DNA of 64,000 nucleotides from Staphylococcus shinii. Lineage in GTDB: Bacteria; Bacillota; Bacilli; Staphylococcales; Staphylococcaceae. Numbering within the stretch: the stretch's first letter is position 1; each line of letters begins with the position of its first letter. Positions 1 to 64,000 of the stretch are shown in pieces. The notes under the pieces were generated by a model, which saw nothing but the letters and a program-made list of their open reading frames with translations, had not been told where the DNA came from and made no database searches. The position numbers were made by a program, and so were the translations under genes. The stretch covers positions 310,001 to 374,000 of the forward strand of contig NZ_JAGEVL010000003.1 of NCBI RefSeq assembly GCF_017583065.1, given 5' to 3'.

Positions 1-216
1 TTATATCGTTCTTTGATATTGATTATAGCTCTAGCAGCCCATAAAATTTTATCTAAATATATTTATGCTTTCCCAACATCCGGCGTACCTAGACCAGAAG
101 CAGAAGCGGGAAGCATATGGATGTATTATGGTGGTGATATTGTTGATTTAGTATTAATTATTATTCTTTGTTATCAATGGTATAAAGCAACAACGCCACG
201 TGCTACAACGTCTTGA
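1..216 (+). CDS. C-terminal fragment of CtaG/Caa3-type cytochrome c oxidase assembly protein
   Basis: The frame is open to the left edge of the window, so only the last 71 codons are present. The fragment has a hydrophobic stretch, a short loop with an Ala-Gly-Ser-Ile-Trp-Met-Tyr-Tyr-Gly-Gly-Asp motif, then a second hydrophobic helix ending in Tyr-Gln-Trp-Tyr. This resembles the end of the CtaG_Caa3 family, multi-pass membrane proteins that help assemble cytochrome oxidase, where an Ala-Gly...Met-Trp...Pro-Gly loop precedes the last helix. The family call rests on this short tail only. Confidence 0.5.
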   Translation, partial: LYRSLILIIALAAHKILSKYIYAFPTSGVPRPEAEAGSIWMYYGGDIVDLVLIIILCYQWYKATTPRATTS

Positions 217-307
217 AAACCTTTTTAATTATGTAATTATATTAAAGAAATGAAATTATTAATTTATAACTTTTACATTTTTAAAACCAATATTATTTTA
301 TTACTTA

Positions 308-868
308 TCATTTAAAAATATAGATACTTATTAGTAAAATTATTAAAAATACACCTACAAATAATATAAAGCTATACAAAAATGTGGCTATATTTCTTAG
401 TTTAGTAGTCTTGATTTCATTTGGGTCGTTACCTTTCATAAATGCGACGATACGGTCATAAGTTTGTATATTGTAAGATTTCTTCATAATATCTAATTTA
501 ATAGAAGAAAACATACCGATACCTAATAATATAACTTCAATTATAATTCCTATTGATTCCCAATAATAAAGAGCTGGGCCAATTAAAATTGAAGCCATTA
601 GCATTGGCCATATCATTAAATGTGTCCACAAGTTAAACCGGGCTTTTTTCAATTTTTGTTCCATAATCTCTACATCTCCTTTAACTAAAGCATCTAAAGA
701 AACATCGAACAATGAACTAAGCATTAATAAATTATGCACGTCAGGATAACTCTTATCATTTTCCCAGTTTGATATTGTTTGTCGTGAAACATATAATTTA
801 TTAGCTAAATCTTCTTGAGAGAGTTGGTCACGGCGACGGAAATATTTGATTTGATAACCTAAGTTCAT
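308..868 (-). CDS. XRE-family HTH regulator with C-terminal membrane domain
   Basis: The 186-residue protein has an N-terminal XRE-type helix-turn-helix (about residues 5-58, with the Ser-Arg-Gln-Thr-Ile-Ser-Asn-Trp-Glu recognition-helix signature). A short linker leads to a C-terminal half with four hydrophobic segments (about residues 83-125 and 155-185). This fits a membrane-anchored transcriptional regulator. The target is unknown; no obvious partner gene is adjacent and it is transcribed alone. Confidence 0.8.
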   Translation of the reverse strand: MNLGYQIKYFRRRDQLSQEDLANKLYVSRQTISNWENDKSYPDVHNLLMLSSLFDVSLDALVKGDVEIMEQKLKKARFNLWTHLMIWPMLMASILIGPALYYWESIGIIIEVILLGIGMFSSIKLDIMKKSYNIQTYDRIVAFMKGNDPNEIKTTKLRNIATFLYSFILFVGVFLIILLISIYIFK

Positions 869-1180
869 TGCTTTTGCTCCTTCTATTAGAGATTAAGATA
901 AAACACATTATTAGACTATCAAAGTTCTTTAATATCTGCATAATTTTCTTTGTCTAAATACTTTTACATCCTACTATAACAACTTTTTTAAACCTACCTC
1001 TAGACGGAACGACAAAAAAGGACGAGATTGAAACTAGTATAGTTTCATATCTCCGTCCTCATGATAATCATATATTTTCATATTAAGTAATCGTTTAACT
1101 TTTAAATTTTGATAACTGCATTCATTAATTTAAAATCCATTCACATCTATACAATTAAATTATTGATATAGCTAACTCAA
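869..1180. other. Intergenic region between the XRE regulator and glpT
   Basis: The 312-bp gap holds the glpT terminator (listed separately) near its middle. The remainder is AT-rich with no convincing ORF or RNA structure that I can see. The XRE gene promoter must lie in the left part. Confidence 0.5.
1014..1058 (-). terminator. Terminator downstream of glpT
   Basis: On the minus strand an imperfect long hairpin (arms GGACGGAGATATGAAACT and AGTTTCAATCTCGTCC) is followed by TTTTTT. It belongs to the same GGACGAGAT-GAAA-type hairpin family as the one after dnaN at 13852. Confidence 0.75.
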
Positions 1181-2539
1181 TTAATGTAGTTCTTCTTGAC
1201 CACGTTTATTCCAAGTAAGTAAGAAACTGAGCATTGCTAATATACTAATCACTGTCAATAATACAAAACCAATATCCCAACCAAAATGTTGCACTACAAA
1301 ACCTAATACGATATTAGCCATCACAGCTCCAAATAAATAACCAAACAAGCCTGTTAAACCTGCTGCAGTTCCTGCTGCTTTCTTAGGAACATAATCCAAA
1401 GCTTGTAAGCCAATTAACATCACAGGTCCATATATAAGGAATCCAATGGCAACAAGTGAGACATTATCTAACCAAGCATTGCCTGGAGGATTTAACCAAT
1501 ATATAAGTACAAATATTGTTACACCTAACATAAAGAAGAACCCTGCTGGGCCACGGCGTCCCTTAAATAATTTATCAGATAAATAACCACATAATAATGT
1601 GCCTGGGATACCCGCCCATTCATATAGGAAGTAAGCCCAACCGGACTCACTTAGGTTAAACTGTTTCTCTTCACTTAAATATGTAGGCGCCCAATCTAAC
1701 ACACCATAACGTACAAAATAGACAAATATATTAGCAAAAGCAATTGCCCAAACCCATTTATTATTCAGAACATATTTGAATAAAATTTCTTTCGTAGTTA
1801 ATTCTGTTTCGAATGTTTGCTTAGATGATGTGGAATAATCATTATTATAATGTTCAATTGGTGGCAAACCTTGTGATTGAGGTGTATCTCTAATTAAACA
1901 GTATGAAATAATCGCAATAATGATAGCTAATATTGCTGGATAAATAAATACGCCTTCAAAACCTTTTAAGTAACCAAAATTATATAGTGCTGTCATGGAA
2001 ATACCCCATGTCGCTATAGGAGCCATTAACCCGCCACCAACATTATGAGCTACATTCCATATTGAAGTCTTACTACCACGTTCACTGACACTATACCAAT
2101 GGACAAGAACACGACCTGAAGGTGGCCATCCCATACCTTGGAACCATCCATTTAAAAATAGTAATACAAACATAATTGTAATACTAGATGTAAAGAAAGG
2201 CACAAAACCAAGTAATAAATTCACAATCGCCGTTAGTATTAAACCTAAAGTTAAAAATATTCGAGCATTACTACGATCACTAATGGTGCCCATTACAAAC
2301 TTACTAAAACCATAAGCAATCGAAATGGCTGAAAGTGCAATACCAAGTTCACCTTTACTGAAGCCGTCCTCGATTAATGATGGCATTGCTAATGAAAAGT
2401 TTTTCCGTAATAAATAATAACCTGCATAGCCTATGAAGATACCTAAAAACACTTGAAAACGTAGTTTCTTATAAGTATTATCAACTTGATTCTTTGGCAA
2501 TGGTTCTATGTGTTTTGCCGGTTTCAAAAATTGAAGCAT
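1181..2539 (-). CDS. glpT: Glycerol-3-phosphate transporter (MFS, OPA family)
   Basis: A 452-residue major facilitator protein with about 12 membrane segments. The N-terminus ([15 protein letters not shown]) and the Tyr-Tyr-Leu-Leu-Arg-Lys-Asn-Phe segment near residue 43 match the organophosphate:phosphate antiporter GlpT as I recall it from staphylococci, and not UhpT. It should exchange external glycerol-3-phosphate for phosphate; GlpT is also a route of fosfomycin entry. Monocistronic, with its own terminator at 1014-1058. Confidence 0.85.
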
Positions 2540-2681
2540 TGAATCACTCCTGACTTTATATAATTTTGATATATGAATTATAAAATATCATCATTATATT
2601 ATATTCAAAAATGAAATATAGCAAGGCGTTTTGCAAATCTTTTATAAAATAGATAATTGTTTATAAATAGTTGGATATTAG

Positions 2682-2728
2682 AAAAAGCGAGAATGCAAAA
2701 TTAAAAATTTATATGCTCGCTTTTTCTA
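2682..2728 (-). terminator. Terminator downstream of cstA
   Basis: A symmetrical hairpin with 11-bp arms GAAAAAGCGAG and CTCGCTTTTTC, with a T-rich distal arm. It lies 76 bp after the cstA stop on the minus strand and probably works in both directions. Confidence 0.7.
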
Positions 2729-2803
2729 TAAATAATTATAATGCTTTGGTATTAACTTTTTAATAAAGTGTTAGCTTTATTAAATACATTTTATTGATTT
2801 ATA

Positions 2804-4261
2804 TTACGTTACTTGTTGTTGTTGATATGGGATAGGATGATCTAATTCAAATTGAGCGCCGGCAGTAATTTTCTTATATTGATAACTAAAGTAAGCAACC
2901 CATAATATGGTCAACACTAACGCGATTATATAACTTAAATTAAGGTCTAAACCTAAACCAATTTTCTGACTTAAAATATAGGTGAATATATTCCAAGTCA
3001 TAAATACAGCTGGTATCGCTGCAACCCAAAAATTCTTTTTCGCTATTAATAAATACATGGCGCCCACCCATAATGCCACTACAGCAGTGGTTTGGTTAGC
3101 CCAAGAGAAATATCGCCATAAAACTGTGAAGTCAACTTGTGTTAACCCGAAACTTATAACAAATAATGGTGCAGCAACTATAATTCTTTTTACAATACTG
3201 CGCTGTCCATAATTCAAATAATCTGCAATAATCATTCTTGCACTACGGAAAGATGTATCACCACTTGTTATCGGTAATATGATAACACCTAATACAGCAA
3301 TTGTACCGAAGACAGAACCTAATAATAGATGCGAAGCTTGACTAACTACCAATGCTGCTTCACCACGCGCTAACACATCATTTAAGCCATTATAGCCATT
3401 AAATAGACTCATTCCAGCTGCTGCCCATATCATTGCAATAATACCTTCTGCAATCATCATACCGTAAAAAATGAAACGACCATTCTTTTCTTTATTAGTT
3501 GTTCTTGAAATAATCGGTGTTTGAGTCGCATGAAAACCAGATAATGCCCCACAAGTAATGGTAAAGAATAATAATGGAAAAATAGATGCGCCATCAGGGT
3601 GCATATTCTTTAAACTTAACTCTGGAATAGGAGCACCTGTTTGAATAAGACGGAATCCAATGCCTACTGCGCTTACTAAGAGTAAAGCACCGAATATTGG
3701 ATATATACGACCAATTATTTTATCTATTGGTAAGATTGTGGATAGTACATAATATATAAAAATAACAAATATAATAATACCTAGAGCAATGCGGCCGTCC
3801 AATAAATTATGTAGGAGTAGGGCTGGACTTGTTACAAAAACTGTACCTGTTAACAACAATAATAAAATTGAAAATATATTAACAAAATGTTTCATAACTT
3901 GTCCTAAAAATTTACCTGCAAGCTCGGGTAAATGCGCCCCTTTGTTTCTTATAGAAATCATTCCAGTTAAATAATCATGCACAGCGCCTGCAAATATACA
4001 ACCAAACACAATCCAAATAAATGCTACTGGACCATATAACGCTCCCATAATTGGACCAAATATAGGACCAACTCCTGCAATATTCAATAATTGGATGAGT
4101 GAATTAGACGATGTCTTCATAGGTAAATAATCTACGTTATCCCTTTGATGATAAGCTGGCGTAGGTCGTTCTTCTTTTGTTCCGAACATTTTATCGATAT
4201 ATTTCCCATAAGTGAAATACCCAATAATAAGTATAATAATAGAAACTATAAATGTAATCAT
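2804..4261 (-). CDS. cstA: Carbon starvation protein CstA-family peptide/pyruvate transporter
   Basis: Multi-pass membrane protein with the CstA signature: Gly-Lys-Tyr near the first helix, the segment Gly-Pro-Ile-Phe-Gly-Pro-Ile about residue 65, and the repeated Gly-rich helices typical of the family. The family imports peptides or pyruvate when preferred carbon is exhausted. I chose the ATG at 4261 (485 aa) because GGGGGAATGG lies just before it; an in-frame extension to 4312 has no ribosome site. A strong CcpA box at 4286-4301 sits directly upstream, so catabolite repression is likely. Confidence 0.85.
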   Translation of the reverse strand: MITFIVSIIILIIGYFTYGKYIDKMFGTKEERPTPAYHQRDNVDYLPMKTSSNSLIQLLNIAGVGPIFGPIMGALYGPVAFIWIVFGCIFAGAVHDYLTGMISIRNKGAHLPELAGKFLGQVMKHFVNIFSILLLLLTGTVFVTSPALLLHNLLDGRIALGIIIFVIFIYYVLSTILPIDKIIGRIYPIFGALLLVSAVGIGFRLIQTGAPIPELSLKNMHPDGASIFPLLFFTITCGALSGFHATQTPIISRTTNKEKNGRFIFYGMMIAEGIIAMIWAAAGMSLFNGYNGLNDVLARGEAALVVSQASHLLLGSVFGTIAVLGVIILPITSGDTSFRSARMIIADYLNYGQRSIVKRIIVAAPLFVISFGLTQVDFTVLWRYFSWANQTTAVVALWVGAMYLLIAKKNFWVAAIPAVFMTWNIFTYILSQKIGLGLDLNLSYIIALVLTILWVAYFSYQYKKITAGAQFELDHPIPYQQQQVT

Positions 4262-4285
4262 GTTACCATTCCCCCTTAAGATAAC

Positions 4286-4301
4286 GTGAAAGCGTTTTCT
4301 T
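4286..4301 (-). promoter_or_regulatory. CcpA box (cre) upstream of cstA
   Basis: GTGAAAGCGTTTTCTT matches the cre consensus WTGNAARCGNWWWCAW at 14 of 16 positions and lies 25 bp before the cstA start. Carbon catabolite repression of a carbon-starvation gene is what one expects. Confidence 0.75.
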
Positions 4302-4519
4302 AATTTAATCATAAATAGTAATTTTCCACAATATTCTGCTGTTTTTTTATTCTAATTTAATTCATAGGAATTGGTAATATTATTATATTAAGTACAATAA
4401 ACGTTCACTTAATTCCCTCTAATTTTTAGAGCATTCAGCGAAGGTAACAGGGCTTCTAGTTTTTGATTATACTAAAATGCTATTGTTGTTAAATTAAAGC
4501 TACTCAATAAATAGTTAAA

Positions 4520-4544
4520 GGCCGAGACATCCATTGTCTCGGCC
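4520..4544 (-). terminator. Terminator downstream of noc
   Basis: A perfect GC-rich hairpin with arms GGCCGAGACA and TGTCTCGGCC, located 10 bp after the noc stop. T-rich on both sides, so probably bidirectional. It ends the rpmH-to-noc operon. Confidence 0.85.
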
Positions 4545-4553
4545 TTTTCAACT

Positions 4554-5390
4554 CTAATATTTATATAATTTAATTTTAATTTCATAGTAATCATCGTGAT
4601 CTTTAGCTTGATGTTCAAATTTAATACCACTTTTTTCAATGGATTCTAAACTTTGACCAACTGCTTCTCGCGCATCAGTTAAATCTTTTTCGAACTCAAA
4701 CCTACGAGCTTTCACCTTTTCAGGGCCAAGCTTTTGCTTAACTCGTGTTTCTGTTTGTTTAACATTTAGTTTTTGGCTAATAACTGTTTCAACCAAGTCA
4801 ACTTGATCTTCTTCTGATAAACTTAACATTGCACGTGCATGACGCTCTGTAATCTTACCTTCACGTAGACGCTCTATTACTTTAGGCGCTAGTTTTAATA
4901 GTCTTAATTTATTTGCTATAAAACTTTGGCTTTTACCAACACTTTTAGCTAATTCACTTTGTGTAGTATCACCAATATCTAAAAGCTTTTTATATGCTTC
5001 CGCTTCTTCTATGACAGATAGATTTTCACGTTGAATATTTTCAATTAATGCTACTACAGCTGTTTCTTCATCATCTAAATATCTGATAATCACATCGGCA
5101 TGTGTTTTATTGAGTGTTTGTAGGGCTCTGAATCTACGCTCACCAGCGATAATTTCAAACATATCTTCTTCAATTGGGCGTACTACAATCGGTTGTAGCA
5201 AACCATGTTCTTCTATAGATTCTGCAAGTTCTTTAATCTTATTTGGCTCAAATACTTGTCTTGGTTGATAACGGTTTGGCACAATGCGTTCGGTATGAAT
5301 AGATTCAACGTTATTATGATCCTCTTCAATATAACCAACAATGTCATCTTTGTTCTTTAAACCAAATAATTTAGAAAAAGGTTTCTTCAT
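4554..5390 (-). CDS. noc: Nucleoid occlusion protein Noc (ParB family)
   Basis: The 278-residue protein has the ParB/Spo0J architecture: ParB_N domain with the CTP-binding Gly-Glu-Arg-Arg-Phe-Arg motif (about residue 83), a helix-turn-helix near 140-165 (Gln-Ser-Phe-Ile-Ala-Asn-Lys), and a C-terminal dimerisation region. The N-terminus MKKPFSKLFGLKNK is an amphipathic helix like the membrane-binding helix of Bacillus Noc, which separates it from true ParB. Noc keeps the division septum off the nucleoid and in S. aureus also restrains replication initiation. Its place after rsmG is the usual one. Confidence 0.92.
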   Translation of the reverse strand: MKKPFSKLFGLKNKDDIVGYIEEDHNNVESIHTERIVPNRYQPRQVFEPNKIKELAESIEEHGLLQPIVVRPIEEDMFEIIAGERRFRALQTLNKTHADVIIRYLDDEETAVVALIENIQRENLSVIEEAEAYKKLLDIGDTTQSELAKSVGKSQSFIANKLRLLKLAPKVIERLREGKITERHARAMLSLSEEDQVDLVETVISQKLNVKQTETRVKQKLGPEKVKARRFEFEKDLTDAREAVGQSLESIEKSGIKFEHQAKDHDDYYEIKIKLYKY

Positions 5391-5436
5391 TTATTATGCG
5401 CTCCCTCTAAACTAATTGTATTGAATTGAATTCTTT

Positions 5437-6156
5437 CTATTTTTCAAGTAACGGTGACTTATTCGGTGTTCCTGGTTTTCTTGGATATTTCTTAGGTGTT
5501 TGGCTTCTTTTATCAATGATAATCATCTGTCTTTCACCTGCGTTTTCAGGTAATTCGTATGAAATGGTATCCAAAACTTTACCACCTAGGACACCTATAC
5601 CAAAACGTGCTTCTTCCAATTCTTCTTCACCTTTAGAAGATTTTAAAGCAATAAATTGCCCACCTTTTTTAACTAATGGAATACACAATTCACTTAATAC
5701 TGAGAGTCTCGCAACGGCACGAGCAGTCACAATATCATAAGACTCCCTGTAGTCTCCCTTGCCATACGTTTCAGCACGGTCATGTACAAAACTAACATTC
5801 TCTAAATCTAAAGCATCTGCCAATTGATTTAAAAAATGTATTCGCTTATTCAATGAATCTACAATCGTAACTTTTAAATTTGGAAAAATAATTTTTAAAG
5901 GAATGCTAGGAAAACCAGCACCAGCACCTATGTCACATATTGTTAATTCTTTAGTTAAATCCGTATAAAAACTTGCCGCAATTGAATCATAAAAATGTTT
6001 CAAATATACTTCATGTTCCTCTGTAATGCTTGTTAGATTCATTTTTTCGTTCCACTCTACAAGCATTTGATAATACGTTTGAAACTGTTGTTGTTGTTTG
6101 TCTGAAAGTTCAATTCCATGTGTACTGAGTTGCTTAGTTAACCATGTTTCACTCAT
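5437..6156 (-). CDS. rsmG: 16S rRNA (guanine-N7) methyltransferase RsmG
   Basis: A 239-residue SAM-dependent methyltransferase; motif I is Asp-Ile-Gly-Ala-Gly-Ala-Gly-Phe-Pro (about residue 74). RsmG methylates G527 (E. coli numbering) of 16S rRNA, and its loss gives low-level streptomycin resistance. The gene follows mnmG with only 1 bp between stop and start, so the two are translationally coupled. Confidence 0.95.
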
Positions 6157-6157
6157 T

Positions 6158-8035
6158 TTAATTATTCACCCTTTGAATTTTACCTTGTTCAAGAAATACA
6201 AGTAAGATTGAAATATCAGCTGGATTCACACCTGAAATACGAGAAGCTTGTGCAATATTTAAAGGCTTAACTTCTGCTAATTTTTCTCTTGCTTCCGTAG
6301 CTAAACTATCTACTTTGCTATAATCTAAATCCTCTGGAATTTTCTTCTCTTCCATACGTTTAACTTTTTCAACTTGTTGTAATGACTTATTGATATAACC
6401 TTCATATTTTGTTTGAATTTCAACTTGTTCTTCAACATCTGACGGTAATTGATGTGCTTCATCCAAGATTTCAAGGATTAAATCATAAGTCATTTCTGGA
6501 CGGCGTAGTAATTCTAAAGCTAATATGCCATCTTTTAGACGTGAACCGCCTTGTGCTTCAATAATTGCTTGTACACGTTCATTTGGTTTAACACGAATGC
6601 CCTGTAGACGTTCTTGTTCTGCTTTAATCATGTCGCGTTTTTCATTGAAGCGTGCATAACGTTCTTCAGAAACCATACCTAATTCATAACCTAAATCTGT
6701 TAAACGTAAATCAGCATTGTCATGTCTTAATAGTAAGCGATATTCTGCACGAGAAGTTAATAAACGATAAGGTTCGTTCGTACCTTTAGTAATAAGATCG
6801 TCTATAAGTACACCGATATAAGCATCAGAACGACTTAAGATGACTTCTTCTTTACCTTGGACTCTAGCTGCTGCATTAATACCTGCCATAATACCTTGGC
6901 CGGCCGCTTCTTCATAACCAGAAGTCCCATTAATTTGACCAGCTGTATATAAGTTTTTTATTTTTTTAGTTTCAAGTGTTGGCCATAATTGTGTAGGTAC
7001 TAACGCATCATATTCAATTGCGTAACCAGCACGCATCATGTCCGCTTTTTCTAAGCCAGGAATAGTTTCTAACATTTGACGTTGTACATGTTCTGGTAAA
7101 CTTGTTGATAAACCTTGAACATAAACTTCATTTGTATTTCTACCTTCTGGTTCTAAGAATAACTGATGACGTGGTTTATCATTGAAACGAACAAACTTAT
7201 CTTCAATTGAAGGACAGTATCTTGGTCCAGTACCTTTAATCATACCAGAGTACATAGCTGATAAATGTAGGTTGTCATCAATCACTTGATGTGTATCACC
7301 ATTTGTATATGTTAACCAACATGGTAATTGATCTAAAATATACTCTGTTGTCTCAAAACTAAATGCTCTACCAACATCATCGCCTGGTTGAATTTCTGTT
7401 TTAGAGTAATCAATTGTTTTTGCATTAACACGTGGAGGTGTTCCTGTTTTGAATCTAACTACATCAAATCCCAGACCTCTTAAGTTATCAGCAAGTGAAA
7501 TAGATGGTAATTGGTGGTTTGGACCACTAGAATACTTCATGTTTCCTAGTATAATTTCGCCACGTAAGAACGTACCTGTTGTAATGATTACTGCCTCTGA
7601 CCAGTATTCTGTTCCAATATTAGTACGTACACCTTTAATCACATCGTCTTCAATAATTAAGTCGTCTACCATGCCTTGCATAATATCAAGGTTGTCTTCA
7701 TCTTCAATTACTTTCTTCATTTCTTGTTGATATAAGACTTTATCAGCTTGAGCACGTAACGCTCTAACCGCTGGACCTTTACCAGTGTTTAACATACGCA
7801 TTTGAATGTGTGTTTTATCAATTGTCTTGGCCATTTGACCGCCTAATGCGTCAATTTCACGTACAACAATACCTTTTGCTGGGCCACCAACTGATGGGTT
7901 ACATGGCATAAACGCGATGTTATCTAGGTTAATTGTTAACATTAACGTTTTAGCACCACGTCTCGCTGAAGCAAGCCCTGCTTCAATACCAGCATGCCCG
8001 GCTCCTATTACTATTACATCATATTCTTGAGCCAT
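6158..8035 (-). CDS. mnmG: tRNA U34 carboxymethylaminomethyl enzyme MnmG (GidA)
   Basis: A 625-residue FAD protein. The Rossmann motif Gly-Ala-Gly-His-Ala-Gly is at residues 11-16, the Pro-Cys-Asn-Pro-Ser-Val-Gly-Gly motif near 45, and the Gly-Tyr-Glu-Glu-Ala-Ala-Gly-Gln-Gly motif near 375. With MnmE it modifies the wobble uridine of several tRNAs. Start is preceded by AAGGAGGAAATA, a strong ribosome site. Stands between mnmE and rsmG in the conserved origin-proximal operon. Confidence 0.96.
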
Positions 8036-8051
8036 AATTATTTCCTCCTTA

Positions 8052-9434
8052 TTATTTTCCTAAGCAGAATTGACTAAATAACTGGTCAATCAATTCGTCA
8101 CTTGCGGATTCTCCGATAATTTCGCCTAAAATTTCCCAAGTTCTCGTTAAGTCTATTTGTATCATATCCATTGGTATACCTGCTTCTGCTGCGTCTATAG
8201 CATCTTGAATTGTATTTCTTGCCTGTTTTAGTAACGAGATATGCCTTGAATTCGATACATATGTCATATCTTGATTTTGAACATCGCCACCAAAGAATAA
8301 ATCTCTGATTTGAATTTCTAATTGATCGATACCTTCTTGTTTTAACATAGACGTTTGTATCAATGGCATATCGCCAATCATTTCTTTAACTTCATCTAAA
8401 TTCAATTGTTTGTCTAAGTCCATCTTATTTACGATGACAATGGCATCTTCATTTTTAATAACTTCGTATAATTTGCGGTCTTCTTCAGTTAATCGCTCAT
8501 TATAATTAAGTACAAATAAGATTAAATCTGCTTCACCAAGCGCTTTTCTAGAACGCTCTACACCGATACGCTCTACAATATCTTCTGTCTCACGTATACC
8601 TGCTGTATCTACAAGCCTTAATGGTACGCCTCTTACATTAACGTATTCTTCTAATGTATCTCTTGTTGTTCCAGGTACTTCGGTCACTATAGCTTTGTTA
8701 TCTTGAATAAGATTATTGAGCATAGATGATTTACCGACATTGGGTTTACCAACTATTACTGTAGCTAAGCCCTCTCTCATAATCTTACCTTGGGTACCTG
8801 TATCAAGTAATTTATTAATTTCAGTTTTGATTTTATTAGATTTATCTAATAACACTTCAGTTGTCGCATCTTCAACATCATCATATTCAGGATAATCTAT
8901 GTTAACTTCGACTTGTGCAAGGATTTCGAGAATGGATTGTCGCTGTCGTTTAATCATATCACTTAAACGACCTTCTATTTGATTCATTGCAACTTTAGAT
9001 GCACGATCGGTCTTAGAACGAATAAAATCCATAACTGCTTCAGCTTGAGATAAATCAATACGACCATTTAAAAATGCGCGTTTCGTATATTCACCAGGTT
9101 CTGCCATACGAGCACCATAAGTCATTGTTAATTCTAATATCCTATTTATTGTCAAAATACCACCATGACAATTTATTTCAACAATATCTTCTCTTGTAAA
9201 AGTTTTTGGTGCTCTTAATACACTGACCATAACTTCTTCTACTACTTCATTTGATTCAGGATCAATTATATGACCATAATTAATGGTATGAGATGCCACA
9301 TCTTCAAGCTTTACTTTACCCTTAAATAACTTATCTGCAATTTCTACTGAATCAACACCGGATAAACGCACGATACCTATCGCACCTTCGCCCATTGGCG
9401 TGGATATACTCGTTATCGTATCTAAATCCATCAT
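8052..9434 (-). CDS. mnmE: tRNA modification GTPase MnmE (TrmE)
   Basis: 460 residues from the chosen start. N-terminal tetrahydrofolate-binding domain, then a G domain with P-loop Gly-Lys-Pro-Asn-Val-Gly-Lys-Ser-Ser (about residue 228), Asp-Thr-Ala-Gly switch II and Asn-Lys-Met-Asp. The C-terminus ends in Phe-Cys-Leu-Gly-Lys, the catalytic Cys-x-Gly-Lys motif of the family. I start at 9434 because GGAGG stands 8 bp before it; a longer frame to 9470 lacks a site. Confidence 0.95.
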
Positions 9435-9559
9435 CCATCTCGCCTCCTTTTTGAACTCATTTTTTATCATTATAATATTTTAAAGATTTTCCTATTAAAA
9501 AGCGAACATATTGTTTTGAAAATTTAAAAACACACCCAAAGGTAAGGCTTAGGTTTGTC

Positions 9560-9585
9560 TGAGGTTAGACTAACTTACGTCTTAT
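9560..9585 (+). repeat. Dispersed repeat, copy 1
   Basis: Reads TGAGGTTAGACTAAC, then TTAC, then GTCTTAT, in the spacer between rnpA and mnmE. A second copy is inverted at 25018-25043, and a partial third copy (GGAGGGTAGACTAAC) is at 27484-27498. The element sits only in spacers. Function unknown. Confidence 0.6.
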
Positions 9586-9606
9586 TTCTAGCCTCCCCTG
9601 CCCTAC

Positions 9607-9954
9607 TCAAATGCGTTTATTAAAAACTTTCGCTATTTTCAAAACATGTTCTAGGCTTGCTTGTATTTGTAAAGTATCCATGTGTTTTGCTGGTTGCCTT
9701 GCAATTACAATAATTTCCATTGGTATGATATCTTCTTTATGAACTTTAAAATTTTCTCTAATCGCTCGTTTAATTCGATTTCTAACAACCGCATTACCCA
9801 ATTTTTTAGAAACACTAATACCTAGTCGAAAATGTTCTAAATTTTTATTAGCTTTTGTATATACCACAAACTGCTTATTAGCTACTGATTTCCCTTTTTT
9901 ATAAATAAATTGAAAATCACTATTCTTTTTAATTCGGTACGCTTTCTCCACCAA
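9607..9954 (-). CDS. rnpA: Ribonuclease P protein component
   Basis: A 115-residue basic protein with the RnpA signature Arg-Asn-Arg-Ile-Lys-Arg-Ala-Ile-Arg-Glu (about residues 59-68) and the N-terminal Tyr-Arg-Ile-Lys-Lys-Asn. It binds RNase P RNA and supports 5' processing of pre-tRNA. It follows rpmH as in nearly all bacteria, but a terminator-like hairpin lies between the two genes. Confidence 0.95.
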   Translation of the reverse strand: MVEKAYRIKKNSDFQFIYKKGKSVANKQFVVYTKANKNLEHFRLGISVSKKLGNAVVRNRIKRAIRENFKVHKEDIIPMEIIVIARQPAKHMDTLQIQASLEHVLKIAKVFNKRI

Positions 9955-10080
9955 ACATCACTCACTTATCTATTCATTACATATATTGATAGTTTTATAT
10001 GTTATATCTATATCCATCATTGTCCTAAAATAGCAATTAAAACTAACATAACCTTTAGCCATTTTGCTAAATTAAAACCA

Positions 10081-10109
10081 AAAAAAAGACCACTGATGAG
10101 TCAGTGATC
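10081..10109 (-). terminator. Intrinsic-terminator-like hairpin between rpmH and rnpA
   Basis: On the minus strand, arms GATCACTGA and TCAGTGGTC (one G-U pair) enclose a short loop and are followed by TTTTTTTT. It starts right at the rpmH stop codon. It would let most transcripts end after rpmH, giving more L34 than RnpA. Confidence 0.7.
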
Positions 10110-10247
10110 TTATGCTGATAATACTTTACGGCCTTTACGACGACGACGCGCCAAGACTTTACGACCATTTTTTGTGCTCATGCGTTTTCTGAAACCATGA
10201 ACTTTACTATGTTTACGTTTATTTGGTTGATAAGTACGTTTTACCAT
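10110..10247 (-). CDS. rpmH: 50S ribosomal protein L34
   Basis: A 45-residue, very basic protein beginning [20 protein letters not shown], the textbook L34 sequence. GGAGGTG precedes the ATG. A TATAAT-like -10 element lies about 35 bp upstream on the minus strand. It marks the left side of the replication origin. Confidence 0.97.
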
Positions 10248-10619
10248 GCAAAAACACCTCCATCTTTATTCGGTTCTATACTATTATAATAGATAAATTA
10301 ATATACGTTTCTGCCTTAAGTCTTGATTTAACTGTTATTAATTTCTAGTCATAATTCAAGCAACTACTACAATATAACAAAATATATTTTATAAAGCAAG
10401 TATCAATTTAAGTCTCTCTTGTAAAATGACCGCAGAGCAATAATACTATTTCTTTAACTATTTATATTGAAGAAACATAATAACTAACACTCTATATTGT
10501 CGTTAAATTGTATCATAGCCCTCTTCTGAACATAACCACCTGTACATAATTTCCGTTATACATTTTTCATACATGTTTTATAAATTATTTCCCAAGCCCA
10601 CAAAGTGCTCAAAATTTGA

Positions 10620-10950
10620 TATACTGTTTATTCCTTAAAGTTATCCACTTATACACAGTATAACATTACATATTTGTGGATAAATTATATGTTATTCACA
10701 GGATTCCACATGATTTAGCAACATATTCACACCCATTTGACAGAGGTTAATGTTAAAAAGTATAATTGTGTGGATAAGTCATGTAGATATTGATAGATAC
10801 AGGGTTTAGTTTATTAAATTATATTGTAAAAGTCTGTGTATAAATCATAGAACTAAATTAGTTATCCACTGATTGTGTGTAACTTGTGGATAATTATCAA
10901 CAGGCTGTGATTCTTTTTAATTACACTTGTTACTTTTGTGTATAACTTTT
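10620..10950. other. oriC: oriC, upstream DnaA-box cluster
   Basis: The gap between rpmH and dnaA (10248-10979) holds many DnaA boxes. Perfect TTATCCACA boxes (either strand) are at 10675-10683, 10769-10777 and 10885-10893. One-mismatch or near boxes are at 10641, 10692, 10835, 10862, 10894 and 10937. This corresponds to the incA/incB part of a Bacillus-type bipartite origin and also places dnaA under DnaA autoregulation. The left part (10250-10620) is AT-rich with no further feature that I see except the rpmH promoter. Confidence 0.9.
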
Positions 10951-10979
10951 AAAATTTACGAAAGTTGGAGTTAGTTATT

Positions 10980-12347
10980 ATGTCGGAAAAAGAAATTTGG
11001 GAAAGAGTTCTAACCTTAGCTCAAGAAAAAGTTAGTTATCCTAGCTATCAAACTTTTCTTAAAGATACAAAACTTTATCAACTACAGAACAATGAAGCCA
11101 TTGTAGTTATAGATGATCCTTTTGTTGCTAATTGGTTAAAATCGAATTACGTTGAAATTGTTCAAAGTGCCTTATACGAGGCAATTGGTCATGAGATCAT
11201 GCCTGTTTTCTATACAGAAGATGAATTAGAAAATTTAAATCCAAGTAAAAGCCAAGAAACTAATAAGACGGAGCAATTCAAAAAAGAATATACACCTGGC
11301 GTAGATGAAGCCGCTATTGGCGGAGAACAGTTCAATACGCATAATACATTTGAAACATTTGTTATTGGTCCTGGAAACAGATTTCCTCACGCAGCAAGTC
11401 TTGCAGTTGCTGAAGCACCTGCCCAAGCATACAATCCATTATTTATCTATGGTGGCGTTGGTTTAGGTAAAACTCATTTGATGCATGCAATTGGACATTA
11501 TGTATTAGCAAATAATCCTGATGCTAAAGTTATTTATACTTCAAGTGAAAAATTTACCAATGAATTTATTAAATCTATTAGAGACAATAAAACTGAACGC
11601 TTTAGAGAAAAATACCGTAATATTGATGTACTTCTTATTGATGATATCCAATTTATTCAAAATAAAGAGCAAACACAAGAAGAATTCTTCCATACGTTTA
11701 ACGAATTACATCAAGCAAATAAACAAATTGTTATTTCTAGTGATAGACCACCTAAAGAAATTGCTAAACTTGAAGATAGATTACGTTCGCGTTTTGAATG
11801 GGGCTTAATCGTTGATATCACGCCACCTGATTATGAAACAAGAATGGCAATTTTACAGAAAAAAATCGGTGAAGAAAACTTAGATATCCCGACTGAAGCG
11901 CTTACCTATATAGCAAATCAGATTCAGTCAAATATCCGTGAACTTGAAGGCGCATTAACTCGTGTATTAGCATTTTCGAAATTACAAGGACAACCTATTA
12001 CTACTGAATTAACAGCCGCAGCGTTGAAAGATATTATTCAAGCGCCTAAATCCAAAAAGATCACTATACAAGACATTCAAAAAATTGTCGGTCAATATTA
12101 TAGTGTAAAAATTGAAGACTTTAGTGCTAAAAAACGTACAAAATCAATTGCCTATCCTAGACAAATTGCAATGTATCTTTCTCGTGAACTAACAGATTTT
12201 TCACTTCCTAAAATTGGAGAAGAATTTGGCGGACGTGACCATACTACTGTTATTCATGCACACGAAAAAATTGTAAAAGATATACAAAATGATCCAACTT
12301 TTAAACAAGAAGTTGAAAACTTAGAAAAAGAAATAAGAAATCAGTAA
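10980..12347 (+). CDS. dnaA: Chromosomal replication initiator DnaA
   Basis: 455 residues. Domain I (1-80) interacts with helicase and regulators; a short linker follows. The AAA+ domain has Walker A Gly-Gly-Val-Gly-Leu-Gly-Lys-Thr-His at 158-166 and Walker B Leu-Leu-Ile-Asp-Asp-Ile. Domain IV contains the DnaA-box-binding signature Gly-Gly-Arg-Asp-His-Thr-Thr-Val near 421. The ATG at 10980 has GGAG 9 bp before it; the in-frame TTG at 10965 overlaps that site and is rejected. Confidence 0.97.
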
Positions 12348-12589
12348 AAAAATCTGTACTATAACAGTTTTATTGTAGTTTATTTGAGGAATAACGTGAG
12401 GGAACAATTTTTGAGAATTGTGGATAATGTGCAAAAGTAATACACAGTGTGCACAAGTTATCCACAGTCTTTAAACGACGACATTATTACTTAATTTTGA
12501 GTTATCCCCTAATCCACAAGCCCTACTACTATTACTACTGTTTTAAAACCTATATAATTTAATATATAAACGACTGGAAGGAGTTTAAT
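12348..12589. other. oriC: oriC, downstream part with DnaA boxes and unwinding region
   Basis: The dnaA-dnaN spacer has perfect DnaA boxes at 12419-12427 (minus orientation) and 12458-12466, and near boxes at 12502 and 12510. The last is followed by a short GC cluster, the DnaA-trio (12524-12539) and an AT-rich stretch up to the dnaN ribosome site. This is the expected duplex-unwinding arrangement of a Firmicute bipartite origin. Confidence 0.88.
12524..12539 (+). promoter_or_regulatory. DnaA-trio of the unwinding element
   Basis: TACTACTATTACTACT is five 3-bp repeats directly after the near-consensus box TAATCCACA and the GC cluster AGCCC. In Bacillus subtilis the equivalent trinucleotide run guides DnaA onto single-stranded DNA. 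The layout (box, GC spacer, trios, AT tract) is the same here. Confidence 0.8.
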
Positions 12590-13723
12590 ATGATGGAATT
12601 CACAATTAGAAGAGATTATTTTATTAATCAATTAAATGACACATTAAAAGCCATCTCACCAAGAACAACATTACCAATCTTAACTGGTATAAAAATTGAA
12701 GTTAAAAACAATGAAGTAATACTTACTGGATCTGATTCAGAGATATCAATAGAAATCACTATCCCTAAACAAGTTGACGGTGAAACTATAATTGAAATCG
12801 CAGAAACTGGCTCAGTGGTACTTCCTGGTCGTTTCTTTGTAGATATTATTAAAAAATTACCAGGTAAAGAAGTTAAATTATCTACCAATGAACAATTCCA
12901 AACATTAATTACGTCGGGTCATTCTGAATTTAATTTAAGTGGCTTAGATCCTGATCAATATCCTTTATTACCACAAGTTTCTCGTGATGATGCAATTCAA
13001 CTATCAGTTAAAGTACTTAAAAACGTGATAGCACAAACGAATTTTGCAGTGTCCACCTCAGAAACACGCCCAGTACTAACTGGTGTTAACTGGCTTATAC
13101 AAGATAATGAATTAATATGCACAGCTACAGATTCACACCGCTTAGCAGTAAGAAAAGTAGCTTTAGAAGACGACTCTGAAAATAAAAATGTCATCATTCC
13201 AGGTAAGGCATTATCTGAATTGAATAAAATTATGTCTGACAATGAAGATGATATCGACATTTTCTTTGCATCTAATCAAGTGCTTTTCAAAGTGGGTAAT
13301 GTAAACTTTATCTCTCGTTTATTAGAAGGTCATTATCCTGATACATCTCGTTTATTCCCAGAAAATTACGAAATTAAGTTAGGTATTGATAACGGTGAAT
13401 TCTATCACGCAATTGATCGTGCATCATTATTAGCACGTGAAGGCGGAAATAACGTAATAAAATTAAGTACAGGTAATGAATTAGTAGAACTATCTTCAAC
13501 ATCTCCAGAAATTGGTACTGTGAATGAAGAAGTTAAAGCTAGTAATGTAGACGGCGGTAACTTAAAAATTTCTTTCAACTCTAAATATATGATGGATGCA
13601 CTCAAAGCCATTGATAACGATGAAGTGGAAATAGAATTTTTCGGTACAATGAAACCATTTATTCTAAAACCGAAAGATGATGACTCAGTTACACAGCTTA
13701 TTTTACCAATTAGAACATACTAA
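12590..13723 (+). CDS. dnaN: DNA polymerase III beta sliding clamp
   Basis: A 377-residue clamp subunit; it starts MMEFTIRRDYF as in other staphylococci, with GGAAGGAG ahead of the ATG. The three repeated clamp domains span about 1-125, 126-247 and 248-377, ending in Pro-Ile-Arg-Thr-Tyr. The ring tethers the polymerase to DNA and recruits repair factors. The second ATG at 12593 would be an alternative start. Confidence 0.97.
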   Translation: MMEFTIRRDYFINQLNDTLKAISPRTTLPILTGIKIEVKNNEVILTGSDSEISIEITIPKQVDGETIIEIAETGSVVLPGRFFVDIIKKLPGKEVKLSTNEQFQTLITSGHSEFNLSGLDPDQYPLLPQVSRDDAIQLSVKVLKNVIAQTNFAVSTSETRPVLTGVNWLIQDNELICTATDSHRLAVRKVALEDDSENKNVIIPGKALSELNKIMSDNEDDIDIFFASNQVLFKVGNVNFISRLLEGHYPDTSRLFPENYEIKLGIDNGEFYHAIDRASLLAREGGNNVIKLSTGNELVELSSTSPEIGTVNEEVKASNVDGGNLKISFNSKYMMDALKAIDNDEVEIEFFGTMKPFILKPKDDDSVTQLILPIRTY

Positions 13724-14405
13724 GATACTGAGTTAGAATAAGTGAAAAATAACAGCTAGATTTATCAGGATAAAATAATATATGCGTAGTATGAGAAAGT
13801 TATCTAAGTATATGTTCAACTAATTTTATTAGCTGATTAAGTAGCTTTACAGGAGCGAGACTATGAAATCAATTTGCACATTGGTTTCTGTCCGTTCCTT
13901 TTTTTATGGAATTTCAAAATAGCAAAAGTAATTTAAGACATTCAAACGTGTATACAAGTAAGGAAATAACACTGAAAAAGTAAATTGATAAGAGAAGGCG
14001 AAATAAATATTAATGACTAGAAGCATTTAAAGAGGCAATATAAGCAAAAATAAACGTTATTGGACCGAAATATCGTAATTTAAAAAAATGCGCTAAAAAA
14101 AGCTTAAAATGCAAAATTCAGTTTAAAACTTAAAAGCTATGAATTTTATACCAACGTTTTTAATTTATTTTTAAATAATGATTTGTGAATAGATTGATAT
14201 TAATTTTCAGTAAATGGATTATTAATCATTAATTTTTGATATAATATTATTAGTAAAGAGCTACTATAAATGACTTTGAAACTAAATGTAGAAAAATAGT
14301 TAAAATAAGTTGAAAGAAATCGCTTACTCACTGTATTTTACATGAAATTTTTCGTAAAAAAAGGTATAATATATAAGTGAGCTTAAAAGAAATGGAGTGA
14401 TTGAT
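13724..14405. other. Long spacer between dnaN and yaaA
   Basis: About 680 bp with only the dnaN terminator near 13852-13905 and, close to the right end, a TATAAT at about 14365 that could serve yaaA-recF. The middle (13910-14340) is AT-rich; I see no ORF with a ribosome site, no tRNA and no clear RNA fold. Confidence 0.5.
13852..13905 (+). terminator. Terminator downstream of dnaN
   Basis: A long imperfect hairpin with arms starting GGAGCGAGAC and ending GTCCGTTCC, followed by TTTTTTT. It resembles the hairpin after glpT at 1020, so it is one of a family of similar terminators in this genome. Confidence 0.75.
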
Positions 14406-14630
14406 TTGGTTGAAGAAGTAATCGTTGATGGGGATATTACTTTAGGACAATTTCTAAAGACAGAAGGTATTATCGAATCTGGCGGACAAGCAAAATGGTT
14501 CTTACAAGATTTTGACGTCATGATTAATGACGAACGTGAAACGCGCCGTGGTAAAAAATTAAATCATCGAGATAGTATTGTTATACCAGAAGTCGGTTCA
14601 TTTTTGATTTTACATCAAGGTGAAGAATGA
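14406..14630 (+). CDS. yaaA: S4-domain RNA-binding protein YaaA
   Basis: A small S4-like protein of about 74 residues with the core Gly-Gln-Phe-Leu-Lys...Gly-Gly-Gln-Ala-Lys and the basic Arg-Arg-Gly-Lys-Lys. YaaA binds 23S rRNA in ribosome assembly. A TTG start at 14406 is best placed (GGAG 8 bp upstream); a GTG at 14397 overlaps that site. Its stop overlaps the recF start (ATGA), so the two are coupled. Confidence 0.88.
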
Positions 14631-15742
14631 AATTAAAGAAACTCCAACTAGAGCATTATCGAAATTATGAGTCAATCAGTTTAAATTGTCACCCTGACGT
14701 AAATATTTTGATTGGTGAAAATGCTCAAGGGAAGACAAACTTACTTGAATCAATCTATACCTTAGCATTAGCAAAAAGCCATAGAACATCTAATGACAAA
14801 GAACTGATACGTTTTAATAGCGATTATGCTAAAATAGAAGGTGAACTTAGCTATAGATATGGCGAAATGCCTTTAACGATGTACATCACCAAAAAAGGCA
14901 AGCAAGTTAAAATCAATCACTTAGAGCAAAGTAGACTGACACAATATATAGGTCATTTAAATGTCGTATTGTTTGCGCCTGAAGATTTAAACATTGTCAA
15001 AGGATCGCCACAAGTTAGACGAAGATTTATAGACATGGAACTTGGTCAAATATCTGCGGTATATTTAAATGATTTATCACAATATCAGAGGATTTTAAAA
15101 CAAAAAAATAATTACTTGAAGCAACTGCAATATGGTCAAAAGACGGACAGTACAATGCTAGAAGTCTTAAATCAACAATTTGCAGAGTACGCTCTCAAAA
15201 TTACACAAAGACGTGAACATTTTATTAAAGAACTTGAATCACTAGCTAAACCTATCCATTCTGGTATTACCAATGAACGTGAAACATTGTCACTAGAGTA
15301 CTTGCCAAGTATTAAATTGGCAGGTGGGGAACAAAGTGAGACGGAACGCTTAGAGGAAGTCTTAACTTTACTTAATGACAATATGGAACGCGAGAAAGAC
15401 CGAGGTGTATGTTTATATGGGCCTCACAGAGATGATTTAGGTTTTAATGTAAATGGTATGGATGCTCAAACTTACGGTTCGCAAGGCCAACAACGAACGA
15501 CTGCACTATCAATAAAACTCGCAGAAATTGAGTTGATGAACATTGAAGTCGGTGAGTACCCAATATTATTGCTAGATGATGTATTAAGTGAATTAGATGA
15601 TTCGCGTCAATCTCATTTATTGAGCACTATTCAACATAAAGTGCAGACTTTTGTAACGACGACATCCGTAGATGGTATAGAACATGAAATTATGAAAAAC
15701 GCTAAACTTTATCGCATTAATCAAGGCGAAATTATAAAGTAA
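14627..15742 (+). CDS. recF: DNA replication and repair ATPase RecF
   Basis: 371 residues, SMC-like ABC ATPase. Walker A Gly-Glu-Asn-Ala-Gln-Gly-Lys-Thr-Asn near 30-38, signature Gly-Ser-Gln-Gly-Gln-Gln-Arg near 285, and Walker B Leu-Leu-Leu-Asp-Asp-Val-Leu-Ser-Glu near 320. It loads RecA at gaps. It overlaps yaaA by 4 bp and ends just before gyrB. Confidence 0.96.
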
Positions 15743-17689
<1,947 letters not shown>

Positions 17690-17724
17690 TACAATGAACT
17701 GAATTTTTGAAGGAGGATATCTTG

Positions 17725-20430
17725 ATGGCTGAATTACCTGAATCAAGAATTAATGAACGAAATATAACGAGTGAGATGCGCGAATCGTTTTTAGATTATG
17801 CGATGAGCGTTATTGTATCACGTGCTTTACCAGATGTTAGAGATGGTTTGAAACCAGTACATCGACGTATATTATATGGTTTGCACGAACAAGGTATGAC
17901 ACCAGATAAGTCGTACAAGAAGTCTGCCCGTATTGTTGGGGACGTAATGGGTAAATATCATCCACATGGTGACTCATCTATTTATGAAGCAATGGTTAGA
18001 ATGGCACAAGACTTCAGCTATCGATATCCTTTAATTGATGGACAAGGTAACTTTGGTTCAATGGATGGCGATGGTGCAGCGGCGATGCGTTATACTGAAG
18101 CACGTATGTCTAAGATCACATTAGAAATGCTTAGAGATATAAACAAAGATACGATTGATTTTATAGATAACTACGATGGTAATGAGAGAGAGCCGGCAGT
18201 CTTACCTTCAAGGTTCCCAAACTTACTAGTTAACGGTGCTTCAGGGATTGCAGTAGGTATGGCTACCAATATTCCGCCGCACAATTTAACAGAAGTTATT
18301 AATGGTGTGTTGAGTTTAAGTTATAATCCTGATATTACTGTTGCAGAATTAATGGAAGATGTTCAAGGTCCTGATTTTCCGACGGCAGGTATTATACTTG
18401 GAAAGAGTGGTATTCGTCGTGCGTTTGAAACAGGTCGAGGGTCTATCCAAATGCGTTCACGTGCAGAAATAGAAGAACGTGGTGGCGGACGCCAACGCAT
18501 TGTCGTTACAGAAGTTCCGTACCAAGTAAATAAAGCACGTATGATTGAAAAAATTGCAGAATTAGCACGTGATAAAAAAATTGATGGTATTACAGATTTA
18601 CGTGACGAAACAAGTTTACGTACAGGTGTGCGTGTTGTTATTGATATCCGTAAAGATGCAAACGCAAGCGTCGTATTAAATAATTTATATAAACAAACGC
18701 CATTACAAACATCATTTGGTGTAAATATGATTGCTTTAGTTAATGGTAGACCTAAATTAATTTCACTTAAAGAAGCTTTAGAAGAGTATTTAGAGCATCA
18801 AAAAGTGGTTGTACGTAGACGTACAGAATATAACTTGAAGAAAGCATTAGATCGTGCACATATTTTAGAAGGACTAAGAATTGCATTAGACCATATCGAT
18901 GAAATTATTCGAGTAATTCGTGAATCAGAAACTGATAAAGTAGCGATGGCTAGCTTACAAGAACAATTTAAATTATCTGAACGTCAAGCTCAAGCTATTT
19001 TAGACATGCGTTTAAGACGACTAACAGGTTTAGAACGCGATAAGATTGAAGCTGAATATAATGAATTAATTGCATATATTGAAGAATTAAAAGAGATTCT
19101 TGCCGATGAAGAAAAATTATTACAAATTGTCCGTAATGAATTAATTGATATACGTGAACGCTATGGTGATGAACGTAAATCTGAAATTCAACTTGGTGGA
19201 CTAGACGATATTGAAGATGAAGATTTAATACCTGAAGAACAAATCGTGATTACATTAAGTCACAATAACTATATTAAACGTTTACCAGTTTCTACATATA
19301 GAGCACAACATCGTGGTGGACGTGGCGTACAAGGTATGAATACACTTGAAGAAGACTTTGTTAGTCAGCTCGTAACGTTAAGTACGCACGACAACGTATT
19401 ATTCTTTACTAATAAAGGACGTGTGTACAAACTTAAAGGTTATGAAGTGCCTGAGCTATCACGTCAGTCTAAAGGCATCCCAGTAGTCAATGCTATTGAA
19501 CTTGATAACGATGAATCAATCAGTACTATGATCGCGGTTAAAGACTTAGAAAGTGAAGATGATTACTTAGTATTTGCAACACGCAAAGGTAGAGTGAAGC
19601 GTTCTGCATTGAGTAACTTCTCTCATATCAATAAAAACGGTAAGATTGCCATTAGCTTCAAAAATGATGATGAACTGATTGCTGTTCGTCTCACTGATGG
19701 AGAACAAGACATTCTGATTGGCACATCTCATGCATCACTAATACGCTTTAATGAAACAACCTTGCGCCCGCTTGGTCGTACAGCAGCAGGTGTTAAAGGT
19801 ATTACATTAAGAGAAGACGATAAAGTTGTCGGTTTAGATGTTACTAATGCTGATAGCGATGAAGAGATTCTAGTCGTTACTGAAAATGGGTACGGTAAAC
19901 GTACGCCAGTTGGTGATTACAGATTATCAAATCGTGGCGGTAAAGGTATAAAAACAGCTACAATTACTGAACGTAACGGTAACATTGTGTGTATTACTTC
20001 AGTAACTGGAGAAGAAGATCTGATGGTTGTAACAAACTCAGGCGTCATTATCCGTATTGATGTAGAAGATATTTCGCAAAATGGCCGTGCTGCTCAAGGT
20101 GTAAGATTGATTAAATTAGGTGAAAATCAAATTGTATCAACAGTAGCCAAAGTAAACGATGAAGATGACATTAATAAAGATGGGGAATCAACTGAAGCTA
20201 TAGCATCTGATGTAGACAATAACAATGCATCACAAACTGATTTGCAAGATTCACAAAACAGTGAAGTCATCGTAGAAGGTGATGCCCCTGGAAATGCAAT
20301 TCACACAGAAGTCGATGAAGAAGATAACACGTCAGGCAATGATGAACGACAAGAAGTAAGACAAGACTTTATGGATCGTGTTAATGAAGATATAGACAAC
20401 GCAGACCAAACAGCAGATGAAGACAACTAA
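17725..20430 (+). CDS. gyrA: DNA gyrase subunit A
   Basis: 901 residues from the ATG at 17725, which has AGGAGG 9 bp upstream. The catalytic Tyr is in Ala-Ala-Met-Arg-Tyr-Thr-Glu (Tyr123). The quinolone-determining region reads Gly-Asp-Ser-Ser-Ile-Tyr-Glu, so Ser84 and Glu88 are wild type and no fluoroquinolone resistance is predicted here. Six C-terminal beta-pinwheel repeats include the GyrA box Gln-Arg-Gly-Gly-Arg-Gly type motif, followed by a long acidic tail. Confidence 0.97.
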
Positions 20431-20446
20431 GAAGAATAACTCGAAC

Positions 20447-20480
20447 TAAAAGACCCACCTCAAATGAGGTGGGTCTTTTT
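20447..20480 (+). terminator. Bidirectional terminator between gyrA and nnrD
   Basis: Perfect hairpin with arms AGACCCACCTC and GAGGTGGGTCT, a 4-nt loop, A-run on the left and T-run on the right. It serves the convergent genes gyrA and nnrD. Confidence 0.92.
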
Positions 20481-20483
20481 ATA

Positions 20484-21299
20484 TTAATTATTTTCCAATG
20501 ATTTCATAGCAATTGGAATTTCGCTGATAAGTCTGGAAGGTGGAACAACATACATTTTCTCAGCTAATTGTTCTCCAATAAAACTGTGTGTATATGTCGC
20601 ACTTGTAACAGCTTCTTCGATGTCATTAAATTGGCCTACAAAGCTAGTTATCATACCAGATAAAGTATCACCCATACCACCAGTGGCCATCGCTGGTGTA
20701 CCAATAGGTAGTTTGTAATCTTTATCTTTAAAGTAGAGTTCTGTACCATGCATCTTCAATACAATTGTTGCCCCGATACGGTCTACCGCTTCACGGTTAC
20801 GCTCATAAGTTTGTTCTTCTATCGGGATACCACTTAAACGTTCCCACTCTTTTTGATGTGGCGTGAAAATAACTTTGCAAGTTGGAATTTCAGGTTTCAA
20901 TTTACTGAAAATCGTAATAGCATCACCATCAACTATAAGTGTTTGATGTGGTTGTATATTTTGAAGTAAGAAAGTAATAGCGTTATTACCTTTAAAATCA
21001 CAGCCTAACCCTGGGCCGATTAAGATACAATCGGTGTTTTCAATCATTTTTGTTAACATTTTTGTATCATTAATATCGATTACCATTGCCTCAGGACAAC
21101 GTGAATGCAAAGCAGCATGATTTGTTGGATGTGTTGCTACTGTTATTAAACCACTACCACTATATACACATGCGCGTGCTGCAAGCATGATTGCACCACC
21201 TAAGTTTGCATTACCGCCAATTAAAAGAATTCTACCATAATCGCCTTTATGTGTTTCATCTTTACGTTTTGGAATGCTTACTGATGATAAAGTTTCCAT
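20484..21299 (-). CDS. nnrD: ADP/ATP-dependent NAD(P)H-hydrate dehydratase
   Basis: A 271-residue YjeF C-terminal/ribokinase-fold protein. Signatures: Lys-Gly-Asp-Tyr-Gly-Arg (18-23), Gly-Gly-Asn-Ala-Asn-Leu-Gly-Gly-Ala (28-36), and Gly-Thr-Pro-Ala-Met-Ala-Thr-Gly-Gly-Met-Gly-Asp-Thr-Leu-Ser-Gly near 200. It repairs hydrated NADH and NADPH, here without a fused epimerase domain. The gene is convergent with gyrA, and GGAGG precedes the start. Confidence 0.9.
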   Translation of the reverse strand: METLSSVSIPKRKDETHKGDYGRILLIGGNANLGGAIMLAARACVYSGSGLITVATHPTNHAALHSRCPEAMVIDINDTKMLTKMIENTDCILIGPGLGCDFKGNNAITFLLQNIQPHQTLIVDGDAITIFSKLKPEIPTCKVIFTPHQKEWERLSGIPIEEQTYERNREAVDRIGATIVLKMHGTELYFKDKDYKLPIGTPAMATGGMGDTLSGMITSFVGQFNDIEEAVTSATYTHSFIGEQLAEKMYVVPPSRLISEIPIAMKSLENN

Positions 21300-21619
21300 T
21301 TTGAAACCTCCTTCTTAAATTATTGAATGTGTGTAAATTTCTATATTTTAATAAAGAAAATTAACTGACTAACATATTGAAATGATTCTACTTTTAATAG
21401 CGATTATAACAAGTGCAGAATTATTTGTATTGCAATTAATTTTCCTTAGTTTTCGTCATAGGAATTATAAATACAATAAGAAATATTATACCTGGTTGTC
21501 CTATTAGTCAACAGTTAAAAGAGTTAAGAATTTATTAATTTCAATAAACTTATTTTTATTACAACTTTATCCCATTAAAACAGTAATTTAATACCATGTT
21601 ACGGATATTGTCTAAGCTA

Positions 21620-21648
21620 TTGTCCAGTAAAAAATGTAAGCGTATACT
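21620..21648 (+). promoter_or_regulatory. hutH promoter
   Basis: A sigma-A-like promoter: TTGTCC, 17-bp spacer, TATACT. The -10 element lies inside the cre box at 21634-21649, which suggests direct blocking by CcpA. Confidence 0.6.
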
Positions 21649-21649
21649 C
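21634..21649 (+). promoter_or_regulatory. CcpA box (cre) at the hutH promoter
   Basis: ATGTAAGCGTATACTC matches the cre consensus WTGNAARCGNWWWCAW at 14 of 16 positions, 41 bp before hutH. Catabolite repression of histidine use is well known in Bacillus. Confidence 0.65.
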
Positions 21650-21689
21650 AAAATAATCAGAGAAAAATATTAAGCAAGGAGATGGGAAA

Positions 21690-23198
21690 ATGACATTACA
21701 ACTTAATGGGGAAACATTAACGATTAATGATATTAAACAGTTTTTAAATAAAGAAGAGACGGTAGAAATTACGGAAAATGCATTTGAACGTGTGAAAAAG
21801 AGTCGTCAAACGGTCGAAGATATTATAAAGAATAAAGAAACAGTTTACGGAATCACAACTGGTTTTGGTCTGTTTAGTGATGTACGTATAGACGAAGGAG
21901 AATACAATCAATTACAAGTCAATTTAATTCGTTCCCATGCATGTGGCATCGGTGAACCATTTTCAGAAGAAGTAGCGTTAGTGATGATGGTATTAAGATT
22001 AAACACCTTATTAAAAGGACATTCTGGCGCAACAGTAGATTTAGTAGAGCAACTAGTGTATTACATCAATCAAAGAATTATACCTGTTATCCCGCAACAA
22101 GGCTCATTAGGTGCTTCTGGAGATTTAGCGCCGCTATCACACTTGGCTTTAGCGCTAATAGGAGAAGGGAACGTTTTTTATAAAGGAGAAGAAGTAGACA
22201 GCCGGTATGTCTTAAACCAGTTAAATCACAAAGCATTGGAGTTACAAGCTAAAGAAGGTTTAGCGTTGATTAATGGTACACAAGCAATGACTGCACAAGG
22301 TGTTATCAATTATATAGAAGCGGAAGATTTAGGTTATCAGGCGGAATGGATAGCTTCACTTACACATCAAGCCCTAAATGGTATTACAGATGCATATAAT
22401 GAAAATGTACATAAAGCTCGTAACTTCCAAGAACAAATAGATGTTGCCGCGAGAATGTTAGACTGGTTGGAAGGTTCAGGATTGACGACAAACCAAGGAG
22501 AAGTGCGTGTACAAGACGCTTATACTTTACGTTGTATCCCTCAAATTCATGGTGCTAGCTTCCAAGTATTCAATTATGTGAAGGAAAAATTAGAGTTTGA
22601 AATGAATGCTGCAAATGATAACCCACTTATATTTGATGAAGATGATGAAACACTTGTTATCTCAGGAGGAAATTTCCATGGTCAACCTATAGCGTTTGCT
22701 TTAGACTTTTTAAAACTTGGTGTAAGTGAATTAGCAAACGTTTCAGAGCGACGTCTAGAACGCTTGGTAAACCCTCAATTGAATAATGGATTACCAGCCT
22801 TTTTAAGCCCACAACCAGGGTTACAAAGTGGTGCGATGATTATGCAGTATGCTGCAGCAAGTCTTGTTTCAGAAAATAAAACACTTGCACATCCAGCAAG
22901 TGTTGATTCTATACCATCTTCTGCTAACCAAGAAGATCATGTTTCAATGGGAACAATTGCTTCAAGACATGGTTATCAAATGATTGAAAATGCACGTCGT
23001 GTATTGGCCATTGAAGCAATCATTGCTCTGCAAGCTGTTGAATATAAAGATATTGATAAGTTGTCACCTAAGACTTATGAAAAATATCAAGAATTACGCC
23101 ATATTGTGCCATCTATCACAGAAGATAGACAATTTCATAAAGATATTGAAGCAGTATCACAATATTTACGCGATGTTGCTTATATGGATGAAATATAA
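21690..23198 (+). CDS. hutH: Histidine ammonia-lyase
   Basis: 502 residues. The Ala-Ser-Gly triad that cyclises to the MIO electrophile is in [11 protein letters not shown] (about residues 143-145). The active-site stretch Tyr-Gly-Ile-Thr-Thr-Gly-Phe-Gly lies near residue 52. It deaminates L-histidine to urocanate and ammonia. The rest of the hut pathway is not adjacent. Start preceded by GCAAGGAGATGG. Confidence 0.95.
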
Positions 23199-23264
23199 TT
23201 GACATAAATACTATCACTCTTGAAAAAAATGATGTTATTTGCTATATTTAATTTAACTTAATAA

Positions 23265-24809
<1,545 letters not shown>

Positions 24810-24816
24810 ATTATTA

Positions 24817-24856
24817 AAAGTGTGTAGTTAAAGTATTAGCTACGCACTTTTTTATA
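24817..24856 (+). terminator. Terminator downstream of serS
   Basis: A 14-bp stem with two G-U pairs (arms AAAGTGTGTAGTTA and TAGCTACGCACTTT) followed by T residues. Confidence 0.85.
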
Positions 24857-25017
24857 TGTACTGAGAGGGTAGGGGAGGTGTAAAAGTTGAGTATGAGAAA
24901 TACATAAAAAAATGTCGCTAAAGTTATTAAATCGATTTAAAAAGTGATGACACAACAGGGCAGTCTAAAATAAAACATAAAATTCTGAATTATTTTCAAA
25001 ACTTGTAAAACAATGTT

Positions 25018-25043
25018 ATAAGACGATCGTTAGTCTAACCTCA
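25018..25043 (-). repeat. Dispersed repeat, copy 2
   Basis: On the minus strand it reads TGAGGTTAGACTAAC, then GATC, then GTCTTAT. It matches the copy at 9560-9585 at all positions except the 4-bp middle. See the finding on this repeat. Confidence 0.6.
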
Positions 25044-25136
25044 CACAAGCGAACGTCTAAAAGTATTGATTGTTTTTATGCTATTGTAATAGAATGAATT
25101 TACTGTTTTTAGAGTTGAAGGGAAGAGGGTGGAAAA

Positions 25137-25838
25137 ATGGGGAATGAGGCGCATATGACTTTTAAACAAGGTGTAAAAGCGTGTATTCCTACTTTGTTAG
25201 GTTACGCTGGTGTTGGTCTATCTTTTGGAATTGTTGCAGTGGCCTCGGGTTTTAGTATGTTGGAAATTATTTTACTTTGTTTGCTAGTATATGCGGGCGC
25301 GGCACAGTTTATTATTTGTGCGCTTGTTATTTCTGGTACCCCTATATCTGCAATTATATTGACGACGTTCATTGTGAACTCAAGAATGTTTTTATTAAGT
25401 ATGACACTTGCGCCAAGTTATAAAAACTATAGTTTATTAAATAGAATCGGTCTTTCTACATTAGTAACAGATGAAACATTTGGCGTAGCAATTACGCCAC
25501 ACTTAAAAGGTGAGAAAATCAATGACCGTTGGTTACATGGGCTAAATGTCACGGCATATGTGTTTTGGACATTTGCGTGTATTATTGGCGCGGTCTTTGG
25601 AAAATACATACATCAACCAGAATCGCTAGGATTAGATTTCGCAATTACGGCTATGTTTATTTTCTTAGCTGTTTCACAATTTGAAGGGATTAGACGTTCA
25701 AAAATAAATATATATTTTGTATTGATTATATGCGTGATTGTAATGATGTTTGCCTTAAGTTTATTTATGCCTTCATATTTAGCTATTATATTAGCTTCGA
25801 CAATTGCAGCGCTAATTGGGGTGGTGATGGAACGTTGA
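25137..25838 (+). CDS. azlC: AzlC-family branched-chain amino acid exporter, large subunit
   Basis: A 233-residue membrane protein with about six helices and the AzlC signature Gly-Ala-Ala-Gln-Phe (about 58-62) followed by the Asn-Ser-Arg-Met segment. AzlC and AzlD form a two-component exporter for branched-chain amino acids and analogues. It overlaps azlD (TTGA), which supports co-translation. Confidence 0.88.
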   Translation: MGNEAHMTFKQGVKACIPTLLGYAGVGLSFGIVAVASGFSMLEIILLCLLVYAGAAQFIICALVISGTPISAIILTTFIVNSRMFLLSMTLAPSYKNYSLLNRIGLSTLVTDETFGVAITPHLKGEKINDRWLHGLNVTAYVFWTFACIIGAVFGKYIHQPESLGLDFAITAMFIFLAVSQFEGIRRSKINIYFVLIICVIVMMFALSLFMPSYLAIILASTIAALIGVVMER

Positions 25839-26164
25839 CAACGACAATACATATGTTAACAATTATCGTGTTATGCGGCGTGGTAACGTGGATCACGCGT
25901 ATTATTCCGTTCATTTTGATAACTAAGATAAAGCTATCTGAAGGCGTGATTAAATGGCTTTCATTTATTCCAATTACATTATTCACCGCTTTAATTATCG
26001 ACGGACTTATCGAGCAACAAGATGGCGTGGTGGGTTATAGTATTAACGTGCCATTCTTAATAACTATGCTACCGACGATTGTCATTGCTGTGATATCACG
26101 CAGTTTAACAATTACTATACTTAGTGGCATTGTCATTATGGCAGTATTACGTTGGGTATTTTAA
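25835..26164 (+). CDS. azlD: AzlD-family branched-chain amino acid exporter, small subunit
   Basis: About 109 residues with four hydrophobic helices and the early motif Thr-Trp-Ile-Thr-Arg-Ile-Ile-Pro-Phe typical of AzlD. The TTG at 25835 overlaps the azlC stop and has GGTGATGG upstream; an ATG at 25853 is an alternative. The longer in-frame region upstream overlaps azlC and is spurious. Confidence 0.85.
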   Translation: MTTTIHMLTIIVLCGVVTWITRIIPFILITKIKLSEGVIKWLSFIPITLFTALIIDGLIEQQDGVVGYSINVPFLITMLPTIVIAVISRSLTITILSGIVIMAVLRWVF

Positions 26165-26295
26165 ACAATCCTATTGAAGTAAGTTATATTATCCGTTAAA
26201 CTAAAAATAATTAGAAAATTGAGATATTTCAGATTATACTAATACATTAACTTTATCTGAATTTATAAGCATAGTTTTATACAATTAAAATCAAA

Positions 26296-26392
26296 TCTTA
26301 TTTCGAGAAGCTGAGGGACTTGGCCCGTGGACGCTTCAGCAACCGGCTTATAAAGTACGGTGCTAATACCAACGATAGACTCGAATGATAAG
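26296..26392 (+). ncRNA. SAM-I riboswitch (S-box)
   Basis: Conserved S-box core: the GAG of P1/P2 junction, AGGGACTTGGCCC, and CAGCAACCGG, with closing P1 arms CTTAT and ATAAG. It binds S-adenosylmethionine and here controls metX. The downstream hairpin at 26400-26436 is the terminator. Confidence 0.93.
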
Positions 26393-26399
26393 TATTTTT

Positions 26400-26436
26400 A
26401 ACTTCTTACTTATTTTATGAGTGGGGAGTTTTTTTA
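26400..26436 (+). terminator. SAM riboswitch expression-platform terminator
   Basis: Arms AACTTCTTACTTA and TGAGTGGGGAGTT pair with several G-U pairs and are followed by TTTTTTT. Formed when SAM is bound, stopping transcription before metX. Confidence 0.85.
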
Positions 26437-26454
26437 CTAAGTAGGAGGTAAAAC

Positions 26455-27423
26455 ATGACGAATTATACGGTTGATACATTAGAATTAGGACCATTCACAA
26501 CAGAGTCAGGTGAATTCATCTCAAACTTAAAACTGCGTTATGAACATGTAGGATTAAAAGGACAACCACTTGTTGTGGTTTGTCACGCTTTAACAGGCAA
26601 TCATTTAACGTATGGGACAAATGAAAATCCTGGTTGGTGGAGAGGTATTATTGACGGTGGTTATATGCCTATTAATGATTACCAGTTTTTGACATTTAAT
26701 GTTATTGGTAGCCCTTATGGTTCAAGTTCTGCGTTAACAGACCCAAACTTCCCTGAAACACTTACGTTAAGAGATATCGTACGTGCGATAGAATTCGGTA
26801 TTGAAACATTAGGCTTTGAAAAGATTAATATATTAATTGGTGGTTCATTAGGTGGCATGCAAGCAATAGAGTTATTATATAATCGTAAATTTCATGTTGA
26901 AAAAGCAGTGATTCTTGCTGCTACAGACAAAACATCATCTTATAGTCGTGCGTTTAATGAGATAGCGAGACAAGCGATTCATTTAGATAATAAAGAAGGT
27001 ATGAGTATTGCAAGACAGTTAGGATTTTTAACATATCGTTCGTCTAAGAGTTATGATAAGCGCTTTTCACCAGATCAAGTTGTAACTTATCAAAAACATC
27101 AAGGTAATAAATTTATGAATCATTTTGATTCTCTATGCTATTTAACACTCCTGGACGTCTTAGACAGCCATGACGTAGATAGAGGACGCAACGATGTAGA
27201 TGAAGTGTTTAGTAATTTAGATACTAAAGTAATGACGATGGGCTTCACAGATGATTTGTTATATCCAGATGACTTGGTAAGTGCCGTGGGAAAACGTTTT
27301 AAATATCATAAACATTTCTTTGTTCCAGATAACGTAGGTCATGATGGCTTTTTACTGAATTTTAATGACTGGGCTCCTAATTTATATCACTTCTTAAAAG
27401 TATATAAAATTAAAAGAAAATGA
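26455..27423 (+). CDS. metX: Homoserine O-acetyltransferase
   Basis: A 322-residue alpha/beta-hydrolase of the MetX family. The nucleophile elbow is Gly-Gly-Ser-Leu-Gly-Gly-Met-Gln (Ser about residue 140). The catalytic Asp and His are near the end (Asp-Asp-Leu-Leu and Gly-His-Asp-Gly-Phe). It acetylates homoserine at the entry to methionine synthesis. Control by the SAM riboswitch directly upstream confirms the pathway. Ribosome site AGTAGGAGG. Confidence 0.93.
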   Translation: MTNYTVDTLELGPFTTESGEFISNLKLRYEHVGLKGQPLVVVCHALTGNHLTYGTNENPGWWRGIIDGGYMPINDYQFLTFNVIGSPYGSSSALTDPNFPETLTLRDIVRAIEFGIETLGFEKINILIGGSLGGMQAIELLYNRKFHVEKAVILAATDKTSSYSRAFNEIARQAIHLDNKEGMSIARQLGFLTYRSSKSYDKRFSPDQVVTYQKHQGNKFMNHFDSLCYLTLLDVLDSHDVDRGRNDVDEVFSNLDTKVMTMGFTDDLLYPDDLVSAVGKRFKYHKHFFVPDNVGHDGFLLNFNDWAPNLYHFLKVYKIKRK

Positions 27424-27742
27424 TTTAATAACACTAATATATATTCAATTTTAGGATGGGACTGTATGACTACTTTCGATAGGGGAGGGTAGACTAACGT
27501 ATATAGTACATCCTTTTTTGTGTAAGCATTTAAGATGAGTGACATAAAGTGAAATTTTAATGTAGCAATATTTGGAAGGTAGCATCGTAAAATGTTGGTT
27601 AGTCTATTCGTTTAATAAATTCGTAACTATATAAAGTGTAGTATATCGTTATCTTCTGTATTTGGATTGCCAATAATTGTATAAAAGTTTTAAAGAGGTT
27701 AAAATAATAGTTATAGTCAAAAATAGTATGGGAGTGGCGAAA
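27424..27742. other. Spacer between metX and the YybS-like gene
   Basis: Holds a terminator-like hairpin after metX and a partial copy of the dispersed repeat at 27484-27498. The rest is AT-rich with nothing else that I can support. Confidence 0.5.
27453..27518 (+). terminator. Probable terminator downstream of metX
   Basis: Outer arms GGATGGGACTGTAT and ATATAGTACATCC pair with one bulge and enclose a large loop, followed by TTTTTT. It resembles the GGAC-type hairpins after glpT and dnaN. Confidence 0.65.
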
Positions 27743-28654
27743 TTGTTTTCAAAAATATACCCTAAAGTAACTGTGCTTAGTATCTTAACGCTAATCGTAG
27801 TAGCTTTAGCTTTACATATATTACCTCCGTTAGGCCTGGTGTTAAGTATCTTTGCTACGATTCCAGGTATTATCTTATGGCATAAGTCTATTGAATCATT
27901 CGGTTTAACAGCAGTCATTACAGTAGTGTTAACAACATTATTAGGTAATATATTTGTGTTAAGCACCATGGTCATCATACTCTTAGTGAGTTTTGTGATT
28001 GGCCAATTATTGAAAGAACGTACATCTAAAGAACGCATACTCTATATAACAACTACATATATTAGTATGTTCTCGTTAATTGCGTTTATGGGACTACAAA
28101 CGTTTGATAAAATACCGAGTTCTACAATTTTGGTAAAACCAGTGAAAGATTACATGCATAACGTCGTTTCTGGAATTGCGGGAAGCGCTGAATACAAGCA
28201 AATGCTTGAAGAAGGTTTTCGCCAAATGTCAGTTCAATTACCAAGTTATGTAATTATCGCAGTATTTCTACTTATTTTAATCAATTTAATTATTACTTTT
28301 CCAATTTTACGTAAGTTCAAAATCGCTACACCAATATTTAAACCATTATACGCTTGGCAAATGAAACGCTCGCTATTATGGATGTATATTATTGTCTTGA
28401 TTTGTGTTATGTTTGCGAGCCAAGCAGGGACTTTCCAAAGTATCGTTTTAAACTTTGAAATTGTGTTATCATTATGTATGTATATTCAGGGCTTAAGTGT
28501 TATTCACTTTTTCGGAAAGGCAAAATCAATGCCAACCGCGCTTTCTGTGTTATTCATGGTTATAGGGACAGCTTTAATGCCATTAACACATATTGTAAGT
28601 CTCCTGGGTGTTATAGATTTGTGTATTAACTTAAAAAGTATCATTAAAAAATGA
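27743..28654 (+). CDS. YybS-family (DUF2232) membrane protein
   Basis: About 303 residues with roughly eight hydrophobic helices. It stands before gdpP, as DUF2232 proteins do in Firmicutes; the molecular function is not established. A TTG start at 27743 fits GGGAG 8 bp upstream; an in-frame ATG at 27728 overlaps that site. The gap to gdpP is 14 bp, so one operon. Confidence 0.82.
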   Translation: MFSKIYPKVTVLSILTLIVVALALHILPPLGLVLSIFATIPGIILWHKSIESFGLTAVITVVLTTLLGNIFVLSTMVIILLVSFVIGQLLKERTSKERILYITTTYISMFSLIAFMGLQTFDKIPSSTILVKPVKDYMHNVVSGIAGSAEYKQMLEEGFRQMSVQLPSYVIIAVFLLILINLIITFPILRKFKIATPIFKPLYAWQMKRSLLWMYIIVLICVMFASQAGTFQSIVLNFEIVLSLCMYIQGLSVIHFFGKAKSMPTALSVLFMVIGTALMPLTHIVSLLGVIDLCINLKSIIKK

Positions 28655-28668
28655 TTTGAGGTGGAAAA

Positions 28669-30636
28669 ATGAACCGTCAATCCACTAAAAAAGCGTTAGT
28701 TTTACCATTTATTATTATGGCGCTCACAGCAATTGCACTTGTAGTAGTTTGGTTTGTTTTTAACCAGCTCATTGCAGGCATAGCGACAGTTGTATTAGTG
28801 ATTATTATTGTAGTAACAGCAATAATGGTAAGACAAGCTTTGCAGAAATTAGATAGCTATGTTGATAATCTAAGCGGTCATATCTCCGAAGGCAATAATA
28901 TCGCAATTAAAAGTTTGCCAATCGGTATGATTATCTTAGATGAAAATGAAAACATAGAGTGGATGAACAAATTTATGTCGGAACGCTTAACGCGTAATGT
29001 AATTTCCGATCCAGTTAATGAAGTATATCCTAATATCTTAAAACAATTAGAAAAAACACAAGAAGTTGAGATTTCTGAAAACGAGTACCACTACCGCGTA
29101 CGTTATTCTGAGAAAGAACATGTATTATATTTCTTCGACATTACTGAAGAAGTACAAACAAATAAGTTATATGAAGATTCTAAACCAATTATTGCTACAT
29201 TGTTCTTAGACAATTATGACGAGATTACGCAAAATATGAATGACACACAAAAATCAGAGATTAACTCAATGGTTACGCGTGTGATTAGTAGATGGGCTAG
29301 CGAGCATAACATTTATTTCAAACGTTATAGCTCTGATCAATTTGTTGCTTATTTAAATCAAGATATATTAAACAACATAGAAGCAACAAACTTTAGTATT
29401 TTAAGCCAGTTGCGTGAAAAAAGCGTTGGTTATCGTGCACAATTAACATTGAGCATTGGTGTCGGAGAAGGGTCGGAAGATTTAATAGATTTAGGAGAAC
29501 TATCGCAATCAGGCTTAGATTTAGCCCTAGGACGCGGTGGTGATCAGGTTGCTATCAAGAATATGAACGGAAATGTACGTTTCTATGGTGGTAAGACTGA
29601 CCCAATGGAAAAACGTACACGAGTTAGAGCACGCGTTATATCACATGCGCTTAAAGATATTCTGATGGAAGGTGACAAAGTTATTATCATGGGGCATAAA
29701 CGTCCTGACTTAGATGCAATCGGTGGTGCAATTGGTGTTTCACGTTTTGCAATGATGAATAACTTAGACGCGTATATCGTCTTAAATGATTCTGACATTG
29801 ATCCAACATTACGACGTGTTATGGACGCAGTAAATGAAAAACCAGAATTAAAAGATCGTTTTATCACATCGGATGAAGCATGGGATATTATGACTTCTAA
29901 GACAACGTTAGTCATTGTAGATACGCATAAACCTGAAATGGTCATTGATGAAAATATTTTAAATAAAGCTAACCGTAAAGTGGTCATTGATCATCATAGA
30001 CGTGGTGAAAGCTTTATTTCAAGTCCATTACTTGTTTATATGGAACCATATGCAAGTTCAACTGCAGAGCTTGTGACAGAGTTACTTGAGTATCAACCGA
30101 CAGAACAACGTTTAACACGTTTAGAATCAACAGTAATGTTTGCTGGTATTATTGTAGATACACGTAACTTTACGTTACGTACAGGTTCTAGAACCTTTGA
30201 TGCAGCAAGTTACTTACGTGCGCACGGCGCAGATACAATATTGACACAACATTTCTTGAAAGATGATCTTGATACGTATATCAATCGTACTGAATTGATT
30301 CAAACAGTGAAACTACAAGAAAACGGCGTGGCTATTGCACACGGTTCGAACGATAAAATTTATCATCCTGTTACAGTTGCACAAGCTGCCGATGAACTGT
30401 TAAGTTTAGATGGTGTAGAGGCTTCGTACGTAATTGCAAGAAGAGAAGAAAATGTAATAGGTATGTCTGCCCGCTCACTTGGTGCTGTCAATGTGCAGTT
30501 AACAATGGAAGCGCTTGGTGGTGGTGGCCATTTAACTAATGCAGCCACACAGTTAAAAGACGTAACAGTGGATGAAGCGATAGAAAAATTACAACAAGCT
30601 ATAACAGAACAAATGAGTAGGAGTGAAAATGCATGA
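28669..30636 (+). CDS. gdpP: Cyclic-di-AMP phosphodiesterase GdpP
   Basis: 655 residues. Two N-terminal membrane helices (about 8-55), a PAS-like domain, a degenerate GGDEF domain, then DHH (Val-Ile-Asp-His-His-Arg-Arg near 443) and DHHA1 (Gly-Gly-Gly-Gly-His near 620). It degrades c-di-AMP; loss-of-function raises beta-lactam tolerance in staphylococci. This copy looks intact. It overlaps rplI by 4 bp (ATGA). Confidence 0.95.
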
Positions 30637-31079
30637 AAGTAATATTCACACAAGATGTAAAAGGTAAAGGTAAAAAAGGCGAAGTTAAAGACGTACCAGT
30701 AGGCTATGCAAACAACTTCTTATTAAAGAAAAATTATGCAGTAGAAGCAACACCTGGTAATTTAAAACAATTAGAACAAAAAAATAAAGCTGCAGAAGCA
30801 GAGCGTCAACAAGAAATTGAGGATGCTAAGCAATTAAAAGCACAATTAAGTGAAATTGAAGTCGAAGTGTCTGCTAAAACAGGCGAAGGCGGTAAATTAT
30901 TTGGTTCAGTAAGTACGAAACAAATCACGCAAGCATTACAAGAACAACACAACATTAAAATTGATAAACGTAAAATGGATCTCCCAAACGGTATTCATGC
31001 ATTAGGTTACACTAACGTACCAGTTAAATTAGATAAAGAAGTTGAAGGTACAATCCGTGTACACACAGTTGAACAATAA
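30633..31079 (+). CDS. rplI: 50S ribosomal protein L9
   Basis: 148 residues with the L9 N-terminal signature Val-Lys-Gly-Lys-Gly-Lys-Lys-Gly-Glu...Gly-Tyr-Ala-Asn-Asn-Phe-Leu, a long connecting helix, and the C-terminal domain. It starts within the gdpP stop, so the two are translationally coupled. Confidence 0.97.
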
Positions 31080-31109
31080 TAGTGGATTGAGATATGAGGT
31101 GTAATCACA

Positions 31110-32510
31110 ATGGATGGAATGTATGAACAAAATCAAATGCCACACAGTAATGAGGCTGAACAGTCTGTCTTAGGTGCCATTATCATAGATCCAGAATTAA
31201 TCAACACAACTCAGGAAGTATTACTTCCTGAGTCATTTTATAGAGGCGCACATCAACACATCTTTAGAGCAATGATGAACCTCAATGAAGATAACAGAGA
31301 TATTGATGTGGTAACCATTATGGATCAATTGACACAAGACGGTCGATTGAATGAAGCGGGTGGTCCTCAATATCTTGCAGAATTATCAAGTAATGTGCCG
31401 ACAACACGTAATATCCAATACTATACCGAGATTGTATTTAAGCACGCAACTAAACGTAAATTAATACAAACTGCAGATAGTATTGCGAATGATGGTTATA
31501 ATGATGAGCTGGAACTAGATACGATACTTAACGACGCTGAACGTCGTATATTAGAATTATCATCCTCACGTGAAAGTGATGGATTTAAGGATATTCGAGA
31601 TGTACTTGGTGAAGTATATGAGAATGCGGAATTATTAGATCAAAACAGTGGTCAAACGCCAGGTATTCCAACGGGATATCGAGATTTAGACCAGATGACA
31701 GCAGGATTCAACCGCAATGATTTAATCATTTTGGCAGCACGTCCCTCAGTAGGTAAGACTGCCTTCGCGCTTAATATTGCGCAAAAAGTTGCAACACACG
31801 AAGATCATTTTTCAGTAGGTATATTCTCACTAGAGATGGGTGCAGATCAACTTGCAACACGTATGATTTGTAGTTCAGGGAATGTAGACTCTAACCGCCT
31901 GAGAACAGGTATGATGACTGAAGAGGACTGGAATCGGTTTACTATAGCGGTTGGTAAATTATCACGTACGAAGATATTTATCGATGATACGCCAGGTATC
32001 CGTATTACAGATATTCGTTCTAAGTGTCGTCGTTTAAAACAAGAACACGGTTTAGATATGGTCGTTATTGATTACCTACAATTAATTTCTGGTAGTGGTT
32101 CGCGCTTTTCAGATAACAGACAACAAGAAGTTTCTGAAATTTCACGTACATTAAAGGCAATTGCCAGAGAGTTAGAATGTCCTGTTATTGCACTAAGTCA
32201 GTTATCACGTGGCGTTGAGCAACGTCAGGATAAACGACCGATGATGAGTGATATTCGTGAGTCAGGTTCTATCGAGCAAGATGCCGATATCATCGCTTTC
32301 TTATATCGTGATGATTATTATAATCGTGGCGAAGACGAAGAAGACGATGATGATACGAACTTCGAACCTCAAACAAATGATGAAAATGGGGAAATTGAAA
32401 TTATCATCGCTAAGCAACGTAATGGTCCTACAGGTACAGTAAAGCTACACTTTATGAAACAATACAACAAGTTTACAGATATAGACTATGCACATGCCGA
32501 AATGGGATAA
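31110..32510 (+). CDS. dnaB: Replicative DNA helicase (DnaB type)
   Basis: 466 residues. The N-terminal primase-interaction domain begins Pro-His-Ser-Asn-Glu-Ala-Glu-Gln-Ser-Val-Leu-Gly. The RecA-like domain has Walker A Ala-Arg-Pro-Ser-Val-Gly-Lys-Thr-Ala near residue 210 and Walker B Val-Val-Ile-Asp-Tyr-Leu-Gln. In the Bacillus nomenclature this gene is dnaC. An acidic insert (Glu-Glu-Asp-Asp-Asp-Asp) lies near residue 411. Followed by a strong terminator. Confidence 0.95.
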   Translation: MDGMYEQNQMPHSNEAEQSVLGAIIIDPELINTTQEVLLPESFYRGAHQHIFRAMMNLNEDNRDIDVVTIMDQLTQDGRLNEAGGPQYLAELSSNVPTTRNIQYYTEIVFKHATKRKLIQTADSIANDGYNDELELDTILNDAERRILELSSSRESDGFKDIRDVLGEVYENAELLDQNSGQTPGIPTGYRDLDQMTAGFNRNDLIILAARPSVGKTAFALNIAQKVATHEDHFSVGIFSLEMGADQLATRMICSSGNVDSNRLRTGMMTEEDWNRFTIAVGKLSRTKIFIDDTPGIRITDIRSKCRRLKQEHGLDMVVIDYLQLISGSGSRFSDNRQQEVSEISRTLKAIARELECPVIALSQLSRGVEQRQDKRPMMSDIRESGSIEQDADIIAFLYRDDYYNRGEDEEDDDDTNFEPQTNDENGEIEIIIAKQRNGPTGTVKLHFMKQYNKFTDIDYAHAEMG

Positions 32511-32528
32511 AAAATAATAAAAATATTT

Positions 32529-32566
32529 TCCGTACGATAAATCATTTTTGAGTTTTATCGTACGGT
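32529..32566 (+). terminator. Terminator downstream of dnaB
   Basis: Perfect hairpin with arms CCGTACGATAAA and TTTATCGTACGG, followed by TTTTT. Confidence 0.9.
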
Positions 32567-32796
32567 TTTTGTTTCTTTTTGGTTCTTGAATTTCTTAGTA
32601 AGTATGTGTCTGGATTTGATGTATTTGTTCGATAAGACATTGGTATCACTAGCTTAAAGGTGCATATGAATTAGCTGATACTTTTTAAAAAAGAGAGTGA
32701 ATTATAGAAAATCAATGTTCGATTTTTGGTTTGCAATCTATCCACTGTATTGGTAAAATACGTAATGGTTAATCGAGAAAACTTGGAGGTGCTCAT

Positions 32797-34080
32797 ATGT
32801 CATCAATAGTAGTAGTTGGGACACAATGGGGAGACGAAGGTAAAGGTAAAATTACAGATTTCTTAGCAGAACAAGCAAACGTTATTGCACGTTTTTCAGG
32901 CGGTAATAATGCAGGTCATACTATTAAATTTGGTGGAGAAACATATAAATTACACTTAGTACCATCTGGTATTTTTTATAAAGAAAAATTAGCAGTTATT
33001 GGTAACGGTGTCGTTGTAGATCCAGTGGCACTATTAAAAGAATTAGATGCTTTAAATGAAAGAGGTATTTCAACAGATAACTTACGTATTTCAAACCGAG
33101 CACAAGTTATTTTACCTTATCATATTAAGCAAGATGAATATGAAGAAGAACGTCGTGGAGATAATAAAATTGGCACAACGAAAAAAGGCATTGGCCCTGC
33201 TTATGTAGATAAAGCACAACGTATTGGTATTCGTGTAGCAGATTTATTAGATAAAGAAACATTCGAAAGATTATTAACAGATAACATTGAATACAAAGGC
33301 GCATATTTCGAAGGCATGTTTGGTAAACCATGTCCATCATTCGACGAAATCTTTGAAACATACTATGCAGCCGGCCAACGTTTAGCTCCATTCGTTACTG
33401 ACACTGCAAAAGTTTTAGACGATGCATTTGTAGCAGAAGAAAAAGTATTATTCGAAGGCGCACAAGGTGTAATGTTAGATATCGATCATGGTACTTACCC
33501 ATTTGTTACTTCAAGTAACCCTGTTGCAGGTAATGTTACTGTCGGTGGCGGTGTAGGTCCAACATTCGTGTCTAAAGTTATTGGTGTATGTAAAGCATAT
33601 ACATCACGCGTAGGCGATGGTCCTTTCCCAACTGAACTATTTGATGATGACGGACACCATATTCGTGAAGTAGGCCGTGAATACGGTACAACTACAGGTC
33701 GTCCACGTCGTGTAGGTTGGTTCGATTCAGTTGTATTACGTCACTCTCGCCGTGCGAGCGGTATTACAGACTTATCAATCAACTCTATTGATGTGTTAAC
33801 AGGTCTAAAAGAAGTTAAAATCTGTACTGCCTATGAATTAGACGGTGAGGAAATCACTGAATATCCAGCAAACTTGAAAGACTTACAACGTTGTAAGCCA
33901 ATCTTTGAAACATTGCCTGGTTGGACAGAAGATGTAACAGGTTGTCGTTCATTAGATGAATTACCTGATAACGCACGTAGATATTTAGAGCGCATCTCTG
34001 AATTAAGTGATGTTAAGATTTCTATCTTCTCAGTAGGTCCAGACCGTAATCAAACAAACTTATTAAGTTCTTTATGGTAA
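32797..34080 (+). CDS. purA: Adenylosuccinate synthetase
   Basis: 427 residues with the N-terminal P-loop Gly-Asp-Glu-Gly-Lys-Gly-Lys (13-19), the IMP-binding Gly-Asn-Gly-Val-Val region and the C-terminal Ser-Val-Gly-Pro-Asp-Arg. It commits IMP to AMP synthesis. Ribosome site TTGGAGGTG. It stands alone with a terminator on each side. Confidence 0.97.
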
Positions 34081-34111
34081 GTAATTAGTGCCAGTGAACT
34101 TCCATTAAAAG

Positions 34112-34162
34112 AAAACCTTGTAGTCATTCATTTAAAAAAATGATTTGGCTACAAGGTTTTTT
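34112..34162 (+). terminator. Bidirectional terminator between purA and the glycosyltransferase
   Basis: Arms AAAACCTTGTAGTC and GGCTACAAGGTTTT around an A-rich loop, with T residues following. It serves purA and the convergent gene at 34171. Confidence 0.85.
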
Positions 34163-34170
34163 GTATATAT

Positions 34171-35388
34171 TTATTTTTGCATCATGCAATGCGCGTCACG
34201 AAACTCTAAAATTTTATTAACAGCTAATTCATAACCGTATTGTTCATTATGCGAAGGGTCTTTAATCATATCTATATTGTTTTGATATGCATCTAAATTA
34301 TTAAGCATAGATAATACAGTTTGTTTCAATTGTTCTACAGTAAAGGTTTCTGAATTTAACTGCTGTCCGATATTTAAGTTTTCGATTTGTTGTGCTACAA
34401 CTGGTTGGTCTGCACTTTGTGGAAAAGCTAGCATAGGGACACCCATCATAATTGCTTCATTTGCGCTATTCATACCGGCATGTGTTAAGAATAATGAAGT
34501 GTATTGCAGTAATTCAGTTTGGGGCACAAACGTCTTTATAACAAAGTTGGAAGGTAGCTCATCAAAGTCTTCTATACGATTAGTTTCTCCAATAGAAACT
34601 ACAACTGTGACATCAATATCAGCCAATGCCTTAAAACACTTATTGAAAAATGGTACGTTTTCATTAAAAACAGTACCTAAAGAAATGTAGATAATTGGTT
34701 TAGACTGATCAATTTCTGCCATGAAATCTGAAGGCTGTGGCATGATGACAGACGGTCCAGCAAAGAAATAACGATTACTGTCAAATGTATCAGAGTGGAT
34801 TTGGAAATTTTGCATGACATACGAAATATTTAAGTCACCTGGATTATTCATTACTTCAAATCTTGAAGGAATTGAAATATCATAAGTTTGTTCTAAACGT
34901 GACTTTAAAATACTGAATTTTTTGTCCGCATCATCTTTTGCTTCAGCACTCAAATTTGTACTTAATTGATTTGTGAATTGATCAAATGAATCTTTAGTAT
35001 GTGCAAATGTTGTGACAGAAGAAATAGCAGGGATACCTAATTTTTGTGCCAACATATAGCCGCACCCAAACATAGAATCATAAATTATGTAGTCATAATG
35101 TTCATTTTCGATGTCTTTTAAAATTTTTGGTAAGAACAAATCTGTAGTATTTAACAAGCCATTCATGACGTTAAAGAGATTATCACGTCCATAAGTTGAA
35201 AAATGTGCCATCATGTCATCTGAATTAAATGTGCGTATTTCTACACCGATATCTTGAAGTCTATCTGTGAATTTATCGGTTGCGTAATATACGATTTCCT
35301 CACCTTTTTCTACTAATGTTTTACACACGGCTACTGTTGGATTTACATGTCCGGCAGAACCTGGGTTAATAAATAGTACTTTTGCCAA
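34171..35388 (-). CDS. MGT-family (GT1) UDP-glycosyltransferase
   Basis: A 405-residue GT-B enzyme of the macrolide-glycosyltransferase subgroup. It starts with Phe-Ile-Asn-Pro-Gly-Ser-Ala-Gly-His-Val-Asn-Pro, and has the sugar-nucleotide motif Phe-Leu-Thr-His-Ala-Gly-Met-Asn-Ser (about 312-320) and Gly-Val-Pro-Met-Leu-Ala-Phe-Pro near 329. It resembles Bacillus YjiC/YojK, which glucosylate flavonoids, macrolides and other small molecules. The acceptor is unknown. It lies alone between purA and the tRNA pair; I infer an accessory gene for detoxification of a plant or microbial compound. Confidence 0.82.
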   Translation of the reverse strand: MAKVLFINPGSAGHVNPTVAVCKTLVEKGEEIVYYATDKFTDRLQDIGVEIRTFNSDDMMAHFSTYGRDNLFNVMNGLLNTTDLFLPKILKDIENEHYDYIIYDSMFGCGYMLAQKLGIPAISSVTTFAHTKDSFDQFTNQLSTNLSAEAKDDADKKFSILKSRLEQTYDISIPSRFEVMNNPGDLNISYVMQNFQIHSDTFDSNRYFFAGPSVIMPQPSDFMAEIDQSKPIIYISLGTVFNENVPFFNKCFKALADIDVTVVVSIGETNRIEDFDELPSNFVIKTFVPQTELLQYTSLFLTHAGMNSANEAIMMGVPMLAFPQSADQPVVAQQIENLNIGQQLNSETFTVEQLKQTVLSMLNNLDAYQNNIDMIKDPSHNEQYGYELAVNKILEFRDAHCMMQK

Positions 35389-35695
35389 TTAAGTGCCTCC
35401 TCATATGTATTATTTAATTATTTTATCAAAATACATAGAAAACATAAAATATTTGAAATTTAATAAATGGTTTTGATATTAAAGTTTAATACATTGTTAT
35501 TGGTTTTTTAGTAGTAATACTTAAAGTTTAAGTACGATTTTGCCGGGGTTTTACCACGTTTTTATAGTTTTTTGTAAGTATAGGTAAAAAACATAGACAT
35601 TATACAATTAAGTTAGAAAATTATACTAATTTAATTTAAAAAAGAGCTTGTCATCTTGTTAAAGAGTTGGTATAATTTATTTTGTGCTTAAGAGA
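35389..35695. other. Spacer between the glycosyltransferase and tRNA-Glu
   Basis: About 300 bp, very AT-rich; it contains the tRNA promoter at its right end and the glycosyltransferase upstream region (ribosome site GGAGGCAC at the left end). I see nothing else. Confidence 0.5.
35648..35676 (+). promoter_or_regulatory. Promoter of the tRNA-Glu/tRNA-Asp unit
   Basis: TTGTCA, 17-bp spacer, TATAAT, 20 bp before tRNA-Glu. A near-ideal sigma-A promoter for a stable RNA. Confidence 0.85.
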
Positions 35696-35767
35696 GGCTC
35701 CTTGGTCAAGCGGTTAAGACACCGCCCTTTCACGGCGGTAACACGGGTTCGAGTCCCGTAGGAGTCA
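35696..35767 (+). tRNA. tRNA-Glu (anticodon TTC)
   Basis: 72-nt cloverleaf. The acceptor arm GGCTCCT pairs with AGGAGTC, the anticodon stem encloses the loop CTTTCAC, and the T arm carries GGTTCGAGTCC. The 3' CCA is encoded (35768-35770), unlike in the neighbouring tRNA-Asp. Confidence 0.96.
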
Positions 35768-35779
35768 CCATTTATTTTA

Positions 35780-35852
35780 GGTCTCGTAGTGTAGCGGTTA
35801 ACACGCCTGCCTGTCACGCAGGAGATCGCGGGTTCGATTCCCGTCGAGACCG
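35780..35852 (+). tRNA. tRNA-Asp (anticodon GTC)
   Basis: 73-nt cloverleaf. The acceptor arm GGTCTCG pairs with CGAGACC, the anticodon loop is CTGTCAC, and the T arm has GGTTCGATTCC. No CCA is encoded. Co-transcribed with tRNA-Glu. Confidence 0.96.
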
Positions 35853-35856
35853 TATA

Positions 35857-35886
35857 ATGCCCATCCAATAGGATGGGCATTTTTTT
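35857..35886 (+). terminator. Terminator of the tRNA unit
   Basis: Perfect 10-bp stem, arms ATGCCCATCC and GGATGGGCAT, loop AATA, then TTTTTT. Confidence 0.93.
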
Positions 35887-36008
35887 GTGTATATATAAAG
35901 GGTCGTATTTGAATCCTTTGTCTACATAACTTAATATAATGATACGATAAGATTTATAAAGGTGTATAGTAAATAACAACGTGAATCAAAGGGGATGTAA
36001 TAACGAAA

Positions 36009-36458
36009 ATGAATAAAGATAGAGAAGAAACAGATTTGATTAATCTTATCAGTGATCGTCACAATGATTTAAGACAAAAAGTAGAATATATGACTTCACA
36101 GCAATCACCACAAGTACATTTTAGTAGCTCAGAGTGGTATCTAATTACCATCATAAAATATGATAACCCATCATTAGCTGAACTCACACGTATTGTTAAT
36201 CTTACAAGACAAGCAATCCATAAAGCAATCAAACAATTAGAACAAAAATCCGTAGTTCAAATTGAATCAGTTCCAAATAATAAGAAAGAAAAACGAGTGA
36301 AGTTAACTAGATATGGTATTTCCTGTTATGAGAGATATGCAGAAAATAAACGATTGCTAATTGACCATATTAGTAAAGTGCTAGGTTTTTCAGAAATTGA
36401 ACATTTACAGTATTTATTAGAACAGAACTGGCAATTAGAAGATCTAAATATAGAATAA
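36009..36458 (+). CDS. MarR-family transcriptional regulator
   Basis: A 149-residue winged-helix protein with recognition segment Leu-Thr-Arg-Gln-Ala-Ile-His-Lys-Ala-Ile-Lys-Gln-Leu-Glu (about residues 64-77) and a Lys-Lys-Glu-Lys-Arg-Val-Lys-Leu-Thr wing near 96-104. It precedes, on the same strand, the efflux gene at 36826 and is likely its repressor. Ligand unknown. Confidence 0.82.
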   Translation: MNKDREETDLINLISDRHNDLRQKVEYMTSQQSPQVHFSSSEWYLITIIKYDNPSLAELTRIVNLTRQAIHKAIKQLEQKSVVQIESVPNNKKEKRVKLTRYGISCYERYAENKRLLIDHISKVLGFSEIEHLQYLLEQNWQLEDLNIE

Positions 36459-36825
36459 TTATTTGAGTATTTAACAGGTTTCAACTATGTTGTAATACTC
36501 AAGTTTTTTCGCGGTATTTTTAGTAAACTTAGTTGACAATTATTTGGAAATTTTGCTACAGTAAGGTAGTCAATTTCTTGTATTTATTGCGCAATAAAGA
36601 GATTAGAATGACGAATTAGTTAAAAATATAATTTTCTATACGTATTAAATGTGAAAATAAAAATAGAATGGAAATATAGAATAAGTCATAATATATGCAG
36701 ATGAATTAAGTAAAATAAACCTAAAAATATGAATTATTAAATTCATCATTTCTTTAGTATAAAAGCACTTTAATTACTCTACTTTATACTTATACTTCGT
36801 TTACCATAAAAAAGGAGTATATCAA
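36459..36825. promoter_or_regulatory. Spacer before the DHA2 efflux gene with candidate operator
   Basis: A TTGACA (36533-36538) could start a transcript, and closer to the gene the inverted repeat AGTATAAA (36756-36763) and TTTATACT (36783-36790) may be an operator for the MarR protein. Both are weak calls. The rest is AT-rich. Confidence 0.35.
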
Positions 36826-38235
36826 ATGGCAACACAAGTAAATGTGAAAAATCCTAATATATACGCGCTCGTCTTAATGATTGGTGGTTTTATGGGATTA
36901 TTTAGTGAGACAGCACTCAATATGGCGTTAACAGATATCATGGCTGATTTTCAAGTTTCAGCAGCAACTGTACAGTGGCTAACAACAGGTTATTTGCTTG
37001 TTATGGCGTGTATAGTACCAGCATCTTCCTATTTAATTAAATGGTTTAATACGAAATCACTTATAATGACAGGGATTATATTATCCTTTATCGGCGTCAT
37101 GGTCGGCGCACTTGCACCTAATTTTATAATGTTGCTAATAGGTCGTATAATACAGGCATTAGGCACAGGTGTATTGTTGCCGATTATGGTCACTGTACTT
37201 ATGTTAATCTTTCCAATACAAAAACGTGGTGCTGTCATGGGTATTATGGGGCTTGTAATCACAGCTGGACCAGCGCTTGGACCGACGCTGTCCGGTGTTA
37301 TCATTTCAGCTTCTAGTTGGCATTTTATCTTTTGGATTAGCGCATTGATGTATCTTGTCGTGCTGTTAATGGCTATTTCAAAGACAGAAGATGTAGGAGA
37401 TATTACAAAACCTAAAATTGACATTTTATCAATTTTATTATCGACAATTACTTTTGCAGGGCTAATTTTTGCGCTAAGTTCAATGGCAGAAGCCTCATTC
37501 AGTAATATAATAGTATGGTTGCCATTAATTTTTGGCGTAGTCTCATTATCGATTTTTATCGTACGTCAATTCAAAATTGATTCGCCTATGCTTGATTTAA
37601 GGGTTTTTAAATATCCTATGTTCGTTGTTGGAGCTGCAATGGTGTTTATTACGATCTTATGTATCTTATCCACAGGCATCTTATTACCGTTATATTTAAA
37701 AGGCGCATTATTATATAGCTCAGTCATTGCAGGTTTAATACTATTACCAGGGAATGCAGTTAATCTAATATTATCGCCAGTAATTGGTTCTTTATTTGAC
37801 CGTTTTGGAGCAAGATACTTTGGCATCGTGGGATTCTTGTTAATGTTTATCGCAGCGATTACGTTCACATTAACTATTTCAGCATCTACACCAGTTTGGG
37901 TGATTATTATAGCATTTATTATTTTCTTTATAGGTATCTCAATGGTTATGATGCCAGCCCAAACAAACGCTTTAAACCAACTCCCACATCATTTATACGC
38001 AGATGGGTCAGCGACAATTACGACTTTGATACAAATAGGTGGATCAGCGGGTACAGCAATCGCGATTACAATTTATACAACAGCAATGAAGTCATTCAGT
38101 AAAGCTTATCCAAGTGTGGGCGAAGAAGCGGTGCTGTCACATGGAGTACAGTTTACTTTTATCTTTATTACTTTATTAACAATAATTGGTATTATTTTAT
38201 CTTTATGTGTTAAAAGAACACGGTATAATAAATAA
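36826..38235 (+). CDS. DHA2-family (EmrB/QacA type) multidrug efflux MFS transporter
   Basis: A 469-residue protein with 12-14 hydrophobic helices. Motif A-like and motif C segments are visible, including Gly-Pro-Ala-Leu-Gly-Pro-Thr-Leu-Ser-Gly (about residues 147-156), the antiporter motif of drug:H+ exporters. Early Thr-Val-Gln-Trp-Leu-Thr-Thr-Gly-Tyr is typical of DHA2 members such as EmrB and LmrB. Substrate is not predictable. Pairing with the upstream MarR gene suggests inducible drug export. Ribosome site AAAAGGAG. Confidence 0.85.
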   Translation: MATQVNVKNPNIYALVLMIGGFMGLFSETALNMALTDIMADFQVSAATVQWLTTGYLLVMACIVPASSYLIKWFNTKSLIMTGIILSFIGVMVGALAPNFIMLLIGRIIQALGTGVLLPIMVTVLMLIFPIQKRGAVMGIMGLVITAGPALGPTLSGVIISASSWHFIFWISALMYLVVLLMAISKTEDVGDITKPKIDILSILLSTITFAGLIFALSSMAEASFSNIIVWLPLIFGVVSLSIFIVRQFKIDSPMLDLRVFKYPMFVVGAAMVFITILCILSTGILLPLYLKGALLYSSVIAGLILLPGNAVNLILSPVIGSLFDRFGARYFGIVGFLLMFIAAITFTLTISASTPVWVIIIAFIIFFIGISMVMMPAQTNALNQLPHHLYADGSATITTLIQIGGSAGTAIAITIYTTAMKSFSKAYPSVGEEAVLSHGVQFTFIFITLLTIIGIILSLCVKRTRYNK

Positions 38236-38383
38236 GGTAACTTTAGGATAAATTAAAGAGTAGTTCAGCTTAAAATACAGTAACGCTATCTTATAAAAAG
38301 CCTGTAGAAATTTATGCATAAAATAGTTTACTAAGTGCTGCAAGAAATTTTATTTATAGTATTAATTATATAATCAATATGCG

Positions 38384-38442
38384 GAGAGCGAGCGTAATAA
38401 GTCTAAATTGTAATTTTGGACTTATGCTTGCTCTCTTTTAAA
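38384..38442 (+). terminator. Terminator between the efflux gene and walR
   Basis: Arms GAGAGCGAGCGTAATAAGTC and GGACTTATGCTTGCTCTC pair with few mismatches and are followed by TTTT. The arms resemble the hairpin after cstA (GCGAG/CTCGC). Confidence 0.85.
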
Positions 38443-38686
38443 TTTTTATTAATTAGTGCATTGTGTGATTGCTATTTAAAATTTAAGTATTGATTTATTT
38501 ATACAATATGAGTATAAATAAGTTTTTAATTCGAAAAATACATTGTGTAAGCAATTAATTCGAACGCAAACGTAATTTTGTTTAGACTGGATATATCTAT
38601 TCATGACTCGAAAAGTACCCATTTTATAGCAACAATGTTATAATTTTACAATACACAATTTTAATTTTCTATTTAGAAAAATAGAA

Positions 38687-38715
38687 TTGAAGTGCCATAA
38701 ATGGTAAATTATATT
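38687..38715 (+). promoter_or_regulatory. Candidate walR promoter
   Basis: TTGAAG, 17-bp spacer, TATATT, about 62 bp before the walR ATG. A fair sigma-A match. Confidence 0.55.
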
Positions 38716-38777
38716 ATAGAGATATGCGTAGAATTTAATGTAAATGTACTACAATATAGAAATGAGGTTTATAAAAT

Positions 38778-39479
38778 ATGGCTAGAAAAGTTGTTGTAGT
38801 CGATGATGAAAAACCAATTGCTGACATTCTAGAATTTAATTTAAAAAAAGAAGGGTACGAAGTATTTTGTGCCTACGATGGAAATGATGCAGTAGATTTA
38901 ATATATGATGAAGAACCAGACATTGTGTTGTTAGACATCATGTTACCTGGTCGTGATGGCATGGAAGTCTGCCGTGAAGTACGCAAAAAATACGAAATGC
39001 CAATCATTATGCTGACTGCAAAAGATTCAGAAATAGATAAAGTATTAGGCCTTGAACTGGGTGCCGATGACTACGTGACGAAACCATTTAGCACACGTGA
39101 ATTAATCGCACGTGTGAAAGCAAATTTACGTCGTCATTATTCACAACCAGCACAAGAAACTAACGATGAATCTAATGAAATTACTATTAAAGATATCGTT
39201 ATCTACCCGGATGCTTATTCTATTAAAAAACGTGGCGGTGACATCGAATTAACACACCGTGAATTCGAATTATTCCATTATTTATCTAAACATATGGGAC
39301 AAGTCATGACACGCGAACATTTATTACAAACCGTTTGGGGCTATGACTATTTTGGTGATGTGCGTACTGTAGACGTTACAATTCGACGCTTACGTGAAAA
39401 AATTGAGGATGACCCTTCTCATCCAGAGTATATTGTGACACGTCGTGGTGTTGGATACTTCCTCCAACAACATGATTAG
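38778..39479 (+). CDS. walR: Essential two-component response regulator WalR (YycF)
   Basis: A 233-residue OmpR-class regulator. Receiver domain with phospho-acceptor Asp53 (Leu-Leu-Asp-Ile-Met-Leu-Pro-Gly) and a C-terminal winged helix with [11 protein letters not shown]. It controls cell-wall hydrolases and wall turnover. First gene of the wal operon; walK follows after 12 bp. Confidence 0.97.
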
Positions 39480-39491
39480 AGGCCCTGTTAA

Positions 39492-41324
39492 ATGAAATGG
39501 CTTAAACATTTTCAATCCTTACACACGAAACTTGTTATCGTCTATGTATTGCTGATTATAATCGGTATGCAAATTATCGGTTTATATTTTACGAATAGTC
39601 TAGAAAAAGAATTAACACAAACATTTAAAAATAATATTTCGCAATATGCGAAACAAATAGAAATTAATATAGAAAAGGTTTATGACGAAGATAATTCAGT
39701 AAATGCTCAAAAAGAGGTTCAAAACTTATTGAATGAGTATGCCAATAGACAAGAAATAGAAGAAATTCGCTTTATTGATAAAGATCAAATAATCATGGCT
39801 ACTTCAAAGCAGTCTACGCGTAGTCTAATAAATCAAAAAGCCAATGATAATTCTATTCAAAAGGCGCTGTCACTAGGCGAAATCAATAGCCATACCGTAT
39901 TAAAAGATTACGGAAATGGTAAACAACGTGTTTGGGTATATAACTTACCTGTTAAAACATCTAACGATGGTACGATTGGCGATGTGTACATTGAAGCCGA
40001 TATCAATGATGTATATAACCAGCTAAGTAATATCAACCAAATCTTTATCGTTGGGACAGGGATTTCATTGTTAATTACGATAATCCTTGGGTTCTTTATT
40101 GCACGTACAATTACGAAACCAATTACAGACATGCGGAACCAGACCGTAGAAATGTCTAAAGGTAACTATACGCAACGCGTGAAAATTTATGGTAACGATG
40201 AAATTGGCGAGCTCGCACTCGCCTTCAATAACCTATCTAAACGTGTACAAGAAGCGCAGGCAAATACCGAAAGTGAAAAACGGCGTCTCGATTCCGTTAT
40301 TACACATATGAGTGACGGTATTATCGCTACAGATCGACGCGGCCGCATACGTATTGTTAATGACATGGCGTTAACGATGATGGGTACCATGAAAGAAGAT
40401 ATTATCGGTGACTATATGCTTAACGTATTGAATCTTGAAGAAGATTTCTCATTAGATGAAATTCAAGAGAATAACGATAGCTTCTTATTAGACATCAATG
40501 AGACGGAAGGCATTATCGTTCGAGTTAACTTTAGTACGATTGTTCAAGAAACTGGCTTTGTAACAGGTTATATTGCGGTACTACATGATGTAACTGAACA
40601 ACAACAAGTTGAACGAGAACGTCGTGAATTCGTTGCAAACGTTTCTCACGAATTACGTACACCACTGACTTCAATGAACAGTTATATAGAAGCATTAGAA
40701 GGTGGCGCGTGGAAAGATGACGACTTAGCACCACAATTCCTGTCTGTTACACGTGAAGAAACAGAACGTATGATTCGCCTTGTAAACGATTTACTACAAT
40801 TATCTAAAATGGATAACGAATCTGACCAAATTACTAAAGAAATCGTCGACTTTAATATGTTTATCAATAAAATCATTAATCGTCATGAGATGTCCGCAAA
40901 AGATACGACATTTATTCGTGAAATTCCAAAACAAACCATCTTTACTGAAATTGATCCAGACAAGATGACACAAGTATTTGATAACGTTATTACCAATGCG
41001 ATGAAATATTCACGTGGCGATAAACGCGTTGAGTTTCACGTGAAACAGAATGCGTTATATAATCGTATGACCATTCGTGTGAAAGATAATGGTATTGGTA
41101 TCCCGATCAATAAAGTAGATAAAATCTTTGACCGCTTCTATCGTGTAGATAAAGCACGTACACGTAAAATGGGTGGTACAGGTCTAGGATTAGCTATCTC
41201 TAAAGAAATAGTAGAAGCTCATAATGGTCGTATATGGGCTAACAGTGTAGAAGGACAAGGTACGTCAATCTTTATTACACTTCCATGTGAAGTCTTAGAA
41301 GATGGTGATTGGGATGCGGAGTAA
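39492..41324 (+). CDS. walK: Sensor histidine kinase WalK (YycG)
   Basis: 610 residues. Two membrane helices (about 15-33 and 183-203) flank an extracellular PAS-like domain. HAMP, cytoplasmic PAS, the H-box Val-Ser-His-Glu-Leu-Arg-Thr-Pro-Leu (His about 386) and the ATPase N/G boxes follow. It phosphorylates WalR and senses the cell-wall state. The coding sequence contains a 16-bp parS-like palindrome at 41032-41047. Overlaps walH. Confidence 0.97.
41032..41047 (+). promoter_or_regulatory. parS-like chromosome segregation site in walK
   Basis: AGTTTCACGTGAAACA differs from the Bacillus parS consensus TGTTTCACGTGAAACA only at the first base. It lies about 30 kb from oriC, where ParB-loading sites are normally clustered. 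Seen inside the walK coding sequence. Confidence 0.8.
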
Positions 41325-42651
41325 AGAGTTAATCAAATCCATAATCCTTATTCTCCTTGTATTAATGAGTGCAGTTTTAACATATATGACATGGAATTTT
41401 TCACCTGATTTAGCCAATGTGGATAAGCAAGATAATAATAAAGAAACAGAAGCTAAAACGATAGGTAAACCACTAGATCAAGGAATGGATAAAGTGGTAA
41501 CACCCTATCAGATAATTCATTCTAAAGGTGAAGATTCCGAAGGTATGGAAGCCACAAAAAGCAATGTAGAAGCAACACTGGAACCACTAAAAAATCATCG
41601 TGTATTACGTTCAGAACAAATGCACAGCAATCATAATTTAATTATTCCAGACCTTAGTGATGAATTTTTAGTATTAGATTTTACCTATGATATGCCACTA
41701 GCAACTTATTTAGGCCAAGCCTTGAATATTAATGCCAAAGTGCCAAACAATTTTAAATTCGATCGCTTAATCGTCGACAATAATAAAGATGGTACAGTGA
41801 AACTCTATGCGATTAGTAAAGATCGTCATAACGTTGTGCGTATGACAACGTCTGCTAAACTAAGCCAATTTGAAAAAGTGATGAAGCAACAACAAAAAAG
41901 TATGCAGCCTTATACAGAAATTATTACAAACAAAGATACGATTGATAAAGCTACACACATTTTTGCACCAAAAGCCCCTAAAGGCTTGAAATCATACCAC
42001 ACCATTTACAATCGCATTAGTGTAGATACGATGAATGCAATCTTATTTAATGATTCTGTCGTTGTACGTAGTTCGAAAAGTGGTAACGCAACTTATAATA
42101 ATAACACGGGCGTTGCCAATTATAGCGATGACAGTGAAAAGTATCGTTATACTAATCTCTCAGAAGATGAAAATCGTTCTACTAATATGCAAGAAAGCAT
42201 ACCAAGTACCTTTGATTATATAAATAATCACGGCGGCTTTACGGATGATTTCAGATTATTCAATGTGGATAACAAGACAGGTGAACTCACATATCAAATG
42301 TTCTTAAACGGTCGTCCAACATTTAATAATGATGATCTTAATAACATTAAAGTATCATGGGGCGATAAAGGCGTCTTTAGTTATGCAAGAGCACTATTGA
42401 AAGCAAATGTAACAATTGATAGTGGTGAAGATGAGGTTAAATTGCCTGGTGCTGAGACTGTACGCGCAGAATTAGCAAACAACCCAGAGATTAACTTTGA
42501 AGAAGTAACAAACATGACTATCGGCTACAATATGGATAACAAATCAGACAATGCGGATATTGAAATCCAACGCAATAGTGAATTCAAACCACAATGGTAT
42601 GTACAATATGATGGCGAATGGCGTGCATACAGCGATGGGGGGCTAGAATAA
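41314..42651 (+). CDS. walH: WalKR regulator WalH (YycH)
   Basis: About 445 residues: one N-terminal membrane helix (residues 7-27) and a long extracellular part. WalH and WalI contact WalK at the membrane and tune its activity. The ATG at 41314 overlaps the walK end by 11 bp; the frame extends to 41302 but the internal ATG aligns with other staphylococcal WalH starts that I recall. Confidence 0.9.
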
Positions 42652-43434
42652 ATGAACTGGAAACTTACAAAAACTTTATTTATTTTCGTCTTTATTCTAG
42701 TGAACATTAGCTTGGTCCTTATCTATATAGATAAGGTGAATAAGTCCCATATCAATGATAGTGAAGCTGAAAATGCTGTCGATTTTAAACAAGAAGAAAT
42801 TAAAATTCCAGATAATCTCCCAAGTGTTAAAAATTTAAAAATGCAGTTATTAACCGCGCGTTCATTTGATTTTTCATCTTATGCTAAAGCGCATTCTGAT
42901 ATATCAAGTGAAGACTCAGGCGCTATGGCTAAAGGTGATATCAGTAACCCTATCGATGTCAGCAATGATCAATACACCGATTTAAAGTCATACGTTAAAG
43001 ATAAAGTGTATAAAGGTAAAGATTATGAAATGAGTAACATAGATAACAAAAACGTAACGTTTGAACAAACGTACGATGATTATCCAATTATGAATAACAA
43101 CAAAGCGAGATTAGAATTTAATATTAATGACGATGGTAAAGCTTCAAGCTATAAACAGACAGCAATGAAGTCCATCACACCCTCAGAAGGTGCTAACAAT
43201 GAGGAAAAACAAGTAAATACAGCGAGAAGCGCAATAGAAGCCCTTTACTTTAACCGTTATCTTAAACGCAACGATGAAGTCACGAACGCAAGACTTGGTT
43301 ACTATACGGTTGTGAAAGAACCCAATGTGCAAGTACTCGAAGCCAATTGGGAGATTAAAGTAAAACACGGAGAAAAGATTAAAACTTACTATGTTGAAGC
43401 CGTATCTGATAGCCCGAAAGTAATTGAAGAATAA
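42652..43434 (+). CDS. walI: WalKR regulator WalI (YycI)
   Basis: 260 residues with an N-terminal membrane helix (about 7-25) and a YycI/YycH-like extracellular domain with Leu-Glu-Phe-Asn-Ile-Asn-Asp-Asp-Gly-Lys. It starts directly after the walH stop. A strong terminator follows, so the operon ends here and does not continue into walJ. Confidence 0.92.
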   Translation: MNWKLTKTLFIFVFILVNISLVLIYIDKVNKSHINDSEAENAVDFKQEEIKIPDNLPSVKNLKMQLLTARSFDFSSYAKAHSDISSEDSGAMAKGDISNPIDVSNDQYTDLKSYVKDKVYKGKDYEMSNIDNKNVTFEQTYDDYPIMNNNKARLEFNINDDGKASSYKQTAMKSITPSEGANNEEKQVNTARSAIEALYFNRYLKRNDEVTNARLGYYTVVKEPNVQVLEANWEIKVKHGEKIKTYYVEAVSDSPKVIEE

Positions 43435-43446
43435 TATAACTGATCG

Positions 43447-43481
43447 AACGCACGTCTCTTAAAGAGATGTGCGTTTTTTAT
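43447..43481 (+). terminator. Terminator downstream of walI
   Basis: Arms AACGCACGTCTCTT and AGAGATGTGCGTT with one mismatch, followed by TTTTTT. Confidence 0.9.
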
Positions 43482-43536
43482 ACCTAAAAACAATAAGGAA
43501 TGGCTTAACTCTTGAAGTAAGACATAAAACATTAAT

Positions 43537-43552
43537 GAGAAAGCGTTTACAA
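43537..43552 (+). promoter_or_regulatory. CcpA box (cre) before the xyloside genes
   Basis: GAGAAAGCGTTTACAA matches WTGNAARCGNWWWCAW except at the first two positions and has a perfect core AAGCGTTTACA. It is 81 bp before the symporter gene, which fits glucose repression of a sugar-use operon. Confidence 0.65.
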
Positions 43553-43632
43553 AATCAAAGGGTAATGGTAATATTTCACTTAAGCTAGTTAGTTAATTTA
43601 AAAAACAAACCAACTAGCAAAGGGGGAATTCA

Positions 43633-45072
43633 ATGGATAAAATTTCGGGTACGCATGATAGTTCTTATGCTGACGAAAGCCAAGTTAATGGTTCAACTAA
43701 GTTACGCACTTCTGAAAAAATTGCATTTGGGGTAGGGGATTTTGGTGCTAATTACAGTTGGACTTTTATTGCATCATTTATCATTATTTATATGACAGAC
43801 ATAGTAGGCATAGCAGGCTCAGTTATTGGGACTATTATACTTTTTTGTCGTTTTGCAGATGGTTTTTCAGACATTTTTATGGGAAGTATTATAGATAATA
43901 CAAACACTAAAATGAGGAAAGCCAAGCCTTGGGTCTTTTGGACAGCACCTGTATTGGGCGTTTTAACATTTATGTTATTTAATGTGCCAACATCGTTTAG
44001 TTATACAGGTCAAATTGCATATATTTTTATCGTATATTTTTTGATTTCAGTTATTTTTTATACAGCAAATAATGTTGCTTATTCATCACTAGTATCATTT
44101 ATGACTAAAAATGAAAAAGATAGAGTTTCACTAGGAAGTATACGCTTCATATTTTCTAATATCAGTGTGTTATGTATAACAACTTTCACAGTCTATTTTG
44201 TAACAAGTTTTGGCGATAATCAGCAAGGTTGGACATATACCTCAGCTATATACGCGTTGTTATGTGCAATCCCATTAATGATTACAGGTTATTTTGTAAA
44301 AGAGAGAAATGTGGCCGAAAAGCAATATCATGAAGTTAAAAAAACAAAGCGTATTCCATTTAGTTTAATTATTAAATCTTTAATAACTGAAAAATATTTT
44401 TTGATTACAATCGTCTTATATTTATTGTGGTATTTGAGACAGACAGATAATAGTATGAGAATCTACTACGCAACGTACATTTTTAATGACGCCAATGTAA
44501 TGGCAATTATGAGTATAGCGACACTATTGCCTACCATTTTAGGATTATTAGTAGCACCTCAATTTGCTGAAAAAGTAGGTATCAAAAATAGTATTATCAT
44601 CGGATTAATTATATCTATTATTTCATATATTATGATGGGCATATTCTCAGAGAACTTAATACTTTTAGTCGTTGGATTAATTATTCATGGAATAGGATTA
44701 GTACCTTTTACAGCAGCATTAAGCGGTATTGTCGCAGATGTTGGAGATATTATTTATTGGAAGACGGGCGTACCAGTACAAGGATCAATATTTAGTTTAG
44801 CAAGTGCTGGCATGAAGATTGGTTCAGGATTGCAATCTGCAATTGTTGGATGGTCACTGTCCGTAGGTGGCTATGTTGCCGGAGCCTCAGTTCAATCACA
44901 AAGTACCATTTTTGCTATAAAATCCATGCAGATTTATTTTCCATTATTAGCAGTCGCTATCGTAACCATATTCGCATTATTTTTGAATTATGAAAAATTT
45001 ATTAAACACATAAAAGAACAAATTAGAACAAATAACGTAGGTGAAATGAGAGACAAACAAATATATAAATAA
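43633..45072 (+). CDS. GPH-family sugar:cation symporter, probably for xylosides
   Basis: A 479-residue, 12-helix protein of the glycoside-pentoside-hexuronide family. It shows Gly-Val-Gly-Asp-Phe-Gly-Ala-Asn near residue 34 and Arg-Phe-Ala-Asp-Gly-Phe-Ser-Asp...Gly-Ser-Ile-Ile-Asp-Asn-Thr (about residues 76-93), which match the MelB/XynB/XylP cation-site region. XynB and XylP import xylosides. Only 14 bp separate it from the GH120 gene, so the likely cargo is xylobiose or longer xylo-oligosaccharides. Ribosome site AAAGGGGG. Confidence 0.83.
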   Translation: MDKISGTHDSSYADESQVNGSTKLRTSEKIAFGVGDFGANYSWTFIASFIIIYMTDIVGIAGSVIGTIILFCRFADGFSDIFMGSIIDNTNTKMRKAKPWVFWTAPVLGVLTFMLFNVPTSFSYTGQIAYIFIVYFLISVIFYTANNVAYSSLVSFMTKNEKDRVSLGSIRFIFSNISVLCITTFTVYFVTSFGDNQQGWTYTSAIYALLCAIPLMITGYFVKERNVAEKQYHEVKKTKRIPFSLIIKSLITEKYFLITIVLYLLWYLRQTDNSMRIYYATYIFNDANVMAIMSIATLLPTILGLLVAPQFAEKVGIKNSIIIGLIISIISYIMMGIFSENLILLVVGLIIHGIGLVPFTAALSGIVADVGDIIYWKTGVPVQGSIFSLASAGMKIGSGLQSAIVGWSLSVGGYVAGASVQSQSTIFAIKSMQIYFPLLAVAIVTIFALFLNYEKFIKHIKEQIRTNNVGEMRDKQIYK

Positions 45073-45086
45073 AATGAGGGATTACT

Positions 45087-47024
45087 ATGACAAATTGTAT
45101 TCATGTAGATAAAAAAGGTTCAGATTGTGGATTAGGTAATGTTGAATCACCGTTCTTAACAATAGATAAAGCTGCTTCTGTTGCACAACCTGGGGACAGT
45201 ATCATTGTGCATGAAGGGATATATCACGAAGAAATAACACATATAAACACAGGATTAAGTGAATCTAGAAGAATTTCATTTGAAGCAGCTAAAGACGAAC
45301 AGGTAATGATTAAAGGCTCTGAAGAAATAACAGGATGGCAACAAATCGATGGCAGTATATGGAAAGTAGAAATAGATAACACGATATTTAAAGATTTTAA
45401 CCCATTTGCTACAAAATTATTTGGCGATTGGTTAGCGGTCGATAACGATAAGAGTTTAGGACAAGTATATTTAAACAATCAATCACTTTTTGAAGTAAGT
45501 GAATATGAACAATTGGCTGATCCGAAATTGGTTGAAGAAACACTAGATCATTGGACAAATAAACAAGTTACTTATGACTATAAAGACCAATCAATCTATG
45601 TCTGGTACGCAAAAGTAGAAAAAGATATAACAACGATATATGTGAATTTTCATGACTATAACCCCAATAATGAAGTAACGGAAATAAATGTTAGAAAAAG
45701 CGCATTTCGTCCCTTCAAAATGCATACAAATTATATTACAATTAGAAATTTTGAAATTGCGAATGTGGCAACGCAATGGTCGCCTCCAACTGCAGCACAG
45801 ACAGGCATGATTGATACACATTGGAGTAAAGGGTGGATTATCGAAAATAACATACTTTATAACGCCGTGTGTAGTGCGATTGCTATAGGTAAAGAAATTT
45901 CAACAGGTGACAATTTAAATACTTATAGAAAAGACAAACCAGGTTATCAATATCAAATAGAAACCGTCTTTAAGGCAGCCAATAGTGATTGGAATAAAGA
46001 AACCATAGGGTCACATATCATTAGAAATAATGTGATACATGATTGTGGACAAAATGCAGTAGTAGGACATCTAGGAAGTGCCTTTAGTAAAATATATAAT
46101 AACCATATTTATAATATAGGTAATAAGAGAGAATTTTTTGGTTATGAAATTGCAGGTATCAAGTTGCATGCTGCGATAGATACACAAGTGTACAACAATT
46201 ATGTTCATAATTGCTCACTAGGTATGTGGTTTGATTGGCAGACACAAGGCACAAGAATAAGTAAGAACATATTTAACAATAATACTAGAGACTTGTTCGT
46301 AGAAGTAAGTAACGGTCCGTATATTGTAGATAACAATATACTAACTGCGGATTATGCTTTAGACAACCATGCCCAAGGTGGGGCTTACGTTAATAATATT
46401 ATTAATGGCGAAATAGTACATAGGTTAATGTTGGATAGAGCCACGCCATACCATGTGCCACACAGTACATTAATAGCAGGATTTGCGCCAGTTTATGGTG
46501 GAGATGATAGATTTTATAACAACATATTTATTGGACAAGAAGGTATACCTAATGTCGGAACTGAAATTTATAATGGTTATACCACGTCACTATCAGAATT
46601 TAAAGAAGCGGTTGCTAAAGAAGAAGGCGACCATGAGTCATTCCATAAGATAAAACAACCAGTATATATTGAAGATAATGCATATTTTAATAAAGCAAAT
46701 CAATTTAATAGAGAAAATCGTAATTTTATAAATGAAAGTGTTGACCCTGATTTATCAATAGTTGAAGAAGGTAATGATGTGTATTTAAATATCTCTGTAC
46801 CAGAATCATTTATTGAATTTAAAGGAAAAGTATATGATACCGAGACATTACCTAAAGTACGTATTGTTGATGCAGACTTTGAAGATGAAAATGGCAATTC
46901 ATTAACACTCAACACAGATTTAAATGATGATCTGAGAGAACATGAGTCTATGATAGGTCCTCTTCAAACGCTCACTACTGGAAATAATAAAGTGAAAATT
47001 TGGACTAAAAACAATACAAAATAA
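45087..47024 (+). CDS. GH120-type beta-xylosidase (right-handed beta-helix)
   Basis: 645 residues without signal peptide, hence cytoplasmic. The N-terminal segment (Ser-Pro-Phe-Leu-Thr-Ile-Asp-Lys-Ala-Ala...Pro-Gly-Asp) opens a parallel beta-helix. It resembles throughout, as I recall it, the GH120 beta-xylosidase XylC of Thermoanaerobacterium saccharolyticum, including Lys-Asp-Lys-Pro-Gly-Tyr-Gln-Tyr-Gln (282-290) and Cys-Gly-Gln-Asn-Ala-Val-Val-Gly-His-Leu-Gly (320-330). The catalytic pair Asp382/Glu405 of XylC corresponds to Asp383 (Trp-Phe-Asp-Trp) and Glu406 (Phe-Val-Glu-Val) here. It would cleave xylo-oligosaccharides brought in by the adjacent symporter. Confidence 0.82.
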   Translation: MTNCIHVDKKGSDCGLGNVESPFLTIDKAASVAQPGDSIIVHEGIYHEEITHINTGLSESRRISFEAAKDEQVMIKGSEEITGWQQIDGSIWKVEIDNTIFKDFNPFATKLFGDWLAVDNDKSLGQVYLNNQSLFEVSEYEQLADPKLVEETLDHWTNKQVTYDYKDQSIYVWYAKVEKDITTIYVNFHDYNPNNEVTEINVRKSAFRPFKMHTNYITIRNFEIANVATQWSPPTAAQTGMIDTHWSKGWIIENNILYNAVCSAIAIGKEISTGDNLNTYRKDKPGYQYQIETVFKAANSDWNKETIGSHIIRNNVIHDCGQNAVVGHLGSAFSKIYNNHIYNIGNKREFFGYEIAGIKLHAAIDTQVYNNYVHNCSLGMWFDWQTQGTRISKNIFNNNTRDLFVEVSNGPYIVDNNILTADYALDNHAQGGAYVNNIINGEIVHRLMLDRATPYHVPHSTLIAGFAPVYGGDDRFYNNIFIGQEGIPNVGTEIYNGYTTSLSEFKEAVAKEEGDHESFHKIKQPVYIEDNAYFNKANQFNRENRNFINESVDPDLSIVEEGNDVYLNISVPESFIEFKGKVYDTETLPKVRIVDADFEDENGNSLTLNTDLNDDLREHESMIGPLQTLTTGNNKVKIWTKNNTK

Positions 47025-47490
47025 TAGCGTTTATTCCAAGAAATAAGAAATTTATATCACTATATAGCATGAAATAAAAGATTTGTTTTCTACATTGCGT
47101 AGGAGATGAATCTTTTATTTTTATGAATTGAAAAATGATTAACAAACCTTTCCAATTTTATTCAGATGAAATATCCATAAAGTATGTTAAAATTAAATAC
47201 TGTTGATGAGCGTTATACAAAAGCAAAAAATAAAGCGCTGTAGTATAATAAAAGCGTAAAATTCGCGAGAAGTTGAAGCGGAAAAGAGAAAATAATTTTA
47301 TGCGACAGGATTTTTTAAATTCTGTGATTGCAGTCGTATGCATGAGGTTACATTAGCTATGCGCAGTGCTCCTAACAGCACGAGCAATGAAAATTTTAGA
47401 CAGAGGGTATATTGACGGCACATAAACCGAAGTCTGCCCTATAACAATATATTACTAAACAGTGTTTACAGATTAGAAAGGGTGAATCGC
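47025..47490 (+). ncRNA. Spacer before walJ with a multi-hairpin, RNA-like segment
   Basis: The stretch 47250-47440 folds by eye into consecutive stems. They are: GCGTAAAATT with AATTTTATGC (10 bp), ACAGGAT with ATTCTGT, ATTGC with GCAAT enclosing GTGCT/AGCAC, and AGGGTA with TGCCCT enclosing GAC-GG/CC-GTC. No ORF with a ribosome site runs through it. It could be a structured leader or small RNA. I recognise no known riboswitch family. A TATAAT near 47233 could be its promoter -10. Confidence 0.4.
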
Positions 47491-48282
47491 TTGATACGTA
47501 TGAGTGTATTAGCGAGTGGTAGTACAGGAAACGCCACTTATGTGGAAAATGATAAAGGCAGTATCTTAGTCGACGCAGGATTGACTGGGAAGAAAATGGA
47601 AGAACTTTTTGGACAAATTGATAAACAGATTAAAGACTTAAACGGCATCTTAGTTACTCACGAACATTCAGACCATATTAAAGGATTAGGCGTATTAGCA
47701 CGTAAATACAACCTACCTATTTATGCGAATGAAAAAACATGGTCAGCCATCGAAAAGAAAGACAGTAAAATTCCAATGGATCAAAAATTCATCTTTAATC
47801 CATACGAAACGAAATCATTAGCTGGCTTCGATATCGAATCGTTTAACGTTTCACATGACGCTATCGATCCACAATTTTATATATTCCATAACAACTATAA
47901 GAAGTTTACGATTTTAACAGATACAGGTTACGTTTCAGATCGTATGAAAGGTATGATTCAAGGCAGTGACGCCTTCGTCTTTGAAAGTAATCACGATGTA
48001 GATATGCTACGCATGTGCGGTTATCCATGGAAGACAAAACAACGTATCTTGAGTGACATGGGACACGTTTCCAATGAAGATGCAGCACACGCAATGACAG
48101 ACGTCATCACAGGTAGCACTAAACGCATTTACCTATCTCACTTATCTCAAGATAACAACATGAAAGATTTAGCTCGCATGAGCGTCGGACAAGTTCTCAA
48201 TGGACACGACATCGACACAGAAAAAGAAGTATTGTTGTGCGATACTGACAAAGCCAATGCAACTCCAATATATACGTTATAG
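47491..48282 (+). CDS. walJ: MBL-fold metallohydrolase WalJ (YycJ)
   Basis: About 263 residues of the metallo-beta-lactamase fold. Ala-Ser-Gly-Ser-Thr-Gly-Asn-Ala-Thr opens the protein; the metal motif is Thr-His-Glu-His-Ser-Asp-His (about residues 55-61), with Asp-Thr-Gly and a late Ser-His-Leu-Ser. YycJ proteins are likely DNA exonucleases linked to replication-repair. A TTG at 47491 has AAAGGG 8 bp upstream; the GTG at 47482 would overlap that site. Normally adjacent to walI, here separated by about 4 kb. Confidence 0.9.
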
Positions 48283-48319
48283 AAGCCCTTGCCCCTTGAT
48301 TGAAGGGGTTAGGGCTTCT
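48281..48319 (+). terminator. Long hairpin after walJ
   Basis: Outer arms AGAAGCCCT and AGGGCTTCT, inner arms CCCCTT and AAGGGG. Very stable but without a T-run, so it may work as an RNA-stabilising end or in an unusual way. It begins at the walJ stop codon. Confidence 0.6.
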
Positions 48320-49064
48320 ATATGCATTAGCTAATGTAATACAAAAGAGGAAGCGAGTATAACTGAAAAATTTAGCGGATTGTAAAGCATTGGAAATAAG
48401 CCAACGTTAACTTACTTTTATAGCGGCATTAAATTGAAAAATTCAGAGACTTTTCATAAATAAGCCGAGATTTAATATGATGTTTGAGACTGAGCTGAGC
48501 GCTTTTTAATGAAGTATTACGTAGGAATGATGCAATCTATAAATAAACTCACAAATTAATTGAGGAAGACTAGCGATTATTGATAAATCATTAGTCTGAT
48601 TTGTATTGTCATAACCTAACCAATATCACAATTTGAGATATTGGTTTTTATTATGTGTAAGAAGAGTATTGCTAAATTCGTTGGTCATACATCCCTGTGT
48701 CTTAATTGAAACCTCATATACAATTAGAGCATAATTATAAGCAGTGGATAACTTGGCTAATAAAAGGTTTTTAAAGGTAAAAATCATGAAGAAAACGTAA
48801 AATTTGTGAATAAGTATGTAAGACACCCATCAACTTATCCACTTTTTTATCCATAGATGTGCACAATTAACATGGAAATACCCACATTATACACAGGGTT
48901 ATCCACAAATTAACATGTTATTAACGTTTTTTTGTTTAGAAAACGTAAACATTATTAAATAATGATATACATTCCTGTTATAATAAGAGGGAATAGTGTG
49001 AATAAGTGTACAACTTGTGGATAACTCTAACAACTATTGTTTATTATGAATTTGGAGGACAATT
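48320..49064. other. Spacer before rlmH with a cluster of DnaA boxes
   Basis: 48320-48730 is AT-rich without visible features. From 48743 to 49024 there are eight DnaA-box-like 9-mers: TTATCCACA exactly at 48899-48907 and (minus strand) 49016-49024; TTATCCACT at 48835 and (minus) 48743; TTATTCACA (minus) at 48805 and 48997; TTATCCATA at 48847; TTATACACA at 48887. An AT-rich stretch lies between them and a TATAAT near 48978 may be the rlmH -10. Confidence 0.75.
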
Positions 49065-49544
49065 ATGAAGATTACGATACTAACAGTAGGTAAATTAAAA
49101 GAAAAATACTGGAAACAAGCAATCGCAGAATATGAAAAACGTTTAGGAGCATACTCCAAAATTGAAGTTATAGAAGTGCCTGACGAAAAAGCACCTGAAA
49201 ATATGAGCGATAAAGAAGTTGAACAGGTTAAAGAAAAAGAAGGTCAACGCTTACTAGCAAAAGTAAAACCTCAGTCAACTGTCATAACGCTTGAAATCAA
49301 AGGCAATATGTTGACGTCTGAAGGATTAGCTAAAGAAATAGAAGGACGAATGACTAGAGGACAAAGTGACTTCACCTTTATTATTGGTGGATCCAACGGC
49401 TTACATAAAGACGTGCTAAACCGCAGCGATTATGCATTATCATTCAGTAAAATGACCTTCCCACACCAAATGATGCGCGTCATATTGATAGAGCAAATAT
49501 ATCGTGCATTTAAAATTATGCGAGGAGAAGCATATCATAAATGA
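49065..49544 (+). CDS. rlmH: 23S rRNA pseudouridine1915 N3-methyltransferase RlmH
   Basis: 159 residues, SPOUT-class methyltransferase (orfX of the SCC literature). The trefoil-knot SAM site is Phe-Ile-Ile-Gly-Gly-Ser-Asn-Gly-Leu (about 104-112) and the C-terminus reads Arg-Gly-Glu-Ala-Tyr-His-Lys. Its last 18 bases are the SCC attachment site, which is retained in frame after integration, so the protein is intact. Confidence 0.96.
49527..49544 (+). repeat. SCC attachment site 1 (in rlmH)
   Basis: GAAGCATATCATAAATGA, the last codons of rlmH; this is the Ccr recombinase target and marks the chromosome-cassette junction. Confidence 0.9.
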
Positions 49545-49628
49545 TGCGGTTTTTTCAGCCGCTTCATAAAGGTATTTTAAACGTATCAGAACGTGTGAGG
49601 TTTATGAGAATTGCTGTTATGTTTTTGT

Positions 49629-49646
49629 GAAGCATATCATAAATGA
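49629..49646 (+). repeat. SCC attachment-like site 2
   Basis: GAAGCATATCATAAATGA, identical to site 1 and exactly 102 bp away. Confidence 0.85.
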
Positions 49647-49730
49647 TGCGGTTTTTTCAGCCGCTTCATAAAGGGATTTTGAACGTATCGGAACGTATGC
49701 GGTTTATGAGAATTGCTGTTATGTTTTTGT

Positions 49731-49748
49731 GAAGCGTATCATAAATGA
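49731..49748 (+). repeat. SCC attachment-like site 3
   Basis: GAAGCGTATCATAAATGA, one base different from sites 1 and 2. The cassette with cargo begins after this copy. Confidence 0.85.
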
Positions 49749-49983
49749 TGCGGTTTTTATAAGGTTCTTCTTATTGGTGAAATTGTTAAAAAAACAAAAT
49801 GCAATGAATTGACAAATTAAAATCGCTTTAAGTCGTATTCTCAAAGAATCTATAAATCACTCGTATGTACACAGCCCCTTACTATCAGTTAAAGTGTCAC
49901 TTTTCGGTTCTAATATTTATTATTCATAAGATATGCAATATATGATACAATTCATTCAAATGTATATTTGAATGAGGTGCTCT
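49749..49983. other. Left end of the SCC before cadD
   Basis: AT-rich, no ORF of note; its right end carries the cadD operator (49953-49974). Confidence 0.5.
49953..49974 (+). promoter_or_regulatory. CadC/CadX-type operator before cadD
   Basis: A 10-2-10 palindrome with arms CATTCAAATG/A and ATATTTGAATG, next to the cadD ribosome site. It has the TCAAAT...ATTTGA pattern of the classical pI258 cad operator as I recall it. Binding by the ArsR-type protein of 50620 would repress until Cd(II) is bound. Confidence 0.75.
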
Positions 49984-50601
49984 ATGGTTCAGACTATTAT
50001 AACTGCGGCAATACTTTATATTGCAACTGCGGTAGATTTATTAGTGATTTTATTAATATTTTTTGCTAGAGCAAAGACTAGAAAAGAATATAGGGATATT
50101 TATATAGGTCAATATTTAGGATCGATTATCCTCATATTAGTCAGTTTATTTTTAGCTTTTGTGTTAAATTATGTTCCAGAGAAATGGATATTAGGTTTAT
50201 TAGGTTTGATCCCCATCTACTTAGGTATAAAAGTTGCTATTTATGATGATTGTGAAGGTGAAAAAAGAGCAAAAAAAGAATTAAACGAAAAAGGTTTGTC
50301 CAAATTAGTAGGGACTGTTTCTTTAGTGACAATTGCAAGTTGTGGTGCAGATAATATTGGTTTATTTGTCCCTTATTTTGTAGCATTGGATATTATTGAA
50401 TTACTGACTACCTTAATTGTATTTTTAGTTTTAATTTTCTTTTTAGTATTCACAGCACAAAAACTAGCTAGAATTCCTGGTGTGGGTGAAATTGTTGAGA
50501 AATTCAGTCGTTGGATTATGGCTGTTATTTACATAGCATTGGGCTTATTTATTATTATTGAAAATGAAACCATACAAACGATATTAGGATTTATATTATA
50601 A
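49984..50601 (+). CDS. cadD: Cadmium resistance transporter CadD
   Basis: A 205-residue membrane protein with about five to six helices, starting MVQTIITAAILYIATAVD, as in CadD of staphylococcal plasmids. The family (LysE superfamily) gives cadmium and some zinc resistance. ATG at 49984 has GAGGTG upstream; four extra in-frame codons are upstream without a ribosome site. Followed after 18 bp by its regulator. Confidence 0.9.
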   Translation: MVQTIITAAILYIATAVDLLVILLIFFARAKTRKEYRDIYIGQYLGSIILILVSLFLAFVLNYVPEKWILGLLGLIPIYLGIKVAIYDDCEGEKRAKKELNEKGLSKLVGTVSLVTIASCGADNIGLFVPYFVALDIIELLTTLIVFLVLIFFLVFTAQKLARIPGVGEIVEKFSRWIMAVIYIALGLFIIIENETIQTILGFIL

Positions 50602-50619
50602 ATTAAGGTGTGACTTAAT

Positions 50620-50961
50620 ATGAGTAACAATAAAATTTGTGACGTCATTTGTGTTCATGAGGAAAAAGTGAATTATGCTTTAAGATTTTTAAAAGAAGAA
50701 AAAACTCAACGGCTTATCAATACATTATTAAAGATAAGTGATGAGAATAAGCTGAAAATTATATTAGCTCTAATTAAAGAGAAAGAATTATGTGTTTGTG
50801 ACTTATCTATAACATTAGGTTTGAGTATAGCTTCAACATCACATCATTTGAGAGCTCTGTATAAAAGAGACGTGCTGGATTTTTACAAGGATGGGAAAAT
50901 GGCATACTATTATATCAAAGATATAGAAATGAAATCATTATTAATAAAATGTATGACTTAA
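50620..50961 (+). CDS. cadX: CadX/CadC-type ArsR-family metal-sensing repressor
   Basis: A 113-residue winged-helix repressor. The metal-binding Glu-Leu-Cys-Val-Cys-Asp motif (about residues 56-61) lies in the recognition region, with an extra N-terminal Cys (Lys-Ile-Cys-Asp-Val-Ile-Cys) as in CadC. It should bind the palindrome before cadD. Convergent with arsC across a shared terminator. Confidence 0.87.
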   Translation: MSNNKICDVICVHEEKVNYALRFLKEEKTQRLINTLLKISDENKLKIILALIKEKELCVCDLSITLGLSIASTSHHLRALYKRDVLDFYKDGKMAYYYIKDIEMKSLLIKCMT

Positions 50962-50965
50962 ATAT

Positions 50966-50998
50966 AAAGAAACGCTCACATTAAACGAGCGTTTCTTT
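50966..50998. terminator. Bidirectional terminator shared by cadX and arsC
   Basis: Perfect 12-bp stem, arms AAAGAAACGCTC and GAGCGTTTCTTT. The last codons of arsC are encoded inside the stem. Confidence 0.88.
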
Positions 50999-51382
50999 GA
51001 ATTCTTGTATTCTTTTTCCAATTTCATCTCTAACACGTTGAAATTCTGGCCATTCTTTTCCTGCTGGATCATCAAAGCCCCAGTGTTCTTTTTTAACATT
51101 AGGTGGTAATATAGGGCAATTATCGTCTGCATCACTACATAATGTTACGACCAAAGCTGACTGTTCTAAGATATCACTATCAATCAAATCTGATGTATGG
51201 TTTGAGATATCAATATCCACTTCTTTCATAGCTTCTATTGCTTTAGGATTAACACCATGTGTTTCAATACCAGCAGAATAGACATTCCAATCTTCACCCA
51301 ATATTTCTTTTCCCCAACCTTCAGCCATTTGGCTACGACAAGAGTTTCCTGTACATATAAAATAAATTGTTTTCTTATCCAT
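50981..51382 (-). CDS. arsC: Thioredoxin-dependent arsenate reductase
   Basis: 133 residues, low-molecular-weight-phosphatase fold. The P-loop is Cys-Thr-Gly-Asn-Ser-Cys-Arg-Ser (Cys10, Cys15), and the redox pair is in [11 protein letters not shown] (Cys82, Cys89). It reduces arsenate to arsenite for export by ArsB. The last six codons lie in the terminator hairpin, and the tail Phe-Lys-Glu-Thr-Leu-Val differs from the S. aureus enzyme that I recall. Confidence 0.95.
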
Positions 51383-51399
51383 AATTAAAGCCTCTTTTC

Positions 51400-52689
51400 T
51401 TAAAATATGATTAGTGTAAGGTATAAACCTAAGAGTGTTACAAATAGGACCGGAATAGTAATGATAATTCCAGTTTTAAAGTATGTTCCCCACGAAATTT
51501 TCACACCTTTTTGTGTTAAGACATGTAGCCACAATAATGTTGCTAAAGAACCAATCGGTGTTATTTTAGGTCCTAAATCAGAACCTATGACATTCGCATA
51601 AACCATACCTTCTTTAATTGTTCCAACTACATTCGATTGTCCGATAGCAATTGCATCTATTAAAACTGTAGGCATATTATTCATAATTGATGATAACAAA
51701 GCAGATATAAAGCCCATGCCCATAACACTACTGAATAGTCCATAACTTGAAATATTGGATAATGCATCAGCTAAAATTGTGGTGATGCCTACGTTTTTCA
51801 AGCCGAATACGACTAAATACATACCAATTGAAAATAGGACAATATTCCATGGTGCACCTTTAATTACTTGTTTCGTATGCACAGCTTCGGAATTGCGAGC
51901 TAACAGTACAAAGATAATAGCAATAATACCAGCAATGATTGATACAGGGATTTGAATAAACTCACTAACAAGATAACCCACAAGTAGTATTGCTAATACA
52001 ATCCATGAAATCTTAAATAATTTAGAATCTTTAATTGCATTTTTAGGATGTGAAAGATTTTCTGTATCGAACGTTTTAGGTATAGATTTTCTGAAATATA
52101 ACCATAAAACGAGAATACTAGCAATCAGAGAGAATATATTAGGAATAATCATTCGACTAAAATATTCAATAAATCCAATATCGAAGTAATCTGCAGAAAC
52201 GATATTAACTAAGTTACTTACAATTAAGGGTAGTGATGTAGTATCAGCGATAAAGCCACTGGCAATGATGAATGGGAAAATAACTTTTTTATTAAACCCT
52301 AGATTTCTTACCATCGCTAATACAATAGGAGTTAAGATTAAAGCCGCACCATCATTTGCGAAAAATGCTGCTACAATTGCCCCAAGTAACATAATAAAAA
52401 CAAACATTTTTAAGCCATTACCGTTTGAAGCCTTGACCATATGTATTGCAGACCATTCAAAAAAACCAATTTCATCTAATATTAATGAAATTAGAATAAC
52501 AGCTACAAAAGTTAAAGTTGCATTCCAAACAATACCGGTTACTTCTAATACATCGGAAAAACTTACGACTCCTGTAAAGATAGCAACAACAGCTCCAATT
52601 AAAGCTGTAATACCAATATCTAAACCTTTTGGTTGCCATATCACAAAGATTAAAGTTAACAAGAAGATTATAATTGCTAAAATGGTCAT
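51400..52689 (-). CDS. arsB: Arsenite efflux pump ArsB
   Basis: A 429-residue protein of about 12 membrane helices, with [12 protein letters not shown] near residue 110, the ArsB/NhaD ion-transporter signature. Exports arsenite and antimonite. The ATG at 52689 overlaps the arsR stop (TGATG), which gives coupled translation. Confidence 0.95.
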
Positions 52690-53003
52690 CAACAGTCACC
52701 TGATTTCACATTTTTACATACACATCTTTGATTAGATGTATTAATGATGTTTAAGTTTTGAATAATATCATCTAAAATAGCATGATTATGTTGATACCAA
52801 TGTTTGTTGCCGTCTTTTCGTGTTGTAACTAATTCGTTATCTACTAATGACTTCATATGATGACTTAGTGTAGGTTGTGAGAATTGAAAGTGTTCTAATA
52901 AGTCACAAGCGCATAGCTCACCACAAGAAAGTAAATCTAATATTTCTAACCTGCTTGGATCTGATAAAACTTTTAATATTGCTGATAATTCTTTATAAGA
53001 CAT
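52689..53003 (-). CDS. arsR: Arsenical resistance repressor ArsR (first copy)
   Basis: 104 residues with Glu-Leu-Cys-Ala-Cys-Asp-Leu-Leu (about 29-36), the arsenite-binding site in the recognition helix. Cys residues also cluster at the C-terminus (Cys-Val-Cys-Lys...Asp-Cys). Autorepressor of arsRBC. Ribosome site AAAGGAGGT. It is clearly different from the second ArsR at 53442. Confidence 0.92.
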
Positions 53004-53026
53004 AAATAATACCTCCTTTTCATTAC

Positions 53027-53042
53027 ATAGATTAACATCTAT
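53027..53042 (-). promoter_or_regulatory. Candidate operator of arsRBC
   Basis: ATAGAT-TAAC-ATCTAT palindrome 24 bp before arsR. Its sequence differs from the ATCAA-N6-TTGAT sites of the neighbouring unit, so the two ArsR proteins probably do not share targets. Confidence 0.6.
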
Positions 53043-53153
53043 ATAGTTTTATGTCTATGTAGTTTTTTGACTAATTTTAGTATTAGATTAGAATGCGTCC
53101 TAAATAACTAGTTTTATTATCTTGCAAAAGTTGAAATAATAATTTATATTTAA

Positions 53154-53175
53154 TACATCAAAAAAAATTGATGTA
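53154..53175 (+). promoter_or_regulatory. Operator 1 of the second arsenical unit
   Basis: Palindrome TACATCAA-N6-TTGATGTA before the 66-aa ORF. Its core ATCAA-N6-TTGAT recurs twice before the permease gene. Confidence 0.7.
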
Positions 53176-53208
53176 TCATTTTAGTATTTTATAAAGGAGT
53201 TCGATTTT

Positions 53209-53409
53209 ATGAGAATAAATCATGCAAGTACATTATCTGTTGATTATTTTGTTAGCTACTTAAATCTAATTATGATATCAAGAGAAGTTTCTTTAAAAGA
53301 AGCTATATCATATATGAAAAATGAATTCTTTAAAGGAGAACCTGACATGTATGGTAAAATAACAGAAACTCATTTTAATCAAGCAATACAAGAACTCAAA
53401 CAAAAATAG
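53209..53409 (+). CDS. 66-residue protein of the second arsenical unit, function unknown
   Basis: Preceded by AAAGGAG and the ATCAA-N6-TTGAT operator, so it is a real, regulated gene. The protein is mostly helical, contains no Cys and no membrane segment, and has Tyr-Met-Lys-Asn-Glu-Phe-Phe near its middle. It precedes the second arsR by 32 bp. I do not recognise the family. Lack of Cys makes it unlikely to bind arsenic itself. Confidence 0.7.
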   Translation: MRINHASTLSVDYFVSYLNLIMISREVSLKEAISYMKNEFFKGEPDMYGKITETHFNQAIQELKQK

Positions 53410-53441
53410 AAATATCTATATATAAGAGAGGTGATTATTTA

Positions 53442-53762
53442 ATGGAAATTATTAAGTCCAGTCCTAATAGAAGTGAGGAAGAAAAATTAGACTTTTATGA
53501 ACAGATGTTTAATGCGCTAGCTGATAAAATCAGGCTTAAAATTCTACAATCAATACGTCAAAGCGATTCAAAATCTTTATGTGTTTGTGATCTAGAAGAA
53601 TTATTAGCGTTAAAACAATCTAAACTTTCCTATCATTTAAAAAAATTAGTAGATGCAAATATTCTTATTGCTGAAAAGCATGGCACATGGAATTATTATA
53701 AAATTAATGAGCAACAAATACAGGTGGTTTTAAATGAAGATACTTGCTGTAAGATACTTTAA
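53442..53762 (+). CDS. Second ArsR-family repressor, with C-terminal Cys pair
   Basis: A 106-residue winged helix with Leu-Cys-Val-Cys-Asp-Leu-Glu-Glu (about residues 46-53) and a C-terminal Thr-Cys-Cys-Lys. A late vicinal Cys pair is known in some ArsR proteins of other bacteria that sense As(III) or methylarsenite. Its likely targets are the three ATCAA-N6-TTGAT operators around it. A palindrome AAGATAC/GTATCTT overlaps its stop and may end transcription. Confidence 0.83.
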   Translation: MEIIKSSPNRSEEEKLDFYEQMFNALADKIRLKILQSIRQSDSKSLCVCDLEELLALKQSKLSYHLKKLVDANILIAEKHGTWNYYKINEQQIQVVLNEDTCCKIL

Positions 53763-53783
53763 GTATCTTCTTTATAACATAGA

Positions 53784-53807
53784 ATTAATCAAATTTTTTT
53801 GATTAAT
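53784..53807 (+). promoter_or_regulatory. Operator 2 of the second arsenical unit
   Basis: Perfect palindrome ATTAATCAA-N6-TTGATTAAT between the second arsR and the permease. Confidence 0.7.
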
Positions 53808-53809
53808 AC

Positions 53810-53825
53810 ATCAAGAAAAGTTGAT
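53810..53825 (+). promoter_or_regulatory. Operator 3 of the second arsenical unit
   Basis: ATCAA-N6-TTGAT centred 22 bp (two helical turns) from operator 2, just before the permease ribosome site. The spacing fits cooperative binding on one DNA face. Confidence 0.7.
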
Positions 53826-53851
53826 TAAATGAATTCGGAGGCGTTATACTA

Positions 53852-54736
53852 ATGATAGATTCAATTATGGAATTCATAAAAACATTTCTGATGTTATTTT
53901 TTGAATTATTATTACTATTTATAGTAGTGAGTTTTATAGTAAGTCTGATTCAACAAGTTGTATCAGAAGAAAAAATTAAAAAGCTTTTGAGCAAACCTAA
54001 TAAAGCTGTCAATTACATATTAGGTATGGTGTTTGGTGCTGTTACACCATTTTGTTCTTGTTCAACTATTCCAATACTTGCAGGTCTATTAAATTCCAAA
54101 GTTCCTTTTGGTCCGGCTATGAGTTTTTTGATTGCTTCACCATTAATGAACCTATTAATGATATTTATGTTATGGGCTTTATTAGGATGGAAAGTAGCCA
54201 TTGTTTATTTTGTAGTACTAGCAATTTTCAGTATTTTAACAGGTTTAGTATTTTCAAAAATGAATTTAGCTGAAAGTTATAAAGGGGTCAATGTTAAAGG
54301 TGATGGCTTTTTTGCTAATAAAACAGGATCTCGTTTTAAACAAGCATTAAACGATGCGTGGGCATTTTTATACCCAATGTTACCTTATCTATTTATTGGT
54401 GTATTTATTGGTGCCTTTATATATGGATTCATACCTGAAGAATTTATAACTAAGTATGCAAGTGGTGATGGTTTTATATCGGTGTTTATTGCTTCTGTTA
54501 TCGGTATCCCTATGTATATCAGACCAGAAACAATGTTACCTATAGCCGAAGCATTAGTATCAAAAGGTATGTCGCTAGGAACAGTAGTTGCATTAATAAT
54601 TGGTGGTGCTGGCGCAAGTATTCCAGAGGTCGTATTGCTATCTAAGCTATTCAAGAAAAAATTTGTAATATCATTCATTATTGCAATTTTAATTGTAGCC
54701 ATTGCTACAGGTTTGATTGTGAATATCATTATTTAA
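53852..54736 (+). CDS. ArsP/DUF318-type permease, probable organoarsenical exporter
   Basis: A 294-residue protein with about eight helices. It carries Thr-Pro-Phe-Cys-Ser-Cys-Ser (about residues 65-71), the cysteine motif of the DUF318 permease family that includes ArsP. ArsP exports trivalent organoarsenicals such as methylarsenite. The second helical bundle has Gly-Ile-Pro-Met-Tyr-Ile-Arg-Pro-Glu near residue 220. Control by ArsR-type operators and adjacency to arsRBC support an arsenical role; thiol or other metalloid substrates are possible. Confidence 0.8.
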   Translation: MIDSIMEFIKTFLMLFFELLLLFIVVSFIVSLIQQVVSEEKIKKLLSKPNKAVNYILGMVFGAVTPFCSCSTIPILAGLLNSKVPFGPAMSFLIASPLMNLLMIFMLWALLGWKVAIVYFVVLAIFSILTGLVFSKMNLAESYKGVNVKGDGFFANKTGSRFKQALNDAWAFLYPMLPYLFIGVFIGAFIYGFIPEEFITKYASGDGFISVFIASVIGIPMYIRPETMLPIAEALVSKGMSLGTVVALIIGGAGASIPEVVLLSKLFKKKFVISFIIAILIVAIATGLIVNIII

Positions 54737-54749
54737 AGGAGGTGAAATA

Positions 54750-54887
54750 ATGGGTATTAAAGACGCATTAAAAAAAATAAAACCTCAAGAACAGTCATGT
54801 TGTTCGGTAGAAATTGAGGAAAAGAACGAAAAAAAAGAAAAAGATGAAAAAGAGCAAGAAGATAATAACAATTGCTGTAACAAGTAA
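54750..54887 (+). CDS. 45-residue charged protein with two Cys-Cys pairs
   Basis: Starts with a perfect AAAGGAGGTGAAATA ribosome site 13 bp after the permease stop. The N-terminus is basic (MGIKDALKKIK); Cys17-Cys18 and Cys42-Cys43 flank a run rich in Glu and Lys (residues 21-38). No membrane segment. I know no named family. I infer a small cytoplasmic metalloid-binding partner or chaperone of the permease. Followed at once by a terminator. Confidence 0.75.
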   Translation: MGIKDALKKIKPQEQSCCSVEIEEKNEKKEKDEKEQEDNNNCCNK

Positions 54888-54890
54888 TAT

Positions 54891-54919
54891 AAGGGCCTGG
54901 AATTTATATCCAGGCCCTT
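54891..54919 (+). terminator. Terminator of the second arsenical unit
   Basis: Perfect 11-bp stem, arms AAGGGCCTGGA and TCCAGGCCCTT. Confidence 0.8.
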
Positions 54920-55020
54920 ATATTAATCTATTTTGCTACGCTTTTCTATATTTATTCTACAATAATTAAAAAAGGACATATTTTGAAATCAATGTGTCTT
55001 TGAAAATGGTTACCTCTATA

Positions 55021-55200
55021 TTATGCTTTGATTTCTACAGGTTCACTAAAGTGATTTTCTATAATTCTTGTTATTTCTTTACCTAGTGGTCCTTTTATTG
55101 TGAAAGTTCTTTTGAAATAAGAACCTAAAATACCTAGACCTGCTGCTGCACCGACACCTTTTCCAATGCCTTTGCCTATCGTTTTTATGATGTTACTCAT
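55021..55200 (-). CDS. Small hypothetical protein with Gly-rich amphipathic helix
   Basis: 59 residues from the ATG at 55200 (AAAGGA 9 bp upstream; frame open to 55218). The N-terminal half alternates Gly and Lys then Gly-Ala (Ile-Gly-Lys-Gly-Ile-Gly-Lys-Gly-Val-Gly-Ala), which could form a membrane-inserting or glycine-zipper helix; the rest is polar. I do not recognise it. Confidence 0.55.
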   Translation of the reverse strand: MSNIIKTIGKGIGKGVGAAAGLGILGSYFKRTFTIKGPLGKEITRIIENHFSEPVEIKA

Positions 55201-55256
55201 GATTATCATTCCTTTCATTATAATTAATATTATTTGTAAAACATTGTCTGCTTGGT

Positions 55257-56033
55257 TTACTTTTGAACTTGTTGTTTTAAATATGTTAATTGTAGTAAAA
55301 GTAATTCATCAATCACTTGTTCTCTTAAATCAGGGGGTGAAATGATACGTATATTGGATTGATATATAAAACGGAGTTGAATAGCTTCGACTCTTGTCAT
55401 CTTGAAAGTGACAATAAGATAATGTGCATCATATTTTTCTATTACATGAATTTGATAAAATCGATGCATTTTTGACCACACATCTTTACCGATTTAAAAC
55501 GTGATATAGGTTTGTAACTTTGATTTTTCTTGTATATCCACGGATTTTTCAGACAAACTCAGATTCATTTGATTAATATCATCTATATAAATTTCATTCA
55601 TTGCGCGAACAACTAATGATGCTGGCAAAATACCTGTTTGATTTTTATCAATTTCAAAGCGGTCAAGATATTTTAGTAATGTAGTTCGATGACCTGAATG
55701 ATGTTTGATGATTAATAATTTAAGATATTGATAAAAGTAATGACTTAATTTGGGTGTCGTCAGGTATAAAGCAGTCAAAATATCATACATAAAATGCATA
55801 TTTTCATGCTTATCTTGTTCGAGCTTATAACTTTCTGATTTATAATCGTACGTGATTGCTTTAGGTGTACTGATCCACGATTTACTTTCATATAAGAAGT
55901 TTCTGGTATCGTCGATATCTCTTTGTATCGTCCTAGGACTCGTATTGAGTTCTAATGTAAGTGATTGTTTGTTGACGGATTTATTCTGTAGTAAACGATG
56001 GTATATTGTTAATATTCGAAATGCACGATCCAA
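55257..56033 (-). pseudogene. HTH/WYL-domain regulator interrupted by one in-frame stop
   Basis: Residues 1-60 form a DeoR/YafY-type helix-turn-helix (Ser-Pro-Arg-Thr-Ile-Gln-Arg-Asp-Ile), preceded by an excellent ribosome site AAAGGAGGTGA and a TTG start. At 55494-55496 a TAA stops the frame after 179 codons. The same frame then runs on without a gap for 78 more codons to 55257, giving the expected WYL C-terminus (Tyr-Leu-Ile-Val-Thr-Phe-Lys). One substitution explains this. It may be inactive or yield a truncated DNA-binding protein. Confidence 0.8.
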
Positions 56034-56202
56034 TATGTCACCTCCTTTAAGTTATACATTACAAAATAGGTTTGTCACAATAAGTCAATCCTCCGTATAT
56101 TTAATAAAAGTTGTGAAAAATATTTTTTAGATAAATACATTGATATAAAGAGATTTTATAAATATTGATAAGTGAAGAAATAGCGGTAATGACAAAATAC
56201 GG

Positions 56203-56649
56203 CTATACCTCTACTTTTAAATTATGTTTTCTAATGGAATAGGCGTTACTATTTGAGAAAATAACATGGTCATAAAATAAAATGCCCATCATTTCACTGA
56301 TGAGCATTAATCGTTCGGTCACATTGATATCTTCATGAGAGGGTGTTACATCTCCACTTGGATGGTTATGTCCTAGCATAATACTGTTGGCGTTACTGAG
56401 CATCGCTGTTTTGAATGTTTCTCTGGGGTGAATCACTGTTTGGTTAATAGAACCTATCGATAGTGTTTGAATATGTGTAGTTTCGTTTTTACTATTCATA
56501 CATATAAGTATGAGATGTTCTCGATCACTGTTTCCAATGAATGAACGCATAATTTCTGTCGCATCCCCAGGGTTTGAAATACGATTTTTTAGATAATTTA
56601 ATGTATCTGTTTTTATCATTTGTAGTGAAACAATATTGATTTCTTTCAT
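56203..56649 (-). CDS. RadC-like JAB-domain protein
   Basis: 148 residues with Gly-His-Asn-His-Pro-Ser-Gly-Asp (about 96-103), and Asp107/Asp110 further on, the metal site of the JAB/MPN metalloprotease fold found in RadC proteins. Such proteins are standard cargo of SCC elements and other mobile DNA; the role is not established. Ribosome site GGAGGTAAACG. Confidence 0.85.
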   Translation of the reverse strand: MKEINIVSLQMIKTDTLNYLKNRISNPGDATEIMRSFIGNSDREHLILICMNSKNETTHIQTLSIGSINQTVIHPRETFKTAMLSNANSIMLGHNHPSGDVTPSHEDINVTERLMLISEMMGILFYDHVIFSNSNAYSIRKHNLKVEV

Positions 56650-56669
56650 CGTTTACCTCCATATATGGG

Positions 56670-57176
56670 TTATGCTTTCAAAGTCCATTTCTGTCTTGCT
56701 TTTGGATTAAGGGGGTGCATAATTTCATTGGTTACTGGGTTCATGAGTTGTTTCACTTTCGTCTTATGTGGTTTCAACATCTCTAATACTTCATTGACAC
56801 GTGCTTCAACAACGGGCTTTTTAGCGTAAGCACCCCAGGCTAATATTACTTCATCCGATTCTTTCACTGCCTTCATAATTTGAATATCGGTATGATTATC
56901 ATAGGCGTTTTCTAGATGTTTGAGATTGAGGGGTGTTGTAATATTGGAATATAGATTCACAAAATTGATTGAGCCAAATGCATCCATTTCTGAAACTTTG
57001 TTCATAATGAGCTGAGTTGTTAAGTCTATACGAAGAAGGCCCATAAAATTTGGATACATTGTAATGATTGTAAGTGTTTGTTTTTCACTGTCCCATGTTT
57101 TCTTAAGTAGATAGCGATGTTGTTGGTCATCACTGAATATGGCTTCAGTTTCTAATGTATTTTTTATTGTTTTCAT
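56670..57176 (-). CDS. DUF1643-family SCC protein
   Basis: 168 residues with the DUF1643 features Met-Tyr-Pro-Asn (about 40-43), Ile-Asn-Phe-Val-Asn-Leu-Tyr (about 70-76) and Val-Ile-Leu-Ala-Trp-Gly-Ala-Tyr (about 109-116). Conserved downstream of ccr in SCC elements; function unknown. It follows the DUF960 gene by 15 bp. Confidence 0.85.
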   Translation of the reverse strand: MKTIKNTLETEAIFSDDQQHRYLLKKTWDSEKQTLTIITMYPNFMGLLRIDLTTQLIMNKVSEMDAFGSINFVNLYSNITTPLNLKHLENAYDNHTDIQIMKAVKESDEVILAWGAYAKKPVVEARVNEVLEMLKPHKTKVKQLMNPVTNEIMHPLNPKARQKWTLKA

Positions 57177-57191
57177 GTAATATTCACTCCT

Positions 57192-57503
57192 CTAGTATTC
57201 TTCTGGTAATAACATGACGTAATAAGAAAGGTCTACATCATCTTCTCGGATAATGTAGACCTTATTGATATCGATAGACTGTTTGACATTTGCCTTATGC
57301 GTTTTGACATACTCAGGACGTTCTTGTTTGTGTTTGATATATAGTTGGTTATTTTGCATATTGAATTGGAATATATGAAAATAATCCAATGATTCCTTGC
57401 CTTTTGATTGTGTTTGTTCTCGTCGTGCTACAAGTTGCCATAATTGTTTTTGTAAGATGATAGGTAAGCTATTGGCAATACCACGAGTGATATATCTATT
57501 CAT
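57192..57503 (-). CDS. DUF960-family SCC protein
   Basis: 103 residues: Arg-Tyr-Ile-Thr-Arg-Gly-Ile near the start, then Leu-Trp-Gln-Leu-Val and Asp-Tyr-Phe-His-Ile-Phe-Gln (about 40-46). Typical of the SCC block after ccrB. Function unknown. The start overlaps the stop of a 33-residue ORF. Confidence 0.85.
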   Translation of the reverse strand: MNRYITRGIANSLPIILQKQLWQLVARREQTQSKGKESLDYFHIFQFNMQNNQLYIKHKQERPEYVKTHKANVKQSIDINKVYIIREDDVDLSYYVMLLPEEY

Positions 57504-57597
57504 AAGAGATCTCCTTTCGTTCTGATTCTTTCATCCATGTAATGATTTCGCTTAGGATAGTGATTGCTAATTGTGTTAGTTTGATATATTTATGCAT
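57496..57597 (-). CDS. 33-residue ORF overlapping the DUF960 gene
   Basis: Starts with GGAGGACAATAAT before ATG (57597) and ends in TAG inside the DUF960 start region (8-bp overlap). The peptide begins MHKYIKLTQLAITILSE: a short hydrophobic amphipathic helix, then a charged tail. The DUF960 ribosome site lies in its last codons, so it may be a coupling leader peptide or a small membrane peptide. Confidence 0.55.
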   Translation of the reverse strand: MHKYIKLTQLAITILSEIITWMKESERKEISYE

Positions 57598-57598
57598 A

Positions 57599-57937
57599 TT
57601 ATTGTCCTCCTGTTAGTAAGTATCGTTGATCTAAAAGGGGCATGATAGTGTTGTGTAGATATAAGAAATCCATATCATGGTTTTCATCAATATAGCCAAT
57701 GGCTATGAGCTGTTTCTGATAGTAGAGAATGAAAGGGTAGATATTACTTTCGTGAAGTGTATCAGAGTAGTAGGTGTAGGTTTGAAGTATTTTATTACTG
57801 AGTGGCCCAAGCCTTACATATTGGTCAGGTAAGATATGATCAGCGATTTCCTCGATAGATTCACATTCCCACTTTTCATCTTTTGGCAGTTTGAATAAGT
57901 TGGTTATATAGTGCTTGAGTTGTTGTTCCAATGTCAT
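57599..57937 (-). CDS. Uracil-DNA glycosylase inhibitor SAUGI
   Basis: A 112-residue acidic protein starting MTLEQQLKHYITNLFKLP, which matches SAUGI (S. aureus) and its S. saprophyticus homologue as I remember them. SAUGI mimics DNA and blocks uracil-DNA glycosylase. It is encoded beside ccrB in many SCC elements and may protect a replicating or recombining cassette from base-excision breaks. Ribosome site GGAGGTCATAACA. Confidence 0.9.
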   Translation of the reverse strand: MTLEQQLKHYITNLFKLPKDEKWECESIEEIADHILPDQYVRLGPLSNKILQTYTYYSDTLHESNIYPFILYYQKQLIAIGYIDENHDMDFLYLHNTIMPLLDQRYLLTGGQ

Positions 57938-58110
57938 TGTTATGACCTCCTAATGTGTTTGATGGATGTATGCATGTGATACATCATTTTGATAATATAA
58001 GTTTTAAATACCATTTGTTTCGCCTAGAAATCCCACTGAAATACAGAAAAGATCCCAATAGAAAGTCGTCACAATTGTTGATATAACAAGGAAATCCCGT
58101 TATCCCGCTC

Positions 58111-58124
58111 ATTTCTCGGGAAAT
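58111..58124 (+). promoter_or_regulatory. Noc-binding-site-like sequence in the SCC
   Basis: ATTTCTCGGGAAAT differs by one base from ATTTCCCGGGAAAT, the site bound by Bacillus Noc. It is in the non-coding block after ccrB. Binding by the Noc of 4554-5390 is an inference. Confidence 0.45.
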
Positions 58125-58220
58125 ATAGCTATATATTTATATATCATTTGGATTTGGTGGTGTTATTACGACTTATTTTTCTTTTTATATTATTTATTTA
58201 TAAATAATAACGGGATTTTG

Positions 58221-58240
58221 GGATTACGCTTGCGTAATCC
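58221..58240 (+). repeat. Perfect 9-bp hairpin in the SCC iteron block
   Basis: Arms GGATTACGC and GCGTAATCC with a TT loop, no T-run after it, so it is not an ordinary terminator. Confidence 0.7.
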
Positions 58241-58409
58241 TTCTCCTACATGAAGTTAGCCAATCCCGTTACTATCCCACTTATATTTTGTTTTGGGATG
58301 TTCTTTCGTCATATCAATATAAGCTTCACATTGAGTTATGACTTGTTAGTATGTTGAAAAGATTCGTTAGATGGGTGTTATTGAATGACGAAAGGACAGT
58401 ACATAGATA

Positions 58410-60038
58410 TTAAATTTGAAAGTAGAGTGTTTGAGGCAAAAATAAAGACGAAGTGCTGAGGAGCACTTCGTCTAGATTATTATTATTGAAAAGTTGTTTA
58501 ATAATTTCATTATTAAGTTTTAGTGTAACGTAGAATTGCTTTTTATGATTCTCATCTTTACGAATGTCAATACGGTCAATAACCGTTAGGTACAAAGCTT
58601 TGAGCTGTGATTTATCCATGGATTCTATATTTTGAAATATTCGTTGTAATAAAGCAACGATTTGTTTAGTATCATAAGATGGTTTCTCTTGATTTTGTTG
58701 CTGCTTGAGTTGATTCATTTGGTTTGTGATATCATTCAGTTGTGTTTCATATTGATGAATGGTTGGTTTGAGTGCAGATGTTAAGTCTGGATTGTCTTCG
58801 ATGGTTTGAATTAGATTTTTAAGTTTAGTGTTAATTTCATCAAATTGTTGTTGTTTATAAGCAATATCATGGTTAAGTGCAACTACATCGACTTGATTCT
58901 CTTGATTGACACGTTCGACAACTTGTTTGAGAACTTTATCACTTTTGACAATTTCAAGTATTTGGTCCATAACATATTTTTCAATGACATCGGCTCTAAC
59001 ACTATTCGCAGAACATACCTTTGAGCCTTTATTTCGAAAATTACTACACGAATAGTAGCGGATGCGTTTCTTTGTCCCATCTTTGAGTGTATTAGTAGTA
59101 TTACTCGCGGCCATAGGTGCTCCGCATTGGGGACAATGAACGATACCTGTTAATAGATTAGTTCCTTTACCGTGAACTTGGGGTTTTTGACTGACTTGCT
59201 TTTTACGTGCTTGCACTTTATCCCATAATGCTTGGCTAATAATAGGGGCGTGCTTACCCTCAGCTATGATCGGTTTATCATTCAGTCCTTTACGACGTTT
59301 TTCATTCCAATCTTTGTACTTCGCAAATTGAATTTTACCCATATAGAAAGGATTGGATAGAATATAAGTAATAGAACTTATACTGAAAGGCTTCCCTTTT
59401 TTAGTGACATAGCCTTTATGATTTAGTGTATTGGCAATTTTACGATAGCCATGCCCTTTGGCATAAGATTCGAAAATATATTTTACAATATTAGCTTCAT
59501 GTTGATTAATCATCAATTCGTGTTTACTGTCGGGTATTTTGTCATAGCCTAGCGGTAAATTTCCTTGATAATAGCCTTCTTGGGCACGTCTGGTTTGGCC
59601 CATGAATACGTTCTCGACAATGTTATTACGTTCGAATTCTGAGAAACTCGCAAGTATTTGTAACATGAGTTTACCAGAAGAAGTATTGACTTCCATACGT
59701 TCAGACAAACTGAAAAATTCGACATTTTGCTTATGCAAATCTTCGACAATTTTGAGTAAGTCTGATGTATTACGTGCCAGTCGGTTTGTTTTGTACACCA
59801 TGACACAATCGATATGACCTTCATTCGCATCCTTCAACATACGTTGGAGCTCAGGACGGTTCATAGATTTTCCTGAGATACCACGATCAGCGTAAATATC
59901 TGTGACTTCAAAATGGTGAAATTGACAGTAGTCTCTAATCTGATTGATTTGGCCATTAATACTATAACCTTCTGTATTTTGGATTTCAGTCGATACACGG
60001 ACATAGATACCGACACGTTTTTGTTTGAGTTGTTGCAT
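58410..60038 (-). CDS. ccrB: Cassette chromosome recombinase CcrB
   Basis: A 542-residue large serine recombinase. The catalytic domain has Tyr-Val-Arg-Val-Ser-Thr (nucleophile Ser16) and Arg-Leu-Ala-Arg-Asn (about 87-91). A recombinase domain and a zinc ribbon (Cys-Pro-Gln-Cys near 309, then Cys-Ser...Cys near 344-353) follow, then a coiled coil (about 380-450). With CcrA it inserts and excises the cassette at rlmH. Length is normal and no break is seen. Starts 20 bp after ccrA. Confidence 0.95.
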   Translation of the reverse strand: MQQLKQKRVGIYVRVSTEIQNTEGYSINGQINQIRDYCQFHHFEVTDIYADRGISGKSMNRPELQRMLKDANEGHIDCVMVYKTNRLARNTSDLLKIVEDLHKQNVEFFSLSERMEVNTSSGKLMLQILASFSEFERNNIVENVFMGQTRRAQEGYYQGNLPLGYDKIPDSKHELMINQHEANIVKYIFESYAKGHGYRKIANTLNHKGYVTKKGKPFSISSITYILSNPFYMGKIQFAKYKDWNEKRRKGLNDKPIIAEGKHAPIISQALWDKVQARKKQVSQKPQVHGKGTNLLTGIVHCPQCGAPMAASNTTNTLKDGTKKRIRYYSCSNFRNKGSKVCSANSVRADVIEKYVMDQILEIVKSDKVLKQVVERVNQENQVDVVALNHDIAYKQQQFDEINTKLKNLIQTIEDNPDLTSALKPTIHQYETQLNDITNQMNQLKQQQNQEKPSYDTKQIVALLQRIFQNIESMDKSQLKALYLTVIDRIDIRKDENHKKQFYVTLKLNNEIIKQLFNNNNLDEVLLSTSSLFLPQTLYFQI

Positions 60039-60058
60039 GATTTTTTCATCCTTTCTTG

Positions 60059-61408
60059 TTAGACATTCAATGATTGCGAGGTTTGGTTCACAATGTTCAA
60101 TGGTTCATTTTTGAAATAGATCCCAACAAGGGTTTTGTTTTTAGTAATGCGAATTTCATCAATATAGGGATGCAGCATGTTTAACGTGAAATTTTTCTGT
60201 ATAACCTTTTGTAGTGATGCTTTTATCCGAATATCACTTATTGCTTGTATAGGTTTATGCTGCAGGTTTATCGATTGAGATTGTTCTCTGAATGTTTCTA
60301 CATCAATTGTTCCTTGTGCTAATTTTTCAATGAGCTTTTCATGAGTTAATGTGTTATTAGTATTATGCATTTTTTGTTTTTTGAGCTGTTTCTCAATAGC
60401 ATGTTTGATTTTCGAATAGAGCTGTTGGTCTCGAAAGAATTTTTGGCAAGATTCTAAGACCTGTTTTTCTAGGTTTTCAGCGTTTATGCCTTTAAAGTCA
60501 CATATGAAACGTGATGCATTCATGTTTTTAGGACAGACATAATAACGTAATGAATGATTGGTTTTTTTAATGGTCATGTTGGTAAGGTTTGAACCACAAC
60601 AAGGACATTTTATTTTTTGTTTCAGCTGATTCTCTGAAGGTATACAGTGAAGTTGCTTCTTAATACGGATTGCTTGAGCATTTTTATACATTGCTTTACT
60701 GATAATAGATGGGAACATATTATCAAAAGTACCGTATTTGTTATTCACACGTCCACAGTAATTAGGGTTCATAATAATGTTACGTACTTGATAGGGTTTT
60801 CGGTTGATTAGCTTAGTATCTTCTTCTAGGTATTGCGCAATTTTCTTATAACCATAGCCTTGTAGGTAGTAATGGAATATTGCCTTCACCGTTGGTGCTT
60901 CATCTTGATTAATTGTGAATGTACCATTGCGATAGGTATAACCAAATGGTGCATGTGTTGTAATCAGTTTACCTTGTTTCGCTTTTTCTTTGATTCCATT
61001 TTTGACTTGTTCGCCTATATTATCAGATTCTAGCTCGGCCAAGCTGATGAAAATATTGAGTTTGAGCCGATCGAACGCTTTATCCATATCAAAATAGCCA
61101 TCATGAACGCTTAAGATATGAACATGGTATTTTTGACACAATTTCATGAGTTTTAATGCATTTTTCAAATTACGATGAAGTCGATTTAGACGATAGCAAC
61201 ATAATACGTCACATTGTCCCTGTTGAATCAGTTCAGTAATTTGTTGATAACCATTCCGCTTATCAGTACGTCCTGATTGTTTATCGCTATAAAAGGTAAT
61301 GTGTTGAATATTATGTTTTTCGGCTAATGCCTTGATGGTTTGTTTTTGTGCTGCTAAGGATTGTTGCTTTGTAGTGCTCTGTCGTAAGTAACCAATTGCT
61401 TGTTTCAT
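60059..61408 (-). CDS. ccrA: Cassette chromosome recombinase CcrA
   Basis: A 449-residue large serine recombinase with nucleophile Ser11 (Gly-Tyr-Leu-Arg-Gln-Ser-Thr), Arg-Leu-Asn-Arg-Leu in the catalytic core, and a zinc ribbon starting Cys-Pro-Cys-Cys (about 270). Full family length. It acts with CcrB; the ccrAB pair together with Cch marks an SCC of the ccrAB class. I cannot assign the allotype by eye. Ribosome site GAAAGGAGG. Confidence 0.95.
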   Translation of the reverse strand: MKQAIGYLRQSTTKQQSLAAQKQTIKALAEKHNIQHITFYSDKQSGRTDKRNGYQQITELIQQGQCDVLCCYRLNRLHRNLKNALKLMKLCQKYHVHILSVHDGYFDMDKAFDRLKLNIFISLAELESDNIGEQVKNGIKEKAKQGKLITTHAPFGYTYRNGTFTINQDEAPTVKAIFHYYLQGYGYKKIAQYLEEDTKLINRKPYQVRNIIMNPNYCGRVNNKYGTFDNMFPSIISKAMYKNAQAIRIKKQLHCIPSENQLKQKIKCPCCGSNLTNMTIKKTNHSLRYYVCPKNMNASRFICDFKGINAENLEKQVLESCQKFFRDQQLYSKIKHAIEKQLKKQKMHNTNNTLTHEKLIEKLAQGTIDVETFREQSQSINLQHKPIQAISDIRIKASLQKVIQKNFTLNMLHPYIDEIRITKNKTLVGIYFKNEPLNIVNQTSQSLNV

Positions 61409-61463
61409 CGTGTTTCCTCCTTTCGAAGTGATAATATATATTTATGAACGAATTTATAGATGA

Positions 61464-61487
61464 GCCCAACACCTGCCTGGTGTTGGG
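61464..61487 (-). terminator. Strong hairpin before ccrA
   Basis: Arms CCCAACACC and GGTGTTGGG with a short loop. No T-run, so attenuation or RNA processing between the upstream genes and ccrA is more likely than plain termination. Confidence 0.6.
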
Positions 61488-61495
61488 CGTTATTA

Positions 61496-61561
61496 TTAGT
61501 CATCAGCATGATTAATTTCTTCAATCACTAAATCAGCGAGTAATGTGATTAATTCGTCCAT
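61496..61561 (-). CDS. 21-residue acidic ORF upstream of ccrA
   Basis: ATG at 61561 is preceded by GGAGGTTGAACCAT. The peptide is MDELITLLADLVIEEINHAD plus a final Asp: very acidic with a hydrophobic face. The strong ribosome site argues that it is translated. Function unknown. Confidence 0.5.
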   Translation of the reverse strand: MDELITLLADLVIEEINHADD

Positions 61562-61585
61562 ATGGTTCAACCTCCAAATATCAAA

Positions 61586-61843
61586 TTATATTGAATTGAT
61601 AACATGTTGCATTGTTATTCGTTCACTCCGTATACTTGGAACAATATGTTCAGTTATCTCTTTTTCATTTATGAATTCAGGGTACAAGTGATAAAATTTT
61701 AGTAGCTTCTGTTCCGTTTCAGTTAATACATATTGTTGCATATGGTAGTATCTGTCGATATAATTAACGACAATAGGTTTTTGATGATCATCGACTTCCA
61801 CTGAAGTAATTGTGTAATTTAATAAGTTGACGTTTGTTTTCAT
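61586..61843 (-). CDS. Hypothetical SCC protein between cch and ccrA
   Basis: 85 residues with GGAGGCATAAAA before its ATG. N-terminal part with beta-like segments (Tyr-Thr-Ile-Thr-Ser-Val-Glu-Val), C-terminal part with Thr-Glu-Thr-Glu-Gln-Lys-Leu-Leu and Lys-Glu-Ile-Thr-Glu, possibly a winged-helix. The position between helicase and recombinase genes suggests a DNA-transaction role. Not recognised as a named family. Confidence 0.7.
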   Translation of the reverse strand: MKTNVNLLNYTITSVEVDDHQKPIVVNYIDRYYHMQQYVLTETEQKLLKFYHLYPEFINEKEITEHIVPSIRSERITMQHVINSI

Positions 61844-61910
61844 TTTTATGCCTCCGATTAATTTAATGAGCTACAACGCATAGCGCGTTGTAGCGGTATA
61901 ATATTCAAAT

Positions 61911-63698
61911 TTATAGGTCTAAATCATCATTTGCTTCTTTTTCTTTCGCTTGTTTCATAAAGTTATTAAGCAAATCTGGATTTGTATTACCATCAAATTG
62001 CGGTGGTGTGTATGGTTCAGAATTTGAGCTTAAACCGAGAACAGATGCAAACTCACTAGGCAATATAAGATGGTAGAACAAGATCGTTTTTGTTTTGCCT
62101 TGAGTATCTTTGACATTACGTTTGATAGCTATCCGATCGGAATCCATCTGGATATATCCTTCTGCTCTTAAACTATCTATTACATTTTTTACATCTTGGT
62201 ATTGGTTTTCTTCCAACATATGTTTAAAAACATCTTTAAGCATCTTGACTTGAATGTGATCGTCTTTCAGCTCAATAAGGCCATAATTTTCAGTCATTAT
62301 GGAGAGTTTTTCATTTTCCGCAAACTTACTACGATTGCGTGCCACGAACTGAACTACACTATCAATCGCCTTGGCTCCCAAACTGCGCTCACTTATTGAA
62401 TCTACATGATAACTAACTAGGTACTCTCTAACTGCGACCAAATCGATAGGGGTTGCAATTACACGTTCTAATATTCGTGCTGATGTCGTTATTGTTGCAT
62501 AGCGTTTGAACATTCGAATACCTACATTGTTTGTTTCATTGTTAAGCTGTGCTTTGAACCAATCGTGTTCTTTATGAAACCACTTGATTACTTCAGATTC
62601 ACGATTTAGAAGATATTCAGCTACTAACGGCATTACGTGTCCATAATTTTTTGATGTTCCTTTTTTAATAGCATCTGCATTGTCAGCGCTTGTTGTAAAG
62701 ACATCAGAAATTTCTATGCATCTTGCTCTCAAACCATCATTTGCACTAGCATCTTTGAATATTGTGTGTTCTGCTGTACTAATCACACTAGATCCAAAGT
62801 GGTGAGGATTTTTTACATTTCCTTCTCGATTAGCACGTAGACGACCTTGCCCCTCTGCTAGGGAATAAAGTAAACCATTTGTATCTTTAAAGGTAGCTGC
62901 TGATAATTCATCTAAGGCAATAGGAACACCAAAGTTGTTACTTAAATATCCTTCAATTGCATTACGGGTGCCGTTCCAACCTCTGAATAATGTTTGGTCA
63001 CCTTTAGATGGATTACCTGCTATTGAAACTGCTAATGCCGCTGCAGTCGATTTACCCGTACTAGAGTTCCCCATAAATGAAAATATCGTGCCAAAATATT
63101 CGACTTCATGCTTTGTTTTTAAGAACGCAGTCACTAATGAAGAAACACCAAATATCACAGCAAGCTCCAGTAACAAGTTTCCTTTTACTTCATCAAGATA
63201 CATTTGCCACCAGCCTTCAAATGTACCTTTAGGTTGTAAGTCATACTTTGTTTCACAAATGATTTCATCAGCCTGAGACTGCTCGATGTCTTTTGAAAGA
63301 TATGGTTCATCTAATGAAATGACAGTACCTTCATCAGTACGTAAGACACCTACACCTGTATACAATGTAGAAATGGGCAGTGATTGACGCATTAATTGTA
63401 GTGCATTACCTAGCGATTTAATGTACTTTTCATTGATGCTGAACCCAAACATAACCAGTCTAGGTAACTTTTGTGTCGTTAGAATATCTGACGTTTCAAT
63501 ACGTTCAATATTTTTGCCATCCGTGATAGTCAATTTCTCAACCCCTGTAGTAGGGTCGAGAAATTTGTTTTCTATGATGATTGGACTAGATAAACGAATT
63601 ATCTTATCTTCGTCATTTTTGTTTTTTGCTCGAATAAGTTCATACCATGCAGTTGAATCTAACCAGTATGGATATTGCTTGAATATGTTGTTAGTCAT
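61911..63698 (-). CDS. cch: SCC MCM-like replicative helicase Cch
   Basis: 595 residues of the DUF927/Cch family. Walker A is Gly-Asn-Ser-Ser-Thr-Gly-Lys-Ser-Thr (about 210-218), and Walker B-like Pro-Ile-Ala-Leu-Asp-Glu-Leu-Ser follows near 259. The C-terminal region (about 470-540) is winged-helix-like. Work on SCCmec showed that Cch proteins are active MCM-like helicases and proposed that SCCs replicate after excision. Its start overlaps the stop of the upstream DUF1413 gene (TAATG). Confidence 0.92.
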   Translation of the reverse strand: MTNNIFKQYPYWLDSTAWYELIRAKNKNDEDKIIRLSSPIIIENKFLDPTTGVEKLTITDGKNIERIETSDILTTQKLPRLVMFGFSINEKYIKSLGNALQLMRQSLPISTLYTGVGVLRTDEGTVISLDEPYLSKDIEQSQADEIICETKYDLQPKGTFEGWWQMYLDEVKGNLLLELAVIFGVSSLVTAFLKTKHEVEYFGTIFSFMGNSSTGKSTAAALAVSIAGNPSKGDQTLFRGWNGTRNAIEGYLSNNFGVPIALDELSAATFKDTNGLLYSLAEGQGRLRANREGNVKNPHHFGSSVISTAEHTIFKDASANDGLRARCIEISDVFTTSADNADAIKKGTSKNYGHVMPLVAEYLLNRESEVIKWFHKEHDWFKAQLNNETNNVGIRMFKRYATITTSARILERVIATPIDLVAVREYLVSYHVDSISERSLGAKAIDSVVQFVARNRSKFAENEKLSIMTENYGLIELKDDHIQVKMLKDVFKHMLEENQYQDVKNVIDSLRAEGYIQMDSDRIAIKRNVKDTQGKTKTILFYHLILPSEFASVLGLSSNSEPYTPPQFDGNTNPDLLNNFMKQAKEKEANDDLDL

Positions 63699-63991
63699 TA
63701 GTTGTTACCGCCTTTCCAGTTACTTTTGTGACGCATTGGATTTGGTCCTGTTTTACGATACACTAAGTTCCCGTTGCTATTCTTACCAATAATGACAAAT
63801 GGAACACTTGGCGTGTTCTTTACAAAGTATGCAAACCAACGACCAACATCTTGTTGTACGTCAGTTGAACATGTAACGTTGGACGCCAAATTTAAATCGT
63901 TAAACGTAAAATCTTTACCAATTGCTAAATTAAAAGCAACACCACAAGCGCGTCTTTTTAACAAAAGAAAGCAATAACTTTTTTTGCTCAT
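63698..63991 (-). CDS. DUF1413-like SCC protein upstream of cch
   Basis: 97 residues with Phe-Thr-Phe-Asn-Asp-Leu-Asn, Val-Gly-Arg-Trp-Phe-Ala-Tyr and a late Gly-Lys-Asn-Ser-Asn-Gly-Asn-Leu-Val-Tyr. This pattern fits DUF1413; the LP1413 protein of other SCC elements, reported to bind single-stranded DNA, belongs there. Overlap with cch indicates joint function. The start at 63991 is near the window edge and the upstream region is missing. Confidence 0.65.
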   Translation of the reverse strand: MSKKSYCFLLLKRRACGVAFNLAIGKDFTFNDLNLASNVTCSTDVQQDVGRWFAYFVKNTPSVPFVIIGKNSNGNLVYRKTGPNPMRHKSNWKGGNN

Positions 63992-64000
63992 ATAAAATTC

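Follow-up and report, generated by a model that had tools for sequence, protein, structure and literature searches.

Organization and Genomic Setting of the Unit

What does the second ArsR gene beside arsRBC control in this staphylococcal DNA, and are the two small ORFs of its regulon new parts of an arsenical resistance system? In the window (the whole 64-kb stretch analysed), the unit was arranged on the + strand in the order operator, 66-aa ORF (sm66, 53209-53409), ArsR/SmtB repressor gene (arsR2, 53442-53762), two operators, ArsP_1 permease gene (53852-54736), 45-aa ORF encoding a CC mini-protein (54750-54887) and, at the end of the unit, an intrinsic-terminator-like hairpin of 17 pairs (54885-54925, + strand). 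The neighbouring arsRBC genes were divergent, on the - strand at 50981-53003. The first-pass annotation had named a 66-aa ORF, an ArsR with a Cys pair, an ArsP-type permease and a 45-aa Cys-pair protein, and all four were found where it had put them. It had also proposed an undescribed system; this was not upheld, as the locus is already in print, unnamed, as SHP0095-SHP0098 in excerpts of the SCC paper PMC3900703.

The region follows rlmH (SPOUT_MTase, 49065-49544), contains a large serine recombinase gene (58410-60038) and looks like a staphylococcal cassette region. The host genome of the window is 3.02 Mb. The unit is a common, mobile staphylococcal gene unit; at least 80% of it was covered in 20 plasmid records in a DNA search, and 30 of the 36 matching plasmid records, relatives by DNA, were from Staphylococcus. 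No match was obtained among phage records, nor in Rfam within 52600-55300. Promoter-like sites in 52950-55000 (16, against 14.9 in shuffled sequence) were not enriched, and no promoter is therefore claimed.

Conservation was followed in 26 related loci, which had an ArsR2 at least 70% identical or the 66-aa protein and comprised 22 fetched stretches, L066, L069 and the plasmids L033 and L034. Two pairs, L101/L033 and L105/L034, seem to be nearly identical, and all four loci were counted among the 26. In the staphylococcal set, the median dN/dS was 0.07 for ArsP, 0.10 for ArsR2, 0.24 for the 45-aa ORF and 0.28 for the 66-aa ORF, indicating that both small ORFs look like genes and that purifying selection acts on the mini-protein in this set. 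These two values contradict the notion that they are chance ORFs, which their shortness and a low-complexity linker might suggest; the CC core common to members across phyla and the conserved position count against it as well, and chance is hardly tenable as an explanation.

Operators and the ArsR2 Repressor

A separate regulon with shared operators had been suggested, with one ATCAA-N6-TTGAT core before the 66-aa ORF and two, 22 bp apart, before the permease. Exact matches were found at these places, all on the + strand: operator 1, ATCAAAAAAAATTGAT, upstream of the 66-aa gene at 53157..53172, and operators 2, ATCAAATTTTTTTGAT, and 3, ATCAAGAAAAGTTGAT, in the arsR-permease gap at 53788..53803 and 53810..53825. 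These were the three exact matches in the 64 kb (starting at 53157, 53788 and 53810). Only 0.28 were expected in shuffled sequence and three or more were reached in 0 of 100 shuffles, showing that the sites are not due to chance.

The operator before arsR or the 66-aa gene was present in all 26 loci at up to one mismatch (24 exact), and an exact operator was present in every arsR-permease gap, with two there in 18 loci when one mismatch was allowed. The flanks of the 26 loci had no exact site in 211,019 positions. In five loci lacking the 66-aa gene (L104 and L109-L112) the operator adjoined arsR; in L102, which also lacks the gene, it stayed 304 nt upstream. The dyad before arsRBC was different (ATAGA-N6-TCTAT at 53027, with a one-mismatch copy at 53043), and the separate regulon was supported. 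At one mismatch the arsRBC dyad occurred 5 times in the window against 4.8 expected by chance, so that only its position supports it.

ArsR2 scored 79.6 bits with NF033788 (curated cut-off 55) and carries C47-V-C49 and C102-C103. The four Cys were kept in 26/26 homologues and had the numbering 47/49/102/103 in 23 of them. With this score and both motifs conserved, ArsR2 resembles ArsR/SmtB repressors with an alpha-3 CVC and a C-terminal CC; it has both Cys sites. A C-terminal Cys pair is found in the MAs(III)-selective repressor of Shewanella. The best sequence matches of ArsR2 in the PDB were the arsenic repressor Lmo1102 (6j0e) and CadC, a cadmium repressor.

The ArsP Permease

The permease scored 214.7 bits with PF03773 over residues 5-291 (gathering score 32.3). 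It carries TPFCSCST, of which T65, P66, F67, C68 and C70 were invariant across 30 sequences; C68-S69-C70 was conserved in a set of 22. With TPF ahead of its C(S/T)C motif, the permease falls into "cluster 2" as defined in excerpts of PMC4435449. The SaoE and SO_0444 transporters belong to the same permease superfamily, but the scores exclude membership: 119.6 bits with the SaoE efflux transporter model NF040736 (cut-off 325; E 1.7e-34) and 114.3 bits with the SO_0444 Cu/Zn efflux model NF033936 (cut-off 300; E 6.6e-33). A PDB sequence search with the permease profile gave nothing better than E 0.2. An elevator fold of the ion-transporter type was predicted. In the AlphaFold model (mean pLDDT 80.2) the only segment of at least three residues under pLDDT 50 was 149-156, in the TM4-TM5 loop. 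From its Lys/Arg content this loop is likely to be cytosolic.

As a feature of its own beside the known ArsP family, the window permease is accompanied by a mini-protein. Its TM4-TM5 loop is Cys-free and lacks the Cys-rich insertion found in the examined proteobacterial plasmid ArsPs. An insertion of roughly 100 aa between TM4 and TM5 of ArsPs was noted earlier in PMC2963123, in excerpts that mention neither its Cys content nor a separate counterpart; ArsPs labelled Sha and Sep also appear there.

The 45-aa Protein Accompanies One Kind of ArsP

The 45-aa protein is built of a basic N-terminal segment, a CC-S-V-E-I-E-E core, an acidic linker and a second CC, and neither Pfam nor NCBIfam gave it a match at E <= 0.1. 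Its gene was present in 24/24 unit loci containing the permease; the other two, L103 and L116, are cut off by contig edges. The proposal that it is a new component conserved with the permease thus held in the unit, and it held far beyond. A homology search had confined the protein to the genus of the window (9 of 398 Bacilli genomes), a result that was overturned by inspecting the DNA downstream of permeases. Among 55 ArsP_1 loci from 52 of the 398 Bacilli genomes, ranked by phmmer score against the window permease, 41 of the 42 scoring at least 175 (the window's locus included) had a downstream ORF with the motif CC-x-[VIFL]-x-[IFVM], in most cases 13-120 nt past the permease stop. The sole exception was L158, in which the permease ORF is shortened. 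By contrast, only one of the 13 lower-scoring loci had a mini-protein (L171, a truncated permease); these loci mostly encode another PF03773 permease group of 315-350 aa.

In a wider survey of 80 loci from named organisms, the best 80 of 502 relatives and a sample that does not give the share of ArsPs with a mini-protein overall, 79 loci had at least 400 nt downstream, and 50 of these 79 had a mini-protein (42 proximal, 6 far, and the variants L211 and L239 recognized by inspection). A far motif match in L223 was rejected as an unrelated membrane protein. The opposite strand, used as a control, had 15 motif ORFs per 650,549 nt, corresponding to 0.6 expected in the 79 intervals searched. Mini-proteins were found beside ArsP in Clostridia, Marinifilum, Ancylomarina, Labilibaculum, a Mesotoga and Photorhabdus, as well as in one member each of Omnitrophica, Poribacteria and Synergistaceae and in a euryarchaeal MAG. 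Within Bacilli the pair occurred in ten named genera, with a genome named Bacillus piscicola (L193) among the carriers; this may bear on the statement in excerpts of PMC12607644 that Bacillus ars operons have yielded no arsP.

The core, compared across 79 distinct members, was CC-[SDN]-[VI]-[EK]-I-E-E, and the E at the eighth core position, which lies outside the screen, was present in 69. The 14 residues before CC had a net positive charge in 71 members and the residues after it a net negative charge in 67. Members had 1 to 5 CC pairs, 22/79 having a single one, and Cys outside pairs were seen in 17/79. A profile search with 30 members returned 60 proteins, and those named in their source were mostly called "hypothetical". 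None of 8 stand-alone members scanned with Pfam reached a cut-off. Weak matches to Galaxin_repeat (20.2, 24.2, 23.0 and 18.8 bits against a cut-off of 28) were attributed to CC composition and were rejected as an identity. The new element is the 45-aa protein, whose family has no Pfam model and goes with one kind of ArsP. Excerpts of PMC3900703, PMC3637587, PMC12607644, PMC11653729, PMC4435449, PMC2963123 and PMC8552651 gave no account of a Cys-pair mini-protein next to arsP. The family gives meaning to staphylococcal cassette and plasmid genes that are annotated as hypothetical protein or alcohol dehydrogenase.

On some staphylococcal plasmids the 45-aa gene stood beside a mere remnant of the permease (H22-H28 and H32 by extent of match, three of them inspected), showing that the pair is separable.

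CC Modules, Fusions and Loop Cysteines

The CC module was repeated in tandem in L134, L156, L159 and L255, the last being an 89-aa version with three copies that follows a Cupriavidus plasmid ArsP. Beside other ArsPs the module was fused N-terminally to Thioredoxin_3 (L208 and L209, and L239 with a CSC variant) or fused to DUF2703 (L207). Upstream of the Bacteroidota ArsPs L224 and L228 lay a gene for a MerT-like, CC-array protein that scored below the Pfam cut-off; judged by its N-terminus, such a protein is also encoded upstream of L233.

Cysteines, some of them in CC pairs, were also found within other permeases themselves. At least one Cys in the TM4-TM5 loop was present in 20/30 ArsPs without a mini-protein and in 6/26 with one (L199-L254; Fisher p 0.0014, relatedness ignored). 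The set for this test included L220, L221 and L252; L252, one of the 20 with a loop Cys, cannot be judged for a mini-protein because only 38 nt lie downstream. Ten of the 30 had neither trait, and some of the loop matches were a single Cys that was present too in mini-protein-bearing sisters (L209, L210 and L215). A tree of 122 permeases, from which L121, L157, L158, L159, L167, L171, L173, L174, L187, L190, L220, L221 and L252 were left out as truncated, duplicate or without room downstream, had 80 with a mini-protein only, 18 with loop Cys only, 6 with both and 18 with neither, 9 of the last being of the other permease group. Of 7 independent pairs on this tree, the traits went in opposite directions in 3.1 and in the same direction in 0.1, with no difference in 3.7. 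With relatedness counted, the exchange between mini-protein and loop was thus in the expected direction and not significant (median p 0.25), the pairs being too few for significance.

In the plasmid sample (9 of 1000 matching records), L255 had a mini-protein and 8 ArsPs were without one. Seven of these 8 (L256-L261 and L263) had a Cys-rich hydrophilic insertion in the TM4-TM5 loop, and 6 of the 7 insertions contained 1-4 CC pairs. L262, the most distant plasmid ArsP (33% identity to the query), had neither trait and was followed by a thioredoxin-family gene.

Putative Role of the 45-aa Protein

A carrier role for the mini-protein is suggested by its linkage to ArsP, the conservation of CC, the repeat expansion, the Thioredoxin_3 fusions and the counterpart in cis. 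It probably holds toxic arsenic compounds en route to the pump. We consider the chances even that the unit is an ArsR-repressed arsenical efflux unit in which a flexible vicinal-dithiol carrier of 45 aa feeds ArsP. ArsR2 dimers would occupy the operator preceding sm66-arsR and the two preceding arsP-mini, and trivalent arsenic bound at C47/C49 and C102/C103 would free the repressor, as its Cys pattern and the placement of the operators suggest. The basic N-terminal segment of the mini-protein may, to guess from its charge, anchor it near the inner face of the membrane or the permease. Each CC pair would then capture one arsenical, and the ligand would be handed to the CSC site of ArsP for export. 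The broader claim, that the 45-aa protein represents a cross-phylum family of stand-alone dithiol carriers that serve ArsP alone, can be exchanged for the Cys array in the TM4-TM5 loop of other ArsPs and would reveal an unrecognised thiol hand-off of organoarsenicals, in trans or in cis, is tentative, with the balance slightly against it. The small conserved partner and the loop Cys arrays make the route by which tightly thiol-binding trivalent organoarsenicals reach ArsP directly testable.

In its working the mini-protein would be like the metallochaperone ArsD, which it resembles in a vicinal CC as presumed arsenic ligand and in a gene that adjoins an arsenical pump. It differs in having no ArsD domain, in its length (45 against 115-129 aa) and in standing beside ArsP instead of ArsA.

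The variation from 1 to 5 CC pairs with tandem arrays, the acidic flexible sequence and the persistence of the gene beside permease remnants would also suit a cytosolic arsenic sponge, a metallothionein-like buffer that hands no ligand to ArsP. This is unlikely, since the coupling to one kind of ArsP (41/42 against 1/13) and the CC arrays within the ArsP loop elsewhere point to a transporter role, and 4 Cys per 45 aa offer a small capacity. The repeat expansion of the CC module is better explained by ligand capacity than by a small regulatory or assembly subunit whose CC pair senses the arsenical or the redox state and gates ArsP. Such a subunit would fit the small size, the basic N-terminus, the Thioredoxin_3 fusions and the adjoining permease gene, and we give it a low probability.

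Organoarsenical Context and Substrate

If the 45-aa protein is a carrier for ArsP, the genes nearby bear on what it carries. An ArsM-like methyltransferase gene was located between the permease and the 45-aa gene in 8/26 loci, the window not being one of them; the copies in L069, L099 and L100 were truncated or split. The L033 copy had two ArsM models as its best NCBIfam matches, both below cut-off (NF040538, 350.9 bits against 500; NF008823, 194.6 against 263). The Cys motifs of ArsM are an N-terminal CC, DYGCGDP, SNCV.NL and GC.SGA, and every one was present in this protein (P0174). In two Bacilli loci, L079 and L082, an ArsN1-family gene adjoined ArsP and the 66-aa gene, the L082 protein scoring 221.8 bits with NF040503 (cut-off 170). 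The ArsM-like gene in the unit and the ArsN1-family neighbours make the handling of organoarsenicals likelier, and a putative sensing and export of these compounds by ArsR2 and ArsP is plausible. From its family and its neighbours, ArsP would most likely export a trivalent organoarsenical, for example methylarsenite. With its two thiols, a CC pair suits monosubstituted trivalent arsenicals, which have two exchangeable sites. According to excerpts of PMC11653729, arsM and arsP co-evolved and arsP confers MMAs(III) resistance on E. coli; the published ArsP substrates, as cited in excerpts of PMC12607644, are MAs(III)/Rox(III).

A unit for inorganic As(III)/Sb(III), or for a different soft metal, with ArsP as a back-up for ArsB, is rather doubtful but deserves weight. 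Lmo1102 and CadC as the best PDB matches of ArsR2 are in line with it, as are the frequent position of the unit next to arsRBC or arsDA, the names of the related PF03773 models (Cu/Zn or Sao efflux, below cut-off) and the MerT-like CC-array proteins (below the Pfam cut-off) beside two Bacteroidota ArsPs. It is opposed by the ArsM-like gene within the unit, by the ArsN1-type neighbours, by the fit of two-thiol pairs to a ligand with two exchangeable sites and by the published substrates.

The 66-aa Protein

Two small new components had been proposed, and only the 45-aa protein stood as a constant one. The 66-aa protein could not be kept as an obligate part, as a 66-aa-type ORF was present in 20/26 unit loci and absent from 6, and the gene often occurred without ArsP. 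The protein is real, associated with arsenic clusters and dispensable. It matched no Pfam or NCBIfam family, and a PDB sequence search with its profile returned nothing. It is cysteine-free, and four helices and a YvfG-like fold were predicted. The predicted fold is like that of YvfG of Bacillus subtilis (PDB 2gsv and 9a4s), but the two are without a sequence relation (0 matches at E <= 10) and the Foldseek E value of 2.5 was not significant. Together with flavoprotein genes in the neighbourhood, this fold hints faintly at a ferredoxin or flavoprotein as a possible partner. In three of the 20 loci the ORF was shortened, to 53 aa in L069, 47 aa in L095 and 52 aa in L098.

The gene for the cysteine-free 66-aa protein had recurrent neighbours in loci compared from other genomes or plasmids. 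Homologues in L070, L075 and L077 were oriented divergently to pstS, which may point to a connection with phosphate or arsenate. In five other loci (L032, L067, L073, L081 and L084), the 66-aa gene was adjoined by a gene whose product binds NAD(P)/FAD and has Cys pairs close to its N-terminus. Against ArsO, the L032 copy of this protein (4201-5607) reached 44.9 bits, well short of the cut-off of 425; the protein may be a further arsenic enzyme bearing a thiol tag.

A MarR-type regulator was encoded 5' of arsP in 13 of the 21 loci L129-L149 and was present also in L071, L072 and L084, with a conserved NCC, RCC, KCC or QCC close to the N-terminus. Regulators with this N-terminal CC stood ahead of arsP in many cases, and ahead of arsenic flavoprotein clusters. 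Both copies scanned (L071 and L084) fell below the NCBIfam cut-offs. In some Bacilli, ArsP was adjoined by a second type of small protein, of 55-63 aa with CC at the C-terminus; its gene was 5' of arsP in L131, L132, L135, L142, L144 and L171, and 3' of it in L148. The 45-aa CC mini-protein family was represented in L153 (2878-3237) by a fusion to a carboxymuconolactone-decarboxylase-like domain, whose match of 16.8 bits was below the cut-off of 23. L140 had a similar ORF, which stood separately.

Within the window, the sequence pattern ATAGA-N6-TCTAT, with a second copy at one mismatch, formed a candidate arsRBC dyad (53027-53058). Its 5-N6-5 layout matched that of the ArsR2 operator (ATCAA-N6-TTGAT), but the half-sites differed; when one mismatch was allowed, the pattern was no rarer in the window than expected by chance. 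Domain matches placed, upstream of the ArsP unit (49972-50961), a cadmium transporter of the CadD type together with a regulator of the ArsR family, and RadC, DUF1643, DUF960, SAUGI and a serine recombinase downstream (56203-60038). The gene content of the downstream flank was like that of staphylococcal cassettes.
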